DNA of 64,000 bases, from the NCBI RefSeq assembly GCF_963169125.1, contig NC_084795.1, forward strand, positions 187,834,214-187,898,213, written 5' to 3'. Below, in pieces: positions 1 to 64,000 of this stretch; within the stretch, counting starts at the first letter, position 1; every line of letters starts with the position of its first letter. The DNA is from Humulus lupulus (taxonomy: Eukaryota > Streptophyta > Magnoliopsida > Rosales > Cannabaceae). A model generated the notes under the pieces. That model had not been told where the DNA came from and did no database searches. It saw only the letters and a program-made list of their open reading frames with translations. The position numbers and the translations under genes were made by a program.

Positions 1-741
1 AGCTTCTCGCAGATGGGTCGGGGTAGAGTTGAGTGATGACAGGCGCTGGATTTCGGGTGGCCGTAGGCGGAAAGGGACGGAGACAATGGTGTTGAGGGAA
101 TGGGTCTCATGAGTGGGTTGTGGCGGTGTTTCTCGGAGTTGGAAGGAAGAAAAGATGATGCTGAGGGGGGGGGGGGGGCTTATGTGAATAGTGGGAACCA
201 AAGAGTGTATTTGGGGGTGGGTACCGAAGGTGAATAGGGCACTCGAGGGTGATTTTATATATATATATTTTTTTCTTTGTATATATATATATAACACAAG
301 ATCACACCCCAGATTTGCGCCTACCCAAATTGCCGCCATTTTGCCTCAGCAAAATTTATTTGATGGAACCCCTATGGTTTTTCAGAAATTTTTCCTCTCT
401 GCTTGCTGAAGCAAATTGTGCGCAAAACCATCAGACTCAGAACTGACTTCCAGAATGCCAATTTTTCACCTTCTAGCCCCTGAAACACAAGAACAACAGT
501 AACACCACTTCAAAAAGCAACATAATCACATAAAATTAAACTAGCAAAACTAAAGAACAAAAAGAAATTAGAAGAACAACAACAACTTATATATATTTAT
601 ATATTATATTTTATATATAGATATATATATTCTTGTTTGTTTTTTTCTCTTTTTTTAATATCCATATTATTTTACACTTCTTCCTTTTTGGGTTGTCTTA
701 TAATTAGTGTCTGGATCACTTGACAACCTAAAACAACGACT
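1..741. other. Non-coding left flank, probably the 3' part of the Athila-like element
   Basis: I find no credible gene here. The stretch lies immediately downstream, on the minus strand, of the Athila-like integrase, so it is inferred to be the long non-coding region that Athila elements carry between pol and the 3' LTR. It holds a run of 14 G at 165-178 and AT-dinucleotide tracts near 255-292 and 588-636. The only open frames are about 70 codons and composition-driven. The left LTR and the outer end of the element lie outside the window. Confidence 0.4.
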
Positions 742-1792
742 TTAAGGATCCTCCAAAGTGATGGAGGTCTTCTCACGGTCGACCTCACCTCCCCAATAAT
801 TTTTTAAGCGTTGTCCATTAACTTTAAATTCCCTTTCGGATTGATCTTCCCAAACTTCAACTGCTCCAAAGGGATAAACTTTCACCATGGTGAATGGGCC
901 TAACCAGCGGGACTTCAATTTTCCAGGAAACAACTTCAAGCGCGAGTTGCAGAGTAACACTTTCTGCCCCTTCTCAAAGACTCGAGCTTGAATTTTCTGG
1001 TCCTGCCACCTCTTAGTTTTCTCCTTGTACAGCTTAGCATTTTCATAGGAGAAAAACCTCTTTTCTTCCAGCTCATTCAATTGTAATTTACAAGCTTCTC
1101 CAGCAGCTTGGCGATCCATATTCAACTTCTTACTGGCCCAATATGCCTTATGCTCCAATTCAACCGGAAAATGGCAAGCTTTTTCGAAAGCCAAACGATA
1201 CAGTGACATTCTCAAAGAGGTTTTAAAATTCGTTCTATAGGTCCAAAGAGCGTCATCCAATCGCTGAGGCCAATCCTTTCTTCTAGGATTCACCACTTTC
1301 TGTAGGCTAAGCAATCTTGTGTTTCACACTATACTTGGCTAACAAAGTTGCCAAAATCTTGTTCACAAAGTGAGTGCCAAAGCGGGTGAAAACATGCTTA
1401 TGTAAGAACTTCATTACCACCTTGGAATCATTAGTAGGACTTGCCACTGCTTCAACCCACTTAGAGACATAATTTACTGCCACAAGGATATACAAATTTT
1501 TGAATGACAGAGGGAATGGTCCCATGAAGTCGATTTCCCAAACAACGAACAATTCCATTTCAAGGATGCGATTCAAAGGCATTTCACTCCTTGCTGAAAT
1601 ATTTCCAACACGTTGGCATCGATCACATCTTTTAGAAAATTCATGAGCATCCTTGAAGATAAAAGGCCAATAGTACCTTGATTGAAAAAACTTCTCTGCT
1701 GTCCTTTGCTCACCAAAATGTCCACCATAAAAACCTGAATGACAATGCTCTAGTATACTTGAAAATTCATCCTCAGGCACACATCGCCTCAT
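742..1792 (-). pseudogene. Athila-like Ty3/gypsy integrase, defective
   Basis: Retrotransposon integrase, which would insert the cDNA into the genome. Seen: an N-terminal HHCC-type region (H...H then CDRCQR) on the upstream part (1307-1792), the start of the catalytic core ([10 protein letters not shown], containing the first Asp), and a C-terminal segment (742-1314) ending in the WLGPF and [14 protein letters not shown] region typical of Athila. The core is damaged. After FTRFG the usual stretch with the second catalytic Asp is missing and the text jumps to THFVNK. The stretch carrying the catalytic Glu is also absent, and the reading frame shifts near 1310. It follows the RNase H region in the normal gag-PR-RT-RH-IN order. 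It cannot encode an active enzyme. Confidence 0.85.
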
Positions 1793-1795
1793 GAT

Positions 1796-3238
1796 TCAAT
1801 CTGGAAATTTCTTGTACAAATAGGGCTCATCCCAATAATAAAATCTTACATCATGAAAGAATTTCTTGAGTTGGTGCCTATTTAAATCAGGTGGTTGTAA
1901 ACCACTCACGAAATAGTTGACAAAATCAGCGTACCATGGTGTATTGACTTCGTTCACAACCAACAATTGCTCATCGAGGAATGTATCTTTAATGGGCCCT
2001 TTACCTTGCTTTTCACTATTAGCCTCAAGTCTAGATAAATTGTCAGCCACTTGGTTATCCGTTCCTTTTCTATCCCAAATTTCCAAGTCAAATTCCTGAA
2101 GAAGCAACACCCATCGAATAAGTCTTGGCTTAGCATCCTTCTTGGCTATTAGATACTTGATCACTGAATGATCAGTGTAAACCATCACTTTAGTCCCCAC
2201 AAGATAAGCTTTTAGACTTGTCAAAAACAAACACCACTGCCAAAAGTTCTTTCTCGGTGGTGGTATTGTTCAATTGAGCATCGGCTGATGTATTGCTAGC
2301 ATAATAAATGGAATGAAACACCTTCTCTTTTTGCGGCCCAAGTACGACACCCATAGCAAAGTCAGTAGCATTGCACATCAACTCCAAAGGAAGAGACTAA
2401 TCTGGAGCTACAATGACGGGTGCGGTGATAAGAGCTTTCTTAAAGGTCACAAATGCTTCTCGACACTCCTTGGTGAACTCAAATGCTCGATTTTGCTCAA
2501 GTAATGCCCCAAAATCTCGACATTACTACAGTCACAAATCCACTTGACTGTAGTAGGTGGTGGTAATTTTTCAATGACTTCAAGCTTTGCTCTATCCACT
2601 TCTATGCCCTTGTAAGAAATTCTTTGGCTCAATGTAATACCTTCTTGTATCATGAAATGGCATTTTTCCCAATTGAGTTTGTTTCTTCACATCTCGCCAA
2701 GACTTGCTCCAAGTTAGCCAAACAAGTGTCAAAGGACTCACCAAATACTGAAATTTTTTCCATGAAGATTTCAAGAGACTTTTCCACCATATCTGAAAAA
2801 ATTGCCATCATACAACGTTGGAAAGTGGCGGGAGCACAACCCAAACGACATCCTTCTAAAGGAAAAGGTGCCATAAGGACAAGTGAATGTAGTCTTCTCT
2901 TGGTCTTCTGGCACAATAGAAATATGATTATAGCCTAAATATTCATCAAGGAAACAATAAAACTCCTTTCCCGCCAACCGATCAAGCATTTTATCAATGA
3001 ATGGCAGCGGGAATTGGTCTTTCTAAGTAGCCTTATTTAGCTTTCGGTAGTCCATACAAACATGCCACCTTGTCACTATTCGTGTCGAAATCAACTCATT
3101 ATTTTTATTAGCCATCACCGTGACCCCACCTTTCTTAGGAACACACTGAATCGAGCTGACCCAAGAACTATCTGAAATTGGGTAAACAATTCGATAATCA
3201 AGCCATTTAATTATCTCATTTCTAACCACTTCCTTCAT
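1796..3238 (-). pseudogene. Athila-like reverse transcriptase and RNase H, defective
   Basis: Reverse transcriptase followed by RNase H of a Ty3/gypsy element. Reading right to left: the RT start (3023-3238, with VCMDYRKLNKAT), the fingers/palm region (2650-2989, with CPYGTFSFRRMSFGL and APATFQRCM), then RNase H (2190-2387, then 1796-2230, with [13 protein letters not shown] and VADNLSRLE). At least four frame changes separate the pieces. The catalytic RT box, normally FMDDFSVFG in Athila, reads FMEKISVFG, so both Asp are lost. The first RNase H Asp (family MCDASD) reads MCNATD. The product would be inactive. Confidence 0.85.
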
Positions 3239-3280
3239 GATAGGATTAAGCCTTCGCTGCTGCTCAATAGAATTATTACA

Positions 3281-3841
3281 TCAATCTTCCAATAGAATTT
3301 TATGCATACAAAATGAGGGACTTATACCCTTGATATCCGCCATGGTCCAACCAATGGCCCTAGTGTATCTCTTCAAAACATCCAGCAACAGTCGCTCTTT
3401 TTGAGCTCCTAACATTGCTGGAATAATCATGAGCAAAGTCTCGTTCTCTCTCAAATAGGCATACCTCAAGTGATTAGGCAAATGCTTCAACTCTAACTTT
3501 GGTGGCTCTTGAATAGAGGGCTTAGGAGGCTTAAAATTTCCTTTCGACAAGTCCAAGGACTCAAAAGGCCTCCTAAATTTAGTAAAGGTCTGCTTTGACT
3601 CCACCCATGTAACTTGGTTTTCTTCATCTTCACTTAAGTCTCGATGCTCTTCAAGTGACCTCACCCCCATTCTATCTTTAAAAGCTTCCTTATTGAATTT
3701 TTTAGCTACAATTGACTCAATTACACTCAACCGAGAGCATTCCTCAATCTCATCCAGAAACTTCATAGCGTTGAACACATTAAAAGTCACTTGTTGCTCA
3801 TTCACTCTCATAGTAAGCCCCCCTTTCTGTAAGTCAATCAA
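3281..3841 (-). pseudogene. Athila-like pol segment between protease and RT
   Basis: A 186-codon open segment of the same polyprotein. It begins with the MRVNEQQVTFNVFNAMK region that follows the retropepsin in Athila polyproteins and runs through an acidic linker (LSEDEEN) to the conserved PPKLELKHLPNHLRYAYL and IGWTMADIKGISPSFCMHKI motifs just upstream of RT. It overlaps the end of the protease segment by a few bases in another frame, so the original single frame is broken there. There is no enzymatic domain of its own; in the family this stretch links protease to RT. Confidence 0.8.
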
Positions 3842-4332
3842 AGTCCTCTGGTAGCTAGAAATGGCCTACCAAAGATAATAGGAACATCTCTATTTGCTTC
3901 ATAATCAAGAATGATGAAATCGGCCGGAAAAATAAATTTATTAACTTGTACTAGAACATCTTCAATTTTTCCTTCCGGGTGTGCCATAGAAAGATCCGCT
4001 AGTTGCAAAGTGACTGTGGTTGGCCTTGCTTCTCCAATTCCCAACTTCTTGAAAATTGACATGGGCATCAAATTGATACTAGCCTCCAAGTCACAAAGTG
4101 CTCTACCAACATCTCTACCACCAATAGAACAAGGACTTGTAAAGCTGCCCGGATCTTTCAATTTAGGAGGAATTTTATTCTTCAATATAGCACTACAACC
4201 TTTAGTCAAAGCCATCAATTCAAATTCTCCAAGTTTACTCTTCTTAGTTAAAATATCCTTAAAAAATTTGACATAGTTAGGCATTTGCTCTAAAGCTTCT
4301 ACCAATGGTATATTAATGTGAAGATGTTTCAA
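3838..4332 (-). pseudogene. Athila-like aspartic protease (retropepsin)
   Basis: Retropepsin-like segment that would process the gag-pol polyprotein. Seen: the Athila-typical lead-in (MPNYVKFFKDILTKK, then GCSAILKNKIPPKLKDPGSF), then the active-site region and the flap/second half ending in IIFGRPFLATRGL. The active site, in the family ALCDLGASINLMP, reads ALCDLEASINLMP here. The Asp survives but the conserved Gly after it is replaced by Glu. It is in frame for 164 codons and shifts frame at its C-terminal end. It is co-oriented with the gag C-terminus to its right. Confidence 0.85.
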
Positions 4333-4339
4333 AACATCT

Positions 4340-5179
4340 AGAAATCTTCGGAATTAACCATCTTGCTGCTGCTTTTAAAATCGCTGAGGAAATGGTGGAG
4401 GTGGCTTGCTCATAGGCTTCTCTGTTACATTTTGCGGAGGAATTGCTACAACAATTGCTTCAGGATCAACATTTGACATTTTTTAACTTTAAAATTTGTC
4501 TTCCTTTTACACACTACTTTGGATTGAAGTTGGCTCACTGTTTCTATTAGAATTATCCTTAGTCAACTCCAGATGTTTACCACTCCTCAAGGTAACTACC
4601 TTGCAATGCTCCTTACCATCTCTCCTTGGATTTTCAATATCACTGGGAAAGGTGCCTTGTGGACTATTCCTTAGCTCATTAGCTAGCTACCCCACTTGAA
4701 TCTCTAGGTTCCTCATGCATGTCGATTGGCACTGAATCACAACATCATTCATGGCCAAATATTCTTTCATTAAACTCTCCAAAGAGCTTTATTGAGACAC
4801 TTGAGGAGGAGGTGGTTGAGCACTTGGTTGTAGTTGAGAAAACCTCGGTGGATATGTAGGCTTATTTTTCATTGGTGCTTCGCTTGAACTAGCTCCTTGA
4901 CCCGCCCATGAGAAATTTGGATGCTGCCTCTACCCCAGATTATAAGAGTTCGAATATGGGTTATTACAGTTGGAATTTTGATTCCCCACATAATAAACTG
5001 AAGTGGGATTCGATGGACAACTCTCAAATGTGTGCCCATCTCCACAATAAACACAAGACCCATAAGCAGCCTATCCCATCACAGTTGGTTGAACCATTCC
5101 CCCCAAACTCATGTTCTTGAAAAGGTTAGTCATGGATGAAACTTGAGTGGTCAAAGCTATCAATGTATCCACTTCATGT
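4340..5179 (-). pseudogene. Athila-like gag, C-terminal part (split by insertion)
   Basis: The C-terminal portion of the nucleocapsid (gag) region. On the minus strand it reads, in pieces, GDGHTFESCPSNPTS (a zinc-knuckle-like segment), NPYSNSYN, then a Pro/Gln-rich linker, then MRNLEIQVG, LANELRNSPQGTFPSD and VVTLRSGKHLEL, all typical of Athila gag. Several in-frame stops (for example after QVG) make it a pseudogene. At 5180 it is cut by the Tekay-type element; the rest of gag resumes at 28503. Confidence 0.8.
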
Positions 5180-5184
5180 ACACC
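5180..5184. repeat. Target-site duplication, left copy (acacc)
   Basis: The five bases acacc immediately before the LTR start (TGTAACGACC at 5185) are repeated exactly at 28498-28502, right after the LTR end (GCGTTACA). This fixes the borders of the Tekay-type insertion. Confidence 0.95.
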
Positions 5185-7671
5185 TGTAACGACCCAAAAT
5201 CACTAATATGGCTTAAGAGCCTTGGTTAGTGTGCCGGGAGGGCATAATTGGCTTGTGTGTGAATTTATTTAGTTTAATGCATGATTATGGGAATTTAAAG
5301 CATGATTATGATTTAAAGCATGTTATATGACTATTTGAATATCTGAGATGCATGACTATGTGTATTAGTATGCATGTAGGCCCTGATTAGGTTAGAAGGT
5401 CATAATCGTAATTTTGGCCATTTTGGGCATAACTGCTTTGATATATGTGATAATTGTCGAGACCACATTATTATGTGCATATATCTGTGATCTGTGATTC
5501 GAGAAGATCCTAGTGAGCAAAGTAGTGAAAAAGTCATGGCGGGGATTTATAACCGGCTCGGGGTGAGCCTAGGTGTATAAATGGGAATTTAGTGAGTATA
5601 GTGGAGTCTATTTTAACATCGAGGAATATAGTTGGAGATTATTTAGGTATCGGGAATTAAGCGGGAAATATTAGAGGCACTTGAGGAGTTAGCGGGAATT
5701 GGGTAAAATGACTAAAATGCCCCTAAGTGGATTAAAGGGTTTAGACTTAATATGGAGGGCATAATAGTCATTTGGCTTACAGGAGTTAAGTGTTACTAAA
5801 GCTTTATGTTAGTGGAGATTGTAGAAAGTAATAGAAGTCTAGAAAGAAAAGAAGAAAGAGAAGAGAAAAGGAAGGGAAAACAGAGTTGTATTCTCTTGGG
5901 TCGGTTTGTGGTTCTCTCACCACTTTTCTGGGGTTTTCTTGGAGCAAAGCTCAGAGGAGAGCTGGGTTAGGCTTAGCATCAAGGTTTCTGAGCTAAGCTT
6001 GAGGATTTGATAAGGATTTAGCAAGGTTAGGCCATTACTTGAGGTAAATTATGTAATTCCTTCAGTTTTGGTTTTGGTGTTTAGCAAAGATATCTAAGCT
6101 ATGTTGATGGGGAACTCTAGGGAAGTTGGAGCCAAGGGTTGAGGAAGAGCAAGCCAAGGAGGTCTAGAGACAACTTGAGGTCGAAATTCCACCAAAGGTA
6201 TAAATTCTAAGCTTCTAACTTTGATGTTTAACTGGTTTCTGCTGAGTTTTAATGTCTAGAAGTGGCTATGGTGAATTTTGAGATTAGGGATGCATGTGGT
6301 TGGGTTTTGAGTATTTGGGGTGTTTGGGATGAGTGGAGTATGTTCACAAGGTTGTTTTTGAGTTTGGTACAGGTTTGGAGAAGTTTTGGTTGAGTTTGGT
6401 TCGAGGAAATCGCAGGAAGTGAAATTTGGTGTTTGCCTGTCTGTGACTAGCGCTAGCCTTTGGGCGCTGTAGCACTAGGCCATGCATGCTGAGGGGATTT
6501 TACTTCTGCTTGTAGCGCCCTCCTAAGAGCGCTGTAGCACTACCCTGCTTTTAGAAAGGGATTTTAGGGTTGTTTGCAAGGGTTTTTGACCAAGGGTTTG
6601 GGGTTTGATTCCACCACCTTGTTTGGTGGAACTAGGACTTCCCGGGGGCTTAGGATTGGCCCTGAGGCTAGGTTTTGGACTTGAGGTTTGATGATGAATT
6701 TGGCCTATGGTTGTGTATAGGTGAGCGCTAGGGCTCGAAAGGGATCGTGCTCAAGGAGTCGAGTGATCAATGCTAACAAATCGAAAGGTAAGAAAACTGC
6801 ACCCGGTTATATGTTTGTGATGGGACTAAGTGCTCCCGATATTTGTATCGTGTCAATGATGGTATTATGCCATGGGACATGTAAAAGTGACCTAAGAGTG
6901 CCGTACATAATATTTGCGCACAGGGCACGGCTTGGCCACTGGTAGCCGAGGATACCTTAATATTCACTGAGCTTGGTTTAAGCGGGCCGGAGTTAGTGGG
7001 ATAACAGAAGGAGCAGCTTGAGGGCGCTAGCCCTAGTTATCACTTGTGAACTGATATATGATATGAGATGACATGTTAGTGTGCTGAATACTTGATTATA
7101 CTGAATGATTATATGGTTGAGAACTTGTGATGCGATATGAGATATTGATTTGTCTATTGATTGCTTATGCTCTGTTGTTGTGTTTTCTTGCTGGGCCTTG
7201 GCTCACGGGTGCTACGTGGTGCAGGTAAAGGCAAAGGCACACTGGACCAACCTTGAGATGGAGAGCTATGGGGTTGAATGTACATAGCCAGCTATTCGAT
7301 CATCATGGTCGAGGAGTGGATCATGACAGGGATTGCCTAACTGTTTGTTTTTCCTTAATATGGCTTGTTATTGTATCTAAACCTTATGAATTTTGTAAAC
7401 GGTCTTCAAACTTATTATCTTTGGGATCCCGTGTAAACAGATAATGTTTCTTAATGAAAATGTGACTTTTGAGACCAAAACATTTTAACCCTAGTTCCTC
7501 TATAGTATTAGTAACACGTTTTTAATTAAATGACTTAATTAACAAGTCTAGCACTTTATAAACACACAGTGTAACGGCCTTGGCTATCCAGGGCATTACA
7601 TGACTTCATTAGCAAGTCCTACACCTTTATAAATACACAATGTAGCGGTCTTGGCTACCAAGGGTGTTACA
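5185..7671 (+). repeat. 5' LTR of the Tekay-type element
   Basis: 2487 bp, starting TGTAACGACC and ending GGTGTTACA. A primer-binding site follows four bases later. It contains blocks shared with the other LTRs of this family in the window: ggtaagaaaactgcaccc at 6787, the gcgcacagggcacggcttggcc block near 6914, and the ttgctgggccttggctcacg block near 7190. It is about 260 bp longer than the 3' LTR and differs from it extensively between roughly 5300 and 6700. Confidence 0.93.
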
Positions 7672-7674
7672 GCT

Positions 7675-7686
7675 TGGTATCAGAGC
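7675..7686 (+). promoter_or_regulatory. Primer-binding site (initiator Met tRNA)
   Basis: TGGTATCAGAGC, complementary to the 3' end of initiator methionine tRNA, lies four bases after the 5' LTR. It is the standard site for starting minus-strand cDNA synthesis. Confidence 0.93.
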
Positions 7687-8031
7687 GTCCTAGGTTTAAG
7701 GGTTCCTGAAGACCGGCTGTACATGTACATTCGTTGCTAGAGACAAGCTCGATTCACAGTTTGGTAATGTGTATTTGTGTTTATATGCTTGTATGCTAGA
7801 AATGACTTATGATTGTTGTTATTTATTGAATTAGTAGGAAGCATGAGATACTGATAGGGCCTGGCCCTTGACTGCTATGTGAAAATGTTGAGGCGTGCTT
7901 ATTAGCATCGCCGTGCATGTAAAAGAATATTTGAATGATTAACTGCATATTTTATATGGATGGATGTTTATATCTTAGCTGTTGTGTGGAAATGTTGGGG
8001 CATGCTTATTAGCAATGCCAGTGCATGTGAA
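7687..8031 (+). other. Leader of the Tekay-type element, left part
   Basis: Untranslated leader between primer site and gag, cut by the large CACTA element. It resumes at 19980 and runs to the gag start at 20100. The first 70 bases resemble the leader after the primer site at 59404, including tgacaagctcgact-like text. No ORF of interest. Confidence 0.75.
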
Positions 8032-8034
8032 TAA
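8032..8034. repeat. CACTA target-site duplication (taa), left copy
   Basis: taa directly before CACTAC; repeated at 19977-19979 directly after GTAGTG. Joining the flanks restores a continuous leader sequence. Confidence 0.9.
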
Positions 8035-8282
8035 CACTACAACAAAACCCCCTTTCAATAACACATCATTATAATACTATTAAAAAAGTATTATAGTATA
8101 TATAAAGTAAATGAGTAAAGTAACACGCGACAAATTTTCCTTCTCATTTTCCCTATCTCCGACCGAACCAGTCTTCATATCTTTCTCTCTCTGTCTCATT
8201 TTCCCCTATATTCATACAAAATTTTCTGATCGACGACAATGGTTGCCAACCGCCTTGCTCCATCGTTCGAACCCCCAACTTG

Positions 8283-9268
8283 GTTCCTCAGGTTCTTCCA
8301 ACATTGTCCTCCGAAGAAGATGAGGATATTATTAAATCGATAGTGGAGGGTAAGGTGTCGTCCTACTCGCTAGAGTCTAAGATCGGAGACTGTAAGAGAG
8401 CTGTCGCGATTCGACGTGAGGCGCTTCAGAGGACGGCGGGAAGGTCGCTCCAGAGTTTACCTTTGGAAGGGTTCGATTATGAATCTATTTTGGGGCAGTG
8501 TTGCGAAATTCCTGTTGGGTACATCCAGATTCCGGTATGGATCGCGGGTCCGTTGTTGCTCGATGGGTTCGAGTATTCGGTGCCGATGGCAACTACGGAG
8601 GGTTGTTTGATTGCGATTACAAACAGAGGTTGCAAGGCTATCCATTTGTCTGGTGGGGCTACCAGCGTGTTGTTGAGGGACGACATGACAAGAGCACCGG
8701 TTGTGAGGTTTAATTCCGCCAAGAGAGCTTCCGAGTAGAAGTTCTTCTTGGAGGACCCTGAAAATTTCGAGACACTTTCCATCATCTTTAACAGGTTAGT
8801 CTATGCTTCATAAATATCATATGTATATATGTAAATTTTATCTATTGTTTATTTTTCTTTCTCTAATTTGATATAAATTTGAGTGATAAAGCATGAAGCT
8901 GAATCTGAGGAACTGAAAGTATTAAAAGTAAATAAAGAAAGAAAGAAAGAATAGAAAAATCACGTAAAGGCTAAATCTTTAGTCAATATACAGTCGTGAA
9001 GTTTCTTTTAAATGTCAGATTCATCGAATAGTAATGAATATTAGATTTGAACCATTTGTCTTATTGGGTTTTGGTCATCGTCTCCAGGTCTAGTAGATTT
9101 GCCATGCTCCAGGGTATTCAGTGAGCGATTGCTGGAAAGAATGTGTATATCAGATTTACCTGCAGCATGGGAGACGCCATGGGAATGAACATGGTTTCAA
9201 AAGAAGTTTAGAATGTTCTTGATTTCCTTCAAAACGACTTTGAGGACATGGATGTTATTGGCATATCT
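8283..9268 (+). pseudogene. HMGR: HMG-CoA reductase fragment (two exons)
   Basis: Fragment of 3-hydroxy-3-methylglutaryl-CoA reductase, the ER-anchored rate-limiting enzyme of the mevalonate pathway. Exon 1 (8283-8794) reads [19 protein letters not shown], then [31 protein letters not shown], and [16 protein letters not shown], which contains the catalytic Glu of the TEGC motif. Exon 2 (9088 to about 9268) reads SSRFAMLQGIQ, then DAMGMNMVSKEV and DMDVIGIS, where homology stops. The splice sites (acag/gttagt and tccag/gtc) look genuine. The N-terminal membrane anchor and the second half of the catalytic domain are missing. Three in-frame stops occur: TAG at 8736, TGA at 9122, TAG at 9209. No in-frame ATG precedes the homology; an ATG at 8239 is in another frame. 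About 240 codons remain of roughly 570-600. A non-functional captured copy. Confidence 0.93.
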
Positions 9269-10636
9269 AGTTAGTTTTTTTTTTTTTTTTTTGGATTATT
9301 ATATTTATATTTTTAGACCATTTAGTCACTTTTCTTTCTTGTGAACTTGCAAATTTTTCTTCAACCTGAGTTGTTGCTGCTGTTCCTTTTTTCAGTTATG
9401 TGTAGTAATACACCCCGTATATTCATATCCCTTGAAGATGAACTCAAGGAAAATAAAACATTTAAATAATCAAATAATGAAATAGTTTAATTTGGCAATA
9501 AGTTTCAAGACAATTATTTTATTTGATTGCTATTTTGGCTTGTCTCCATTCATTTATTAGAGAATTGAACTGTGTCTTTTATTTTATTAGATAAAATAAA
9601 AGTGAATAGAATATCTGAGTAGTATCTGCTCAAGCTTTTATTTATTAGGCTAACTTTTTATGTACTAAGGAAGGCTTATGCAGAAAATTTTATTTATTCG
9701 ATTCAACATGCCTATTTACTTTAAATAGAAAAATTAATATGAGAAACTCAATGTAAAGTTAAAAAAGAGTTGAGGTTCAGCCAATCATTTTGTTTACAAG
9801 AGAGCATAAACATTTATTTTTGTAATGGGTTTTGTGGATTAAGTTGGGATCGGATTGTATACTAGTTTTTTTGTACTGAATCCACTTATGCTTGCTTGTT
9901 TTTATTGAATAGCCATTACCACTGGTTTTCTGAGGCCATAATTTTATAAATTCAAGGGTGAAAAGTGGAAGCTTTCCAATAAGATAACAATATATGTATA
10001 TATTGTTAGACAATGTAATATTACATGATTAGTTTTCTGTTTCTGGTTTGTTAGTTTTGTTAGCTTCAATTGTATTCAGTTAGACTGTTACAACTTCCAT
10101 CTATTTCTATGTTGTGTATTGCTACTGTTGTAAAGTTCTATATATAAATAAGATTTGCCTGAGTCTCAAAATCTTCTTTAGAGCTACTTTTTCTCCATTT
10201 ACATTCTTGAATTAACTTCTATCACCCTATGCTAATTTGCTTGGTTTGCTTTGCTTTTATCTTATCCACCCATGGGCATTTTGAGTTTTTGAGTTTTTTC
10301 AACTTTTTTTTATCGAAAAAATGAGTATATTAAAAACACATAAACAAATTACAACTGCCAAATTTGAAACACCACCAAACTTACAACAAACTCAAAACAG
10401 AGACTAAAATACAAGCCAAATCATAAACTCCTAACCAACTCAGCAATTGATCTATTCTTAGCCAAACACTATTGACTCAAACAGCCAAAAAATCTAGCTT
10501 TCAAACTCAAACTTATCATTTTAACTAAACTTATCATTGCACCAGATGCCATAAAAGGCCACCCTCCAATCAAATAAGAAGTGTTTTTTAGGTTCCCCAT
10601 ATAAACATATACATATATTAGTCTATATATATCTAG
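9269..10636. other. Non-coding filler inside the CACTA element
   Basis: AT-rich sequence between the HMGR and C2 fragments. I recognise no exon. 10020-10230 resembles a transcript end or short LTR (ctatatataaataag near 10140). 10304-10520 starts with a T-run and ttatcgaaaaaatgag text that could be the reversed tail of a non-LTR element; this is weak. Confidence 0.4.
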
Positions 10637-11381
10637 AACAATCCAGCTGGAATGAAGAACTGACTTTCTCCCTCGAAGAACCTAATGGAGTTTTGAATTT
10701 GGTAAGTTCCCATGATTTTGAATTTGTAGCTATCCAAATCTGCCACATAGTTTCAATTTCAAGATATAATTTAGTTTGGCACTCATCTTTGCTATGTTAA
10801 ATCCTGAAATTGTATTTTGTTTAGCCATTTTGAAGTTGCATATTGTTCAAGTCTTTACATAACTATGTTTTAGATGGACGTCAATTGTGTACAAACTTAT
10901 TTTTCTTGCGTTCATTAGTCTGAACTTGAAGTATTACAACTTTCTAATTGATAGCACAGCTCCAAAACCTTTATTTATTGTCCCTATATTCTTTTCTCAC
11001 TGAATATGGGAGCTTCAGCTCTAACTTGTGAGTTTATGTAGCAAATGTTTCACCTTTTCCTTCCTCAAGCCAATTATTGGCTTTTGGCCTTTATCAATAG
11101 TTTCAGTTTGCATCTTCTTCTCATGTATTCCTTTGAAGACATAATTAAGACTAGTATGTTATATGACCAAAGTGCTTTCTCCCCTTAGGAAGTGTTTGAT
11201 AAAGACCTCTTGAAGACAGATGAAAAAATGGGACATGCACAACTCAGCCTTCAACCACTTGTCTCTGCTGCTAGACTCAGGCAGATTCTGCAGAACTTCA
11301 ATGGCGAGACGGTGTTAAGGAAGGTTGTCCCAGATAGTGACAACTGTTTGGTCAGAGAAAGCTCCATCACTTGTGTCAATG
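10637..11381 (+). pseudogene. C2-domain protein fragment (two exons)
   Basis: Piece of a calcium/lipid-binding C2 domain. Exon A (about 10637-10701) ends WNEELTFSLEEPNGVLNL at a gtaagt donor. Exon B (11189-11381) continues in frame as EVFDKDLLKTDEKMGHAQLS, QPLVSAARLRQILQ and CLVRESSITCVNG, ending at a gtaatg donor. WNE...L, VFDKD and KMG are standard C2 motifs. Plant single-C2 proteins of the CAR type, or the C2 part of ARF-GAP AGD proteins, are the likely source; I cannot decide between them. About 85 codons, no stops in the exons. It lies just upstream of, and co-oriented with, the thiolase exons, so one transcript could join them. Confidence 0.75.
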
Positions 11382-11720
11382 GTAATGTTGAGAAAGCTCC
11401 ATATTTCTTCTCTAGTTGTGAATGTTTCTTGCTTGCTCATTTGGAAAGCAGTTTTGTTCCATAATTAGAAGTTTCTACCAGTGCAATTTATTGGCTTGAT
11501 TGCTTCTAGGGTACTAGGATTTTCTAAGGTCCATTTTAAAATATATATATATATGGATGTGGGTTATCTTGATACTAAATGGTATATACTAAATATTGTG
11601 AACTTGTATAATTATTAATATTTATGTCATAGTAAGGTTTTCTAGTTAAAAGTAGATTTTAAGTCAGATTTTTCAATACTTGCTTCAGTACTTTTAATTT
11701 GTTTTTGTCTCTCTTCATAG

Positions 11721-13154
<1,434 letters not shown>

Positions 13155-13919
13155 TGATATTAGTATAAATAAGATGTCACACAAAGGTTCAGCTTATTCA
13201 ATTTCAATACAAAGAGCAGAGTACTTCAAGCCGGCTTGACCAAGTACTCCTCTTAAATTAAAATTTTAAGTTATCTTTGTTTTATGGATATTTGTTTAAG
13301 ATCAAGTTTTTGATAGACTATTCTTCTGATTGTGTTAATAGTAAATTACACTGATAGTTGTTTTTCAGAAGATGAAAAGTTCTCTAAAAATCTTAACAAA
13401 GGAAAACCAAAGAGAATGGCATATACCTCATTCTTAGAGATTAGACTTTAAGAAAGAGAGAACTAGCTTTGTGATAGAGTTTCTTCAGGACTTCTATTAT
13501 GTGTGAACTGTTATAATTTGAGTGTGATAGTTCTTCTCAACTGTGTATAGGGTGTAATCTCAGATTGTTGATGCTTAATAAAGACTTATGGTGGTAATCT
13601 CAGATTCTTGTGCATTATTACATTTGATTCTTCTTACTGTGTTACTGTTATTCTTGTGAGCTAGTTTTGCTAATATATGTTTGCCTAAAGTTGACAAGCA
13701 AGTAATAGTATAAATATATTATATAGTAATAGTATACATATAAATATATATTATATAGTAATAGTAATAGTATAAATATATAATAAACTCTTTTTTTTTT
13801 GTATTTTATAGTAATAGTATTGAATGGTTGGAGTTAGATATCATTAATAATTAATATACATTTACGAATAATATGCTTTTTAGTTATTCGCTGAGTGATT
13901 TTCTTATTACTTTACACAG
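13155..13919. other. Non-coding filler inside the CACTA element
   Basis: AT-rich sequence with no recognised exon. 13700-13790 is a simple tract built from tatatagtaatagtataaa-like units. The right end is the intron and acceptor (tttacacag) of the GAPCP fragment. Confidence 0.5.
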
Positions 13920-15223
<1,304 letters not shown>

Positions 15224-15458
15224 CCACATGATTTTGATACGTGCATTGCGAAAAATGAAGAAGCTATTCAAATTGATCATCACTTTGCTGAGTGTTATGG
15301 AAACATGGCAAATGCTTGGAAGGTAATCTTTAGTAACTTTTATGGTTCCACTGTCAAGTATTTAACCTGCAAGCATCTAATAGACAGTTATTATGTTTCT
15401 GCTACAGGAGAAGGGCAACATTGATGTTGCAATCTGCTACTATTTAATTGCTATCGAG
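15224..15458 (+). pseudogene. SEC: O-GlcNAc transferase SECRET AGENT fragment (TPR exons)
   Basis: Two exons from the N-terminal tetratricopeptide region of the plant O-linked GlcNAc transferase SEC. Exon 1 (15224-15322) reads HDFDTCIAKNEEAIQI then HHFAECYGNMANAWK; exon 2 (15408-15458) reads EKGNIDVAICYYLIAIE, completing a TPR helix pair. GNMANAWKEKG(N/D)(I/L)D is the typical TPR signature of this protein. The catalytic domain is not present. No stop in the 50 codons; splice borders are AG/GT. Confidence 0.88.
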
Positions 15459-15984
15459 GTTTGTTACAGCCATCAATCTAGTCCATAAGTGGGGTCTTTT
15501 TTTGTGATTTGTTTGCAATATATACTTTTTGAGTTCAAATTATATTTTCTGTTTTTGGCTTAACGTTATTAGTTAACTCCTGATATATTCTTTCCACTGG
15601 TGGGGGTGTTTATGTTAATTGAAAGTGTTAATAATCAATTCTTTAGCTGATGTAAGGTGGTGCTTGCTTAAATTATTACTTTAGTGTTGATAAATTCCAG
15701 TGAAACTTAACCAACTTGGCTAGAGAAAACACTCCAACTAGGTTGTTTTAAAGTATTAGGTTCCTCTGTACTCCAATATCTATGGAACTGCTTTATTATA
15801 ATTACATTATTCTATCAAGTTAAATTTATTATTTTGTACGAGTTTGCTCAAACGGTGTGTTGTTTTTCTTCTATATGTGGTTTTTATTACATTAAAAATA
15901 ATATTTTTGAAAGGTTAATATTCTCCAAAGGTTTGTTGTAAGAGACATTCATTGTTAATGACACTGTGAAGTTGACATAAATGT
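15459..15984. other. Non-coding filler inside the CACTA element
   Basis: AT-rich intron-like or intergenic sequence between the SEC and RAD23 fragments. Nothing recognised. Confidence 0.5.
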
Positions 15985-16870
15985 TATGCATCAAGGAATT
16001 CTTGAACATGCAGATGTTCCACCAGTTGCCCAAGTTCCTACTCAGGCAGCAGCAAACTCCCCAACAATCATTCCTCTAGTGCAAGCATCACAACCTGCTG
16101 CTGCACCTGCTGTTGTCCCTAATGCAAATCAACTGGATCTCTTCTCACAGGTAGCTATTGTTCTACCTCTTAACTTTTGAATTCTTCCCTCAGATAGATG
16201 CTCCTTTGAAGTTTGAATTGTATTTTATGATCAACTAATTAATAAAATATATTACTATTCTTGAATCAGGGCCTACCAAATGTGGGTGCAAATGCTGGTG
16301 CTGGCAATTTGGATTTTCTTCGAAACAATCAACAGGTACTTGATTTTTTTTCCTTTCTTTTTTTCTTTGATCCATATGGAGCTTTACTCTTTTTTATTGC
16401 TGTAGTCATGGTTGAATTTTTTTTTCTCTAACTTTCATTGTAGTTCCAAGCATTGCGAGCTATGGCGCAAGCAAACCCTCAAATTCAGTAGGTTAGGCTT
16501 CTCATAAAGAAACAAAATGCCTGTTGATAGCTTGGTCATTTTGGTGGCAGACGGACACTAAATAGTACTCATGCTACACTTATTGTTTTGCAGCCTATGC
16601 TTCAAGAGCCAGGGAAACAAAATCCACATCTTGTGCATCTCATAGAAGAGCCTCAGGTTGACTTTTTGCGCTTGATAAATGAACCTATCGATGGAGGAGA
16701 AGGGTGAGATGAATGTAGTTTTTTTTTATTATTTATCGGTTTTTGTTATCTACTTGACACATGCTAATTTTTAATTTTTATTATACAATCAGGAACGTTC
16801 CGAGCCTGATGGCTTCAGCCAGGCCACAGGCTATGACTGTAACTCCTGAGGAGCGGACAACCATTGAATG
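15985..16870 (+). pseudogene. RAD23: RAD23 ubiquitin-receptor fragment (five exons)
   Basis: Middle to C-terminal part of RAD23, a shuttle that brings ubiquitinated proteins to the proteasome and binds the XPC/RAD4 repair factor. Exons: about 15985-16150 (end of UBA1 and linker: GILEHADVPPVAQVP, NANQLDLFSQ), 16270-16335 (GLPNVGANAGAGNLDFLRNN), 16444-16488 (FQALRAMAQANPQIQ), 16594-16703 ([34 protein letters not shown]) and 16793 to about 16870 (MASARPQAMTVTPEERTTIE). The third and fourth form most of the XPC-binding domain. The donor after PQIQ has decayed to cagTAG, which gives an in-frame stop if read through. The N-terminal UBL domain and C-terminal UBA2 are missing. Confidence 0.92.
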
Positions 16871-17421
16871 TGTATGTTTCTAATCTTTGTTTAACCTCTG
16901 TGTAGTCCCTCTCATGTTTGTGCTTTTATCCAAGAGCCAAGATGGCTACTCAAGAACATTTATTGCATTTTTTTATACTTAAACATATAATTTAGACGGT
17001 TGAAACCTTTACTGCACTGTTTTATAGTTAATTTTATTATAATGTTTCAGTCAGTTCTATGTATCAACAACCATTCAGATCAATCACATTTTAGGACGAA
17101 AATAAATAAATAAATAGTCAATTGAACAGAGGGAAAAACTCTAGTGATGGTTAAAAATATAGAAGTGGCTGTTAGACAAAATAATGCGAAAGACTTGGCA
17201 CTTGATCATGCTATACATCTGTTGCTCGGTGGTATGTTTGCCAAGTGTTTGTGTATTGGTTCTGGTTCAGTTTTCTCACCACAATCACTTGAGTAGACAA
17301 TGAGGGACTGCTTTTGAGTACTGCCCTTGGGGTATGTTCATTTCTTCATTTATTGATTCTTTATGTTATTTTTCTTCTATTTCTTATTTTAAAGTGTTAT
17401 TTGTTTCATTTGGAAAAACAG
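16871..17421. other. Non-coding filler inside the CACTA element
   Basis: AT-rich sequence with no recognised exon between the RAD23 and NAT fragments. A short aataaataaataaata run lies near 17100. Confidence 0.5.
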
Positions 17422-18146
17422 GGGAGGCAGTATTTCTGGGTTTTCAGCACTACATTTTGATCCTTGGAACTGTAGTGATGATCCCTTCTTTCCTTGTTCC
17501 TTACATGGGTGGTACTGATGTGAGCTCATTTTTCATAAAAGACCAATATTTCTTTTTAAGCAAGAAATTAATATAGTTTGTGAGCGGATCCTTTAATGTT
17601 TCCTCATAATAATTTTGCTCATCCTCTTTTCTTTACTAAAGTGATAAAGTCAAGTTTTTGGAGTTGTTTATGTATCAAAGTTGAAACTTTGTTAATGATT
17701 TTATGAACCATCTTTGAAAAATAAAATTTCATCAGGGTGATAAAGTAAGAATAGTACAGACTCTACTGTTTGTTGAAGGAATTAACACACTTCTTCAAAC
17801 TCTCTTTGGAACCAGACTGCCTACATTTATTGGAGGGTCTTATGCATTCATGGTGCCTATTATATCTATCATTCATGATTCATCATTGGCTAGTATTGAG
17901 GACCCTCATATCGTAAGTGCAACCCTTCTATTCTTGAATAAGGCATTTCCTTTTCCTTGATATCACTAAAGCATTCTTTTATGGTATGACTTCTTTGCTA
18001 TCTATGTGTTGTAAGGAAGCTTACTTTTCTTGTACATTTTTCTATAGATTTCTCAACACCATGAGAGCAGTCCAAGGTGCTTTGATAGTAGCATCAAGCA
18101 TATAGATTATCCTAGGATACAGTCAAATTTGGGCCATCTGTTCCTG
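17422..18146 (+). pseudogene. NAT: Nucleobase-ascorbate transporter fragment (three exons)
   Basis: Part of a NAT/NCS2 family membrane transporter. Exon 1 (17422-17519): EAVFLGFQHYILILGTVVMI then LVPYMGGTD, the first membrane span region. Exon 2 (17736-17912): GDKVRIVQTLLFVEGINTLL, FGTRLPTFIGGSYAFMVPI, IIHDSSLASIEDPHI. Exon 3 (about 18048-18146): FLNTMRAVQGALIVASSI, then TAG at 18105 where the family has Gln, then IILGYSQIWAICS. The acceptor of exon 3 also looks altered, because the codon for the Arg before FLNTMR overlaps the AG. The QH motif of the first span and the GGS segment are kept; the rest of the roughly 530-residue protein, including the NAT signature, is missing. Confidence 0.9.
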
Positions 18147-19593
18147 GTAAGATTTATCTATCTTGGAATTAGAGGTAGTTGATTCAGGTATAATGCTGAA
18201 ACCTGAAAACAACAGTATAATGGCTTGTGATTCTTGCTATTCAAATGGTTCTTTAGAGGGAATAAAAATTGGATGGTTCCTATTCCAAGGGGGATAACAA
18301 TGATTCCTTTGTTTTTAAGTATCAAGTGCAGTACCAATCTTTCAAAATCCTGATATTTCTATGCAATTTATGGTATTGAACTTGGTTTGGTCACATTTTT
18401 AGTCTTACTGAACCATTTTCTCTAGTTCAGACATGATATGGACTAGTCCTTTATGAATGCTGAATGGACATTTGACCATATGGTCCCCATGCATTTTTCT
18501 GTTGAAATATGTTTTACTGTACATTGCCTTTAAGGTCTGTTAACTATTTTTTGCACTTTGGAATTGGCACAAATGGGAATCTTCAATTTGTTGTATTTTG
18601 ATTATTTAAAAATTTTCCAAGAGTTTCTTTTCTTGACAGGCTTGTTTTATTTTTCTATAAATTTTTTTGTTTACCTTGTTCTTTCTATTGATGTTTTTTT
18701 TCTTTATGCTCTAGGCGGTGTGTTTTGCTTTAATGGGCATTGGCAGCTCATTTCATGCTCAAGAAACTGTGTGAGTGGGTAATTGGAGACTAGAGTGTGG
18801 TAAATATTGTTCTTTTCTTGTGTACTGTGTTATGTTTGGGGTCATTTGGGACATGTTACTTTCTGATTCTTTTGAGATCTGCATGTAAAAGCCTCAACTT
18901 ATCTGTTTGCATACATTTGTTGAAAACATCATGTTTTGGCCTTCGGGTACTGTGTGACTTCAAGCCATCAACTACAGAGGTTAACATAACAATAAAGCTT
19001 TTACTTGTGTTGCTTTTCTCGACAGTGGAGTTTTGTTGTCTCAGTTCACGTCTTGGTGGCATGAAAGACATGGAATCTGTCGAGGTCGTGGCTAATATTT
19101 CTAATGTGTCTGGAATTACTACCCATTCTTTGCAACTCTACAGTCATTGCTGACCACTGGACCGTCTCCCTGCAACTGTACAGTCATTGCAACTGTTGTT
19201 TATTTCTTTGTGTTGAAAGTAGTAACTTTTAACTATGTTGAATATTTAAGACTCCTTGAATACTTAAAGAACATTTTGTTGTTGATGACAGTGTTGAATG
19301 TTTTAAACTAATTTGTGGATTGTTAATACAATGTTGAATGTTCTTACTTTTTGTTATTTGAAAATCAAGTTCATTTGATGATGCTAGTATATATTAGAAA
19401 GCTAATTTTAATTATATAAAAAAATTAAAAAATAATATAATAAATTAGTGTTATATAAATAAAATATATAATGAGAATTTAAACTTATCTAAATATTAAA
19501 ATAATACAAAAATTGTGTTATAATATCTATTACAATAACATTTTTTATGCAAATAATTGTGTTATGCACACTTCATTATAAAACACAAATAAT
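18147..19593. other. Right part of the CACTA element, no recognised gene
   Basis: Mostly AT-rich. One exon-like open stretch lies at 18715-18775 between tag and gtg borders, and 18797-19153 is an open frame of 118 codons; neither resembles a protein I know. Short blocks near 19110-19190 repeat the phrase ctacagtcattg / gtacagtcattgcaact. From about 19370 the sequence becomes the very AT-rich subterminal region. Confidence 0.4.
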
Positions 19594-19733
19594 GTGTTAT
19601 ACTAAAGTGTAGTATAACAGAAAAAATGTGTTATACTAAAGTATAGTATAACACAAAATATGTGTTATACTAAAGTGTAGTATAACACAAAAAAAGTGTT
19701 ATACTAAAGTGTGGTATAACACAAATTTATAAG
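19594..19733. repeat. Subterminal palindromic repeats of the CACTA element
   Basis: Four tandem copies of a 27-bp near-perfect palindrome, gtgttatactaaagtgtag followed by tataacac, spaced by A-rich linkers. Related half-units (gtgttat, ataacac) continue to 19976 and occur once or twice at the left end. Arrays of this kind near CACTA ends are binding sites for the TnpA-like subunit in En/Spm. Confidence 0.8.
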
Positions 19734-20099
19734 TATTGAAATGTGTTATATAATCGACTATAAATAACATAATTAAACACTTATCTATATATTAAAATAA
19801 CACAAAAAATGTGTTATCGTTGATAGTATAATAACACATCTGTATAACAATGATAAAGTGTTATGTAAAGTACCCTGACCTACGATAACATAGTTGGTCT
19901 TAACATATCAGAAAGTGTTATGGTATGTTTTGATAACACATTTTCGGTGTTATTAAAAGCATTTTTTCTTGTAGTGTAAATTCATGTATCTTGATTGTTT
20001 GTGATTGGTTATGTTCCTTTGGTAGATTTTGGAGAAGCTTTTACCCTATCATCATGGTTTGATTGCGGAGTCGTTAATTGTAGATTGACTTGGATAGCT

Positions 20100-21236
20100 A
20101 TGCGTCCAAGAAAATCTACGCGACTAGCCAGCACTAGGTCTGGGACCGGAGGAGATGACCAGGGCCAGATTCCTCCGCCAGTCCCTGAGAACTGGCAGCA
20201 ACTTATGGCAAATATGCAAGCATGACTTCAAAGCCAAGATGAATAGATTCGTCTTTTGCAACAGCAGGCTCCAGCAGGGAGTGATGCATCTATTATGCCA
20301 CCTGTAGTGGCACCAGTTATTCATCCAGCAGAGGTTGGGAATAGATGGGAGCCATTGTATGAGCGGTTCCGAAAGCAGCATCCCCTAACTTTTGAGGGAG
20401 GACCAGATCCACTGAAGGCCGAGCAATGGCTGACTATGATTACAACTATTCTGGACTATATGAGGATAGAGGGACATGACAGAGTGGTCTGTGCCACATA
20501 TATGTTGAGAGATGATGCCCGCATCTGGTGGGAAGTGGCCTCATAGACCAGGGATGTCACTGCTTTAAGTTGGAAAGGATTTAAAGACTTGTTTAGCCAG
20601 AAATAATACAATGTTGCCATCCAGGAAGCAAAAGTTAATGAGTTTGTGGGGTTGGTTTAGGGCAGTATGACCGTTACTGATTATGCCCTAAAGTTTGAGA
20701 GGCTTGTGAAATTTGCACCAGACCTTGTGCCTACTGATGCAGCCAGGCAAGACAGGTACATTAGGGGGCTTAATGCTATGATAGCCCAGGATGTTAGGAT
20801 CACAACGATATCTGGGGGAACAACTTATGCCGAGGCCGTTGAGAAGGCTCTTACCACTGAGGAAGTAGAGAATAATATTTGGAAGGAAAGTGCAGTGAGG
20901 CGCGAGGGTTGCAAGGTGGTGCCTCCTTATTCTGGGTCAAGTAGGGGCAGAGGCCCCAGTGATTTTAAGAGAAAGACCCCTGACACTTCGACCGCTGCTG
21001 GTCCTGATAGGAGGGGTCGGGGTGGTCAGGGTGGCCATGAGGGTGGTAGTGAACCATGGAGGAGGTATCCGGAGTGCCCGAGGTGTAGAAGATGTCATCA
21101 AGGCAAATGTCGGGCCAAGGTTTGCTATGTGTGTGGAACGATGGGGCACCTCAAGAAGGACTGCCCAACAATGAAGAAGGGGGAAATAGGAAAGGTGGAT
21201 AGCTTGACTCCAACTCGAGTGTTCACCTTGACATAG
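20100..21236 (+). pseudogene. Tekay-type gag
   Basis: Capsid/nucleocapsid precursor. It starts at ATG 20100 (MRPRKSTRLASTRSG) and reads NRWEPLYERFRKQHPLTFEG, DPLKAEQWLTMI, MLRDDARIWWE (retrotransposon gag domain) and DRYIRGLN, ending in one zinc knuckle, CYVCGTMGHLKKDC (CX2CX4HX4C), near 21123. In-frame stops: TGA at about 20223, then TAG or TAA in DE*IR, VAS*TR, SQK*YN and GLV*GS, and TAG after FTLT at 21234. Most replace a Gln or Trp codon. It would have been one frame with protease and RT. Confidence 0.9.
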
Positions 21237-21254
21237 GCAGAGGCCGAGGCTAGT

Positions 21255-21638
21255 TTGTCGGTAGTGACAGGTCAGCTCTCCAGCGCTGGCTCTCCATTTA
21301 CTGTATTGGTTGAATCTGGTGCTACACATTCCTTTGTTTCTAGTAAAGTGATTGATAGACTGTGTAGACCTAGTGAGTATCGGACTGTGGGGTTTGGGAC
21401 TTTATTGCCTACTGGGGAACTGGTATTTTCTAGGAGATGGATTAGGGCACTGCTAGTGATGGTTGATAGTAGGGAGCTTTTAGTTGACTTGATTGAGCTA
21501 GATATGGAGGATTTTGACATGATCCAAGGTATGGATTGGCTGGTCAGGTATGGGGCTACCATTGATTGTAGGAAGAAGATAGTGACTTTTGAGCCTGAGG
21601 GCGAGGATCCTTTTGTCTTCGTGGGTGCGGTATGGTGA
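21255..21638 (+). pseudogene. Tekay-type aspartic protease
   Basis: Retropepsin domain. The active-site box, in the family FDSGATHSF, reads VESGATHSF, so the catalytic Asp has become Glu. The rest is well kept: ELLVDLIELDMEDFDMIQGM then DWLVRYGATIDC, with the second hydrophobic repeat. Stops bound it on both sides (21234 and 21636). Confidence 0.88.
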
Positions 21639-21650
21639 CCTCGCATACCC

Positions 21651-23072
21651 ATGATTTCAGCATTGAGAGCCAGAGACCTATTGCAGGGTGGATGTATAGG
21701 TTTTCTAGCTAGTGTTGTTGACACTACCAGGATGTTGCTAGTGGGACCGGGAGAGACCAGGGTGGTTTGCGAGTTTTTGGATGTATTTCCTGAAGAGCTA
21801 CCAGGGTTGCCACCACGCAGGGAGATTCAATTTGGTATCGAGTTAGCACCAGGGACAGAACCAGTATCAAGGGCACCATATAGGATGGCACCAGCAGAGT
21901 TAAAGGAGTTGAAGATACAATTACAAGAACTTCTTGATTTGGGATTCATTAGGGCTAGTTACTCTCCATGGGGCGCTCCAGTTTCATTTATTAAGAAGAA
22001 GGACGGGACTCTGAGGATGTGTATAGATTACAGGGAATTGAACAAGTTGACCATTAAGAATAAGTATCCTCTACCAAGGATTGATGACTTGTTCGATCAG
22101 CTGTAGGGAAAGAAAGTGTTCTCAAAGATTGATCTTCGATCTGGTTATCACCAGCTGAGGATCAAGGACGAGGACATATCGAAGACGGCCTTTCAGATGC
22201 GGTATGGGCACTATGAGTTCTTGGTCATGTCTTTTGGTTTGACTAATTCCCCGGCAGCTTTCATGGATCTGATGAACAGGGTGTTCAAGGACTTCTTGGA
22301 TCAGTTCATCATTGTCTTCATCGATGACATCTTAGTATACACCAGTTTAGAGGCAACGCACGAGCGACATCTTCGACAGGTCTTACAGAGGTTAAGGGAG
22401 CATCGGTTATATGCCAGATTTAAGAAGTGTGAGTTTTGGTTGCCAGAGGTGCGAAGTTTCCTCAGGTTAGCAGGTTATTACAGGAGGTTTGTAGAAGGAT
22501 TCTTGAAGATTTCTTCACCAATGACAGAGTTGACATGGAAGAACCAAAAGTTCATTTGGTCAGAGAAGTGTGAGGACAGTTTCCAAGAATTAAAGCGATG
22601 GCTTATTACTGCACCTGTACTAAGTCTTCCTTCGGAGGAAGGAAAGTTTGTAGTATACTGTGATGCATCGAGGATGGGTTTGGGCTATGTGTTGATGCAG
22701 AATGAGAAGGCTATAGCTTATGCATCGCGGCAGCTGAAGGAGTATGAACAGCGGTATCCTACCCATGATTTGGAGCTGGCGGAAGTGGTATTCGCACTGA
22801 AGGTTTGGCGGCATTATCTGTATGGGGAGAAGTGTGAGATATACACTGACCATAAGAGTTTGAAGTATTTCTCCACCCAGAAGGATCTGAACATGAGGCA
22901 AATGCATTGGTTGGAGTTTGTTAAGGATTATGATTGTGACATTCTTTACCACCCAGGGAAAGCCAATGTTGTAGCAGATGCATTGAGTCGGAGGGGCTCA
23001 GGGCAGTTATTTAGTTCTGTTCAGATGTCAAGAGAGTTAGCTGATGAGATGGCCAGGGCAAGGATAGAGTAG
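21651..23072 (+). pseudogene. Tekay-type reverse transcriptase and RNase H
   Basis: RT: the hinge [16 protein letters not shown], then [50 protein letters not shown], a TAG at 22104, then [15 protein letters not shown], the [15 protein letters not shown] palm, and the catalytic FIDDILVY near 22320. RNase [54 protein letters not shown] and [11 protein letters not shown]. An in-frame gap lies at 22446: [10 protein letters not shown] is followed directly by [13 protein letters not shown], so about 45-50 residues of the connecting region are missing without a frameshift. Otherwise this is the best-preserved coding segment of the element. Confidence 0.92.
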
Positions 23073-23329
23073 GTGATAGGCCGATTAGCCAATATTACCT
23101 TGCAGTCGACTCTGTTTTAGACGCATAGCTACAGGAAGTCTGACAGAATGTCTTAGTGGGGGTAGCTAAGGATTATTCTGTTTCTGAGGCTGGTATGCTT
23201 CAATATCAGGGACGGATTTGTGTTCCGACAGATGAAGAGATCAGACGAGAGATATTAGATGAGTCTCACACTACGCCGTACTCGCTTCATCCACTACTAC
23301 AAAAACATCCTTTTAAGACACTTTTTTAG

Positions 23330-24370
23330 GGCACTCACCTAGATGTGAGTCCTAAAAACAAACTCCTGGAATTTTTAGGACTTGCGTTGCGAGTCCATAA
23401 AGAATTTCTTTTAGGACTCGCGGAGCGAGTCCTAAAAACTATGTGTGTCCTAAAAGTTTAAGTTTTTTTTTAAAGAAACACCTCCTGGACTTTTAGGACT
23501 TTTAAAAACTTATGTGTGTCCTAAAAGTTTGACTTTAAAAAAATTTCAAATTCCCTCCAATTTTTTTAACTAAAATTACGATAATGTATTTAGGACTCAC
23601 ATTGCGAGTCCTAAAAACTTATGTGTGTTTTAAAATTTGAATTTTAAATAATTTCAAATTTCCTCCAATTTTTTTAAGAATGCTTTTAGGACTCGCATTG
23701 CGAGTCCTAAAAACTTAGTGTGTGCTAAAAATTTGAATTTTAAAAAATTTCGAATTCCCTCCAATTTTTTTAACTAAAATTACGATAATGTATTTAGGAC
23801 TCACATTGCGAGTCCTAAAAACTTATGTGTGTTTTAAAATTTGAATTTTAAATAATTTCAAATTCCCTCCAATTTTTTTAAGAATGCATTTAGGACTCGC
23901 ATTGCGAGTCCTAAAAACTTAGTGTGTGCTAAAAATTTGAATTTTAAAAAATTTCAAATTCCCTCCAATTTTTTTAACTAAAATTACGATAGCGAGTCCT
24001 AAAAAAATGATTTTAGGACTCACATTGCAAGTCCTAAAAACTTAGTGTGTTCTAAAAATTTGAATTTTAAAAAATTTCAAATTCCGTCCAATCTTTTTAA
24101 CTAAAATTACGAGAATGTTTTTAGGACTCGCATTGTGAGTCCTAAAAGAATGATTTTAGGACTCACATTGCGAGTCCTAAAAACTTATATGTGTTCTAAA
24201 AATTTGAATTTTAAAAAATTTTAAATTCCCCCCAATTTTTTTAACTAAAATTACGATAATGTTTTTAGGACTCGCATTGCAAGTCCTAAAAACTTATATG
24301 TGTTCTAAAAGTATGAATTTTAAAAAATTTCAAATTCCCTCCTATTTTTTTAACTAAAATTTTACTATTT
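23330..24370. repeat. Tandem array with 'aggactcgcattgcgagtcc' hairpin units
   Basis: About ten copies of a palindrome of the form ggactcgcattgcgagtcc, each set in a roughly 105-bp direct repeat whose remainder reads aaatttgaattttaaaaaat, then ttccctccaatttttttaac and taaaattacga. Three further copies lie at 24846-24989. Each palindrome can fold to a stem of 8-9 bp or more. Confidence 0.85.
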
Positions 24371-24379
24371 ATTACTTCA

Positions 24380-24800
24380 CAAAGCTCATTCTCTCTCATT
24401 CTCTCTCTCTCCTTGCTCTCTTTCCCTATTTCTCTCTCTATCTCTCTCTCAAGAACTCCACAACCAAGCCACGGACAGCGGCGCTCCGGCCACCCATCTC
24501 CTACACGCGCCAGCGCAATGGATGCTGAAGGTCAGCGACATTCGACCCCTGCGAGCCAAGCCCCTCACGCGCCGCCCTCCGCCGCCTAAAGTCTTTTGAA
24601 GTCGCGGTGGTGCTATTTTTTCCAAACTCTTCCGAGTAGTTTCTGACCGCCTCGAGCCACCCCGACCCAAATGAACACCACCAATGCATTGATCATTTTC
24701 CCGCTAAATGATTGATCATTTTCCCGAACCACCACCGTGGGGTGGTGGCGCCGCCGTTAATGTTGGAGCTCCGGTGGGAGCTTCGACTATCAATTAATTT
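24380..24800. other. Possible captured gene piece in the small CACTA element
   Basis: A CT microsatellite (ctctctct, 24383-24450) followed by about 350 bp that is much more GC-rich than the surrounding array. That pattern resembles a plant 5' UTR and first exon. Open frames exist on both strands (for example 24449-24670 minus), but I recognise no protein. Capture is an inference from composition. Confidence 0.35.
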
Positions 24801-26253
24801 TTTAAAAATTAAAAATAAGACTTTTTAGGACTCGCAAAAACATTCTTTTAGGACTCGCAATGCGAGTCCTAAAAACATTCTAAAATCTTACTTAAAGGCA
24901 TTCAATGGGATTTTTTAAGGCTCTCAAATAGAGGACTCGCACCCCGCGAGTCCTAGAAACTTTTTTAGGACTCGCAATGCTAGTCCTAAAAAGCCTTTTT
25001 TTGTAGTAGTGATCCCGGAACCACGACGATGTATCAAGATCTACGGTCATTATTCTGGTGGCCCGGGATGAAGAAGGATGTGGTAGAGTATGTGGCCAGA
25101 TGTTTGACATGTCAAAAAGTGAAGGCTGAGCATCAGCAACCAGAGGGATTGCTTCAGCCTTTGGGTATCCCAGAGTGGAAGTGGGAGGACGTTACCATGG
25201 ATTTTGTGGGAGGTCTACCCAGGGCAGTAGGACTTTATGACTCGGTGTGGGTGATAGTGACAGATACACTAAGTCAACTCATTTTTTTCTAGTAAAGTCA
25301 ACCTACACAGTGGAGCAGTATGCAGAGTTGTATGTGAGGGAGATAGTTCGTCTCCATGGGGTTCCTAAGTCTATTGTATCTGATTGAGACCCTATCCTTA
25401 CCACTAAGTTCTTGGGAGCTCTGTAGAGGGCCATGGGGACTCAGTTGAAGTTTAGCACAACCTTTCATTCTCAGACTGATGGACGGTCTGGGAGAACGAT
25501 TCAGGTGCTGGAGGATATGCTTAGGGCATGTGTTACTGATTTCGAGGGATCTTGGAGTAAGTATCTCCCGTTGAACGAATTTTTGTATAACAACAGTTAT
25601 CAGTCCACGATTGGAGTGGCTCCTTATGAAATGTTATATGGGAGAAAGTGTAGATCCCCCATTCACTGGGACGAGAAGGGTGAGAGAACATACTTGGGGC
25701 CAAACATGGTTCAGAAAACAAATGAAGCTATCGAGAAGATTCGAGCCAGAATCCTTGCTTCGCAAAGTAGATGGAAAAGCTACCTGACACCAAGCGTAGA
25801 GACATGGTGTTCCAGGTTGGGGACCACGTGTTTCTGCGAGTTTCACCACTGCGAGGGGTGAGGAGATTTGGAGTAAAGGGAAAGCTGAGCCCTCGGTTTT
25901 TTGGACCTTTCGAGATTTTAGAAAGGATTGGACGGGTGGCTTACAGGTTGGCCTTGCCACCGTAGTTGTTAAGAGTTCATGATGTGTTCCATGTTTCTAT
26001 GTTGTGGAAGTATGTTTTGGATACAAGGCATGTGCTTAAGTATGAGGATTTGGAATTATAGACAGCCTTGTCCTATGAGGAGAGACCGATTCAGATTTTA
26101 GATCGGAAGGACAAAGTTCTATGGAATAAGGCAATTTCGTTAGTTACAGTATTGTGGAGAAATAGCAAGGTCGAGGAAGTGACCTGGGAGCTTAAGACGG
26201 TGATGCGGGATTAGTATCTTGAGTTATTCAGGTAAATTTCGAGGACGAAATTC

Positions 26254-26271
26254 TCAGTAGGAGGGGATAGT
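26254..26271 (+). promoter_or_regulatory. Polypurine tract
   Basis: The purine-rich ctcagtaggaggggatagt run ends directly at the 3' LTR start (26272). It primes plus-strand cDNA synthesis. Confidence 0.85.
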
Positions 26272-28497
26272 TGTAACGACCCAATATCACTAATATGGCT
26301 TAAGAGCCTTGGTTAGTGTGCCGGGGGGGGGGCATAATTGGCTTGTGTGTGAATTTATTTAGTTTAATGCATGATTATGTGATAAGCATGCTCGTATGAT
26401 TATATGTATGATTATGTGATAAGCATGCTGGTATGATTATATGTTATATTTGTGAGAACCACATTATTATGTGGGTAAATCTGCAGCATGCGACTTGAGG
26501 CGATCCTAGGAGCTAGTTAGCAGGAAAGTCACAATAGAGCTTAATATTTGACTTGGGGCAAGTCAAGGGGTATTTCGGGTACTAGATGATTACTTGGGTT
26601 ATTAGCTCATGAAAATAAATAATTAGAGATGTATTTGAGGTTAGGAAGTTGAGGCGGGAATACTGGGGAATTTTACCATTTTTCCCTCGGGGACGTTTCC
26701 GGTACCCCGAGCCTTAGGATTAACTTAATTTCCTCAGGATAGACTAAGTAACAAAATAAGAACTTGGTGGAAACAAAGGAATCGACCCTCCCCTCTCTCT
26801 CTCCTTCTCTCTTCTTCTTTCTCAAGGAAAACCACTAGAATCTATGAAATTCAGCCGGGAATTCAGTGGATTGAGCTGGAGTTTTGGAGGATTAATTTAG
26901 TGTTCAGCTAAGGGGTTCCACCAAGATTAAGCTAAGTCATAAGCTTTGTGCATGGTGATTAATTCTATGTTTATGGCTAGTTTTGAGGTGTTTATGGATT
27001 TTGATATTGAAGGGTTGAATTGAAGCTAAAACTTTGAAGTTAGCTCAGGAATCCCTTAGAGAGTTGGTTCTACAGAGAAGTTAAGCTCCAATTCTTGATT
27101 TAGTGTTTGAATTCTGAGTTTTTATGACTGGTTTTTGTGTTTTTGAGCTTTTGGGTTTCAGAAATTGAAATGGGATTTTGATGAGTTTCTAAGCTCGATT
27201 TTTGCTGGAATCATGTTAGAAGTTTGTGATCAATGGGTTTTGGAATTAGGATGGTTTTGAGCAAGGTTGAAATGTTAAAAATGGTGGATTTTCTGGGCAC
27301 GAGGGGCTAGGCCGTGACTCTATTCTAGAGTGTCGCGGCCCTGCGGAGCAAAGAAGAGCCAAGGAGACTCTGCGGTAGGGGAGCGCCCCGGCGCCACAGT
27401 GCAGGGCCGTGGCGCGTGTCAGTGATCAGAGAGGCCTAGCCTCTGTTTTAGGGGGCGGGCCGTGGCACAGGTTTTTAGGGTTGCGGCCCTTAAGGGAATT
27501 TTTGGTTATTTGAATGTTTTAAGCGCGGGAACCTAACCTAGGGTGCTCGGGATCGATTCCACCACCATGCTTGGTGGAATTCGATGTTCCGGAGGCTAGA
27601 ACTTCACCCAGAAACCTTAATCAAATATTAATGGAATCCCTTATCTTGGTTGTGACTAGGTAAAAGCTAGGGCTCGGGAGACGGATCGTGCTCAAGGGGC
27701 ATTTCATGTAACCGAAGCGGTTGGAAATTAAAGGTAAGAAAACTACACCCGGTTGTGGATTCATATTGGGACTAAGGGTTCCCTGATTTGTATGCTTTAT
27801 AGAGGAGTGTATTATGCCATGTAAATGGTAGACAAACGACGTAAGAGTGTTGGAGTTTACATTAGCGCACAGGGCGCGGCTCGGCCACTAGTAGCTGAGG
27901 ACATCTTATTACACACTGAGCTCGGTTTAAGTGGGCCGGAGTCAGTGGGGTAAACAGAGGGTGCGACCTAAGGGTGTCGACCCTATTTATTGTGTAATCT
28001 GGTTGTTGTGGTTGATTATTGAATATGATATGTTGAATGGCTAAGTGTTAGCTTGTGAATTCATGTTTATGTCAATGAGTTATATGTTTATTAAGGATTG
28101 CTAAATGTTTAAACCTACTTAAAGAGTTTATGGTTATTATCAGCACTTGTGAAATGGTATTATGCTTTCTTGCTGGGGCTTGGCTCACGGGTGCTTCATG
28201 GTGCAGGTAAAGGTAAGGACAAGCTTAATTAGCCCTGATTTGGAGAGCTCTGGAGGCAGAATGGCTAGTGGTTCTGCACACTGGAAATTTGGTAAACATA
28301 CTTTTAAATGTTGTTTCTTTTGGGATCCCATGTATAAAATGTTTTATTATATGAAATGTATCTCTTGAGGCCAAAACCTTTTAACCCTAGCTCATTCATG
28401 ATTTCAATAACACGTTTTTAAGTAAATGACATGATTAGCAAGTCCTGAACATTTATAAATACACAGTGTAGCGGTCTTGGCTACCCAGGGCGTTACA
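26272..28497 (+). repeat. 3' LTR of the Tekay-type element
   Basis: 2226 bp, from TGTAACGACC to GGCGTTACA. It shares the first 80 bp and the last 120 bp closely with the 5' LTR, plus the conserved blocks at 27733 (ggtaagaaaactacaccc) and 28166 (ttcttgctggggcttggctc). The middle is much less similar. A run of G at 26324-26333 lies at the start. Confidence 0.93.
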
Positions 28498-28502
28498 ACA
28501 CC
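28498..28502. repeat. Target-site duplication, right copy (acacc)
   Basis: Exact repeat of 5180-5184; the Athila-like gag resumes at the next base. Confidence 0.95.
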
Positions 28503-29425
28503 AGCCACTTTTTGACTTGTTGAGGCTCTAGCATTGGACCATTGGTAATTGTTACTTGCAATCCTTTCCAAAATCTTATAGGCTTCATTGTAGGACTTAG
28601 AGAGAATAGCCCCATTATCGGAAGCATCCAACACCATGCGAGTGGAAGAATTGAGCCCATTATAGAATGTTTCCATTTGTATACAATGTGGAATCCCATG
28701 GTGTGGACACTTCCTCAATAACTCTTTGAATCTCTCCCAAGCTTCACAAAAGGATTCATCTTCCAACTATTGAAAAGACATGAATTCATTGTGAAACTTG
28801 GCATTTTTGGTAGGAGGAAAGTACTTCATCAAGATTTTTTCAGCCAACTCATTCTATGTAGTCACCGAGTCGGGAAGGAGGGTGTTTAGCCAAGCTCTAG
28901 CTTGATCCCTCAAAGAGAAAGGATACAATTTCAACCATAAGGCCTTTTCAGTAACACCTTGCAACTAGAATGAACCGCTCACCTCCAAAAATAAAGATGA
29001 GGATCCTCAGTAGGCAACCCACTAAATTGACCCACTTTTTGCAACATTTGGAACATCACGGGCTTCAACTCAAACTGAGCAGCTTTAATTTTGGGCCTAA
29101 CAATACCAGGATTTAGCTCATTAAACATTGGGGCAGCGTACTCCCTTATGGCTTGCTCTCTATCATCAGCCATAGAAATCGTGTTAGAGACATCATTAGC
29201 ATTGGTTGCTTAATTAACAACTCCATCAGTCGTATTAAGCATGGGTTGAGCTCTAATTTTCCCAACCCCTTCACCTTCTTGAGCCATAGCAAGGTGAATT
29301 TGAGCCTGTTGTTCCCTTAGTCTTCTTCTAACTGTTCGTTCGATCTCAGGGTAAATAGGAGCTAATTCAATGTCTTTTTGCTCGTTTATATTGTAGATAA
29401 CCTGAGAAAACACAAGAGTAAGCAA
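28503..29425 (-). pseudogene. Athila-like gag, N-terminal part
   Basis: Start of the gag-pol polyprotein on the minus strand. It reads MADDREQAIREYAAPMFNEL, NPGIVRPKIKAAQFELKPVM, GQFSGLPTEDPHLYF, and then, after frameshifts and stops, CEAWERFKELLRKCPHHGIP, FYNGLNSSTRMVLDAS and YNEAYKILERIASNNYQW. This is the classic Athila gag order. Two upstream in-frame segments (29210-29425) precede the MADD start. The C-terminal remainder lies at 4340-5179 on the other side of the insertion. Confidence 0.9.
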
Positions 29426-29497
29426 ACAAGGTTAGAACAACAAAGAAAGAAAAATTAAGTTTCGAGTAACTGATATTACACAAATTTCTAATTCCAA

Positions 29498-29515
29498 TCC
29501 CCGGCAACGGCGCCA
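29498..29515 (-). promoter_or_regulatory. Primer-binding site (Asp tRNA) of the Athila-like element
   Basis: On the minus strand TGGCGCCGTTGCCGGGGA, complementary to the 3' end of aspartate tRNA. It is the usual Athila primer site and separates gag (left) from the 5' LTR (right). Confidence 0.92.
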
Positions 29516-29521
29516 AAAACT

Positions 29522-30556
29522 TGTTGTGAAAAATAATATTTGATTTTAAATACGCAAGTGCACGTAATCACATAACTGATACATTGATAAGTAGATCGTC
29601 TCCACAGAGATTGCAAAATAGAAAAATAGGCAAAACAATTACTAAACAACTTAAAAGTATTAACAATCGAATGGGTTGTTTATAAGCTAACGAAATATTA
29701 AAGAGAAAAAAATACTGAACTAAACAAGGAAATTTTGAAAGAAATATATGGATTGTAAAATGGAATTGAATTATTGATTCCCCCTATGTTGATTATCTTG
29801 AACAGATTGATGCATAATTATTTTAGCAAAACTCCCATGTTAACAAGAATTCACTAAACACTCATAAAACTTTCGTAAATATTATGACATTAGTTCTTTT
29901 ACCTAATTAAACATATTTCTATGCCAAATCAGATTTAAGAATTCAAATTCAAGGTTGAATTCTCAAAAGTTACACAAGACAAATAACACATCCCTATGTT
30001 ACTTACAAACATAATCTAACCTATATTATGACTTGTGTCATCCAAATTCTTCCCATTACATTTAATCTTTCCAGCATCAAACATAATTAAATACCTTGTC
30101 ATTGCTGGCCAAACAACAATAAGAGATTAATAATAAGCACACTTGAATGAAAAATAAAGATTTCACTAAATTAAGGTGCATGAAATTACTACACTACAAC
30201 ATAGGGTTCATCAACAATTCAAGCAACACAAAAATTAGTTCATGGCTGAGTTAAGAAACATTAATCCACATTCAATATAGCCCATAAATATTCAGAGAAG
30301 AAATCAACTAGGAAAATATGAAATGAAGTTGAGAAATAGAAGAAAGAACAAATCCAAATGATGCTTGAGCTTCTCCTTTTCGTCCTCCTCTTTTCTTGTG
30401 TGATTTCTCAGTTCTCCTTCTTTCTTTCTTGCTGTTTCTTTTCCAAAAATGGCAGACCTCCCTCCATATGTAGCTTTTGAAAGAACAAGGATAATTGAAA
30501 GAAACAGAAGTATTCTACAATGCAAGGTACAAAATCGTTGGTGGCCATCTGTCACA
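29522..30556 (-). repeat. Athila-like 5' LTR (outer border tentative)
   Basis: On the minus strand the LTR ends ...TTTTTCACAACA, six bases before the primer site. The outer border is uncertain because the partner LTR is not in the window. A TGTGACAG start at 30556 would give 1035 bp, and the sequence right of it looks like transposase gene DNA. No credible ORF inside. Confidence 0.6.
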
Positions 30557-30630
30557 AAAAAGTAAGTGAAAGTTAAAATGTTATCAAAATTATATTTTTT
30601 AAAATTATATGTTCTCTAACATTTGGGTTA

Positions 30631-31460
30631 TATTTTTTAGGCTAACCTGGACCTTATTGAGTCATGGAAGGAATACCAATGGAAGAAAACAACTAATGAT
30701 TTTTCGAACGAAGATGCTCCCTAGATTATGTAAATTTAAATGATTTTTTTTAATATTCATAGAGTTATATTTATTGTTAGTGTCTCAAACGTTTAATGAA
30801 AAACAAGAAAAATTGAAGGCTGATTTTGAGTTATAAACTCAGCAAGCATCCGGTATCGCTTCCAATGATGATGGTTCGACAATAGTTGATCAGGTGGAGG
30901 TGCTACAAAAGGTACTGGGCCAAAGGCATGGACACAAGCGAGGAATGAGCCACAAATTGAAGGGGTTGGGGTTATCATCTATCCAATGCTCTCACTTCAG
31001 CGAGTCTTAAGCCCCTCCTCAACATTCATTAGAGCAGATAGAAAATTTGGAGAATAAGCTAAAGAATTTGACTGACCAAGTCAATTTCTTGTCTCAATTT
31101 CTTCCATCTTCATTTCTTCCACCAAACATTCGGATGTTGCCTATGCCTGATAGCGACAATACTTTTGGAGCTTCGTCTTCTCAACCTCTAGCTCCAGCCT
31201 ATCCTTCAATGTATGGGGCAGCATTGTCTCAACCTATGACACGTCCTTACATGTATGGAACAACACCATCACCTTATCCATGACCGATTCAATCGACGTC
31301 GCAGCTTCCGTACCCATACATATATGGAGCAGGATCATCCACATTACCTCTCCAATCTCCATGGCCGATGCCGCCGCAGCCACCACAACTGCAACTGCAA
31401 CAGGAAGACAATATGGAGGACAATGCAGCAGATTTAGGAGACTAGATTTATATTACTATT
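30631..31460 (+). pseudogene. Ptta/En-Spm type transposase, C-terminal remnant
   Basis: Degenerate exons of the plant transposase often annotated Ptta/En/Spm. A first piece (from 30642) reads ANLDLIESWKEYQWKK before stops. The second (30784-31010) reads NEKQEKLKADFEL, a stop, then TQQASGIASNDDGST, VEVLQKVLGQRHGHKRGMSH and KLKGLGL, matching the VLGxRxGYxRGLG-type motif near the end of these proteins. It then runs through a coiled region (ENLENKLKNLTDQVNFLSQF, 31040-31110) and a Pro/Ser/Tyr-rich tail with repeated MYG motifs. At least three in-frame stops. Family assignment is moderate. Confidence 0.6.
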
Positions 31461-32190
31461 AGTTAATTATTACATTATGTTAATAATATAGATATTTTTT
31501 ATCTTAATGAACTAATTTAAATATTTAATGAAATATTTTTATTTTTAAATATATCTATTTTTAATAATTTAAATTTTAATTAATTATTTTTTAATTATTA
31601 AAATAAATTATTATTTTTTTATAAATGAAATAGTATTAGGGGTGACTTGAGACACATCAAGGGCGACACATTGGCCAAAAATATTGCTACATGTGAAAAA
31701 CTTTAAGGCGACATCTCAGATTTTAGGGCGACATCGTCGCCCCTGATAATGAAATATTAGGCGCGACCCACATAACGCCCTTATTGTACACTATTAGGTG
31801 CACTTTATTAAGGACAACTTTTATCATCTTTAGGGGCGATATCTGTCTCACCTCTAAAACTATAGTTCCTCCTGAGCAACATCTCAATCGCTACAGCATT
31901 GCTATCATTGCCTCAAGTAATTGAGCTCTTTGTTAGCCAAAGAAAAATGAGTCATTTTTTTGAAGTTCGTCCTCCTCTTTTCTTCATCACTGTACTTGAG
32001 TAATTACGAAGTAGAAAACACAAGAAATACACATAGGATAATGCGGCTGTGAAATAACACTAAGCACAGAACAAACAATAAAACTAGCAATGATATGATC
32101 ATGGGAAGTGATTGGATTATAAGAAATAAATGGATAACCAGTTTGGGAAACATGCTTTAATTCATAATGAGAAAAAATTACAAGCATGAA
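31461..32190. other. AT-rich tract and gggcgac-type repeats
   Basis: 31470-31630 is extremely AT-rich. 31636-31860 holds at least five related blocks such as agggcgacac, aaggcgacatc, gggcgacatcgtcgcccc and aggggcgatatc in both orientations. These could be the subterminal repeats of the CACTA element that carried the transposase remnant on the left. No CACTA terminus was found. 31870-32190 has nothing recognised. Confidence 0.4.
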
Positions 32191-32199
32191 TTGGTTACA

Positions 32200-32400
32200 A
32201 ATTGGACTTTACAACATTGGTAGTCTTTCAAAATTTAGGGTGCCACTACCTAGTACTTTACCAGAAACACCATCTCTAAATGTGACTTCTCCATTTTTCA
32301 GAGGTTTGAAGTCAATGAATAAGCTTTTGTTGCCTGTCATATGCATAGAAAAACAAATATCAACATAGCAAGAGTTAGAATCACACCCTCTAAAACACTT
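32200..32400 (-). pseudogene. Ty1/copia protease-region remnant
   Basis: On the minus strand a short open piece reads HMTGNKSLFIDFKPLKNGEV then TFRDGVSGKVLG and GTLNF. This is the Ty1/copia retropepsin segment (family CSRHMTG...). The Asp-Ser-Gly active site just upstream is not recognisable (GCDSNSC text instead). About 60 residues remain. Confidence 0.7.
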
Positions 32401-32439
32401 AACAATTTTTACTTAAGTCGAAGTGAAAATATGAGAATT

Positions 32440-33113
32440 TGTTGTAGGCATTAATAATTTACTTTTATGGATCTAAAGTGATACAATGAGGTATCTAAGC
32501 TTACCCTAAAAGTTTGGAATCATTTGGAGGTAATTAAGGGTGATTTTGGGCACCCAAAGCAGTGGGGAGGTGACATGTCTTCTGTCTCATATATTATGTT
32601 ATGTTTTTTGGCTCCAAATTAATGTGTTTAAAATCTCTAATCATATTGGTTAGACTTAATGACGGTGCCTACACTATAAAAGGGGTCCTTTAGAGTTGTA
32701 AAGCATTGTTCACACTTTCTCAGCTCTCTCTAACCTCTCTCTCTAACTCTCAAAGATCATAAGTTTTCTCCAAGAAATTCATCAAGAAAGTGCTTGTCTT
32801 GTGAATTTCAAAGACTTGTTTAATCTCAATTCTCTTTCTAGATAGAAAAAGCCAAGAGCATTTATTAAGTTATAGGAAATAGAGAATTTGGACAATGATA
32901 AATCTCATGTATAAGCCTTGGTTTTGATTCTTCTTCATCATAAGGATTCAAGTGGTGTTCCATGTAGGGTTTGAAACTTACAAGAAGATCAAAGAGTTTG
33001 TTCGATAACTAGGGTTTATATTTCTCTACTCTAATATTTTATTGGACTTTATCAAATGTAATTTTGTGTAGATTCTAATTATATTGGTGGTGTAATCTCA
33101 CTCTCCCCCAACA
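32440..33113 (+). repeat. LTR-like sequence with TATA box
   Basis: TG...CA-bounded stretch with a clear promoter-like run (actataaaaggggtcc at about 32673) followed by a CT-rich leader. It resembles 46580-47078 in the ttttggctccaaattaa, ctctaatc and tcattggttgag-like blocks, and both end ...CCCCAACA. Borders and lineage are uncertain; I see no primer site at either end. Confidence 0.45.
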
Positions 33114-34870
33114 ATAAGTTCTTCCATAGTAGCAGGAGGGAAGTCTTCCAACAAAGATAGGAAGGAAGCATGTAGGGGAGACAATGTAAGACCCCCTGAC
33201 TCTATAATAGGCTCAGAAGGACCGATTGCGAATGAGGCTCTATTCTCGCCAATGGCCGGTAAGATAGGGGTACTACTTATGTCGCAGGTGGATGACTGAG
33301 CAGGACAGGAAACAGCAGTGTAGGATCTTGGAATGTAAATCTAGATGCATGCTCCCAATTATTTTTCCAAAAACATAATAGAAACATAGAATCGCATGGC
33401 ATACATTTAAACATAAGATTCATAAATTAAAACAAACACAAAGGTGTAGAAACTTACGAATACACAACAGAAAAATGTCTCCTTCCATTAGATTCTCTAT
33501 CCTTTTGCCCTTTTTGGATGCTAGGAATTGTCAACAATCTAAAGCACGTAGACTATGCCAAAGTCTTCCAAGCCTATCTCTAAATCAAGTCTAACAAAAA
33601 GTGGAAAAGGTCTCAGCACATGCGATAGATATAGAGAGGGAAGAACAAGAGAGTAAGCGACCAAAAAGGGATTAGACTAACTGGGTTTTCACTTACCCAA
33701 ATTAATCAACTGAGACTATCTCATGAAAACCCTAAACATCACATTCCTTATACAGGCATCTTAATGGGCTTTATTTTAATTAAATTAATTAAAATAATAA
33801 ACAAAAAATCCAGCCTTGGGCCCCCACACATGGACTTGGGTCCAATCTCTTTGTCTTGAATTTAAATCCCAATTGGGACTAAATTCAAAGCCATTTTATT
33901 TATTTATCTTTTAATTAAATAAATAAATAAATAAATCCTTATTCAAATTAAATAATTATGATTTGAAACTTGATTTAATATTATTTATTTATATTGACAT
34001 CAATTTATCAAAATTAATAAATTTTCCCGAAGACTCTTTTATTCCCAAATTCTTATTACATGTAAATACTAATAAATTGACCGAGTCAATTTGATATTTC
34101 TAATTGATAATTAAATAAATTTTTTGAGACTATTAAAGTTGATTTGATAAGAGATGACATGGACACCATGGATCTATGAACACAAGCTTCAATAAATTCC
34201 CGTGAGCTTATTTATTCAATAAATAATCTCACAATTTATTAATTTCTCATGACTCTACTATAGATTCGGAATTGAACTCTTGATTTTATAGAATGTATTT
34301 TTCAAACCATAAATATGTTATCCATTGTTATAACAATTATAGTCAGTCATTCATCTATAGATGACTTACTAACAAGCTGGGTGCAAATTACTGTTTTACC
34401 CCTCATCAGTGTTTTATCCTTAACTCCCACTAAGTTACTTATAAAAAATATTTCCGCGAACTTAATAACAAAAATGAGATCTAAGTCATTTAACCTTTTG
34501 AACAAAGAAATTCTCATACAGAATTTATAGATTTCATATCTATGAATAATACTCCCACTAAATTATACTACTAAATCTCCAAGATGTAAGTATTGGCTAG
34601 ACCGTAGGGTAAGTTGGTAACGAATAAGTAAAAATATTTAAACAATATAATTAACATAATATTACCACTCAGAACTAAGATTGACTTGACCTATGGTCAA
34701 CGTTGCGACATTGGGAAATAAGGAAAGACAGGTGTAGCAATCCTCGCTTGTTCCACGAGGTTTTTTCCTACCACTATTGGCGAGGGTATTCCTATCCCCA
34801 TGTGAAGGTAATAACACTACAAAAGTCACGAAAAGGAGATTTCATGAAGAGCCAGGAATAAAGTAACTTA
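33114..34870. other. Unassigned repeat-like DNA
   Basis: 33114-33318 is open on the minus strand for about 70 codons (with SPLHASFLSLLEDFPPATME) but not recognised. From TGTAGGATCTTGG at 33319 the sequence becomes AT-rich and LTR-like, with a poly-purine leader and tattta-type tracts (33890-34120), to about 34650. No TSD pair was found. 34680-34870 holds a GC-richer piece of unknown origin. Confidence 0.35.
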
Positions 34871-34875
34871 CCAAC

Positions 34876-35471
34876 TGTTGACTCTAAAAAATACTACTCG
34901 CTGACGTGGCGAGATTCGTGTACACGTGGGATATACATGTCTACTCAGTGACTACATTCAAGTCGACCAACGACAAGGAGAGAAGTTTCTTGATGGATTT
35001 AAGAAGAATGCTCAACCATACGGTAGATGCTGTGCTGGCATGTACGACCAGGTCTAGTCGTGGTAACAAAGCCACATTTAAAATACAGTTATAAGATATT
35101 TTATCCTATTTTTATGTAAAGATTATGTTTTTTGTTGTATTTTATCCTATTTTATCACATTTAAATCAAGGTGTATTGGGCCCCGTCAGCCCACAAGTAG
35201 ATTCTGGAGGCTATAAATAGGAATCAAGGGACTCTTTGAAAGGGGGAGAACCCTAGATACTTTTTCAGAGCTTGTGAAACTCAATAAACCCTTGTTTGTT
35301 GATCGCAGGTTCCATAAGATATCAATAATAACTTTAAGTGGAAGTAGGTTATTACCAATATCTGGGGCCGAACCACTATAAACTTTGATATTGTTTATCT
35401 TCTTGAGTTCAATTGATCATATTTATATGGTTTTATTGACTCTGTGTCGTTTACCAAATCAAGGGTCAATA
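34876..35471 (+). repeat. 5' LTR of the Tat element
   Basis: 596 bp, starting TGTTGACTCT; its 3' end has decayed from CAACA to CAATA. A TATA box (ctataaatag) lies at 35211-35220 and an aataaa at 35283. Confidence 0.9.
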
Positions 35472-35474
35472 GTT

Positions 35475-35490
35475 TGGTGCTTTCATTGAC
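35475..35490 (+). promoter_or_regulatory. Candidate primer-binding site of the Tat element
   Basis: tggtgctttcattgac, three bases after the LTR. The position and TGG start fit a primer-binding site; I do not assign the tRNA. Confidence 0.65.
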
Positions 35491-35520
35491 AGTTGAACTC
35501 AAGACCTTCAAGAAGATTAA

Positions 35521-37850
35521 ATGGCAAAGAAAACCAGGAAAGCGGGGCAAACTTCTGGGAATATGCCAAATCAACCTCCTTCACAAGATGTAGCAGAGGA
35601 TGAGCCATATGTGGAGTTGGAAGAGGAGGAGATGGATGCTAAAACATTGCAGTCAACTTTGATTGTATTGCAAGAAGAATTAGCCAATCTGAGAGCTAAT
35701 CAAGAGAATGTAGCTGAGACAATGGTGTTCCAGCAAAGGGAGATTGACCGGCAGTTCCAAGAACTGAATGAGCGGCAAGCTAACATGGACTGCCGAGAGA
35801 GGGATGCCACTGTGACCTTAGAGGCGGCCATTCAATTGGCACGAGGAAAACCTGCACCTGCCTCCCAACCGAATCAGCAACTCAACACTCACCCTCAACA
35901 AAATCTACATTCAGAGCATCCCCAGTATCATCATAATCCATTGCAACCAAGGAATCCTATAATAATAGAGCAACCTCCTGCTACTCAACAGGAGAGGCCA
36001 GTCCAAGATCCTGAGCAGCGACCACCCTCTCGCGCTGGTCGAGATAACTCCAAGCAGCAAAGGCAGAATATGGCCGAGCAGCATCTCAGAAGCCCTAGAC
36101 GCTAGGCAGCTGAGGAGGAAAACCCTCCTAGCAGTGGACAACGTTCCTTGAGATTTAGGAGATAGGCGGTTCCAGACTCTACAATCAGAGGTCCCCCACG
36201 ACATAGTAATGTCAGAGGACCTACTGACCAACCCAGACCTCCCCCTGTTTATCGTGATGTGCCAGTAGGGAGAGAGGAAAACTGTGTGAATAGCATGTCG
36301 TACGCTCATAGGTCACAATTTAGAGATGGCCATGATTATAATGAGGCGGATTCTGGCTGGAGGAACGCTGGACGACAGTAGGAAGAAAGAGGCGAACAAA
36401 AAAATCCTCCGCCAATGGAGAACAGACATGTAAGCCAAAATGCTGGGGGGCAGCCTAAACAGACCAATGTATTTGACTGACTAGGTACAAGAAAGCAAAG
36501 GAGAATGGGTGAAGACCTGAGGGATGTACTCAATAAGTGAAGGGAAAGACATGATGACTACTTCCCCTCAGCCCCGGTCGCTCCAGCAATACCAAATGCT
36601 GTTGAGGCCCAAATAGTTGCCTTGACTTAGGCCATGTAGCAACTAGTTGGGAATAGGGCGTTCCGTATAGAATATGATCAGAGGAAGGGCACTCCATTCA
36701 TTCATAGAATTTCTATCACAGAAAATCCGAGCAAATTTAAAATGCCAATTTTACCCAACTTTACAGGAGGAGATCCTGTATCTCATGTTAACAAGTTTGA
36801 GATATAGATGGACATCCAAAAGTTGTCAGATGATGCTTGATACAGGATTTTTCCTACCACGTTTTCTGAATCTGCTCAGGAGTGGTATTTCAAGTTCCCT
36901 TCGACCAGCATAGTTTCCTGGGAAATGTTCGTAAATGAGTTTTCCAGACAGCTCTATGTTGGTCGGATACACCCAACAGAGGCCAATCAGCTGGTCGAGA
37001 TTCGACAGAAGGAAGAAGAAACCCTAAAAGGGTATATACAATGATTCATCCGAGCCGCTGCTTGGGCCAAATCTGTTGGTAGGAAGGAAAGATGATGGCG
37101 CTTACGACTAGAGTTTGGTGCCATTCTCCCCTCTGGAGTAGCTTACAAAAGAATGGAGTCAAGAGCACTTAGGGATTCCTGGATCGAGCAGACAAGTATA
37201 TCAAGCTTAAAGAGGCTATTGCTAATGAAGGGAAATCACCTATGGACGACCAGGGCAAGAAGGAAGACCCCACCAAAGCCGACAATTGGTCTGGTAAAAC
37301 CAACGACAACCGCAAAAATAACAGATAAAATGGGGGGAAAAGGACAAACAATGAGTCGGCAACATCTGATAACAAGCGCCCCAAGAAAAATAGATACAAG
37401 CCAAGGTTCACCAATTACACTCCCCTGATCGATAGTGGAGTTGAAGTATATCAAGCCAGCCATACCACTGTTCCCTTTCGGCGGCTAGCACCTATTAGAA
37501 AAGATATCTCCAAAAGGAACACGATCAAGTTTTGTCGTTTCCATAATGACTATGTCGATGGAACCAATGAGTGTAACCAGCTCAAGGACAAGATCGAGTT
37601 CCTTATCCAACAAGGACATCTAAGGAGATACGTACGAGCAGATGGAGGATCTCAACAAGAGGCTCACAGAGGCAACGAGCAGACGCCTGTACGCCAATGC
37701 TCACCTCCTTTACAGCCAGCTGAGGTCACAGGTACATTGTTGACCATCTGGGAAGGACCACACATAGTAGGTGACAGTGGTAAGGCAAGGGAGAGATATG
37801 CCAGAACTCTACGTCATGATCAGGACATCGAAATGCTAAATGTTGAGGAG
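35521..37850 (+). pseudogene. Tat gag
   Basis: Starts MAKKTRKAGQTSGNMPNQPP at ATG 35521. An acidic and coiled-coil N-terminal part (EELANLRANQENVAETMVF, then QELNERQANMD) and a Gln/Pro-rich linker are followed, after several stops, by the retrotransposon gag domain: PILPNFTGGDPVSHVNKFEI, FSESAQEWYFKFPSTSIVSW, FVNEFSRQLYVGRIHPTEAN and EETLKGYIQ. Then come charged linkers to about 37850. More than eight stops or frame changes (for example TAG at 36103, TGA at about 36838). Confidence 0.85.
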
Positions 37851-37859
37851 TGAACTCCC

Positions 37860-38324
37860 AAAAACGCTCAAACAGAGGAAGAGTTCATAATTTTCTTTGA
37901 GCTAGGTACTCAGCTTGTTCGATTTCCCCACTCATATCCTCTGGTTGTAGACGTTCAGATTGCCAACATGATGTTAAAACGTGTGTTGGTAGATAAAGGA
38001 AGCTCGGTCAATATTTTGTATAAATCTTCACGGCAAGGAATGAAATTATCAGTGCAAGATTTAGAACCATCCAACCAAACCATCTACGGTTTTTCTGCCG
38101 AAGGACACGCACGAACAGGGTCGATCCGACTCCCAGTCATAGCAGGAGCTGCACTTGCGAACAGGACATTACTCGCTACTTTCATAGTAGTTGATTCTCT
38201 GTCTGCATATAATGCTGTGATTGGAAGACCCATACTCGTCGATCTGCGAGCCGTAACTTCATTCTGGCATTTGGCCATGAAATTTCTGACTGACACGAGA
38301 ATTGTGTACGTGTTGGGAAACTAG
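37860..38324 (+). pseudogene. Tat aspartic protease
   Basis: Retropepsin domain: PLVVDVQIANMMLKRVLVD, then the active-site box VLVDKGSSVNILY (family DNGSS or DGGSS; Asp and Gly kept), YGFSAEGHARTGSIRLP, and the second motif YNAVIGRPILVDLRAVTSFW. Open for 118 codons from 37968, one stop upstream. Confidence 0.85.
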
Positions 38325-38729
38325 TGAAAATCCAAAAAATGCTACAATTCCTTGATCACAAAAGCAAGAAGAGGTGGATCAAGGGATAGAGCTGAAAAAA
38401 GGTTGCTGGTAGTAAACGAAACACAAGCCCAATCAGGTGAACAAGTCACCAAATAGGGTGTTGCCCATAGTGAGGGTAGGGACTTTGATCCTCGCTTTGG
38501 GGATTTTGAAGATAATGTGGGACCCATGGAGGACCTCGAGGAAGTCCAGTTAGAAGAGGAAGATTCGACCAGGGTTGTGAAAGTCGGTAAAAGATTAAAG
38601 ACAACAACGAAAAACAAACTGGTAGAGTTTTTAAAGAAACACTAGGAGGTCTTTGCCTGGTTGCATAAAGATATGGTTGGTATAGACCCAATGGTGATCA
38701 GCCATGTCTTGAATATAGACAAAAACTTT

Positions 38730-39920
38730 CCACCTGTATAACAAAAAAGAAGGCGGCTCGACAAAGATAGATCTAACGCCTTGAAAGAAGAAGTCGAGAA
38801 GTTGATAGAAAATGGATTCATTAGGATAGTGTTTTATCCATCTTGGGTCTCTAATCCTCTACTAGTCCCCAAGCCAAATGGAAAATGGAGGATGTGCATG
38901 GATTTCACAAAACTTAATAAAGCTTGCCCAAAAGATTCTTTCCCACTTCCAAGAATCGACTAGCTGGTCGATGCTATGTCAGGACATTAAATTCTATTGT
39001 TCATAGATGCATACTCTGGTTATAATCAAATTAGTATGCATCCACCTGATGAGGATCACACTAGCTTTCGAACATATATGGGACTTTACTGCTGTAAAGT
39101 AATGCCCTTTGGTTTGAAAAAGACTGGTGCAACTTACCAACCGCTAGTCAACCACATGTTCAAAGACCTGATCGACAATAACATGGAAGTCTATGTGGAC
39201 GATATGCTGGTTAAGTAAAAAAAGGTCGAAGAACACATCAAGGACCTAAAAGAATGCTTCAACATCTTAAACAAATATCAAATGAAATTGAACCCTCTTA
39301 AGTGCTCCTTTGGTGTTGGATTAAGGAAATTTTTGGGATTCATAGTAAACTCAAGAGGAATCGAGGCTAATCCAAAAAAAATTCAGGCACTAATCGAAAT
39401 GCAGTCCCCTGCCAAGATTAAAGATGTTCAAAGCCTAACGAGAAGAATTGCGGCCCTAAGAAGATTCATATCAAAATCAACGAACAAGTGTGTTCCATTG
39501 TTTAATCTTCTCAGAGGCAACAAAAAGTTTGAATGGACAGAACAGTGTAAATAGGCCTTTCAAGCGTTAAAATCCCATAGGTCGCAACCACCAATTTTTT
39601 CCAAACCAGTTGAAAGATAAGCTTTGTTCATCTATTTAGCAATCAAAGAGTATGCAGCTAGTGTTGTTTTAATCAGAGAAGAGGACAACATTCAAAAAGC
39701 AGTATACTACGTAAGCAAAGGGATAGTGGGAGCAGAACTACGATATCCGCCCATAGAGAAATTAGCGTATTGCTTGATTCTGGCATATATAAAATTGCGA
39801 CCCTACTTTCAGGCTCACCCCATTATAGTGCTTACCGACCAGCCACTACGGCAAGTCCTACAAAAACTAGAAGCCACTGGTCGGCTACTAAAGTGGGCAG
39901 TTGAGTTGGGGTAGTTCAAA
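38730..39920 (+). pseudogene. Tat reverse transcriptase and RNase H
   Basis: RT: EEVEKLIENGFIRIVFYPSW, NGKWRMCMDFTKLNKACPKD, a TAG, IDAYSGYNQISMHPPDEDH, VMPFGLKKTGATYQ and the catalytic VYVDDMLVK (39194 region), which is intact, then GFIVNSRGIEANPKKIQALI. RNase H follows (KAVYYVSKGIVGAELRYPPI, then IVLTDQPLRQVLQK). Stops: 38961 TAG, 38987 TAA, 39217 TAA, 39552 TAG, 39618 TAA, 39913 TAG. Confidence 0.9.
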
Positions 39921-40007
39921 ATTTCCTATGCGCCACGAGCAGCTATAAAGGGACAAGCCCTAGCGGATTTCATTGCAGAACTCACCAAACTCCTTGCCAG
40001 CGAATCG

Positions 40008-41755
40008 TTGATAGAGACTGATGATCAAAATCTATCCCCTACCCGGAAGCTCTTCGTAGACGGTTCGTCCGACAAGCACAACTCAAGGGCAGGGTTGATT
40101 TTAATCACACCCAAAGGACATCAGTTTCACTGTACGATTAGATTCGACTTTACAGCCTCCAACAATGAAGCCAAGTACGAGGCTCTGCTCGTAGGATTAA
40201 GACTAGGCAAAGATATGGATATAAGATCACTAGAAGTATATAGTGATTCTTCGCTAGTAGTTAATCAAATTGTGGGAAAATATCAGGCAAGGGGTCTCAA
40301 GATGGTGGCTTATTTGAATAAAGCAAAGGACTTGCTGGCATGGTTTGAAAAGTATACTCTCAAACAAGTTCCTCGCGATCAGAACTCAAATGTTGATGCC
40401 TTAGCCAAGTTGGCAAGCGCTAAAGATGCTGACGCTTTGAGCATAGTACCCGTCGAACATTTGTTAGCGCCAAGCATTCAAGTGGAAGAATCCTCACTAG
40501 TGATGCAAGCGTCAGACACGTGGATGACACCCATCATAAAATATCTCGAGCTAGGAGTATTACAAGCAGAAAGAAACAAAGAGAGGACGGTTCAAAGATA
40601 GTCATCATGATTTATTTTGGTCGATGGAGTCTTGTATAGATGAGGATACTCAATGCCTCTATTACAATGTATTTTTAAGGAGAAGGCTAAGGAATTAATG
40701 CAAGAAGTACATGAAGGTTTCTGTGCAGATCACGTTGGGGGGAAAAGTTTGTCAAAAAAGATTCTCCAGCAAGGATATTTCTGGCCTTCCATGATCAAGG
40801 ACTCTATGGAATTTGTTAAAAAGTGTGACAAGTGTCAAAGATTCTCCAAGATACCACGAGCAGCCCCAAATGAGCTCAATAGATGCAAAGTCTGTGGCCG
40901 TTCGCATTTTGGGGAATTGATTTGATTGGATCTTTACCTACTGGTAAAGGGAGTGCCAAGTATGCAGTAGTTGTTGTTGACTACTTTACTAAGTAGGCAG
41001 AAGCTGAGTCACTTGCAACTATAATGACCAAGAAAGTATTGGATTTCGTCGTTAAAAACATAATATGTCAGTATGGGCTACCAAGAAAGATTGTCTTAGA
41101 TAATGACACATAATTTGATAGCGATCTTTTCACTGATTTCTACAAAAGGCATGGTATTATAAAGAGTTTTTCATCAGTTGCTCATCCACACGCCAATGGA
41201 CAAGTTGAAGCCATTAACAAGACTTTAAAGGACACACTGAAGAAAAGACTCAAAGAAGCAAAAGAGGCATGGCCAGAAAAGTTTCCAGAAGTACTTTGGT
41301 CGTATAAAACATCTTACCGAACAACAACATGCCATACACCATTTTCTTTGGCCTATGGGTATGAAGTCATGTTGCCTGTTGAGTTAGATCCCCCATCACA
41401 TAGAAGGCTAACATATGACAAGAATACAAATGACCCATTATTGATGGAGTCTTTGGACTTAGTCAATGAAAGTCGCGAGCAAGCTCAACTTCGAGTTGCA
41501 GCTTACCAACTAAAAGTCGCTAGATATTTAACCTCTAAAGTACGCGAAAGAAAGTTTGATGTGGGGGATTTAGTGCTCAGAAGATTTTTTTGCAACACTC
41601 GCGACAATAGTGCTGGGGTGCTCGACCCAAACTGGGAAGGCCCATATCAAATTGAAGAAATCTTTCAACCAGGCACATATAAACCTCCTCGCTTAAATGG
41701 AGATCTCATTCCTCGCTATTGGAATGGAGAACACTTATGCAAGTACTATCAATGA
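40008..41755 (+). pseudogene. Tat second RNase H and integrase
   Basis: The second RNase H reads LFVDGSSDKHNSRAGLILI, FTASNNEAKYEALLVGLRL, LEVYSDSSLVVNQIVGKYQA and NVDALAKLASA; its Asp-Glu-Asp-Asp residues all appear present. This RNase H domain is acquired and specific to the Tat lineage. Integrase follows: HEGFCADHVGG and CDKCQRF (zinc site), a frameshift near 40895, WGIDLIGSLPTGKGSAKYAV (first Asp), LPRKIVLDND (second Asp), AHPHANGQVEAINKTLKDTL (catalytic Glu), WSYKTSYRTTTCHTPFSLAY and VGDLVLRR. Stops at about 40600, 40609, 40639, 40996 and 41111. Confidence 0.9.
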
Positions 41756-42539
41756 ACTCTTTTTAAAGAATTGGCTTGTATTAATTTTACTTTTCACAAG
41801 TTTTTGAACAAGGGCTGGTTAGTTAAATGATTTGTCGATTATAAGTGTAAGGTCAATCTTTTATTACACGTACAAACACGATTTTGTCCATTTTATTACG
41901 AGAAATAAAAGGAACTGTGTGCCAATGATTGTATTTATTACAAGTATTTTCTCATTACGTGTGTTGTTTTGCTATATTATCAATAACTATTTATCAAGTA
42001 AACGAGCAGTAATGTTCGAACAAGACTTGGTCATGGCAAGTGACTGAGAACCTTAAGCTCCTCAATCATTTTGGGGACATATAAGATACTAAGAAGGCCA
42101 AGCATATCAACAGGCATATGTAAACACACGAGCAAAGTAAGGGAAAGCATACTACGACACCTAGAGTATTTTTCAAAACTTTTAGTTGGTTTTGTGAAAA
42201 TCTTAACAGAGTGTTAAGCTAAGTTCGATCATACGAGCAGATGTTATAATAGGAATATGTGTATTATAATATCATAGTGAAATGTCTTTACACCGTGAGC
42301 AATTGCTGCTCGGATGTAATTAAAATATAGAAGAAAAGTTGTCCTATGCAACAAAATTGTCTTAACAACACAAACTGATTGTTCGCATGTTTTAGTTACA
42401 AACTTAATAACAAAAATTAAAAACAAATTATTGTGCAACTGGTGGATGGTCTTGCTGAGATTGTTGGTCGACTGTTGTTCCCGCATCTTCTTCAGCACCA
42501 TTGATCTCTGTTTCCAGGGAAATTTTAGGAGATTCCTAA

Positions 42540-44960
42540 GCATTCTTTTCCTCTTCTAGGTGAGCAGCACACTTCGCTAGTTCGACCTGCCTCATCTTCT
42601 CAAGAAGGTAGTCGAAATTCTACCCTAGGTTGTTCTTCCAAAACAAATAGAAGCAATTGAAGGTTGCTCCTCTGAACTCTCCAGGTTATGGGAATTTGTT
42701 TCCTCGAGCTGCTTGACCCACTCCTCTAGCCCAGTAGCCTCCTTCATGCCGGCCGCCAGGTCTTCTTGGAGTTTGGTTGCTTCCTTGAAGTTTTTTTTTT
42801 GAAGCCTCCTTAAACTTCTCTTTGGCAGCAACGACTTTGGCTAGCTCTTCTTTGCTCCGTTTTAGCTCCTCGGTTAAACCAGTGACTTTGCCTTCAATCG
42901 CCTTCATCTCCTCGACATGTTTGGCCTCAATCTCTTCAGCATGATGCCAACCATGGCTCATGGTCAGGATACCCAGCAAACAGAGAAAATGTGAAACAGT
43001 TAGAGGCAATTAGAGAAAATGTTGCTCGACTAAAAAAGTAAAAAAAAAAACACTTACACTGAGGACTTCAGAAAGCCCGCGACTCATGACCTGGCTGTGC
43101 TTCCTGGCTGCTAAGGTGCTTGGAAAAGCTTTGAAGCTTCTCTTAGGTAGTGTTAAAAGCATTGTTCAATAAGTGAGCAGTCGAGAATCTCCCTGCCTGC
43201 TTGGAGGAAGGGCCACTTCGAGGAGGAGGAGGAGGCGCTACAGTTCTGGAAGGAGTTGGAGCCAGAGGGTCTTCTAATCGAGCCTTTTTCTTGGAAGGCT
43301 CACTACTGCTCTCCCCAGGATGCCTTCTGCTGGATTTCTTCTTGGTCGTAGGAGCTTCAACAGAGGCGTACATGTCAAAAGCGTCTTTAGATGGCATGAC
43401 TACAAAACAAAAACAAACGAGGAAATATGTTAAGAAGCAGTTTGGAGTGATAATGGAAGAATGTAAAGAGAAATACCAAGTAGTATACCCGAACTTCATT
43501 TACTGGTCGATATATTATCTAAAGAACTACAGCTACACTCACTATCTGCCTCGAAGAGGTCCAGGTTAAAATTACTAGTCATAAATTTAAAATTTCCATC
43601 CCTATCAAAAATGATAAGGGATGGGCAAATTATCTAGAAGTGAAAAGTTTATACCGTTCTCATCCGAGGACTCAAGTATAGGACCAGTATATTTCGATTG
43701 TTTTTTCTTTCCCCTCCCATGATGGGTAGGGGCAGCAGTGGTTTGAGGGTTGCTGGAGGGTTCTTGGATGGTCACTCCCATTGGTCATCGCCTCTGGGGT
43801 TGTGACATATCTTGTTGCTGCTCAGGGATTTCCTATCCTTCAATGCCCTCTCTAGTGGCACTCCCCGCAGTGGATTCCCTCACTTCTTGATGAGGTTCCA
43901 AAAGGCCGACCAAGCTTAAAGTGCTCTCAGTGACCAGCTCCTTGATGCTATTTTCTATGTTCATCATGCTGACTAGGGTTGTCGCCCTTATCTCCATCTT
44001 TGAAGTGGGGTCTGGTCGATGCCATGGACCTAGGCGCATCACCAAACTACTAAGGACAAGGAAAGGAAAAACTAACAAAAATGAACGACCAGAAAGTCCA
44101 ACCAGAGATTGAAAAGTTTACCTCCTCGTGTGAAGGCCAAGTTGACAGCAACAAGGTTCGTAGTGAGGAAGTACTCCTGGAAGTATTTTCCTACATTGGA
44201 TTTATGGGTAACATCACTCAGGAATATGCGAGCAGATTCCTGGTGGCAGAAGTTGAAAAACCCCATGTTGTTTTGGTTGGGGTTGGATTTAAGATCGAAT
44301 AGATAGTTGATCTCATGTGGGGTAGGCATAGGCCATTTTTTATGGTTGTAAAGGATATAGAGTGCTGATAGTACTCTATATCCATTGGGTGTTATTTGAA
44401 TTAGAGCAACCTCAAAATAATTGGCCACCCCTTGGAAAAAATCATGCAAGGGCAAGAATTCCCCTGCCTCGATGTAATACCTCGACTAAGCGCTGAAGGT
44501 GCCTCCAGGCACGTTTGCCCTTTGGTCGGGTGTGGGTTTATGTAAGGTAATACCAAGAAGCTTCTTGGAATACTTTTCCACCATCTTGGTCGATATGACA
44601 CTAGGAGGGGCAACATATCAGTCTGTTTCTGCTCGAAGGCCATCGCGAGGATGGGCTTTTGGCTGAATGTCTGGTGGTGAAAAATTTATAGGTTGAGGGT
44701 CATTTGATAGACCCTCAGTATTGGTTGTAGGATGGTAGAAGGTGAATTAGTAGTTTTCTTTTTCTAATGAGCAGTATATTTGACACAACCCATGTTTGCT
44801 TGACTAGCTGAAGGACTGGTCGTGGGATTTTGTTGTGAAGATAAAGGCTCAAGAAAGGATAAAGAAGGTTGTTCTTGATCCTCGAACAGCAACACTAGAA
44901 GGTCATCGTCTATTGGTCTATCACCTCCCCAAGGATCATTCATGAATATCTTAGAAGAGC
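42540..44960 (-). pseudogene. Antisense ORF region of the Tat element
   Basis: Between pol and the 3' LTR the coding sense switches strand. From right to left: 44072-44643 carries MPLHDFFQGVANYFEVALIQ, ITPNGYRVLSALYILYNHKK and WPMPTPHEINYLFDLKSN, which looks like the domain named 'putative gypsy type transposon' (PF04195-like). 43143-43420 is a Lys/Arg/Ser/Pro-rich linker (PSRTVAPPPPPRSGPSSK). 42540-43009 is a coiled coil (AKHVEEMKAIEGKVTGLTEE, then KEELAKVVAAKEKFKEASKK). Frameshifts and stops break it. Such antisense ORFs are described in Tat-group elements; their role is unknown. Confidence 0.7.
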
Positions 44961-45812
44961 AAATGGGAAGTCATAATCTACGACCAATAGTTACAAGAAA
45001 AAGAAAAGCAAGGATAACGCTGCTCATGTATAAAAGTTAAGCTTTTATACGACCAGCAACATCTTGATAAAAACACAATAAATGTGCAAGCAGTTTGAAA
45101 AAACAGATCAATATATGAAAGTGAAAAGTTTACTGAAAAAAAACTTTTTAACTCCGAAAACAGGCAGGAAAAACCCAGCTTTTCCGAGAAGCTTAAAATC
45201 GAATTTTTACTTTGATTTTGGGCCCAACATCAATATTCTTATACCACACATTGCTTTTTAAGCATTGCCTAGTACATTATATGACCTAACATCTCTTCTA
45301 GCATAGTTATTCTATGTATTTTCGCCTAAACCCGATTACCCAAAAAACTTTACAAGAATAGTGTGAGCCCAGTTGTGGGAACAAGCAAGTTAGAGCCAAA
45401 ACACGTGAAAATTGTTACAAAAGTAAGAAGATGAATTTGAAAACTTACTTGAAGTACGAATTTGTTGAAGAAAAAACTAGGATGGTTCTTGAAGTTGATC
45501 ATAGATTCCTCAGACTGAACTGAAGACGCTGGTTTCTTGGAGGTTTTTTCTGAGTGGTATTGAGGAGAGATAAGGCTTGGGAAAAAATGAAAAGGAGTTG
45601 AAGGGCATATATATATACTGATTTAAACATTAATGCAAGGTAATAATGAGAATGGAGTTTTGAGCCATGGGGAATCGCAATAACCGTCAAAATATTTTTG
45701 GGAAACTGTAAAGGTCATGACTGCGTGCTTTCTCGAAAAGGTACTGACAGATGTGACATGTCAGACGGATAGCTAATCGAATACATTTATTAACTGCTGG
45801 TTGCAGTAAAAT

Positions 45813-45828
45813 AAACTCGGGGGGAAAA
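45813..45828 (+). promoter_or_regulatory. Polypurine tract of the Tat element
   Basis: aactcggggggaaaa, directly before the 3' LTR. Confidence 0.8.
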
Positions 45829-46427
45829 TGTTTACCCTAAACAATACTACTTGTTGACGTGGTGAGATTTGTGTACACGTGGGATATACGTGTCTACTCA
45901 GTGACTACATTCAGGTCGACCAACGACCAGGAGAGAAGTTGCTTGATGGATTTAAGAAGAATGCTCAACCGTACGGTAGAGGCTGTGTTGGCATGTACGA
46001 CCAGGTCTGGTCGTGGTAACCAAGTCACATTTCAAATACAGTTATAAGATATTTATAAGATATTTTATCCTATTTTTATGTAAAGATTATGTTTTTTGTT
46101 ACATTTCAAATATGTATAAATCAAAGTATATTGGGCCCCGTCGGCCCAAAAGTAGATTCTTGAGCCTATAAATAGGACTCAAGGGACTCTTTGAATGGGG
46201 GAGAACCCTGGGCACTTTTTTGGAGCTTGTGAAACTTAGTAAACCCTTATTTGTTGATCGCAGGTTCCATAAGATATCAATAATAACTTTATGTGGAAGT
46301 AGGTTATTACCAATATCTGGGGCCGAGCCACTATAAACTTTTGTGTCGTTTATCTTCTTGAGTTCAATTGTTCTTATTTATATCGTTTTTATTGACTCCA
46401 TGTCGTTGACCAAATCGAGGGTCAACA
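45829..46427 (+). repeat. 3' LTR of the Tat element
   Basis: 599 bp, TGTTTACCCT to GGGTCAACA. TATA box ctataaatag at 46166-46175. Compared with the 5' LTR it has a short duplicated block (taagatatt) near 46045. Confidence 0.92.
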
Positions 46428-46432
46428 CCAAC

Positions 46433-47078
46433 TTTCTTGAAAAACTTTTTAATGGTGTTGGTGCCCTTGTTGGATTTGTTATGATTGGATAAATACATGG
46501 TGAAGTTGGTTAGGCACGAAGAGGTGCAAAAACCATAACAGTTTCACTAAAGTCAACTTGTGAGAGTTGACTTTCAACATAGGCATTTATAAATCATCTT
46601 TTTTGGTTCAAATTGTTTCTTTGGAGTATATAAGAGTACCCAAAAATTTTGGGAGTATTTGGGGATGTTTTGAGACAAGTTTTGGAGTGCCAAGTAAGAG
46701 GGATCGATGTTGTATCCCCTCTTGAGGTGACACATTGATTGTTCCCCAAAAGACATCACAGGTGACACGTCGCTTGTTTCCAAAGAGAAATCATCGCCTA
46801 GTAGCAGGCAATGCATCGCCTGGTACAAGGCGATGTGTCGCTCGGGCCATCCGAACGAATCTATACAATGACATGTTTTGGCTCCAAAATTAAAATTAAA
46901 ATGCTCTAATCTCATTGGTTGAGTCTAATGAGGTTCGTATACTATTTGAAGGGTTCATTTAAGTTAATTGGTGACTTGATCACTCACCTCTCTCTCTCTC
47001 TCTAGAAAGAACATCTTTATCTCTCTAGCTTTAAAGATTACTAGTCTTCTCTAATATCTTCATCAAGAAAGCATGACC
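46433..47078 (+). repeat. LTR-like sequence, left part
   Basis: From about 46456 (TGTTGGTGCCC) this resembles the LTR-like block at 32440. It includes short repeats such as gcgatgtgtcgc and gacacgtcgc (46720-46850) and a CT microsatellite at 46990-47003. It is cut at 47078 by the solo LTR and may resume at 49355-49663, ending CCCCCAACA. Confidence 0.45.
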
Positions 47079-49354
47079 TATAACGACCCAAAATCTCTAA
47101 TAAGGCTTAAGGACTTTGATTAGCGTGTCAGCAAGGCATAATTAGTATATGTGTGATTAAATGGTTAAATGCACGATTATGAAGCATGCATGATTAATAT
47201 GATTATATGACTATGTGACATGCATGCTTATGTGTATTAGATATGCATGTGGGCCCTATATAGCTTATAAAGGCATATTTGTAATTTTGGCGCGTTGAGG
47301 GCATAAATGTGATAAATTGTTGAGACCACATTATTATGTGGATATATTTGCAGTATATGGCTCGAGACGGTCCTAGTGAGAGGATTAGCAAAATAGTCAC
47401 AGCAGGGTTTAATACCTGGCTCAGGGGAGCCTAGGTGTATTTTTGGGAATTCACATAATATTTTGGGAGTTGTTAGATATTGAATAATTTATTGGTAAAT
47501 AGATAGACATGACGGGATTAATTGGTGAATGTTAGAAACACTTGAGGAATTAGCGCTGGGAGTGGAATGACCAATTTACCCCTAGGAACAATTTGAAGAC
47601 TACTAGGCTTGAGGGGCAAAATAGTCTTTTCTTAAGCAAGGAAATACTTAAAAAAAAATAGTTGGGATAAGTTCAATAACTCTACGAAATAACTAGAAAC
47701 TGAAGGAAAGCTCTCTCTCTCTCATCTCTCTCACGATTTCTTCCCCTCTCTCTCTCTCTTGGTGATTGAGTTTAAGCAGATGAAGGAATTGAAGGACTGA
47801 GGAGCTTAGGCTTGAAGCTGGAAGTGCATGAATTGAGGCTTTGGAAACCAGGAGGTTTAGCTAAGATTTTAGCTCAAGGCTTGGACGTTGTAGCCTATGA
47901 ATATTCAGTCATAATTGAGGTAAAATTTTAGCTCTTCATCTTTGAGTTTCTGGATGGATATAGATAGGACTACAGGTGCTTGGTTAGTTCTGAATTGGGG
48001 AATTGATTCTAGTATGTTTGTTAAGGTTAGGTGTCCAAATATGTGATTAAAGGTCATAACCTGTAGCTAGGCTTGTTTGTGGTTGGTAGGTTTCTTTGAG
48101 TTTGAATTATGCGTAAACTAGCTGAGAGAAGTCTGAAGAAAACCCAGAATATCTGGGTTCGAAGGGGCACGTTGTGACCCAGCTCTGGGGCGCCACGACT
48201 CGTGTGGCCTTTTGGCCCTCGGTTTGCTCTCTGACTTTGGGCCACGCCGCGACCTTAGGGGGAAGTCGCGGCCCGCCTTCCCTGTGGCATGGGTTCTAGG
48301 TCTTTGACATGAGGGCAAGTCGCGACCCTTGAAGCCAAGTCGCGGCCCACCTAGGGATTTTTTCCTTAGATGGTTTCTAGGTTAGGTAAGGCTCGGGGGC
48401 TCGAACCTTTCTTCTACTCAGTTTAGTAGAAATTGAGGTCTCGAAGGCTAGTTTTTATCTCCTAAGTATTTATTTGGATTACAAGTTGATAAATTCCTAT
48501 TGTCCACTGTGACTAGGTTTATCACCAAGGCTCAGGACTGAGGATCGTGCTAGGAATCGTTCTATTATCTATGTTCGGAATTCAAGGTAAGAAAATGGCA
48601 CCTTTGAGTGGTTATATTGGGATTGAGATTCCCAATACTCGAACATGTTTACTGTATGGCGAAATGATTGACTTGGCATATGAGGATGAACGACCTAAGA
48701 GAGCCGGGGCTGATAATTTGCGCACAGAACGCGGCTCAGTCACTGTGAGCTGCGGTCAGCTAAATAAACACTGGTCTCAGCCTAAGCGAGCGGAGTCAGT
48801 GGAGTAAACAGAGGGCCCGACCTAAGGGTACTAACCCTGAATATTGTATAGTAATAAAATTGCTGAATGTATATGTTTACAGATATTAGTTCGATGTCTA
48901 TGATTTGTTAATTATTTGAATGACTGTTTTATGATTGAATTATTATCATCACTAATTATGCATTACTGTTATGGTTTTCTTGCTGGGCCTTGGCTCACGG
49001 GTGCTACGTGGTGCAGGTAAAGGCAAGGGTAAGATGGACCAACCATGAGTTGGAGTGCTTTAGGGGCGAGATGTACTTTGCCAGTTGCTCGTACTTGTAA
49101 TCTTTCCATTAGAGTGCCCACTGATTGTATATAACTTTTGAGAATTTTGTAGCTTTGTCTCTTAAACCCTTTTTTGGGATCCCATGTACCAAACATCTAT
49201 TTTAATGAAAAATTAACCGTTTATTATCAAAATCTTTTAACCCTATCAAATTGTTGACCTTTAGGATCGCATTTTCAATCAGATGACTTGATTAGCATGT
49301 CTTGCACTATTTTAACTAGACAGTGTAACGGTCTTTGTTATCTAGGTTGTTACA
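47079..49354 (+). mobile_element. Solo LTR of the Tekay-type family
   Basis: 2276 bp. Starts TATAACGACC (the canonical TG mutated to TA) and ends GGTTGTTACA. It carries the family blocks: ggtaagaaaatggcacc at 48596 and ttcttgctgggccttggctc at 48976. There is no primer site, internal region or partner LTR beside it, as expected after LTR-LTR recombination. The flanking pentamers tgacc and tgatg match at only three positions, so the duplication is decayed or uncertain. Confidence 0.82.
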
Positions 49355-49663
49355 TGATGTGTTTGAAAATTTAAGGCTTGTGAATCCCAATCTCATTCCA
49401 TTGTTGTAGCATCAAGTAGTCTAGAGATTTTTGGAAAATAAATCGTCATTCATGTCAAGCCTTATTACATTTTGTGGTTCACATAAAATCATAGACTTGC
49501 GATTTTATGTGTTAAGGTTCTTCATCAACAAAGGTATACTATTCACTTGTTTATTTGTGTTTATGTACTTTTTAATCTTCTTCCATTAGAGTTTATATTA
49601 ATATGTTTTATTTCTTTGAGTTATAATACAAAAATAAGGTTGTAGCTTCTATCCCCCAACATG

Positions 49664-49825
49664 ATTTCCCGCTAACAACTAAATCAGGAATACCGTTGTG
49701 AATGTGGAGGTGGTAGAAACCTTTGCTTTTCCCATCGCAATTAAACTGGGATGGTACATAAAGTGAATCTCACGTAGTGTGGGAGGCTCCTAACCTATGC
49801 ATTTATACAATACATTGAGTCCAAT
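49664..49825. other. Short host segment left of the Cassandra composite
   Basis: Joined to 51146 onward it is continuous across the insertion. One minus frame over the junction has weak similarity in style to the antisense-ORF domain of Tat elements (a WVIIGLNVLYK-like phrase). Low confidence. Confidence 0.3.
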
Positions 49826-49830
49826 GATGA

Positions 49831-50617
49831 TGTAACGCCTTACGCCACTATGGCTACTTCCTACAATGACGACTGGCCCTGCAAACCAACACGAGTCTTT
49901 CCAGCATGCTTTGTCCTCACTCGCACGCTTCCTGGAAAACTTCCCAGGGGGTCACCCATCATGAGACTTCTCGAGGTCAAGCACGCTTAACTTTGGAGTT
50001 CTCAAGTGATGGGCTACCGAAAAGAAGATGAATCATGTTGGCATAGGTAGTACCCATCAATCCATTTTAGCCCTCTTCAACTGTGTAGTCCCATACCTAC
50101 ACAATCTTAGAATCATCACACTTAACCTTCCCCAGGCGATATGGGATTGCAGATATTTTACCCGGTCTTTCCCCCTGCAGATCAAAGGGTTGTAACTGTC
50201 ACAATCACCCTCCTTTAGGGGCCCGAATTCCCTGTCGGCCACACTTCCGGCTAGGTCAATGCTCTGATGCCATTTGTAACGCACCATGTCACGATGGTTC
50301 TTCTTGGAATGATGACTGGCCCTACAAACCAACACGAGTCTTTCCAGCATGCTTTGTCCTTACTCGCACGCTTCCTGGGAAAACTTTGCAGGAGGTCACC
50401 CACTCCAGGTCAAGCACGCTTTGGTTTGGAGTTCTCAAGTGATGGGCTACTGAAAAAAAGATGCATCTTGTTGGCATAATTAGTACCCATTCAACTTTGT
50501 AGTCCCACACCTAAATAGTCTTAGAATCATTACACTTGACCTTCCCTAGGCGATGTGGGATTGCACAGCTTTTACCCAGTCTTTCCCCCTTTGGATCATG
50601 AGATTCTGACTGTCACA
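49831..50617 (-). mobile_element. Cassandra TRIM retrotransposon (787 bp)
   Basis: Non-coding terminal-repeat retrotransposon in miniature. On the minus strand: 5' LTR 50617-50275 (343 bp), primer site tggcatcagagc (50260-50271, one change from the Met-tRNA site), a 71-bp internal domain ending in a purine-rich tract (complement of caccctcctttaggggccc), 3' LTR 50203-49831 (373 bp). Both LTRs contain 5S rRNA-like sequence, the defining mark of Cassandra. Its right end adjoins the U6 copy, not a target duplication. Confidence 0.88.
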
Positions 50618-50701
50618 GGGGACATTTGATAAAATTGGAATGATACAGAGAATATTAGCATGGCCCTGCACATAGATAACACACACAAATCGAGAAATGG
50701 T
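50618..50701 (+). ncRNA. U6: U6 snRNA pseudogene fused to Cassandra
   Basis: Matches plant U6 spliceosomal RNA from about nucleotide 10 (ggggacat) to the aaatggt before the 3' end. It includes gataaaattggaa, the atacagagaa box (AGAGAA where U6 has ACAGAGAAG; one G is T) and attagcatggccc. Differences are mostly CG to TG or CA, plus one lost C. The first nucleotides, the terminal oligo-T and any promoter (upstream element, TATA) are missing. A retro-copied fragment, not a functional gene. Confidence 0.9.
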
Positions 50702-51140
50702 ATCTGAGCCTTGACCTAGCCGGAAGTGTGGCCGACGGGGACGTCGGACCCCTAAGGGAGGGTGATTGTGACAGTATGAATTGCATGATCTACAGGGGGA
50801 AAGACCAAGTAAAACCTCTGCAATCCCACATTGCCTAGGGAAGGTCAAGTGTGATGATTCTAAGACTATGTAGGTATGGGACTACACAATTGAAGAAGGC
50901 TTAAATGGATTGATGTGTACTACCTATGCCAACAAGATGCATCTTCTTTTCGGTAGCCCATCACTTGACAACTCCAAAGTTAAGTGTGCTTGACCTGGAG
51001 TAGTCTCATGATGGGTGACTTCTTAGGAAGTTTTCCCAGGAAGCATGTGAGTGACGACAAAGCACTCTAGAAAGACTCATGTTGGTTTGTAGGGCCATGC
51101 ATCATTCCAGAAAGGAGCCATAGTGATGTGGGGCATTACA
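50698..51140 (+). mobile_element. Half Cassandra: primer site, internal domain and LTR
   Basis: The primer site tggtatctgagc (50698-50709) shares its first four bases with the end of the U6 copy. The internal domain runs to 50766 and ends in ctaagggagggtgat. The LTR 50767-51140 (374 bp) starts TGTGACAG and ends GGCATTACA. The 5' LTR is replaced by U6. Confidence 0.88.
50914..51042 (+). repeat. 5S rRNA-like segment in the Cassandra LTR
   Basis: Contains cccatcacttgacaactcc, aagttaagtgtgcttg (5S box A/internal element) and gatgggtgact...ggaagt (5S box C), in 5S order. The minus-strand LTRs carry the same segment near 49900-50030 and 50330-50480. It is diverged from real 5S rRNA and is part of the element. 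Confidence 0.82.
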
Positions 51141-51145
51141 GATGA

Positions 51146-53159
51146 CCCAGTAGGTGTTGGGAACCAACTGAAATGGCCTTACTCAGAAGTATTTGGAGAC
51201 GTCATGAAAATAATCATTCAAAGGGATGAAAGCTCTGGGATCACAATGTTTGTGGCTCCAAGCTTGCGAACTCTCGGGAGGACGGTTAGCACGGTCATTG
51301 GGATTAGGAAGGTTGTACTTTTCCTGGTTGAACAACCTGTGTCACTTGAACAATTGACTCATATTTTTCTCGGTCATCTCGGAAAGGGGAACTCTGAAAT
51401 TTCCTTTGACTGATGTGGGACAATGTCACGAGTGTGCCTGATGACCTCGGCCAAATAGATACTAGAGGAAAATTCTGACTCCACAATTATGGGACGAAAC
51501 ACTATTTGCCTAGGCTGATCCCAAGCCCATCGGGCTTGACGAGGGGCCATAGCAACATGATGAATGGCCTTCCCTAATTATTACCACTCCGTGAAGATAC
51601 TTGAAAAAAATCGAACAAAGAAGGAATTGCAGGAAAAACATAACATACCTTGCTTATTATCATGCGATTTCTCATTTAATCAAACATAAATAGAAATCTT
51701 AGAACGTGCTTCTATTGAAATAAACTATGAAAGAGAGACAAATAAATTCAAAATCATACAAATTTATTTGTTTGTTTAACTTGTATGCAGCAGAATTAAT
51801 GACACCCACCCTTTCAATTGCGTAATACATGTCTATTTTATTTATTTTAGCATTTTATATTTCCTTGGTGTGATGATCGCTTAGAAAAAAAAGAGAATTT
51901 ATATATTTTTAATAAATAAATTAGTTATCCAAATAAATATATCTTAGAGATATTGTATTTATTATTATTTACTTGGTAATAAAGACTATAATGCATTGTT
52001 GTGTAGATTTCAATTCAATGGTAGAATGGTCTTTTGGCATAGTTAATTACTTATTAATTAGAGAGAATTTTTGAAAATATTCTTTGGTATAAATATAGGG
52101 GATTTCGACCAAGCATAGAAAAAATGGAAGATTTAATAGCAAATTATTTTACTTTTTGATGAGATTTTTGTATTGTGAATAAATTGGTAAGCACTAGAAC
52201 AAATCTACAATAAATATAGAGAAAAGAGGGAAAACATTAGTAACTTTCCAATTTTAGTGTCAATTAGCATTAAAATGGATCAATGAAGGAAACTCCATTT
52301 CCTTTTCTAGTAGTACACACCCAAGATAAAAGGAAACCCAACCAATTGAAGATAGACTTTCCATTTTTGGAATTAATTAGAATTAAATTTGATTGGGAAG
52401 TAATTTTGGGAGATTACCATTATGATGATTTTGGGCATTTATGAGCATTTAAGTTGCTTGCACACAAAGGAAACCTACCCTATAAATAAGGCCTTATAGT
52501 CACCTTGTGTGTGTGTGTGAGAGAGAAAGACAGCCGAAATCAAAGAAAAGAAGAGAGGGAGAGTGTGGCGTGAGGAAGAGGAAGAAAAGAAGAAGGAAAT
52601 CAAGGAAAAAATGTTATAAGTATAGTGTTTTAAGTTAGATTTCTTCTTCTCGCATCTCCATCTAACGTAGAATATGATTTTTTTTCAGATCCAAAGCACA
52701 TCCTAAGGGAAATATTACACTTAGGGTTCGGCCGTTACAAGGAGAAGTAAGATTTTTGAGTCTTTGATTTTCAAAGTGTTAGATGCATGATTAGAGGTAC
52801 AAAATAAGGTTATTCAATGCATGTAAATAGGATTATGTGATATGTATATTATAGTCTAGATAATGATAATGAATATGTAAGAATATTGATAGCAAGTTTT
52901 TGCTAGGAATGATATGATGCCAGATTTGGATGTACCATGCAAATAGATCTTAATGTGTAGTTTAGGGCTTTTACATTGTATCTAAAGCTTTGGGGTTTAA
53001 ATATCAAGCCTAGAGATTGTATAAAAGGTTTTAGATCAAGGTTAGTTTCCTAAGACTATTTTGTTATGTTGTGATTTTCTTTGAAGATCGAGTATGTTAT
53101 TGACTTATATGATTCTAGCGTTTAAATCATTTTGAGATACGATAGAGTCAATGCCCGCT
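51146..53159. other. Unassigned, mostly AT-rich DNA
   Basis: 51146-51600 continues the host of the Cassandra composite; a 96-codon plus-strand frame and open minus-strand stretches exist but are not recognised. 51600-52740 is AT-rich. A TATA-like tataaataagg at about 52482, followed by a gt/ga microsatellite (52507-52526), looks like an LTR or gene promoter. No protein recognised. Confidence 0.35.
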
Positions 53160-54536
53160 CTACATGAAAATTACAACTCTTCTTACCTGTGTTCCAATAA
53201 TAGCGGCAAAGCCATCGAAGTGCGATCTCATTCAAGTGTCTTTAGCCAATCCTAAGCACAATCGATCGAAACTGATTAATATCAAGCTTAGCTTATACTT
53301 CTGACTCAAAAATATTCACAACTAAACATGGATTGGGTTATAGAAAATTAGATATTTTCACAAGCTTTCCAACCATATAAAGAATGTCCAAGTCCAACAT
53401 TGGGGTCAAAAGTTATGATTTAAGTACGAAACCCATAAACTGAGACCTAAAACATGCTTGGTGCCTTGACGCCTAAAAGAGACCCATTTTCAGTCGTAGC
53501 GCCATAGAAGTCAAAGAGCAAACCCTTCTCTTGAGGAAATGCATCCGTGCCACTATGATAAACCCAAAAACCTGCATTTTCAAAAACTCAAACCGACCCC
53601 AAAACCTATTCTAACAAGATTTTCAACAGCTTTTATACCAATTTAACACCCATAAAACAAATATAACACATATAGAACCTCACTATGGCCTCAAACATAC
53701 CAATTCAAAATCAAAGTCCCCAAAATCAACAAGCCTTATCACGAACACTTAAAAACAAGAAGAAACCACAAAAGTTGCTCACCTTGCTTTGTGTTTCCAA
53801 AATTCAAGCTTGATTGAGGACTTGGTTGTTGCTAAACCCAGCTTGTAAGTTTTCCCCCTTAGGAATCCTCAAAAATTTCAAGAAGTTTGGCCTCCTAGCT
53901 TAGAAGAACTCTTGAGAAGAAGGGAGGAGGTGTGTGATGCTGAAGGAGAATGGGAGGATGCCTGTTGCACTTAGTGGATTTAGTCTACAAATTGCTCAAA
54001 TGAAAAATTTACCCCTTGCCTCATCCTAGCTTTGAAACTAACCTCAAGGGCATTTTGGTCTTTTACTTATAATTCCCACTACACCTCAAATTGTACCTCA
54101 AATCTCCAAATTAAATCCACTACTCTTCCAAACACAAATATTTCCCTGATTCACTTTATTTACAATTAATTCCAAAAATATGCAGAATTCCCAAAATACC
54201 CTTAGGCTCGACTCGAGCCAAGCATTTATCCCCGTTTTGATTTTCTGCTAAAACGCTCGAAAGGATCCACTCATGCCAAAAATCACAAATATATCCACAT
54301 AATAATGTTGTCTCATCCACATAGCACATAAAAATTACAAATATACCCTCAACGGGTTGATATAATGAAAATGCCGTATTATAATAAAAGTGGGTTTTTA
54401 AACACATTTAACACACATAATCATGCATAGTCAATCATATACTTGTATAAACCAATTAATTAACATAACTATCCAACGTGTCCTCCCAACACGCTTATCA
54501 AAGCACCAATCATATTAGGAATTTTGGGATGCTCCA
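53160..54536 (-). repeat. Truncated Tekay-family LTR
   Basis: On the minus strand it starts TGGAGCATCCCAAAATTCC, a mutated form of the family TGTAACGACCCAAAATCAC, and runs through the family leader to the ggtaagaa block near 53184. The last third, including the ttgctggg block, is missing. It is a 3' LTR, because it follows the pol end on its right. Confidence 0.7.
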
Positions 54537-55269
54537 ACTATCCTTTCTTAATAGAAATTGTGTCCTTGAAATTTACCTAAACAGCTCGAGATACTAATCC
54601 CGCATGTCCAACTCTAATTCCCAAGTTTCTTATTCCACCATGTTGTTCCACAATATAACCTTCACCAAGGCGATAGTCTTGTTCCGCAAGATTTTATCCT
54701 TCCTGTCAAGTATATGTATTGATCTCTTTTCATATGTCAAGTCCTAATACAATTCCAAGGTCTCATAACTCAGTATGTGTGTAGTATCTGACACATACTT
54801 CCAAAGCATCGATAAATGAAACATGTTATGAACTCCCGACAAAGCTGGAGGTATAGATAATCTATAAGCTACCTCCCCAATCCTCTCCACGATCTCGAAA
54901 GGTCCAAAAAATCTAGGGCTCAACTTGCCTTTCTTCCCAAAGCATTTTACTCCTTTCATTTTCAAGACTCGGAGAAAAACATAGACCCCGACCAAAATTC
55001 CACGTTCCAACACTTGGGATCAGCGTAACTCTTTTGTCTACTCTACGAGGTGAGCATTCGAGCCCTATTTTTCTCAATGGTCTCACTGGTCCTCTAAACT
55101 TCCTTAGGACCCATATACTTCCTCTCACGCATTTCATCCCAATGGATAGGTGACCTACATTTCCTATCATACAACATCTCATTCGGAGCCCTTGAGTCTC
55201 AATGCACATGTTCAAAGCATCTCCTCTGCCAATTTCACTGATATCTTCTTTAAATTACACAATTGTCTC
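54537..55269 (-). pseudogene. Tekay-type integrase C-terminal remnant
   Basis: Minus-strand remains of the integrase tail: GVYVFLRVLKMKGVKCFGKK, GKLSPRFFGPFEIVERIGEV, AYRLSIPPALSGVHNMFHLS, MLWKYVSDTTH, and upstream, in another frame, a segment corresponding to the YGRKCRSPIHWDE region (54913-55215). It is near-identical in wording to 25860-26060. The catalytic core is absent. Its right end is cut by an LTR at 55270. Confidence 0.85.
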
Positions 55270-56555
55270 TGTAACGCCCTAGATAGCCAAGACCATTATA
55301 CTGTGTATTTTAAATAGTGCTTAACTCGCTAAATGATCCATTAGGCCATAAACATGCATCTAAATGTGATTAAAGGTCCAGGGTTAAAACGTGTTGTTAA
55401 AAGGAATGGATATTTCATTAAAACGTTAAGCTATATATGAGATCCCATAATAAACATTTACAAAGTTGTTTACAGTTCCAAAATGGTCATTATAACTCAA
55501 AAGATACAAACCGTCAACCTAAGTGGCAAAAATAGGGTTTAACCCTAGTTCCTTTGAGAAAGCTTGGTCGTGGTGGTCAAGCAACCACATATGTACATGT
55601 CGCCACCTAAGCTCTCCAACTCATGGTTGGTCCAACTTTCCTTTCCCTTTACCTGCACCACATAGCACCCCTGAGTCAAGGCCCAATAAGAAAACTTAAA
55701 CATAATAAGCATGCTTAGCAGTAATAACCCTATTCGTGTGTGCATACATTCATATAAATGACTACATTGTCATACAAGGCCGATTTTCATAAGTAACTGA
55801 CTCATAAGTCACTCTGAAGCTAATGCCTAGGATATGGTACTAAAAAGTCACCTCGGGACCCTTAGCCCTATCCTCTGCATAGCCAGCCCCCTGACGCTGA
55901 ATTTCTCCACGACCAATAGGTTGGACAAGCGTATAATGCACTCTTGATTAGGCCTAAATAATACGACTAGCGATCAATGCACTATTGTCATCCTTGACTC
56001 ATAAGTCAATGCTTTTCTCAATTATATAATGTTTACAGGCATTCATAATACATCAAATATCCATATACAGAGCATTTAGCATGTTTAATCAGTCATTCAG
56101 AGGCATAATCATAATCATAATCATGCACATTACATAATGGGTGCAGTTTTCTTACCTCAGGTCCAAGTGTAATGTAAAAGAAGAACAACCCTTAAGCACG
56201 ATCTCAATCTTGAGCCCCTAGCGATAACCTAGTCACAACCAAGTATAGAATCACGTTCATAATGAGTAAATAAAGGCTTCTGGACAGAGCCTTAGCCTTC
56301 GAGGCGTCAAATCATACAAAACTAGGTAGTAGGATTAATCCCGAGCCCTTAGGCTTGAGTTCCCTCACTCAAAACTTCTCTAAGCCAAAAAATCTCCATA
56401 AGCGCTGCGGCCCCAAGCCTCTAAGATGCGTCCCACCTCAAGACAGAGGCCTAGCCTAACATGCGTCGTGGCCCAACTTTCCCAACAGGCAGATTCTTCT
56501 TCTTCTTCGTCAAACTTGAGTCGCAGCACCCATGTAGTGTCTCAGAATTTTACTT
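55270..56555 (-). repeat. Truncated Tekay-family LTR
   Basis: The plus-strand left end TGTAACGCCCTAGATAGCC is the inverse of the family LTR 3' end. It carries the inverse ttgctggg block (55646-55694) and the ggtaagaaaactgcaccc block (56138-56160). The first 40% of the LTR is missing; similarity ends near 56555 in a tag-repeat. Confidence 0.75.
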
Positions 56556-57006
56556 AGCTAGATAGTAGTAGTAGTAGCTAGTAGTAGGTTGTAGTATGTT
56601 AGTTTCCGTGTATTTTGGATCAAGCCGGGACTTAGTTGGAAACTCATAGCAATAGTTATGGATTTTATAAGTTTAACCTATAGTTTAGAAATATTAATTA
56701 TAAGATAAGGTTTGATTAATATTGCTGGTCCTAGAAATATTGCTTATTATAACCTAAGGCATAGATAGAATTAATAAGAACATGACACTTGTCACAAGCA
56801 TGTTTATTAAGGATTTAAGTATTTTTTTTTATGAATAGTTTAATTAAAAGAAAGACCTAGAAGCTCTAGAACTTTCCAGCATTTGTTAGGATCACATTTT
56901 TACACAGTCAAAGTTGTTTAATCAATTCAAAATATGTTGAAAGAGTGCAAATACGTGTTTGATATATCAATGTATGCCGATGTATCACAGTTATAGGGGC
57001 CGATAT
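56556..57006. other. Unassigned DNA between LTRs
   Basis: Starts with a tagtagtagtag tract, then AT-rich sequence. No ORF or element end recognised. Confidence 0.4.
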
Positions 57007-59388
57007 TGTAACGACCCAAATTTGCTAATAAGGCTTAGGGCCTTGATTAGTGTGCCTGGAGGGCAATAATTTTTAAACTGCATTAATTTATGTGAATTTA
57101 ATGAATATGTGGTTAGAATGCATTTTTAGGTGAAATAAATATGCATGTGGGCCCATTTGGTTGTTAGGGGAAAAATTGTAATTTTAGCCCATTGAGAGCA
57201 TAAATGAAATATATGTGATGTAGTTGATATAACGGTGATATATTTCTGACGCACGTTCTGAGACGGTCCTAGGGAGCTAATTAGTCTAAAAGTCACAACG
57301 GGATTAAATACCCTGCTCGGGAGGAGCCTAGGGGTATTTTGGGAATATTAAAACTTGAGATTGGGGATTTGTAAGGTTCGGTTAATGGTATTTTAGTGGT
57401 TTGAGTAACCATTGGTAACCAGTCAGGATAACTACCTTAAGTGATAAAATGGTATATTTGTAAGAAGTTGGGAAAGATCTAAGTTATCCTTGAGGATTAG
57501 CTAGAGTATGGGTTAGATGGAAGGGTATTTAGGTCATTTTAGGCAGATGGATAAGCTCAATTTGGGAGCTAGGACTCTAGAATCAGCTAGCAAAGAGAAG
57601 ATAGAAGAACAAAAAGGGAACCTAATCTCTCTGTCTCTCTCTCTATCGATGCTTTCTTTCTTTCTCTCTAAGGTGACTGGTCTTGAAGGATTTTAGGTTA
57701 AAGTTCAAGGGATTCAAGGCTGGGAATTGGGGGATTGACCCAGGCTGAAAGGTAAGTCTTATTCAGTATCTTGATTGAGTTTTGCAAAAAAATAGTAAGG
57801 TTAACAGCTGATATGTGTGGTTTTTTGATGGATTCTTGGGGATGAAGCTTGCCTAGGTTTAGTTTGGGAATAAGAGGGATTTGCTTGGAGTTGGACTTGG
57901 AGAAGGCTCAGGGGCGAATTTCTATTTGAGGTAAGGGTTTTATGCATCTCTGTTGTGAATTAGCTGCTGTGGTTCAGGTCTCTGGTTTATTGGTTGAAGT
58001 TTTATAAAGTCTTAAGCCAATTTGTGAATTGGGGATTTGATTGCGTGTTTAGGCTTGTTGTTGGTGTTTCTGAGTTGTTAGAGGGTTTGTGTGGGGTTTT
58101 GAATTGAATTTGGTGCTTGGGTATGCTTTGGGGTTGATTTGGGAGTGTTTTGGCTCGGGGAAAATGCAGGAGAAAACCTAGAATTCTGGGTTCGGGAAGG
58201 GCCGCCATGGCCCTGTTCTTCTGCGCCGCCGCACAGGCATGCATCAGGATCAGGAAAGGGTTCTGGGCGCCCCGGCCCTTGATGGGAGTGTCACGGCCCT
58301 AGGCAATTTCTGAGACTGTAATTTTGCATTTTTGGGCTTTTGCTCCGGGGGCTCGGGGTATGGCTCCAATACATTGTTTTAGGGAATTAGAGGTCCCGAG
58401 AGCTCGGCTTTGGTTTCGTGAGATGTTTGCAAATCAGTTAGTAATGGGGATGTTATTTGTGTGTTGTGACTAGGTTCTCGAAGAGGCTCGGATTAGAGGT
58501 CCGTGCTCGAGGGTTCGGTGCTTAAGAAGCTCGGGACACAGGTAAGAAAACCACTGTCTTCCACAGAGCTTGTATGCAGGGCTGAGCCCTATATAATTGA
58601 GTTGCAGGGCGTAGCCCCTTTAATTGGTTTGCTCATAATTAGTATTTGCTTTATTATGCTATGTATGCATATGTGTAAATGTTCGGTAAGAGCCAGGAAC
58701 GGGCCAGGCCGAGTTTGGCAAGGCCGGAAACGGTAAGGGACCGGAAAAGGCGTTAGGCACATGGAGTGCAAGGCCGAGTGCAGTACGGGGCCAGGAGCAG
58801 CGTTGAGCACGTGGAGTGCGAGCTGCCAGGGTGAGACCCTAAAGGATACCTGGGATATCCTCACGGTGTGGGCCGCGAACCCAGGGCATGGTAAAGCGCC
58901 TAGGACGGCGTGGCCGTATGTGTTTAGCCTATTGATGGTCTGTTTAACTGATAAGTTTCTGTTATGCATATGCTATCTGCTTGTGAGCATTTTCTTGCTG
59001 GGCTTCGGTTCACGGGTGCTCTGTGGTGCAGGTAAGGGCAAGTGGAAAGTCAACCAACCATGAGTACGGAGAGCGTGAAGTGGCGCGTACATGTTTGGCC
59101 TGCCTGGCTGCCACAGCCAGTGGTTTTTAGAAGATGGTTGTATTAAAACCTAGATTTTGTCGTCTAGTCGACTTAAATTTGTAAACTATATGTTGTAAAT
59201 ATTTCTAAACAGTATCTTGGGATCCCAAGTGTCAAACACTCAATGATTTATTGTAAGTGGAATTATTTTTCAAAGTTTATTTCACTATTTATGATTTAAT
59301 TACACTTTTGACCTAAAACCTCGATTAGCGAGTTAAATGCACGTTTAAAACTCACTTAGTAACGTCTCTAAGGAAGTAGGGCGTTACA
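57007..59388 (+). repeat. 5' LTR of the right-hand Tekay-family element
   Basis: 2382 bp, TGTAACGACC to GGCGTTACA. Family blocks ggtaagaaaacc at 58541 and ttcttgctgggcttcggttc at 58992. CT microsatellite at 57630-57670. Confidence 0.92.
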
Positions 59389-59391
59389 ACT

Positions 59392-59403
59392 TGGTATCAG
59401 AGC
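59392..59403 (+). promoter_or_regulatory. Primer-binding site (initiator Met tRNA)
   Basis: TGGTATCAGAGC three bases after the LTR. The leader that follows resembles that of the first Tekay-type element. Confidence 0.93.
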
Positions 59404-61600
59404 GAGCCAAGGTTTATTGGTTCTGGATATTGACCGAACATGTACGCTCGCTGTCAGTGACAAGCTCGACTCAGGGTTGGTTGGTATGAATGATTGATAT
59501 GCTTGAATATGTGATTAAATGCCCTGTTTGCCTGCTTGTTTATATGGAGCATGACGAATGAGTTGACATATGCATGAGATACTGATAGGGCCTGGCCCTT
59601 GACTATTGTATGATGAGATTAAAGTGTGCTGAATAGCATTGTTATTGCATGTGGATGAATATTGGGATAATGGTTTGCATGTTGAGTGTATGTGGTTAAC
59701 TGTCTAAATTGAATCGATATGTTATATTTGTTTATTGGCTTGTATGAAGCATGATGAATGTGGGTATACCTAGTTGTGATAAAATTTGGTAGCTAAATGT
59801 ATGGCATTGTCGATTTGGCCTAATATGCTTTATGTGTACATGATAATTGTGGTTATTTGGATCTAGTTGTGGATTTGTTCAGAGTGTGAACCTCAGGGCT
59901 GAGGAGTTTGGTGAGTAGTGGTGGATGAACTCAAATTGTTTGTGCCTAGAATGGTTAAGTGGACTTGGCATTGTTTTGTAGGAGGATTCTAGATAATAGT
60001 TGGAGTTAGAGATCTCCATCTATTCCTGAAAGCGGCAGCGGATGGTCGCTAGTGTGTGAGTAAGCTGTGGAGTTTAATAGTTGAGACTGGACAGAAGAAC
60101 AGCGGACTTCTCTGGGAAAAGTGCTGCTTTGTATGCTTTGACAGTAAGGTTACCAATGTTGGTTTATTGTGAGAATATGGACAGATAAGGGTATTACATG
60201 AAAGGCCTAAATGGTGTTATCCTCCGATTTTGAGGAAAGTTTGGGTTGACAAAGAATTGGATAGTGGATGGGCAAAGTTAATTCCACCCTTGGTTAAGAG
60301 GATGAGAGATCATGATCAAAGGGTTGTGTTAAGTATTGTGGCAGATGGATGCCTGGAAATGGTACTCGGGCCGAGGTATTGGCATGATGGGTTGGAGAGA
60401 ACCCAGATAGTGAATTGATAGAAGAGGTTATAAAGACATGGTTTGAACTGTGGAGACTGGTGGGCTTATAAGCTTGGTTTGGAATGATAGGGTAACAAAA
60501 GTGTAAATCAATGGGTTTTGTGAATTGGGTAATTCATTTTGGCAAATTGATATAGACGGATGTAGTTGGAAATGATGACGACCCATTTAAGGATTAAACT
60601 CTGGAATAGTCCAAAGTATTTGGGCCGCTCCGATGTAAGGACTCATCATCTGTATGTGGGTAACGGAGAGGGCCATGTTGTTCGAAGAACTGAGGAATGA
60701 TGTATAGAGCATGAGTGTCAGAGCTGCAAATGGCAGTGCTTCCTTTAATGGAGTTTAGTAAGGATAGATTCTCGATAATCGAAGCAGAAGAAACCCGGAT
60801 AGCCTTATGGCCTCTAGTTTTGTCAGAAAGGGGGAAAATCTGATTGACAAGATAGCCGTCCGGATGGTGATGGAAACCAGTGAGGTTGTCTACTATGCAC
60901 CAGAGGCAGGAGATGCCACCTGGGAGGATGTCAGGTGAGAGCATGACTTCTACATAGAATGATTCAGTATGTTAGGATGGATTTTCCATGGCTAGGGGAT
61001 GGAAGACTGGAATGCCTTGTTACATTTGAAGCTGAGGCTAGTTTTTCAGAGTTGACTAGTTAACTAGAAGTTCACATTTCTGGATATACAACGGGCTGGA
61101 GGAGTTCGGTATTGAGAGTGTGTTAAGAAAGAGTTGGACGTAAAGAATATGTTTCAAGATACTTTGCGAGTGGCTGGGAAATGTTAAGAGGAATTACGAA
61201 TTTTTGAAAGAGGAAATTGGGGCACAAGTGATAGAAGGGCTCGTGGTGAGAGCGATAGAGCTTGTCATATGGAAGTCTTGGTATGAGTCAGAATGGGAAT
61301 AAATTTGTTAAGAAACAACCATGGATAGTGGGGAAAATCAATTTGAATACTTAGTTGGACGGAATAGAAACTAAGCTGACTAGTAGGGATTCAGATAGGT
61401 GTACAAGGGAGGACTGGGCACGCTCCATAACTCGGCTACAGATAGGCTCGGTATTAAGGACACTAGGAAAGATGATAATGGTTTGACAAGGAAAAAAAAA
61501 ACTACTGAAGAAGTTTGACCTCGGGGTGAATCAGATAGAGCATCGCACTGTGGAAATTGTTAGAATCATTTGATAAGAATAAAGAGTTTAGATACCCAGG
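59404..61600. other. Interior of the right-hand element, no readable gene
   Basis: Leader followed by about 2 kb where gag, protease and early RT would be expected. The longest open frames are 116 codons (60594-60944, minus) and 62 codons (60230-60418), neither with known motifs. No zinc knuckle or DSG box seen. Confidence 0.5.
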
Positions 61601-61603
61601 TAC

Positions 61604-61700
61604 TAGACAGGGCAATGTCTCCAGGAATTGATCTGCGGCCTGGTTATTACCAGCTGAGGGTCAAGGAGAGAGACATTTCAGGAATCATAACTTATACTGG
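61604..61700 (+). pseudogene. RT remnant in the right-hand element
   Basis: Reads MSPGIDLRPGYYQLRVKERD then ISG, corresponding to the [20 protein letters not shown] segment of RT. About 25 residues, then homology is lost. Confidence 0.6.
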
Positions 61701-63135
61701 GTGGTGTGTGATGAATTGGAAACGAAGGTTCTTAATTGATTTAAGCATTAGCGGCTCAGGTGAGCTCTACAGGTAAAAGGTATAGGAACTGTACGGACAA
61801 ACCTCCTTCAAGGTTTATGGACGGTGTGAGGGACTACTCCAAGTCAGAAGTAGAAAGTGAACAACTACACTGAAGATGTTAGTACTAAAGAAGCAGGGTC
61901 ACACGCAAAGCTCCATGAAGTGTCAGTTTGGTCTCGCCAGGGGTATTCAGGGTAAAGCTACAAGAAGAAGAGGGGATAGGTATGTAGAGGTTTGGTCTGA
62001 AGCCACAGAGAAGCTACTAAAGAACGTCTGAGGGATAGAGAGCACAACAAGATTGGCGAACGCATCATCCACTAGACAAGTGTCTTTGCAGAAACCTACT
62101 CCGGAGATTGGAGGAACAGCAGAACTTGAAGTTAGATTGAATGGATAGTGTTAGAGCAAGAGTTCAAAGAACAGATTAAGAATTGATTAGCGCTTGGTAA
62201 TGCAGGAATAAGCGTGTTATGATTTGGTAAATTGTTGCTGCGTAAAGAATCTAACTTTTGATGAAAATAGGAAACTGTGAGGGGTGCATCACAGGTTGGG
62301 GCACGCCCAGGCTTAGACTGATGAGAGGATGGATTAAGCCTCGTGGGAGGTAAAATGAGAACATGGTAAATTTACTTGGTTTAATGGGTAGGCAGAGTAC
62401 GCATAGTAAAAGGTAACGAACATTTGGTCATTCGTAAGAAAGATAACGCTGAAACCCAGATTTAGTGAAAAGTAACAAATGGGTGATTGGTGTTTGAAAT
62501 CCTCGATTGTACGAAGGGAAATTTAATTGGAGGCGGAACTCCTAACTGGGAGGCGTGTGTCAGTCAAAAATAATGCCACAGATTGTATGGAGTGGATAAG
62601 GTAATGACTGAGATTGGTGTAGCGTTAGTATGTAATGATAAATGGGTGAGTATCACTGAACTGTGGAGTCCATAGTGTTGGCTTTGGTTGAAACAAGGAA
62701 GAACCCTGTCAAGGTAGTACAAGTTGGGATACCAGAATCGGATGGAAGATCCAATGCGGATTTGGCATAGAAACGAGAATTCTGAATGGATATCATTCCA
62801 CCTCCTAGGGTATGTTATACCGGGAGGGTTGAACGGGTGACAGAGTTTAGTGTTTTCTTTTGGACACCGGGGGGTAAGGTGATGTGGTGGTGTATCGTAG
62901 GGATAGACCACATCAAACTATAAGTAAGGTGTTTGGACATGAAATTTTTTAATTCAGCTGGATGGGTTAATGTAGTTGGTTCAGGTGAACTAGTAACAGG
63001 GTAGAACGTCGATGGTACTGAATTGAGACCCTATAGTATTCTAAGTATTGGAAAGGAACTAAAGAACGAAGAGAACAGAGTGGGAACCTGGAATTATCGG
63101 TTGGTTGCAAATGGAATAGCAATCTGAAAGCTTAA
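61701..63135. other. Interior of the right-hand element, no readable gene
   Basis: Where the RT end, RNase H and integrase would be expected, I find no recognisable motif on either strand. Confidence 0.5.
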
Positions 63136-63140
63136 CAGAT

Positions 63141-63773
63141 TGTTGGGTGTACAACCAAAGTCCCACATTGGCTAGAAATGGGAAGGATCATGGGTATATA
63201 AGGATGGACACTATCTCCATTGGAATGAGGCCTTTTGGGAAGGTGCCCAAAAACAAATCCGTAAGGGCTTAGGCCCAAAGCGGACAATATCATACCAATG
63301 GGGAAATAGATGGTGTCCGACGATCCTTACAAGGGGTATCAGAGCCAGATCCCAAAATTAGCCATGTGAATGTATCCTCGGATTGCCAAAACAAAGGAGG
63401 TGAAGCTTGCTGCTAGAGCCATCAGAGGTTCAGATCTGATTCGAAGGGATTTCTAATCTAGCTGGTGAAGGGATTCATCTAGCTTACTCAAGGGGATCTT
63501 GAGTGTTGGAATCGAGGGATTCAGGTTTAGATCTGTAATCGTCTGAGGGGAGGCAAGGTGGTCCTTTGTTTGAGGGGAGGATTGTTGGGTGTACAACCAA
63601 AGTCCCACATTGGCTAGAAATGGGAAGGATCTTGGGTATATAAGGATGGACAGTAGCTCCATTGGAATGAGGCCTTTTAGGAAGGTTCCCAAAAACAAAT
63701 CTGTGAGGGCTTAGGCCCAAAGCGGACAATATCATACCAATGGGGAAATAGATGGTGTCCGACGGTCCTTACA
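63141..63773 (+). mobile_element. TRIM retrotransposon (633 bp)
   Basis: LTRs 63141-63331 (191 bp) and 63584-63773 (190 bp), both starting TGTTGGGTGTACAACC and ending TCCTTACA, each with a tatataagg box. The primer site gggtatcagagc at 63334 and purine tract tttgaggggaggat at 63570-63583 frame a 252-bp non-coding interior. The target duplication cagat is exact at 63136-63140 and 63774-63778. The LTRs differ at about nine sites. Confidence 0.93.
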
Positions 63774-63992
63774 CAGATATCTTAAGGAATTAAGCGTTGA
63801 GTATGCGAATACTTGAGATGTTAAGGAAAGTGTAATCCTTGATAAGTTAGTCGTGGTGACAAATACTGGCGTCTAGCTAAGGTAACACGGCATAGGACAT
63901 GGTAAGAGGTTCAAGATAGTGAATACTACGGTTTAGTATTGATTCAGAGGGAAAGCCAAGGAGGTAGTTGGAATTTTTAAGGCAGGAGTGTC

Positions 63993-64000
63993 TGTAACAC
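63993..64000 (+). repeat. Possible start of a 3' LTR
   Basis: TGTAACAC at the window edge after the purine-rich aaggcaggagtgtc. Only eight bases are available. Confidence 0.35.

Follow-up and report, generated by a model that had tools for sequence, protein, structure and literature searches.

Cassandra TRIM retrotransposons are described (PMC10853983) as elements of ~560-970 bp with a methionine-tRNA PBS, a purine tract, and no coding region, while the complex Cassandras known so far are same-strand tandem arrays (PMC7215508). Complex LTR insertions of the Triticeae were ascribed to abnormal template switching by Sabot and Schulman (PMC1950507). A retroviral origin of snRNA pseudogenes has been proposed, with snRNA copies reported near LTR elements (Giles 2004, as cited in PMC4997597 and PMC4476161), and for virions of MLV and RSV, U6 is listed with roughly a single copy each (PMC4997597). 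A search of the open-licence literature, with most subscription journals outside its reach, yielded no earlier report of Cassandra-U6 chimeras.

Here we describe a 1310-bp composite of a minus-strand Cassandra, a plus-strand U6 copy, and a plus-strand half Cassandra at positions 49831-51140 of the window, i.e., the whole 64,000-nucleotide stretch of hop DNA that was analysed (G000:C3:187834214-187898213, host assembly 2.48 Gb). Its features are the following:

49826-49830, unstranded: left copy of the target-site duplication, GATGA, exact match to 51141-51145
49831-50203, minus strand: 3'LTR (373 bp) of the complete Cassandra, from LTR alignment; on the left, the composite ends with the U5 end of this LTR
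50204-50274, minus strand: internal region of the complete Cassandra, containing the complement of the PBS (50261-50272)
50275-50617, minus strand: 5'LTR of the complete Cassandra, from LTR alignment; its U3 terminus directly abuts U6
50618-50701, plus strand: U6 snRNA copy, nt 9-93 of the gene, from Rfam RF00026 and alignment to the U6 gene of the same genome (L075)
50695-50701, plus strand: AAATGGT, present both in U6 (nt 87-93) and at the LTR/PBS border of Cassandra; proposed place of the template switch
50698-50709, plus strand: PBS of the half Cassandra, from reading of the sequence
50710-50766, plus strand: remaining internal region of the half Cassandra, from alignment
50767-51140, plus strand: 3'LTR (374 bp) of the half Cassandra, from alignment; on the right, the composite ends with the U5 end of this LTR
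51141-51145, unstranded: right copy of the target-site duplication, GATGA, exact match to the left copy

The left element, 787 bp long, displays the features expected of a Cassandra: the PBS lies next to the 5'LTR, the purine tract GGGAGGGTGAT precedes the 3'LTR, its length falls in the known size range, and it is noncoding, with no ORF of at least 120 aa anywhere in the composite. We take the primer type of this PBS to be initiator methionine tRNA. The half element on the right begins at the PBS and has no 5'LTR, and both outer termini of the composite are U5 ends. The U6 copy scored 61.4 bits with RF00026 (gathering score 44) and differs from the U6 gene of the same genome by 9 mismatches (7 transitions) and 1 gap over nt 9-93. 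With a 5S sequence for reference, alignments covered at least nt 42-101 in 29 of 31 halves from the genome and started at nt 31-32 in 24 of the 31, with L030 and L040_2 giving weaker matches than the other halves; for L021, the 5S score was 77, compared with a maximum of 29 among 300 shuffles. The Rfam model RF00001 gave 29.7 bits for the window 3'LTR at 49831-50203 and 25.6 bits for that at 50767-51140, both under the gathering score of 38; it was absent at gathering level from eight other loci and at E<=0.01 from three ordinary Cassandra copies. Overall, the alignments point to a 5S rRNA-derived stretch in these LTRs, as is characteristic of Cassandra.

Two further features of the window lie apart from the composite. 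At 28693-28798 (plus strand), a plant snoRNA match to the Rfam family snoR71 (51.2 bits, gathering score 40) overlaps an antisense retrotransposon-type ORF. At 8280-8738 (plus strand), a 152-aa open stretch carries the HMG-CoA reductase domain PF00368 (3.7e-33); an LTR element has its PBS ~600 bp before it, at 7676, and the stretch may be a gene, a fragment, or a capture.

An earlier note on this DNA had described the three-part structure as a single rearranged cDNA, flanked as a whole by an exact GATGA pentamer with no duplication at the inner junction. Sequence reading, Rfam, and LTR alignments bear out the complete minus-strand Cassandra, the U6 copy, and the plus-strand half Cassandra; GATGA is exact on both sides, where shorter or longer words do not match, and is not found at the inner junctions. 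A match of two 5-mers at the spacing of the composite occurs at 79 of 62,680 window positions (0.13%). The three LTRs are equidistant (K2P 0.158, 0.165, and 0.160), with 23, 22, and 24 changes private to each, a pattern that fits and supports one integration without proving it, as a star-like family could give the same picture and the tree of Cassandra halves is star-like, with 1 of 28 inner branches starred. Together, the intact TG..CA ends with their exact duplication and the three equidistant LTRs support the integration of one rearranged cDNA, and the divergence of the window U6 from its gene fits an age similar to that of the LTRs. The corresponding empty site, with a single GATGA, is expected to read CCAATGATGACCC. 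One detail required correction: the second junction had been placed at 50701/50710, but the crossover may lie anywhere within the shared AAATGGT at 50695-50701. The idea that two Cassandras and a U6 retrocopy met at one site, by separate insertions or later chromosomal rearrangement, could appeal to the abundance of Cassandra in this genome (3438 first-look candidates with the junction query) and to the occurrence of Cassandra arrays (as in L050). It is, however, at odds with the absent inner duplication, the exact outer one, the equal distances between the three LTRs, and the nine other composites, in which the U6/PBS border is the same and the duplications again lie outside. We consider it exceedingly improbable, and for the window we reject separate insertions on the LTR equidistance and the duplication evidence.

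U6 running into a Cassandra PBS was found at no fewer than 10 loci of the hop genome, namely the window composite (L019) and L020-L028. This number is a lower bound, with 40 of the 3438 candidates of the junction-region search scored. A 24-base junction scan allowing up to 3 mismatches gave 14 matches, compared with 1 for a reversed-pattern control. Nine of the 14 were fusions, all with Cassandra; in no match of the scan was U6 joined to the PBS of a different LTR element, and the remaining five loci (L068-L072) had no U6 or Cassandra match. L025 was found by the junction-region search and missed by the 24-base scan. An 18-base junction pattern matched 17 times in bacterial and archaeal contigs (~15 bacterial matches expected) and once in viral contigs, and the only U6 or Cassandra similarity among these 18 loci was a single match of 13 bases (E 0.31). 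The earlier note's view of a structure without described counterpart thus no longer holds for the U6/PBS half, present at ten loci; the junction at 50617/50618, where an LTR start meets U6, was seen in none of the other nine fusions. Its single-case view had missed the recurrence, the constant U6/PBS junction, and the nearly identical inverted layout of L024.

With the Rfam U6 model, 48 of 214,062 candidates in the genome were scored, and at least 33 loci exceeded the cut-off: 9 fusions (all but L028), 12 loci at 101 bits or more, and 12 imperfect copies. Upon reading the latter (L076-L087), we found no Cassandra match in any of them. In L076-L078 and L082-L084, U6 starts at nt 1-3, ends at nt 81, and has repeated flanks, a LINE-like structure. 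L077, L078, L082, and L083 have related 13-bp flanks and are 94-96% alike beyond U6, by which similarity we regard them as copies of one LINE-like event that was later multiplied. A LINE retrocopy was considered for the composite and rejected: its 5-bp duplication sits at LTR ends and its U6 runs into the PBS, unlike in L076-L078 and L082-L084, and neither a LINE or A-rich 3' end nor a long variable duplication, as a LINE-made chimera would display, was found in the window composite.

The ten composites differ in the extent of U6 and in their ends, as listed here by U6 5' border, end types, and duplication:

L019 (window): U6 from nt 9; U5/U5 ends; GATGA
L020: U6 from nt 15; U3/U5 ends; GATAT
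L021: U6 from nt 18; U5/U5 ends; CAGGG/TAGGG (4/5)
L022: U6 from nt 7; left end inside an LTR, right LTR end mutated; ATTTG
L023: U6 from nt 11; U5/U5 ends; GACGG
L024: U6 from nt 3; U5/U5 ends; GCTAT
L025: U6 from nt 9; U3/U5 ends; GATTT
L026: U6 from nt 5; U5/U5 ends; ACGAT
L027: U6 from nt 40; U3/U5 ends; AGCAA
L028: U6 from nt 64; U5/U5 ends; ATGGT

A 5-bp duplication at LTR-type ends was present in all ten (9 exact, 1 at 4/5), every composite starts with TG, and the right end is CA in nine and TA in L025. Such TG..CA ends with a 5-bp duplication are what insertion by an LTR-type integrase would leave, and we attribute the composites to it. Left ends were located by searching for the right-hand 5-mer followed by TG across 10 or 20 kb; L023, L027, and L028 each gave two candidates, from which the one at an LTR-type end was chosen, and L021 gave none, the 4/5 match being noted at its left Cassandra end. 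Copies of half the structure with duplications of their own had been named as the observation that would speak against a single unit. Copies of U6 with a half Cassandra do exist elsewhere, but their duplications enclose whole composites, and the right-hand 5-mer stands directly before U6 in 0 of 10. The absence of any composite with a duplication at that place speaks for repeated formation and against two insertions in the window.

Composite sizes range from 706 bp to 19.1 kb. L024 comes nearest to the window composite in layout: its inverted Cassandra breaks off at LTR position 216 and is followed by U6 and a half element. In L025, a Cassandra with two LTRs carries U6 between an LTR and the PBS. 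Other repeats occur in the larger composites (L021, L023, and L026-L028); one of these, in L023, is an LTR element that nested there later and has a duplication of its own. Inside the L021 composite, a head-to-tail Cassandra array of four LTRs and three internal regions was observed (L050 952-2641, in U6 orientation). Between inverted half Cassandras, the L021 (L050 2723-6334) and L026 (L055 10-kb locus, reverse complement) composites have an unknown sequence in common, whose ORF gave no Pfam match.

The two sides of U6 behave differently at the junctions. On the PBS side, the U6 border lies at nt 93 in nine fusions and at nt 91 in L024. The sequence of U6 nt 87-93 is AAATGGT, that of ordinary Cassandras around the LTR/PBS border is TTACAAATGGTATCAGAGC, and the joining falls within the shared AAATGGT in all ten fusions. 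A match of at least 7 bases at the LTR/PBS border also arose in 70 of 2000 shuffled U6 sequences, and taken alone the heptamer would argue modestly for a switch at this place. On the other side, the U6 border falls at nt 3-11 in six of the ten fusions, corresponding to the 5' hairpin of the Rfam model, and the upstream partners vary. No microhomology was found at this non-PBS join in the window or in L024; CCCTT at the L024 border was considered and rejected, as the ordinary LTR shares one base there. At a separate locus, L034 (1467-1510), the sequence in front of the PBS of a Cassandra half is neither LTR nor U6 and ends in AAAT, possibly a switch onto another RNA; no 5-bp duplication beside an LTR-type end was found within 1.5 kb of it.

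The same junction in ten loci could alternatively reflect a single chimera of U6, PBS, internal region, and 3'LTR that was later copied as a family, leaving ten descendants with differently truncated U6. The U6-bearing halves do cluster (4 changes against a mean of 8.6 with shuffled labels, and 1 of 500 shuffles as low), so that some fusion copies may share descent, and L019 and L023 have in common a non-CpG U6 change, A65T. L021 and L023 are moreover similar across the fusion, with 2.98 kb in common at 92%, and may stem from one event, which makes nine captures the safer figure. Yet the ten halves formed one clade in 0 of 200 bootstrap trees, an AU p value of 0.029, valid solely for a group named beforehand, argues against a single clade, and eight of the nine U6 changes found in more than one copy affect CpG sites and fit CpG decay (private changes number 22). 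In a copied family, strong-stop synthesis would also place U6 after the 3'LTR, which was seen in 0 of 10 composites, as expected if U6 was lacking from the RNA priming strong-stop DNA; the composites also vary in their partners and in the types of their ends. We disfavour a single copied family on these comparisons and regard it as unlikely.

The constant junction at the PBS, the stretch of U6, the intact termini, and the flanking duplication are directly visible, and they make it probable, in our view with good confidence, that a chimeric cDNA arose while Cassandra RNA was reverse-transcribed in the manner of LTR retrotransposons, and that it was integrated in a single event. In the retroviral scheme, minus-strand DNA normally makes a pause ahead of second-strand transfer, and it is at this point that the half element starts. 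In the proposed sequence of events, the order of which we infer, tRNA-primed minus-strand DNA would make the usual first jump and be copied through the LTR and internal region to the PBS, giving the right half. Its 3' end, the complement of AAATGGT, would then pair with nt 87-93 of U6 RNA instead of plus-strand strong-stop DNA, and reverse transcriptase would copy U6 as far as the 5' hairpin. In a third step, likewise inferred, the U6 end would be joined to another cDNA by a template jump onto DNA, end joining, or an integrase half-reaction; in the window, a complete Cassandra cDNA would have been joined precisely at its U3 terminus, which accounts for the inverted order. Finally, an LTR-retrotransposon integrase would insert the molecule via its two U5 ends, leaving the 5-bp duplication. 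As the U3-end/U6 join in the window has no microhomology, the third step may be a ligation. The weak correlation between the ages of U6 and half Cassandra (rho 0.45, p 0.19) also counts against this reading. Cellular end joining of separate Cassandra, U6, and other cDNAs before the action of integrase, with no template switch at all, would agree with this blunt border and with the variable U6 5' borders and partners; random ligation does not, however, predict a constant U6/PBS side that falls in a shared heptamer at the natural minus-strand stop. End joining is thus possible on the non-PBS side of U6 and very unlikely as the origin of the whole.

Ty3/gypsy sequence was found in two composites, L023 and L027, and not in that of the window. 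Behind the left Cassandra LTR of L027 come a PBS and a leader resembling those at window position 59393, and then a Ty3-type gag (PF03732, 1e-17; PF19259, 2.5e-07). The L023 composite opens on its left with an LTR end, and the element to which this end belongs also abuts U6 on the right side; between its arms lie an ORF with the integrase zinc-binding domain PF17921 and an ORF with the reverse transcriptase PF00078, whose best solved relatives are the Ty3 chains 4ol8 (2.1e-50) and 7q5b (1e-49). The two outer ends of L023 are U5 ends, one from a Ty3-type element and the other from Cassandra, and on a plain reading a single integrase would have acted on both. These two loci, neither of them the window composite, suggest that a Ty3/gypsy element may have supplied the enzymes for Cassandra. 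A wider proposal, which we offer tentatively and with rather more reserve than conviction, is that U6 acts as a recurrent PBS decoy via AAAUGGU at second-strand transfer, that the LTR route is a main maker of U6 pseudogenes here, and that U5/U5 synapsis was performed by a Ty3/gypsy integrase; if true, the last point would tell to which class the missing helper of Cassandra belongs. From chimeric cDNAs one can read which RNAs and which LTR ends shared a complex, and the presence of U6, the two cases of Ty3/gypsy sequence, and the pairing of Ty3-type and Cassandra U5 ends render the helper question testable. The composites furthermore document natural U5/U5 integration and a fixed, repeated failure point in second-strand transfer.

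Compared with the known systems, both Cassandra parts of the window agree with Cassandra TRIMs in their 5S-like LTRs, methionine-type PBS, noncoding nature, and size (PMC10853983, PMC7215508), whereas U6 between inverted copies and two U5 outer ends set the window apart. The Triticeae insertions likewise hold several LTRs within one 5-bp duplication, and the mark used by Sabot and Schulman, such a duplication around the whole complex, is present here as GATGA (PMC1950507). Their insertions consist of two complete same-strand elements that share a middle LTR, without host RNA, while the hop composites are inverted or mixed and carry U6, and the right element of the window has no 5'LTR. Mammalian U6/LINE chimeras (PMC4476161) and the tripartite chimeras of Magnaporthe (PMC2104539) are likewise chimeric retrocopies, with a template switch onto U6 RNA, but those were made by target-primed LINE machinery, as opposed to the LTR ends, 5-bp duplications, and switch at the PBS seen here. 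Shared with the proposal of Giles 2004, as cited in PMC4997597 and PMC4476161, is the idea that an LTR-type reverse transcriptase copies packaged snRNA, to which the present composites add a fixed junction, ten loci, target duplications, and a plant host.
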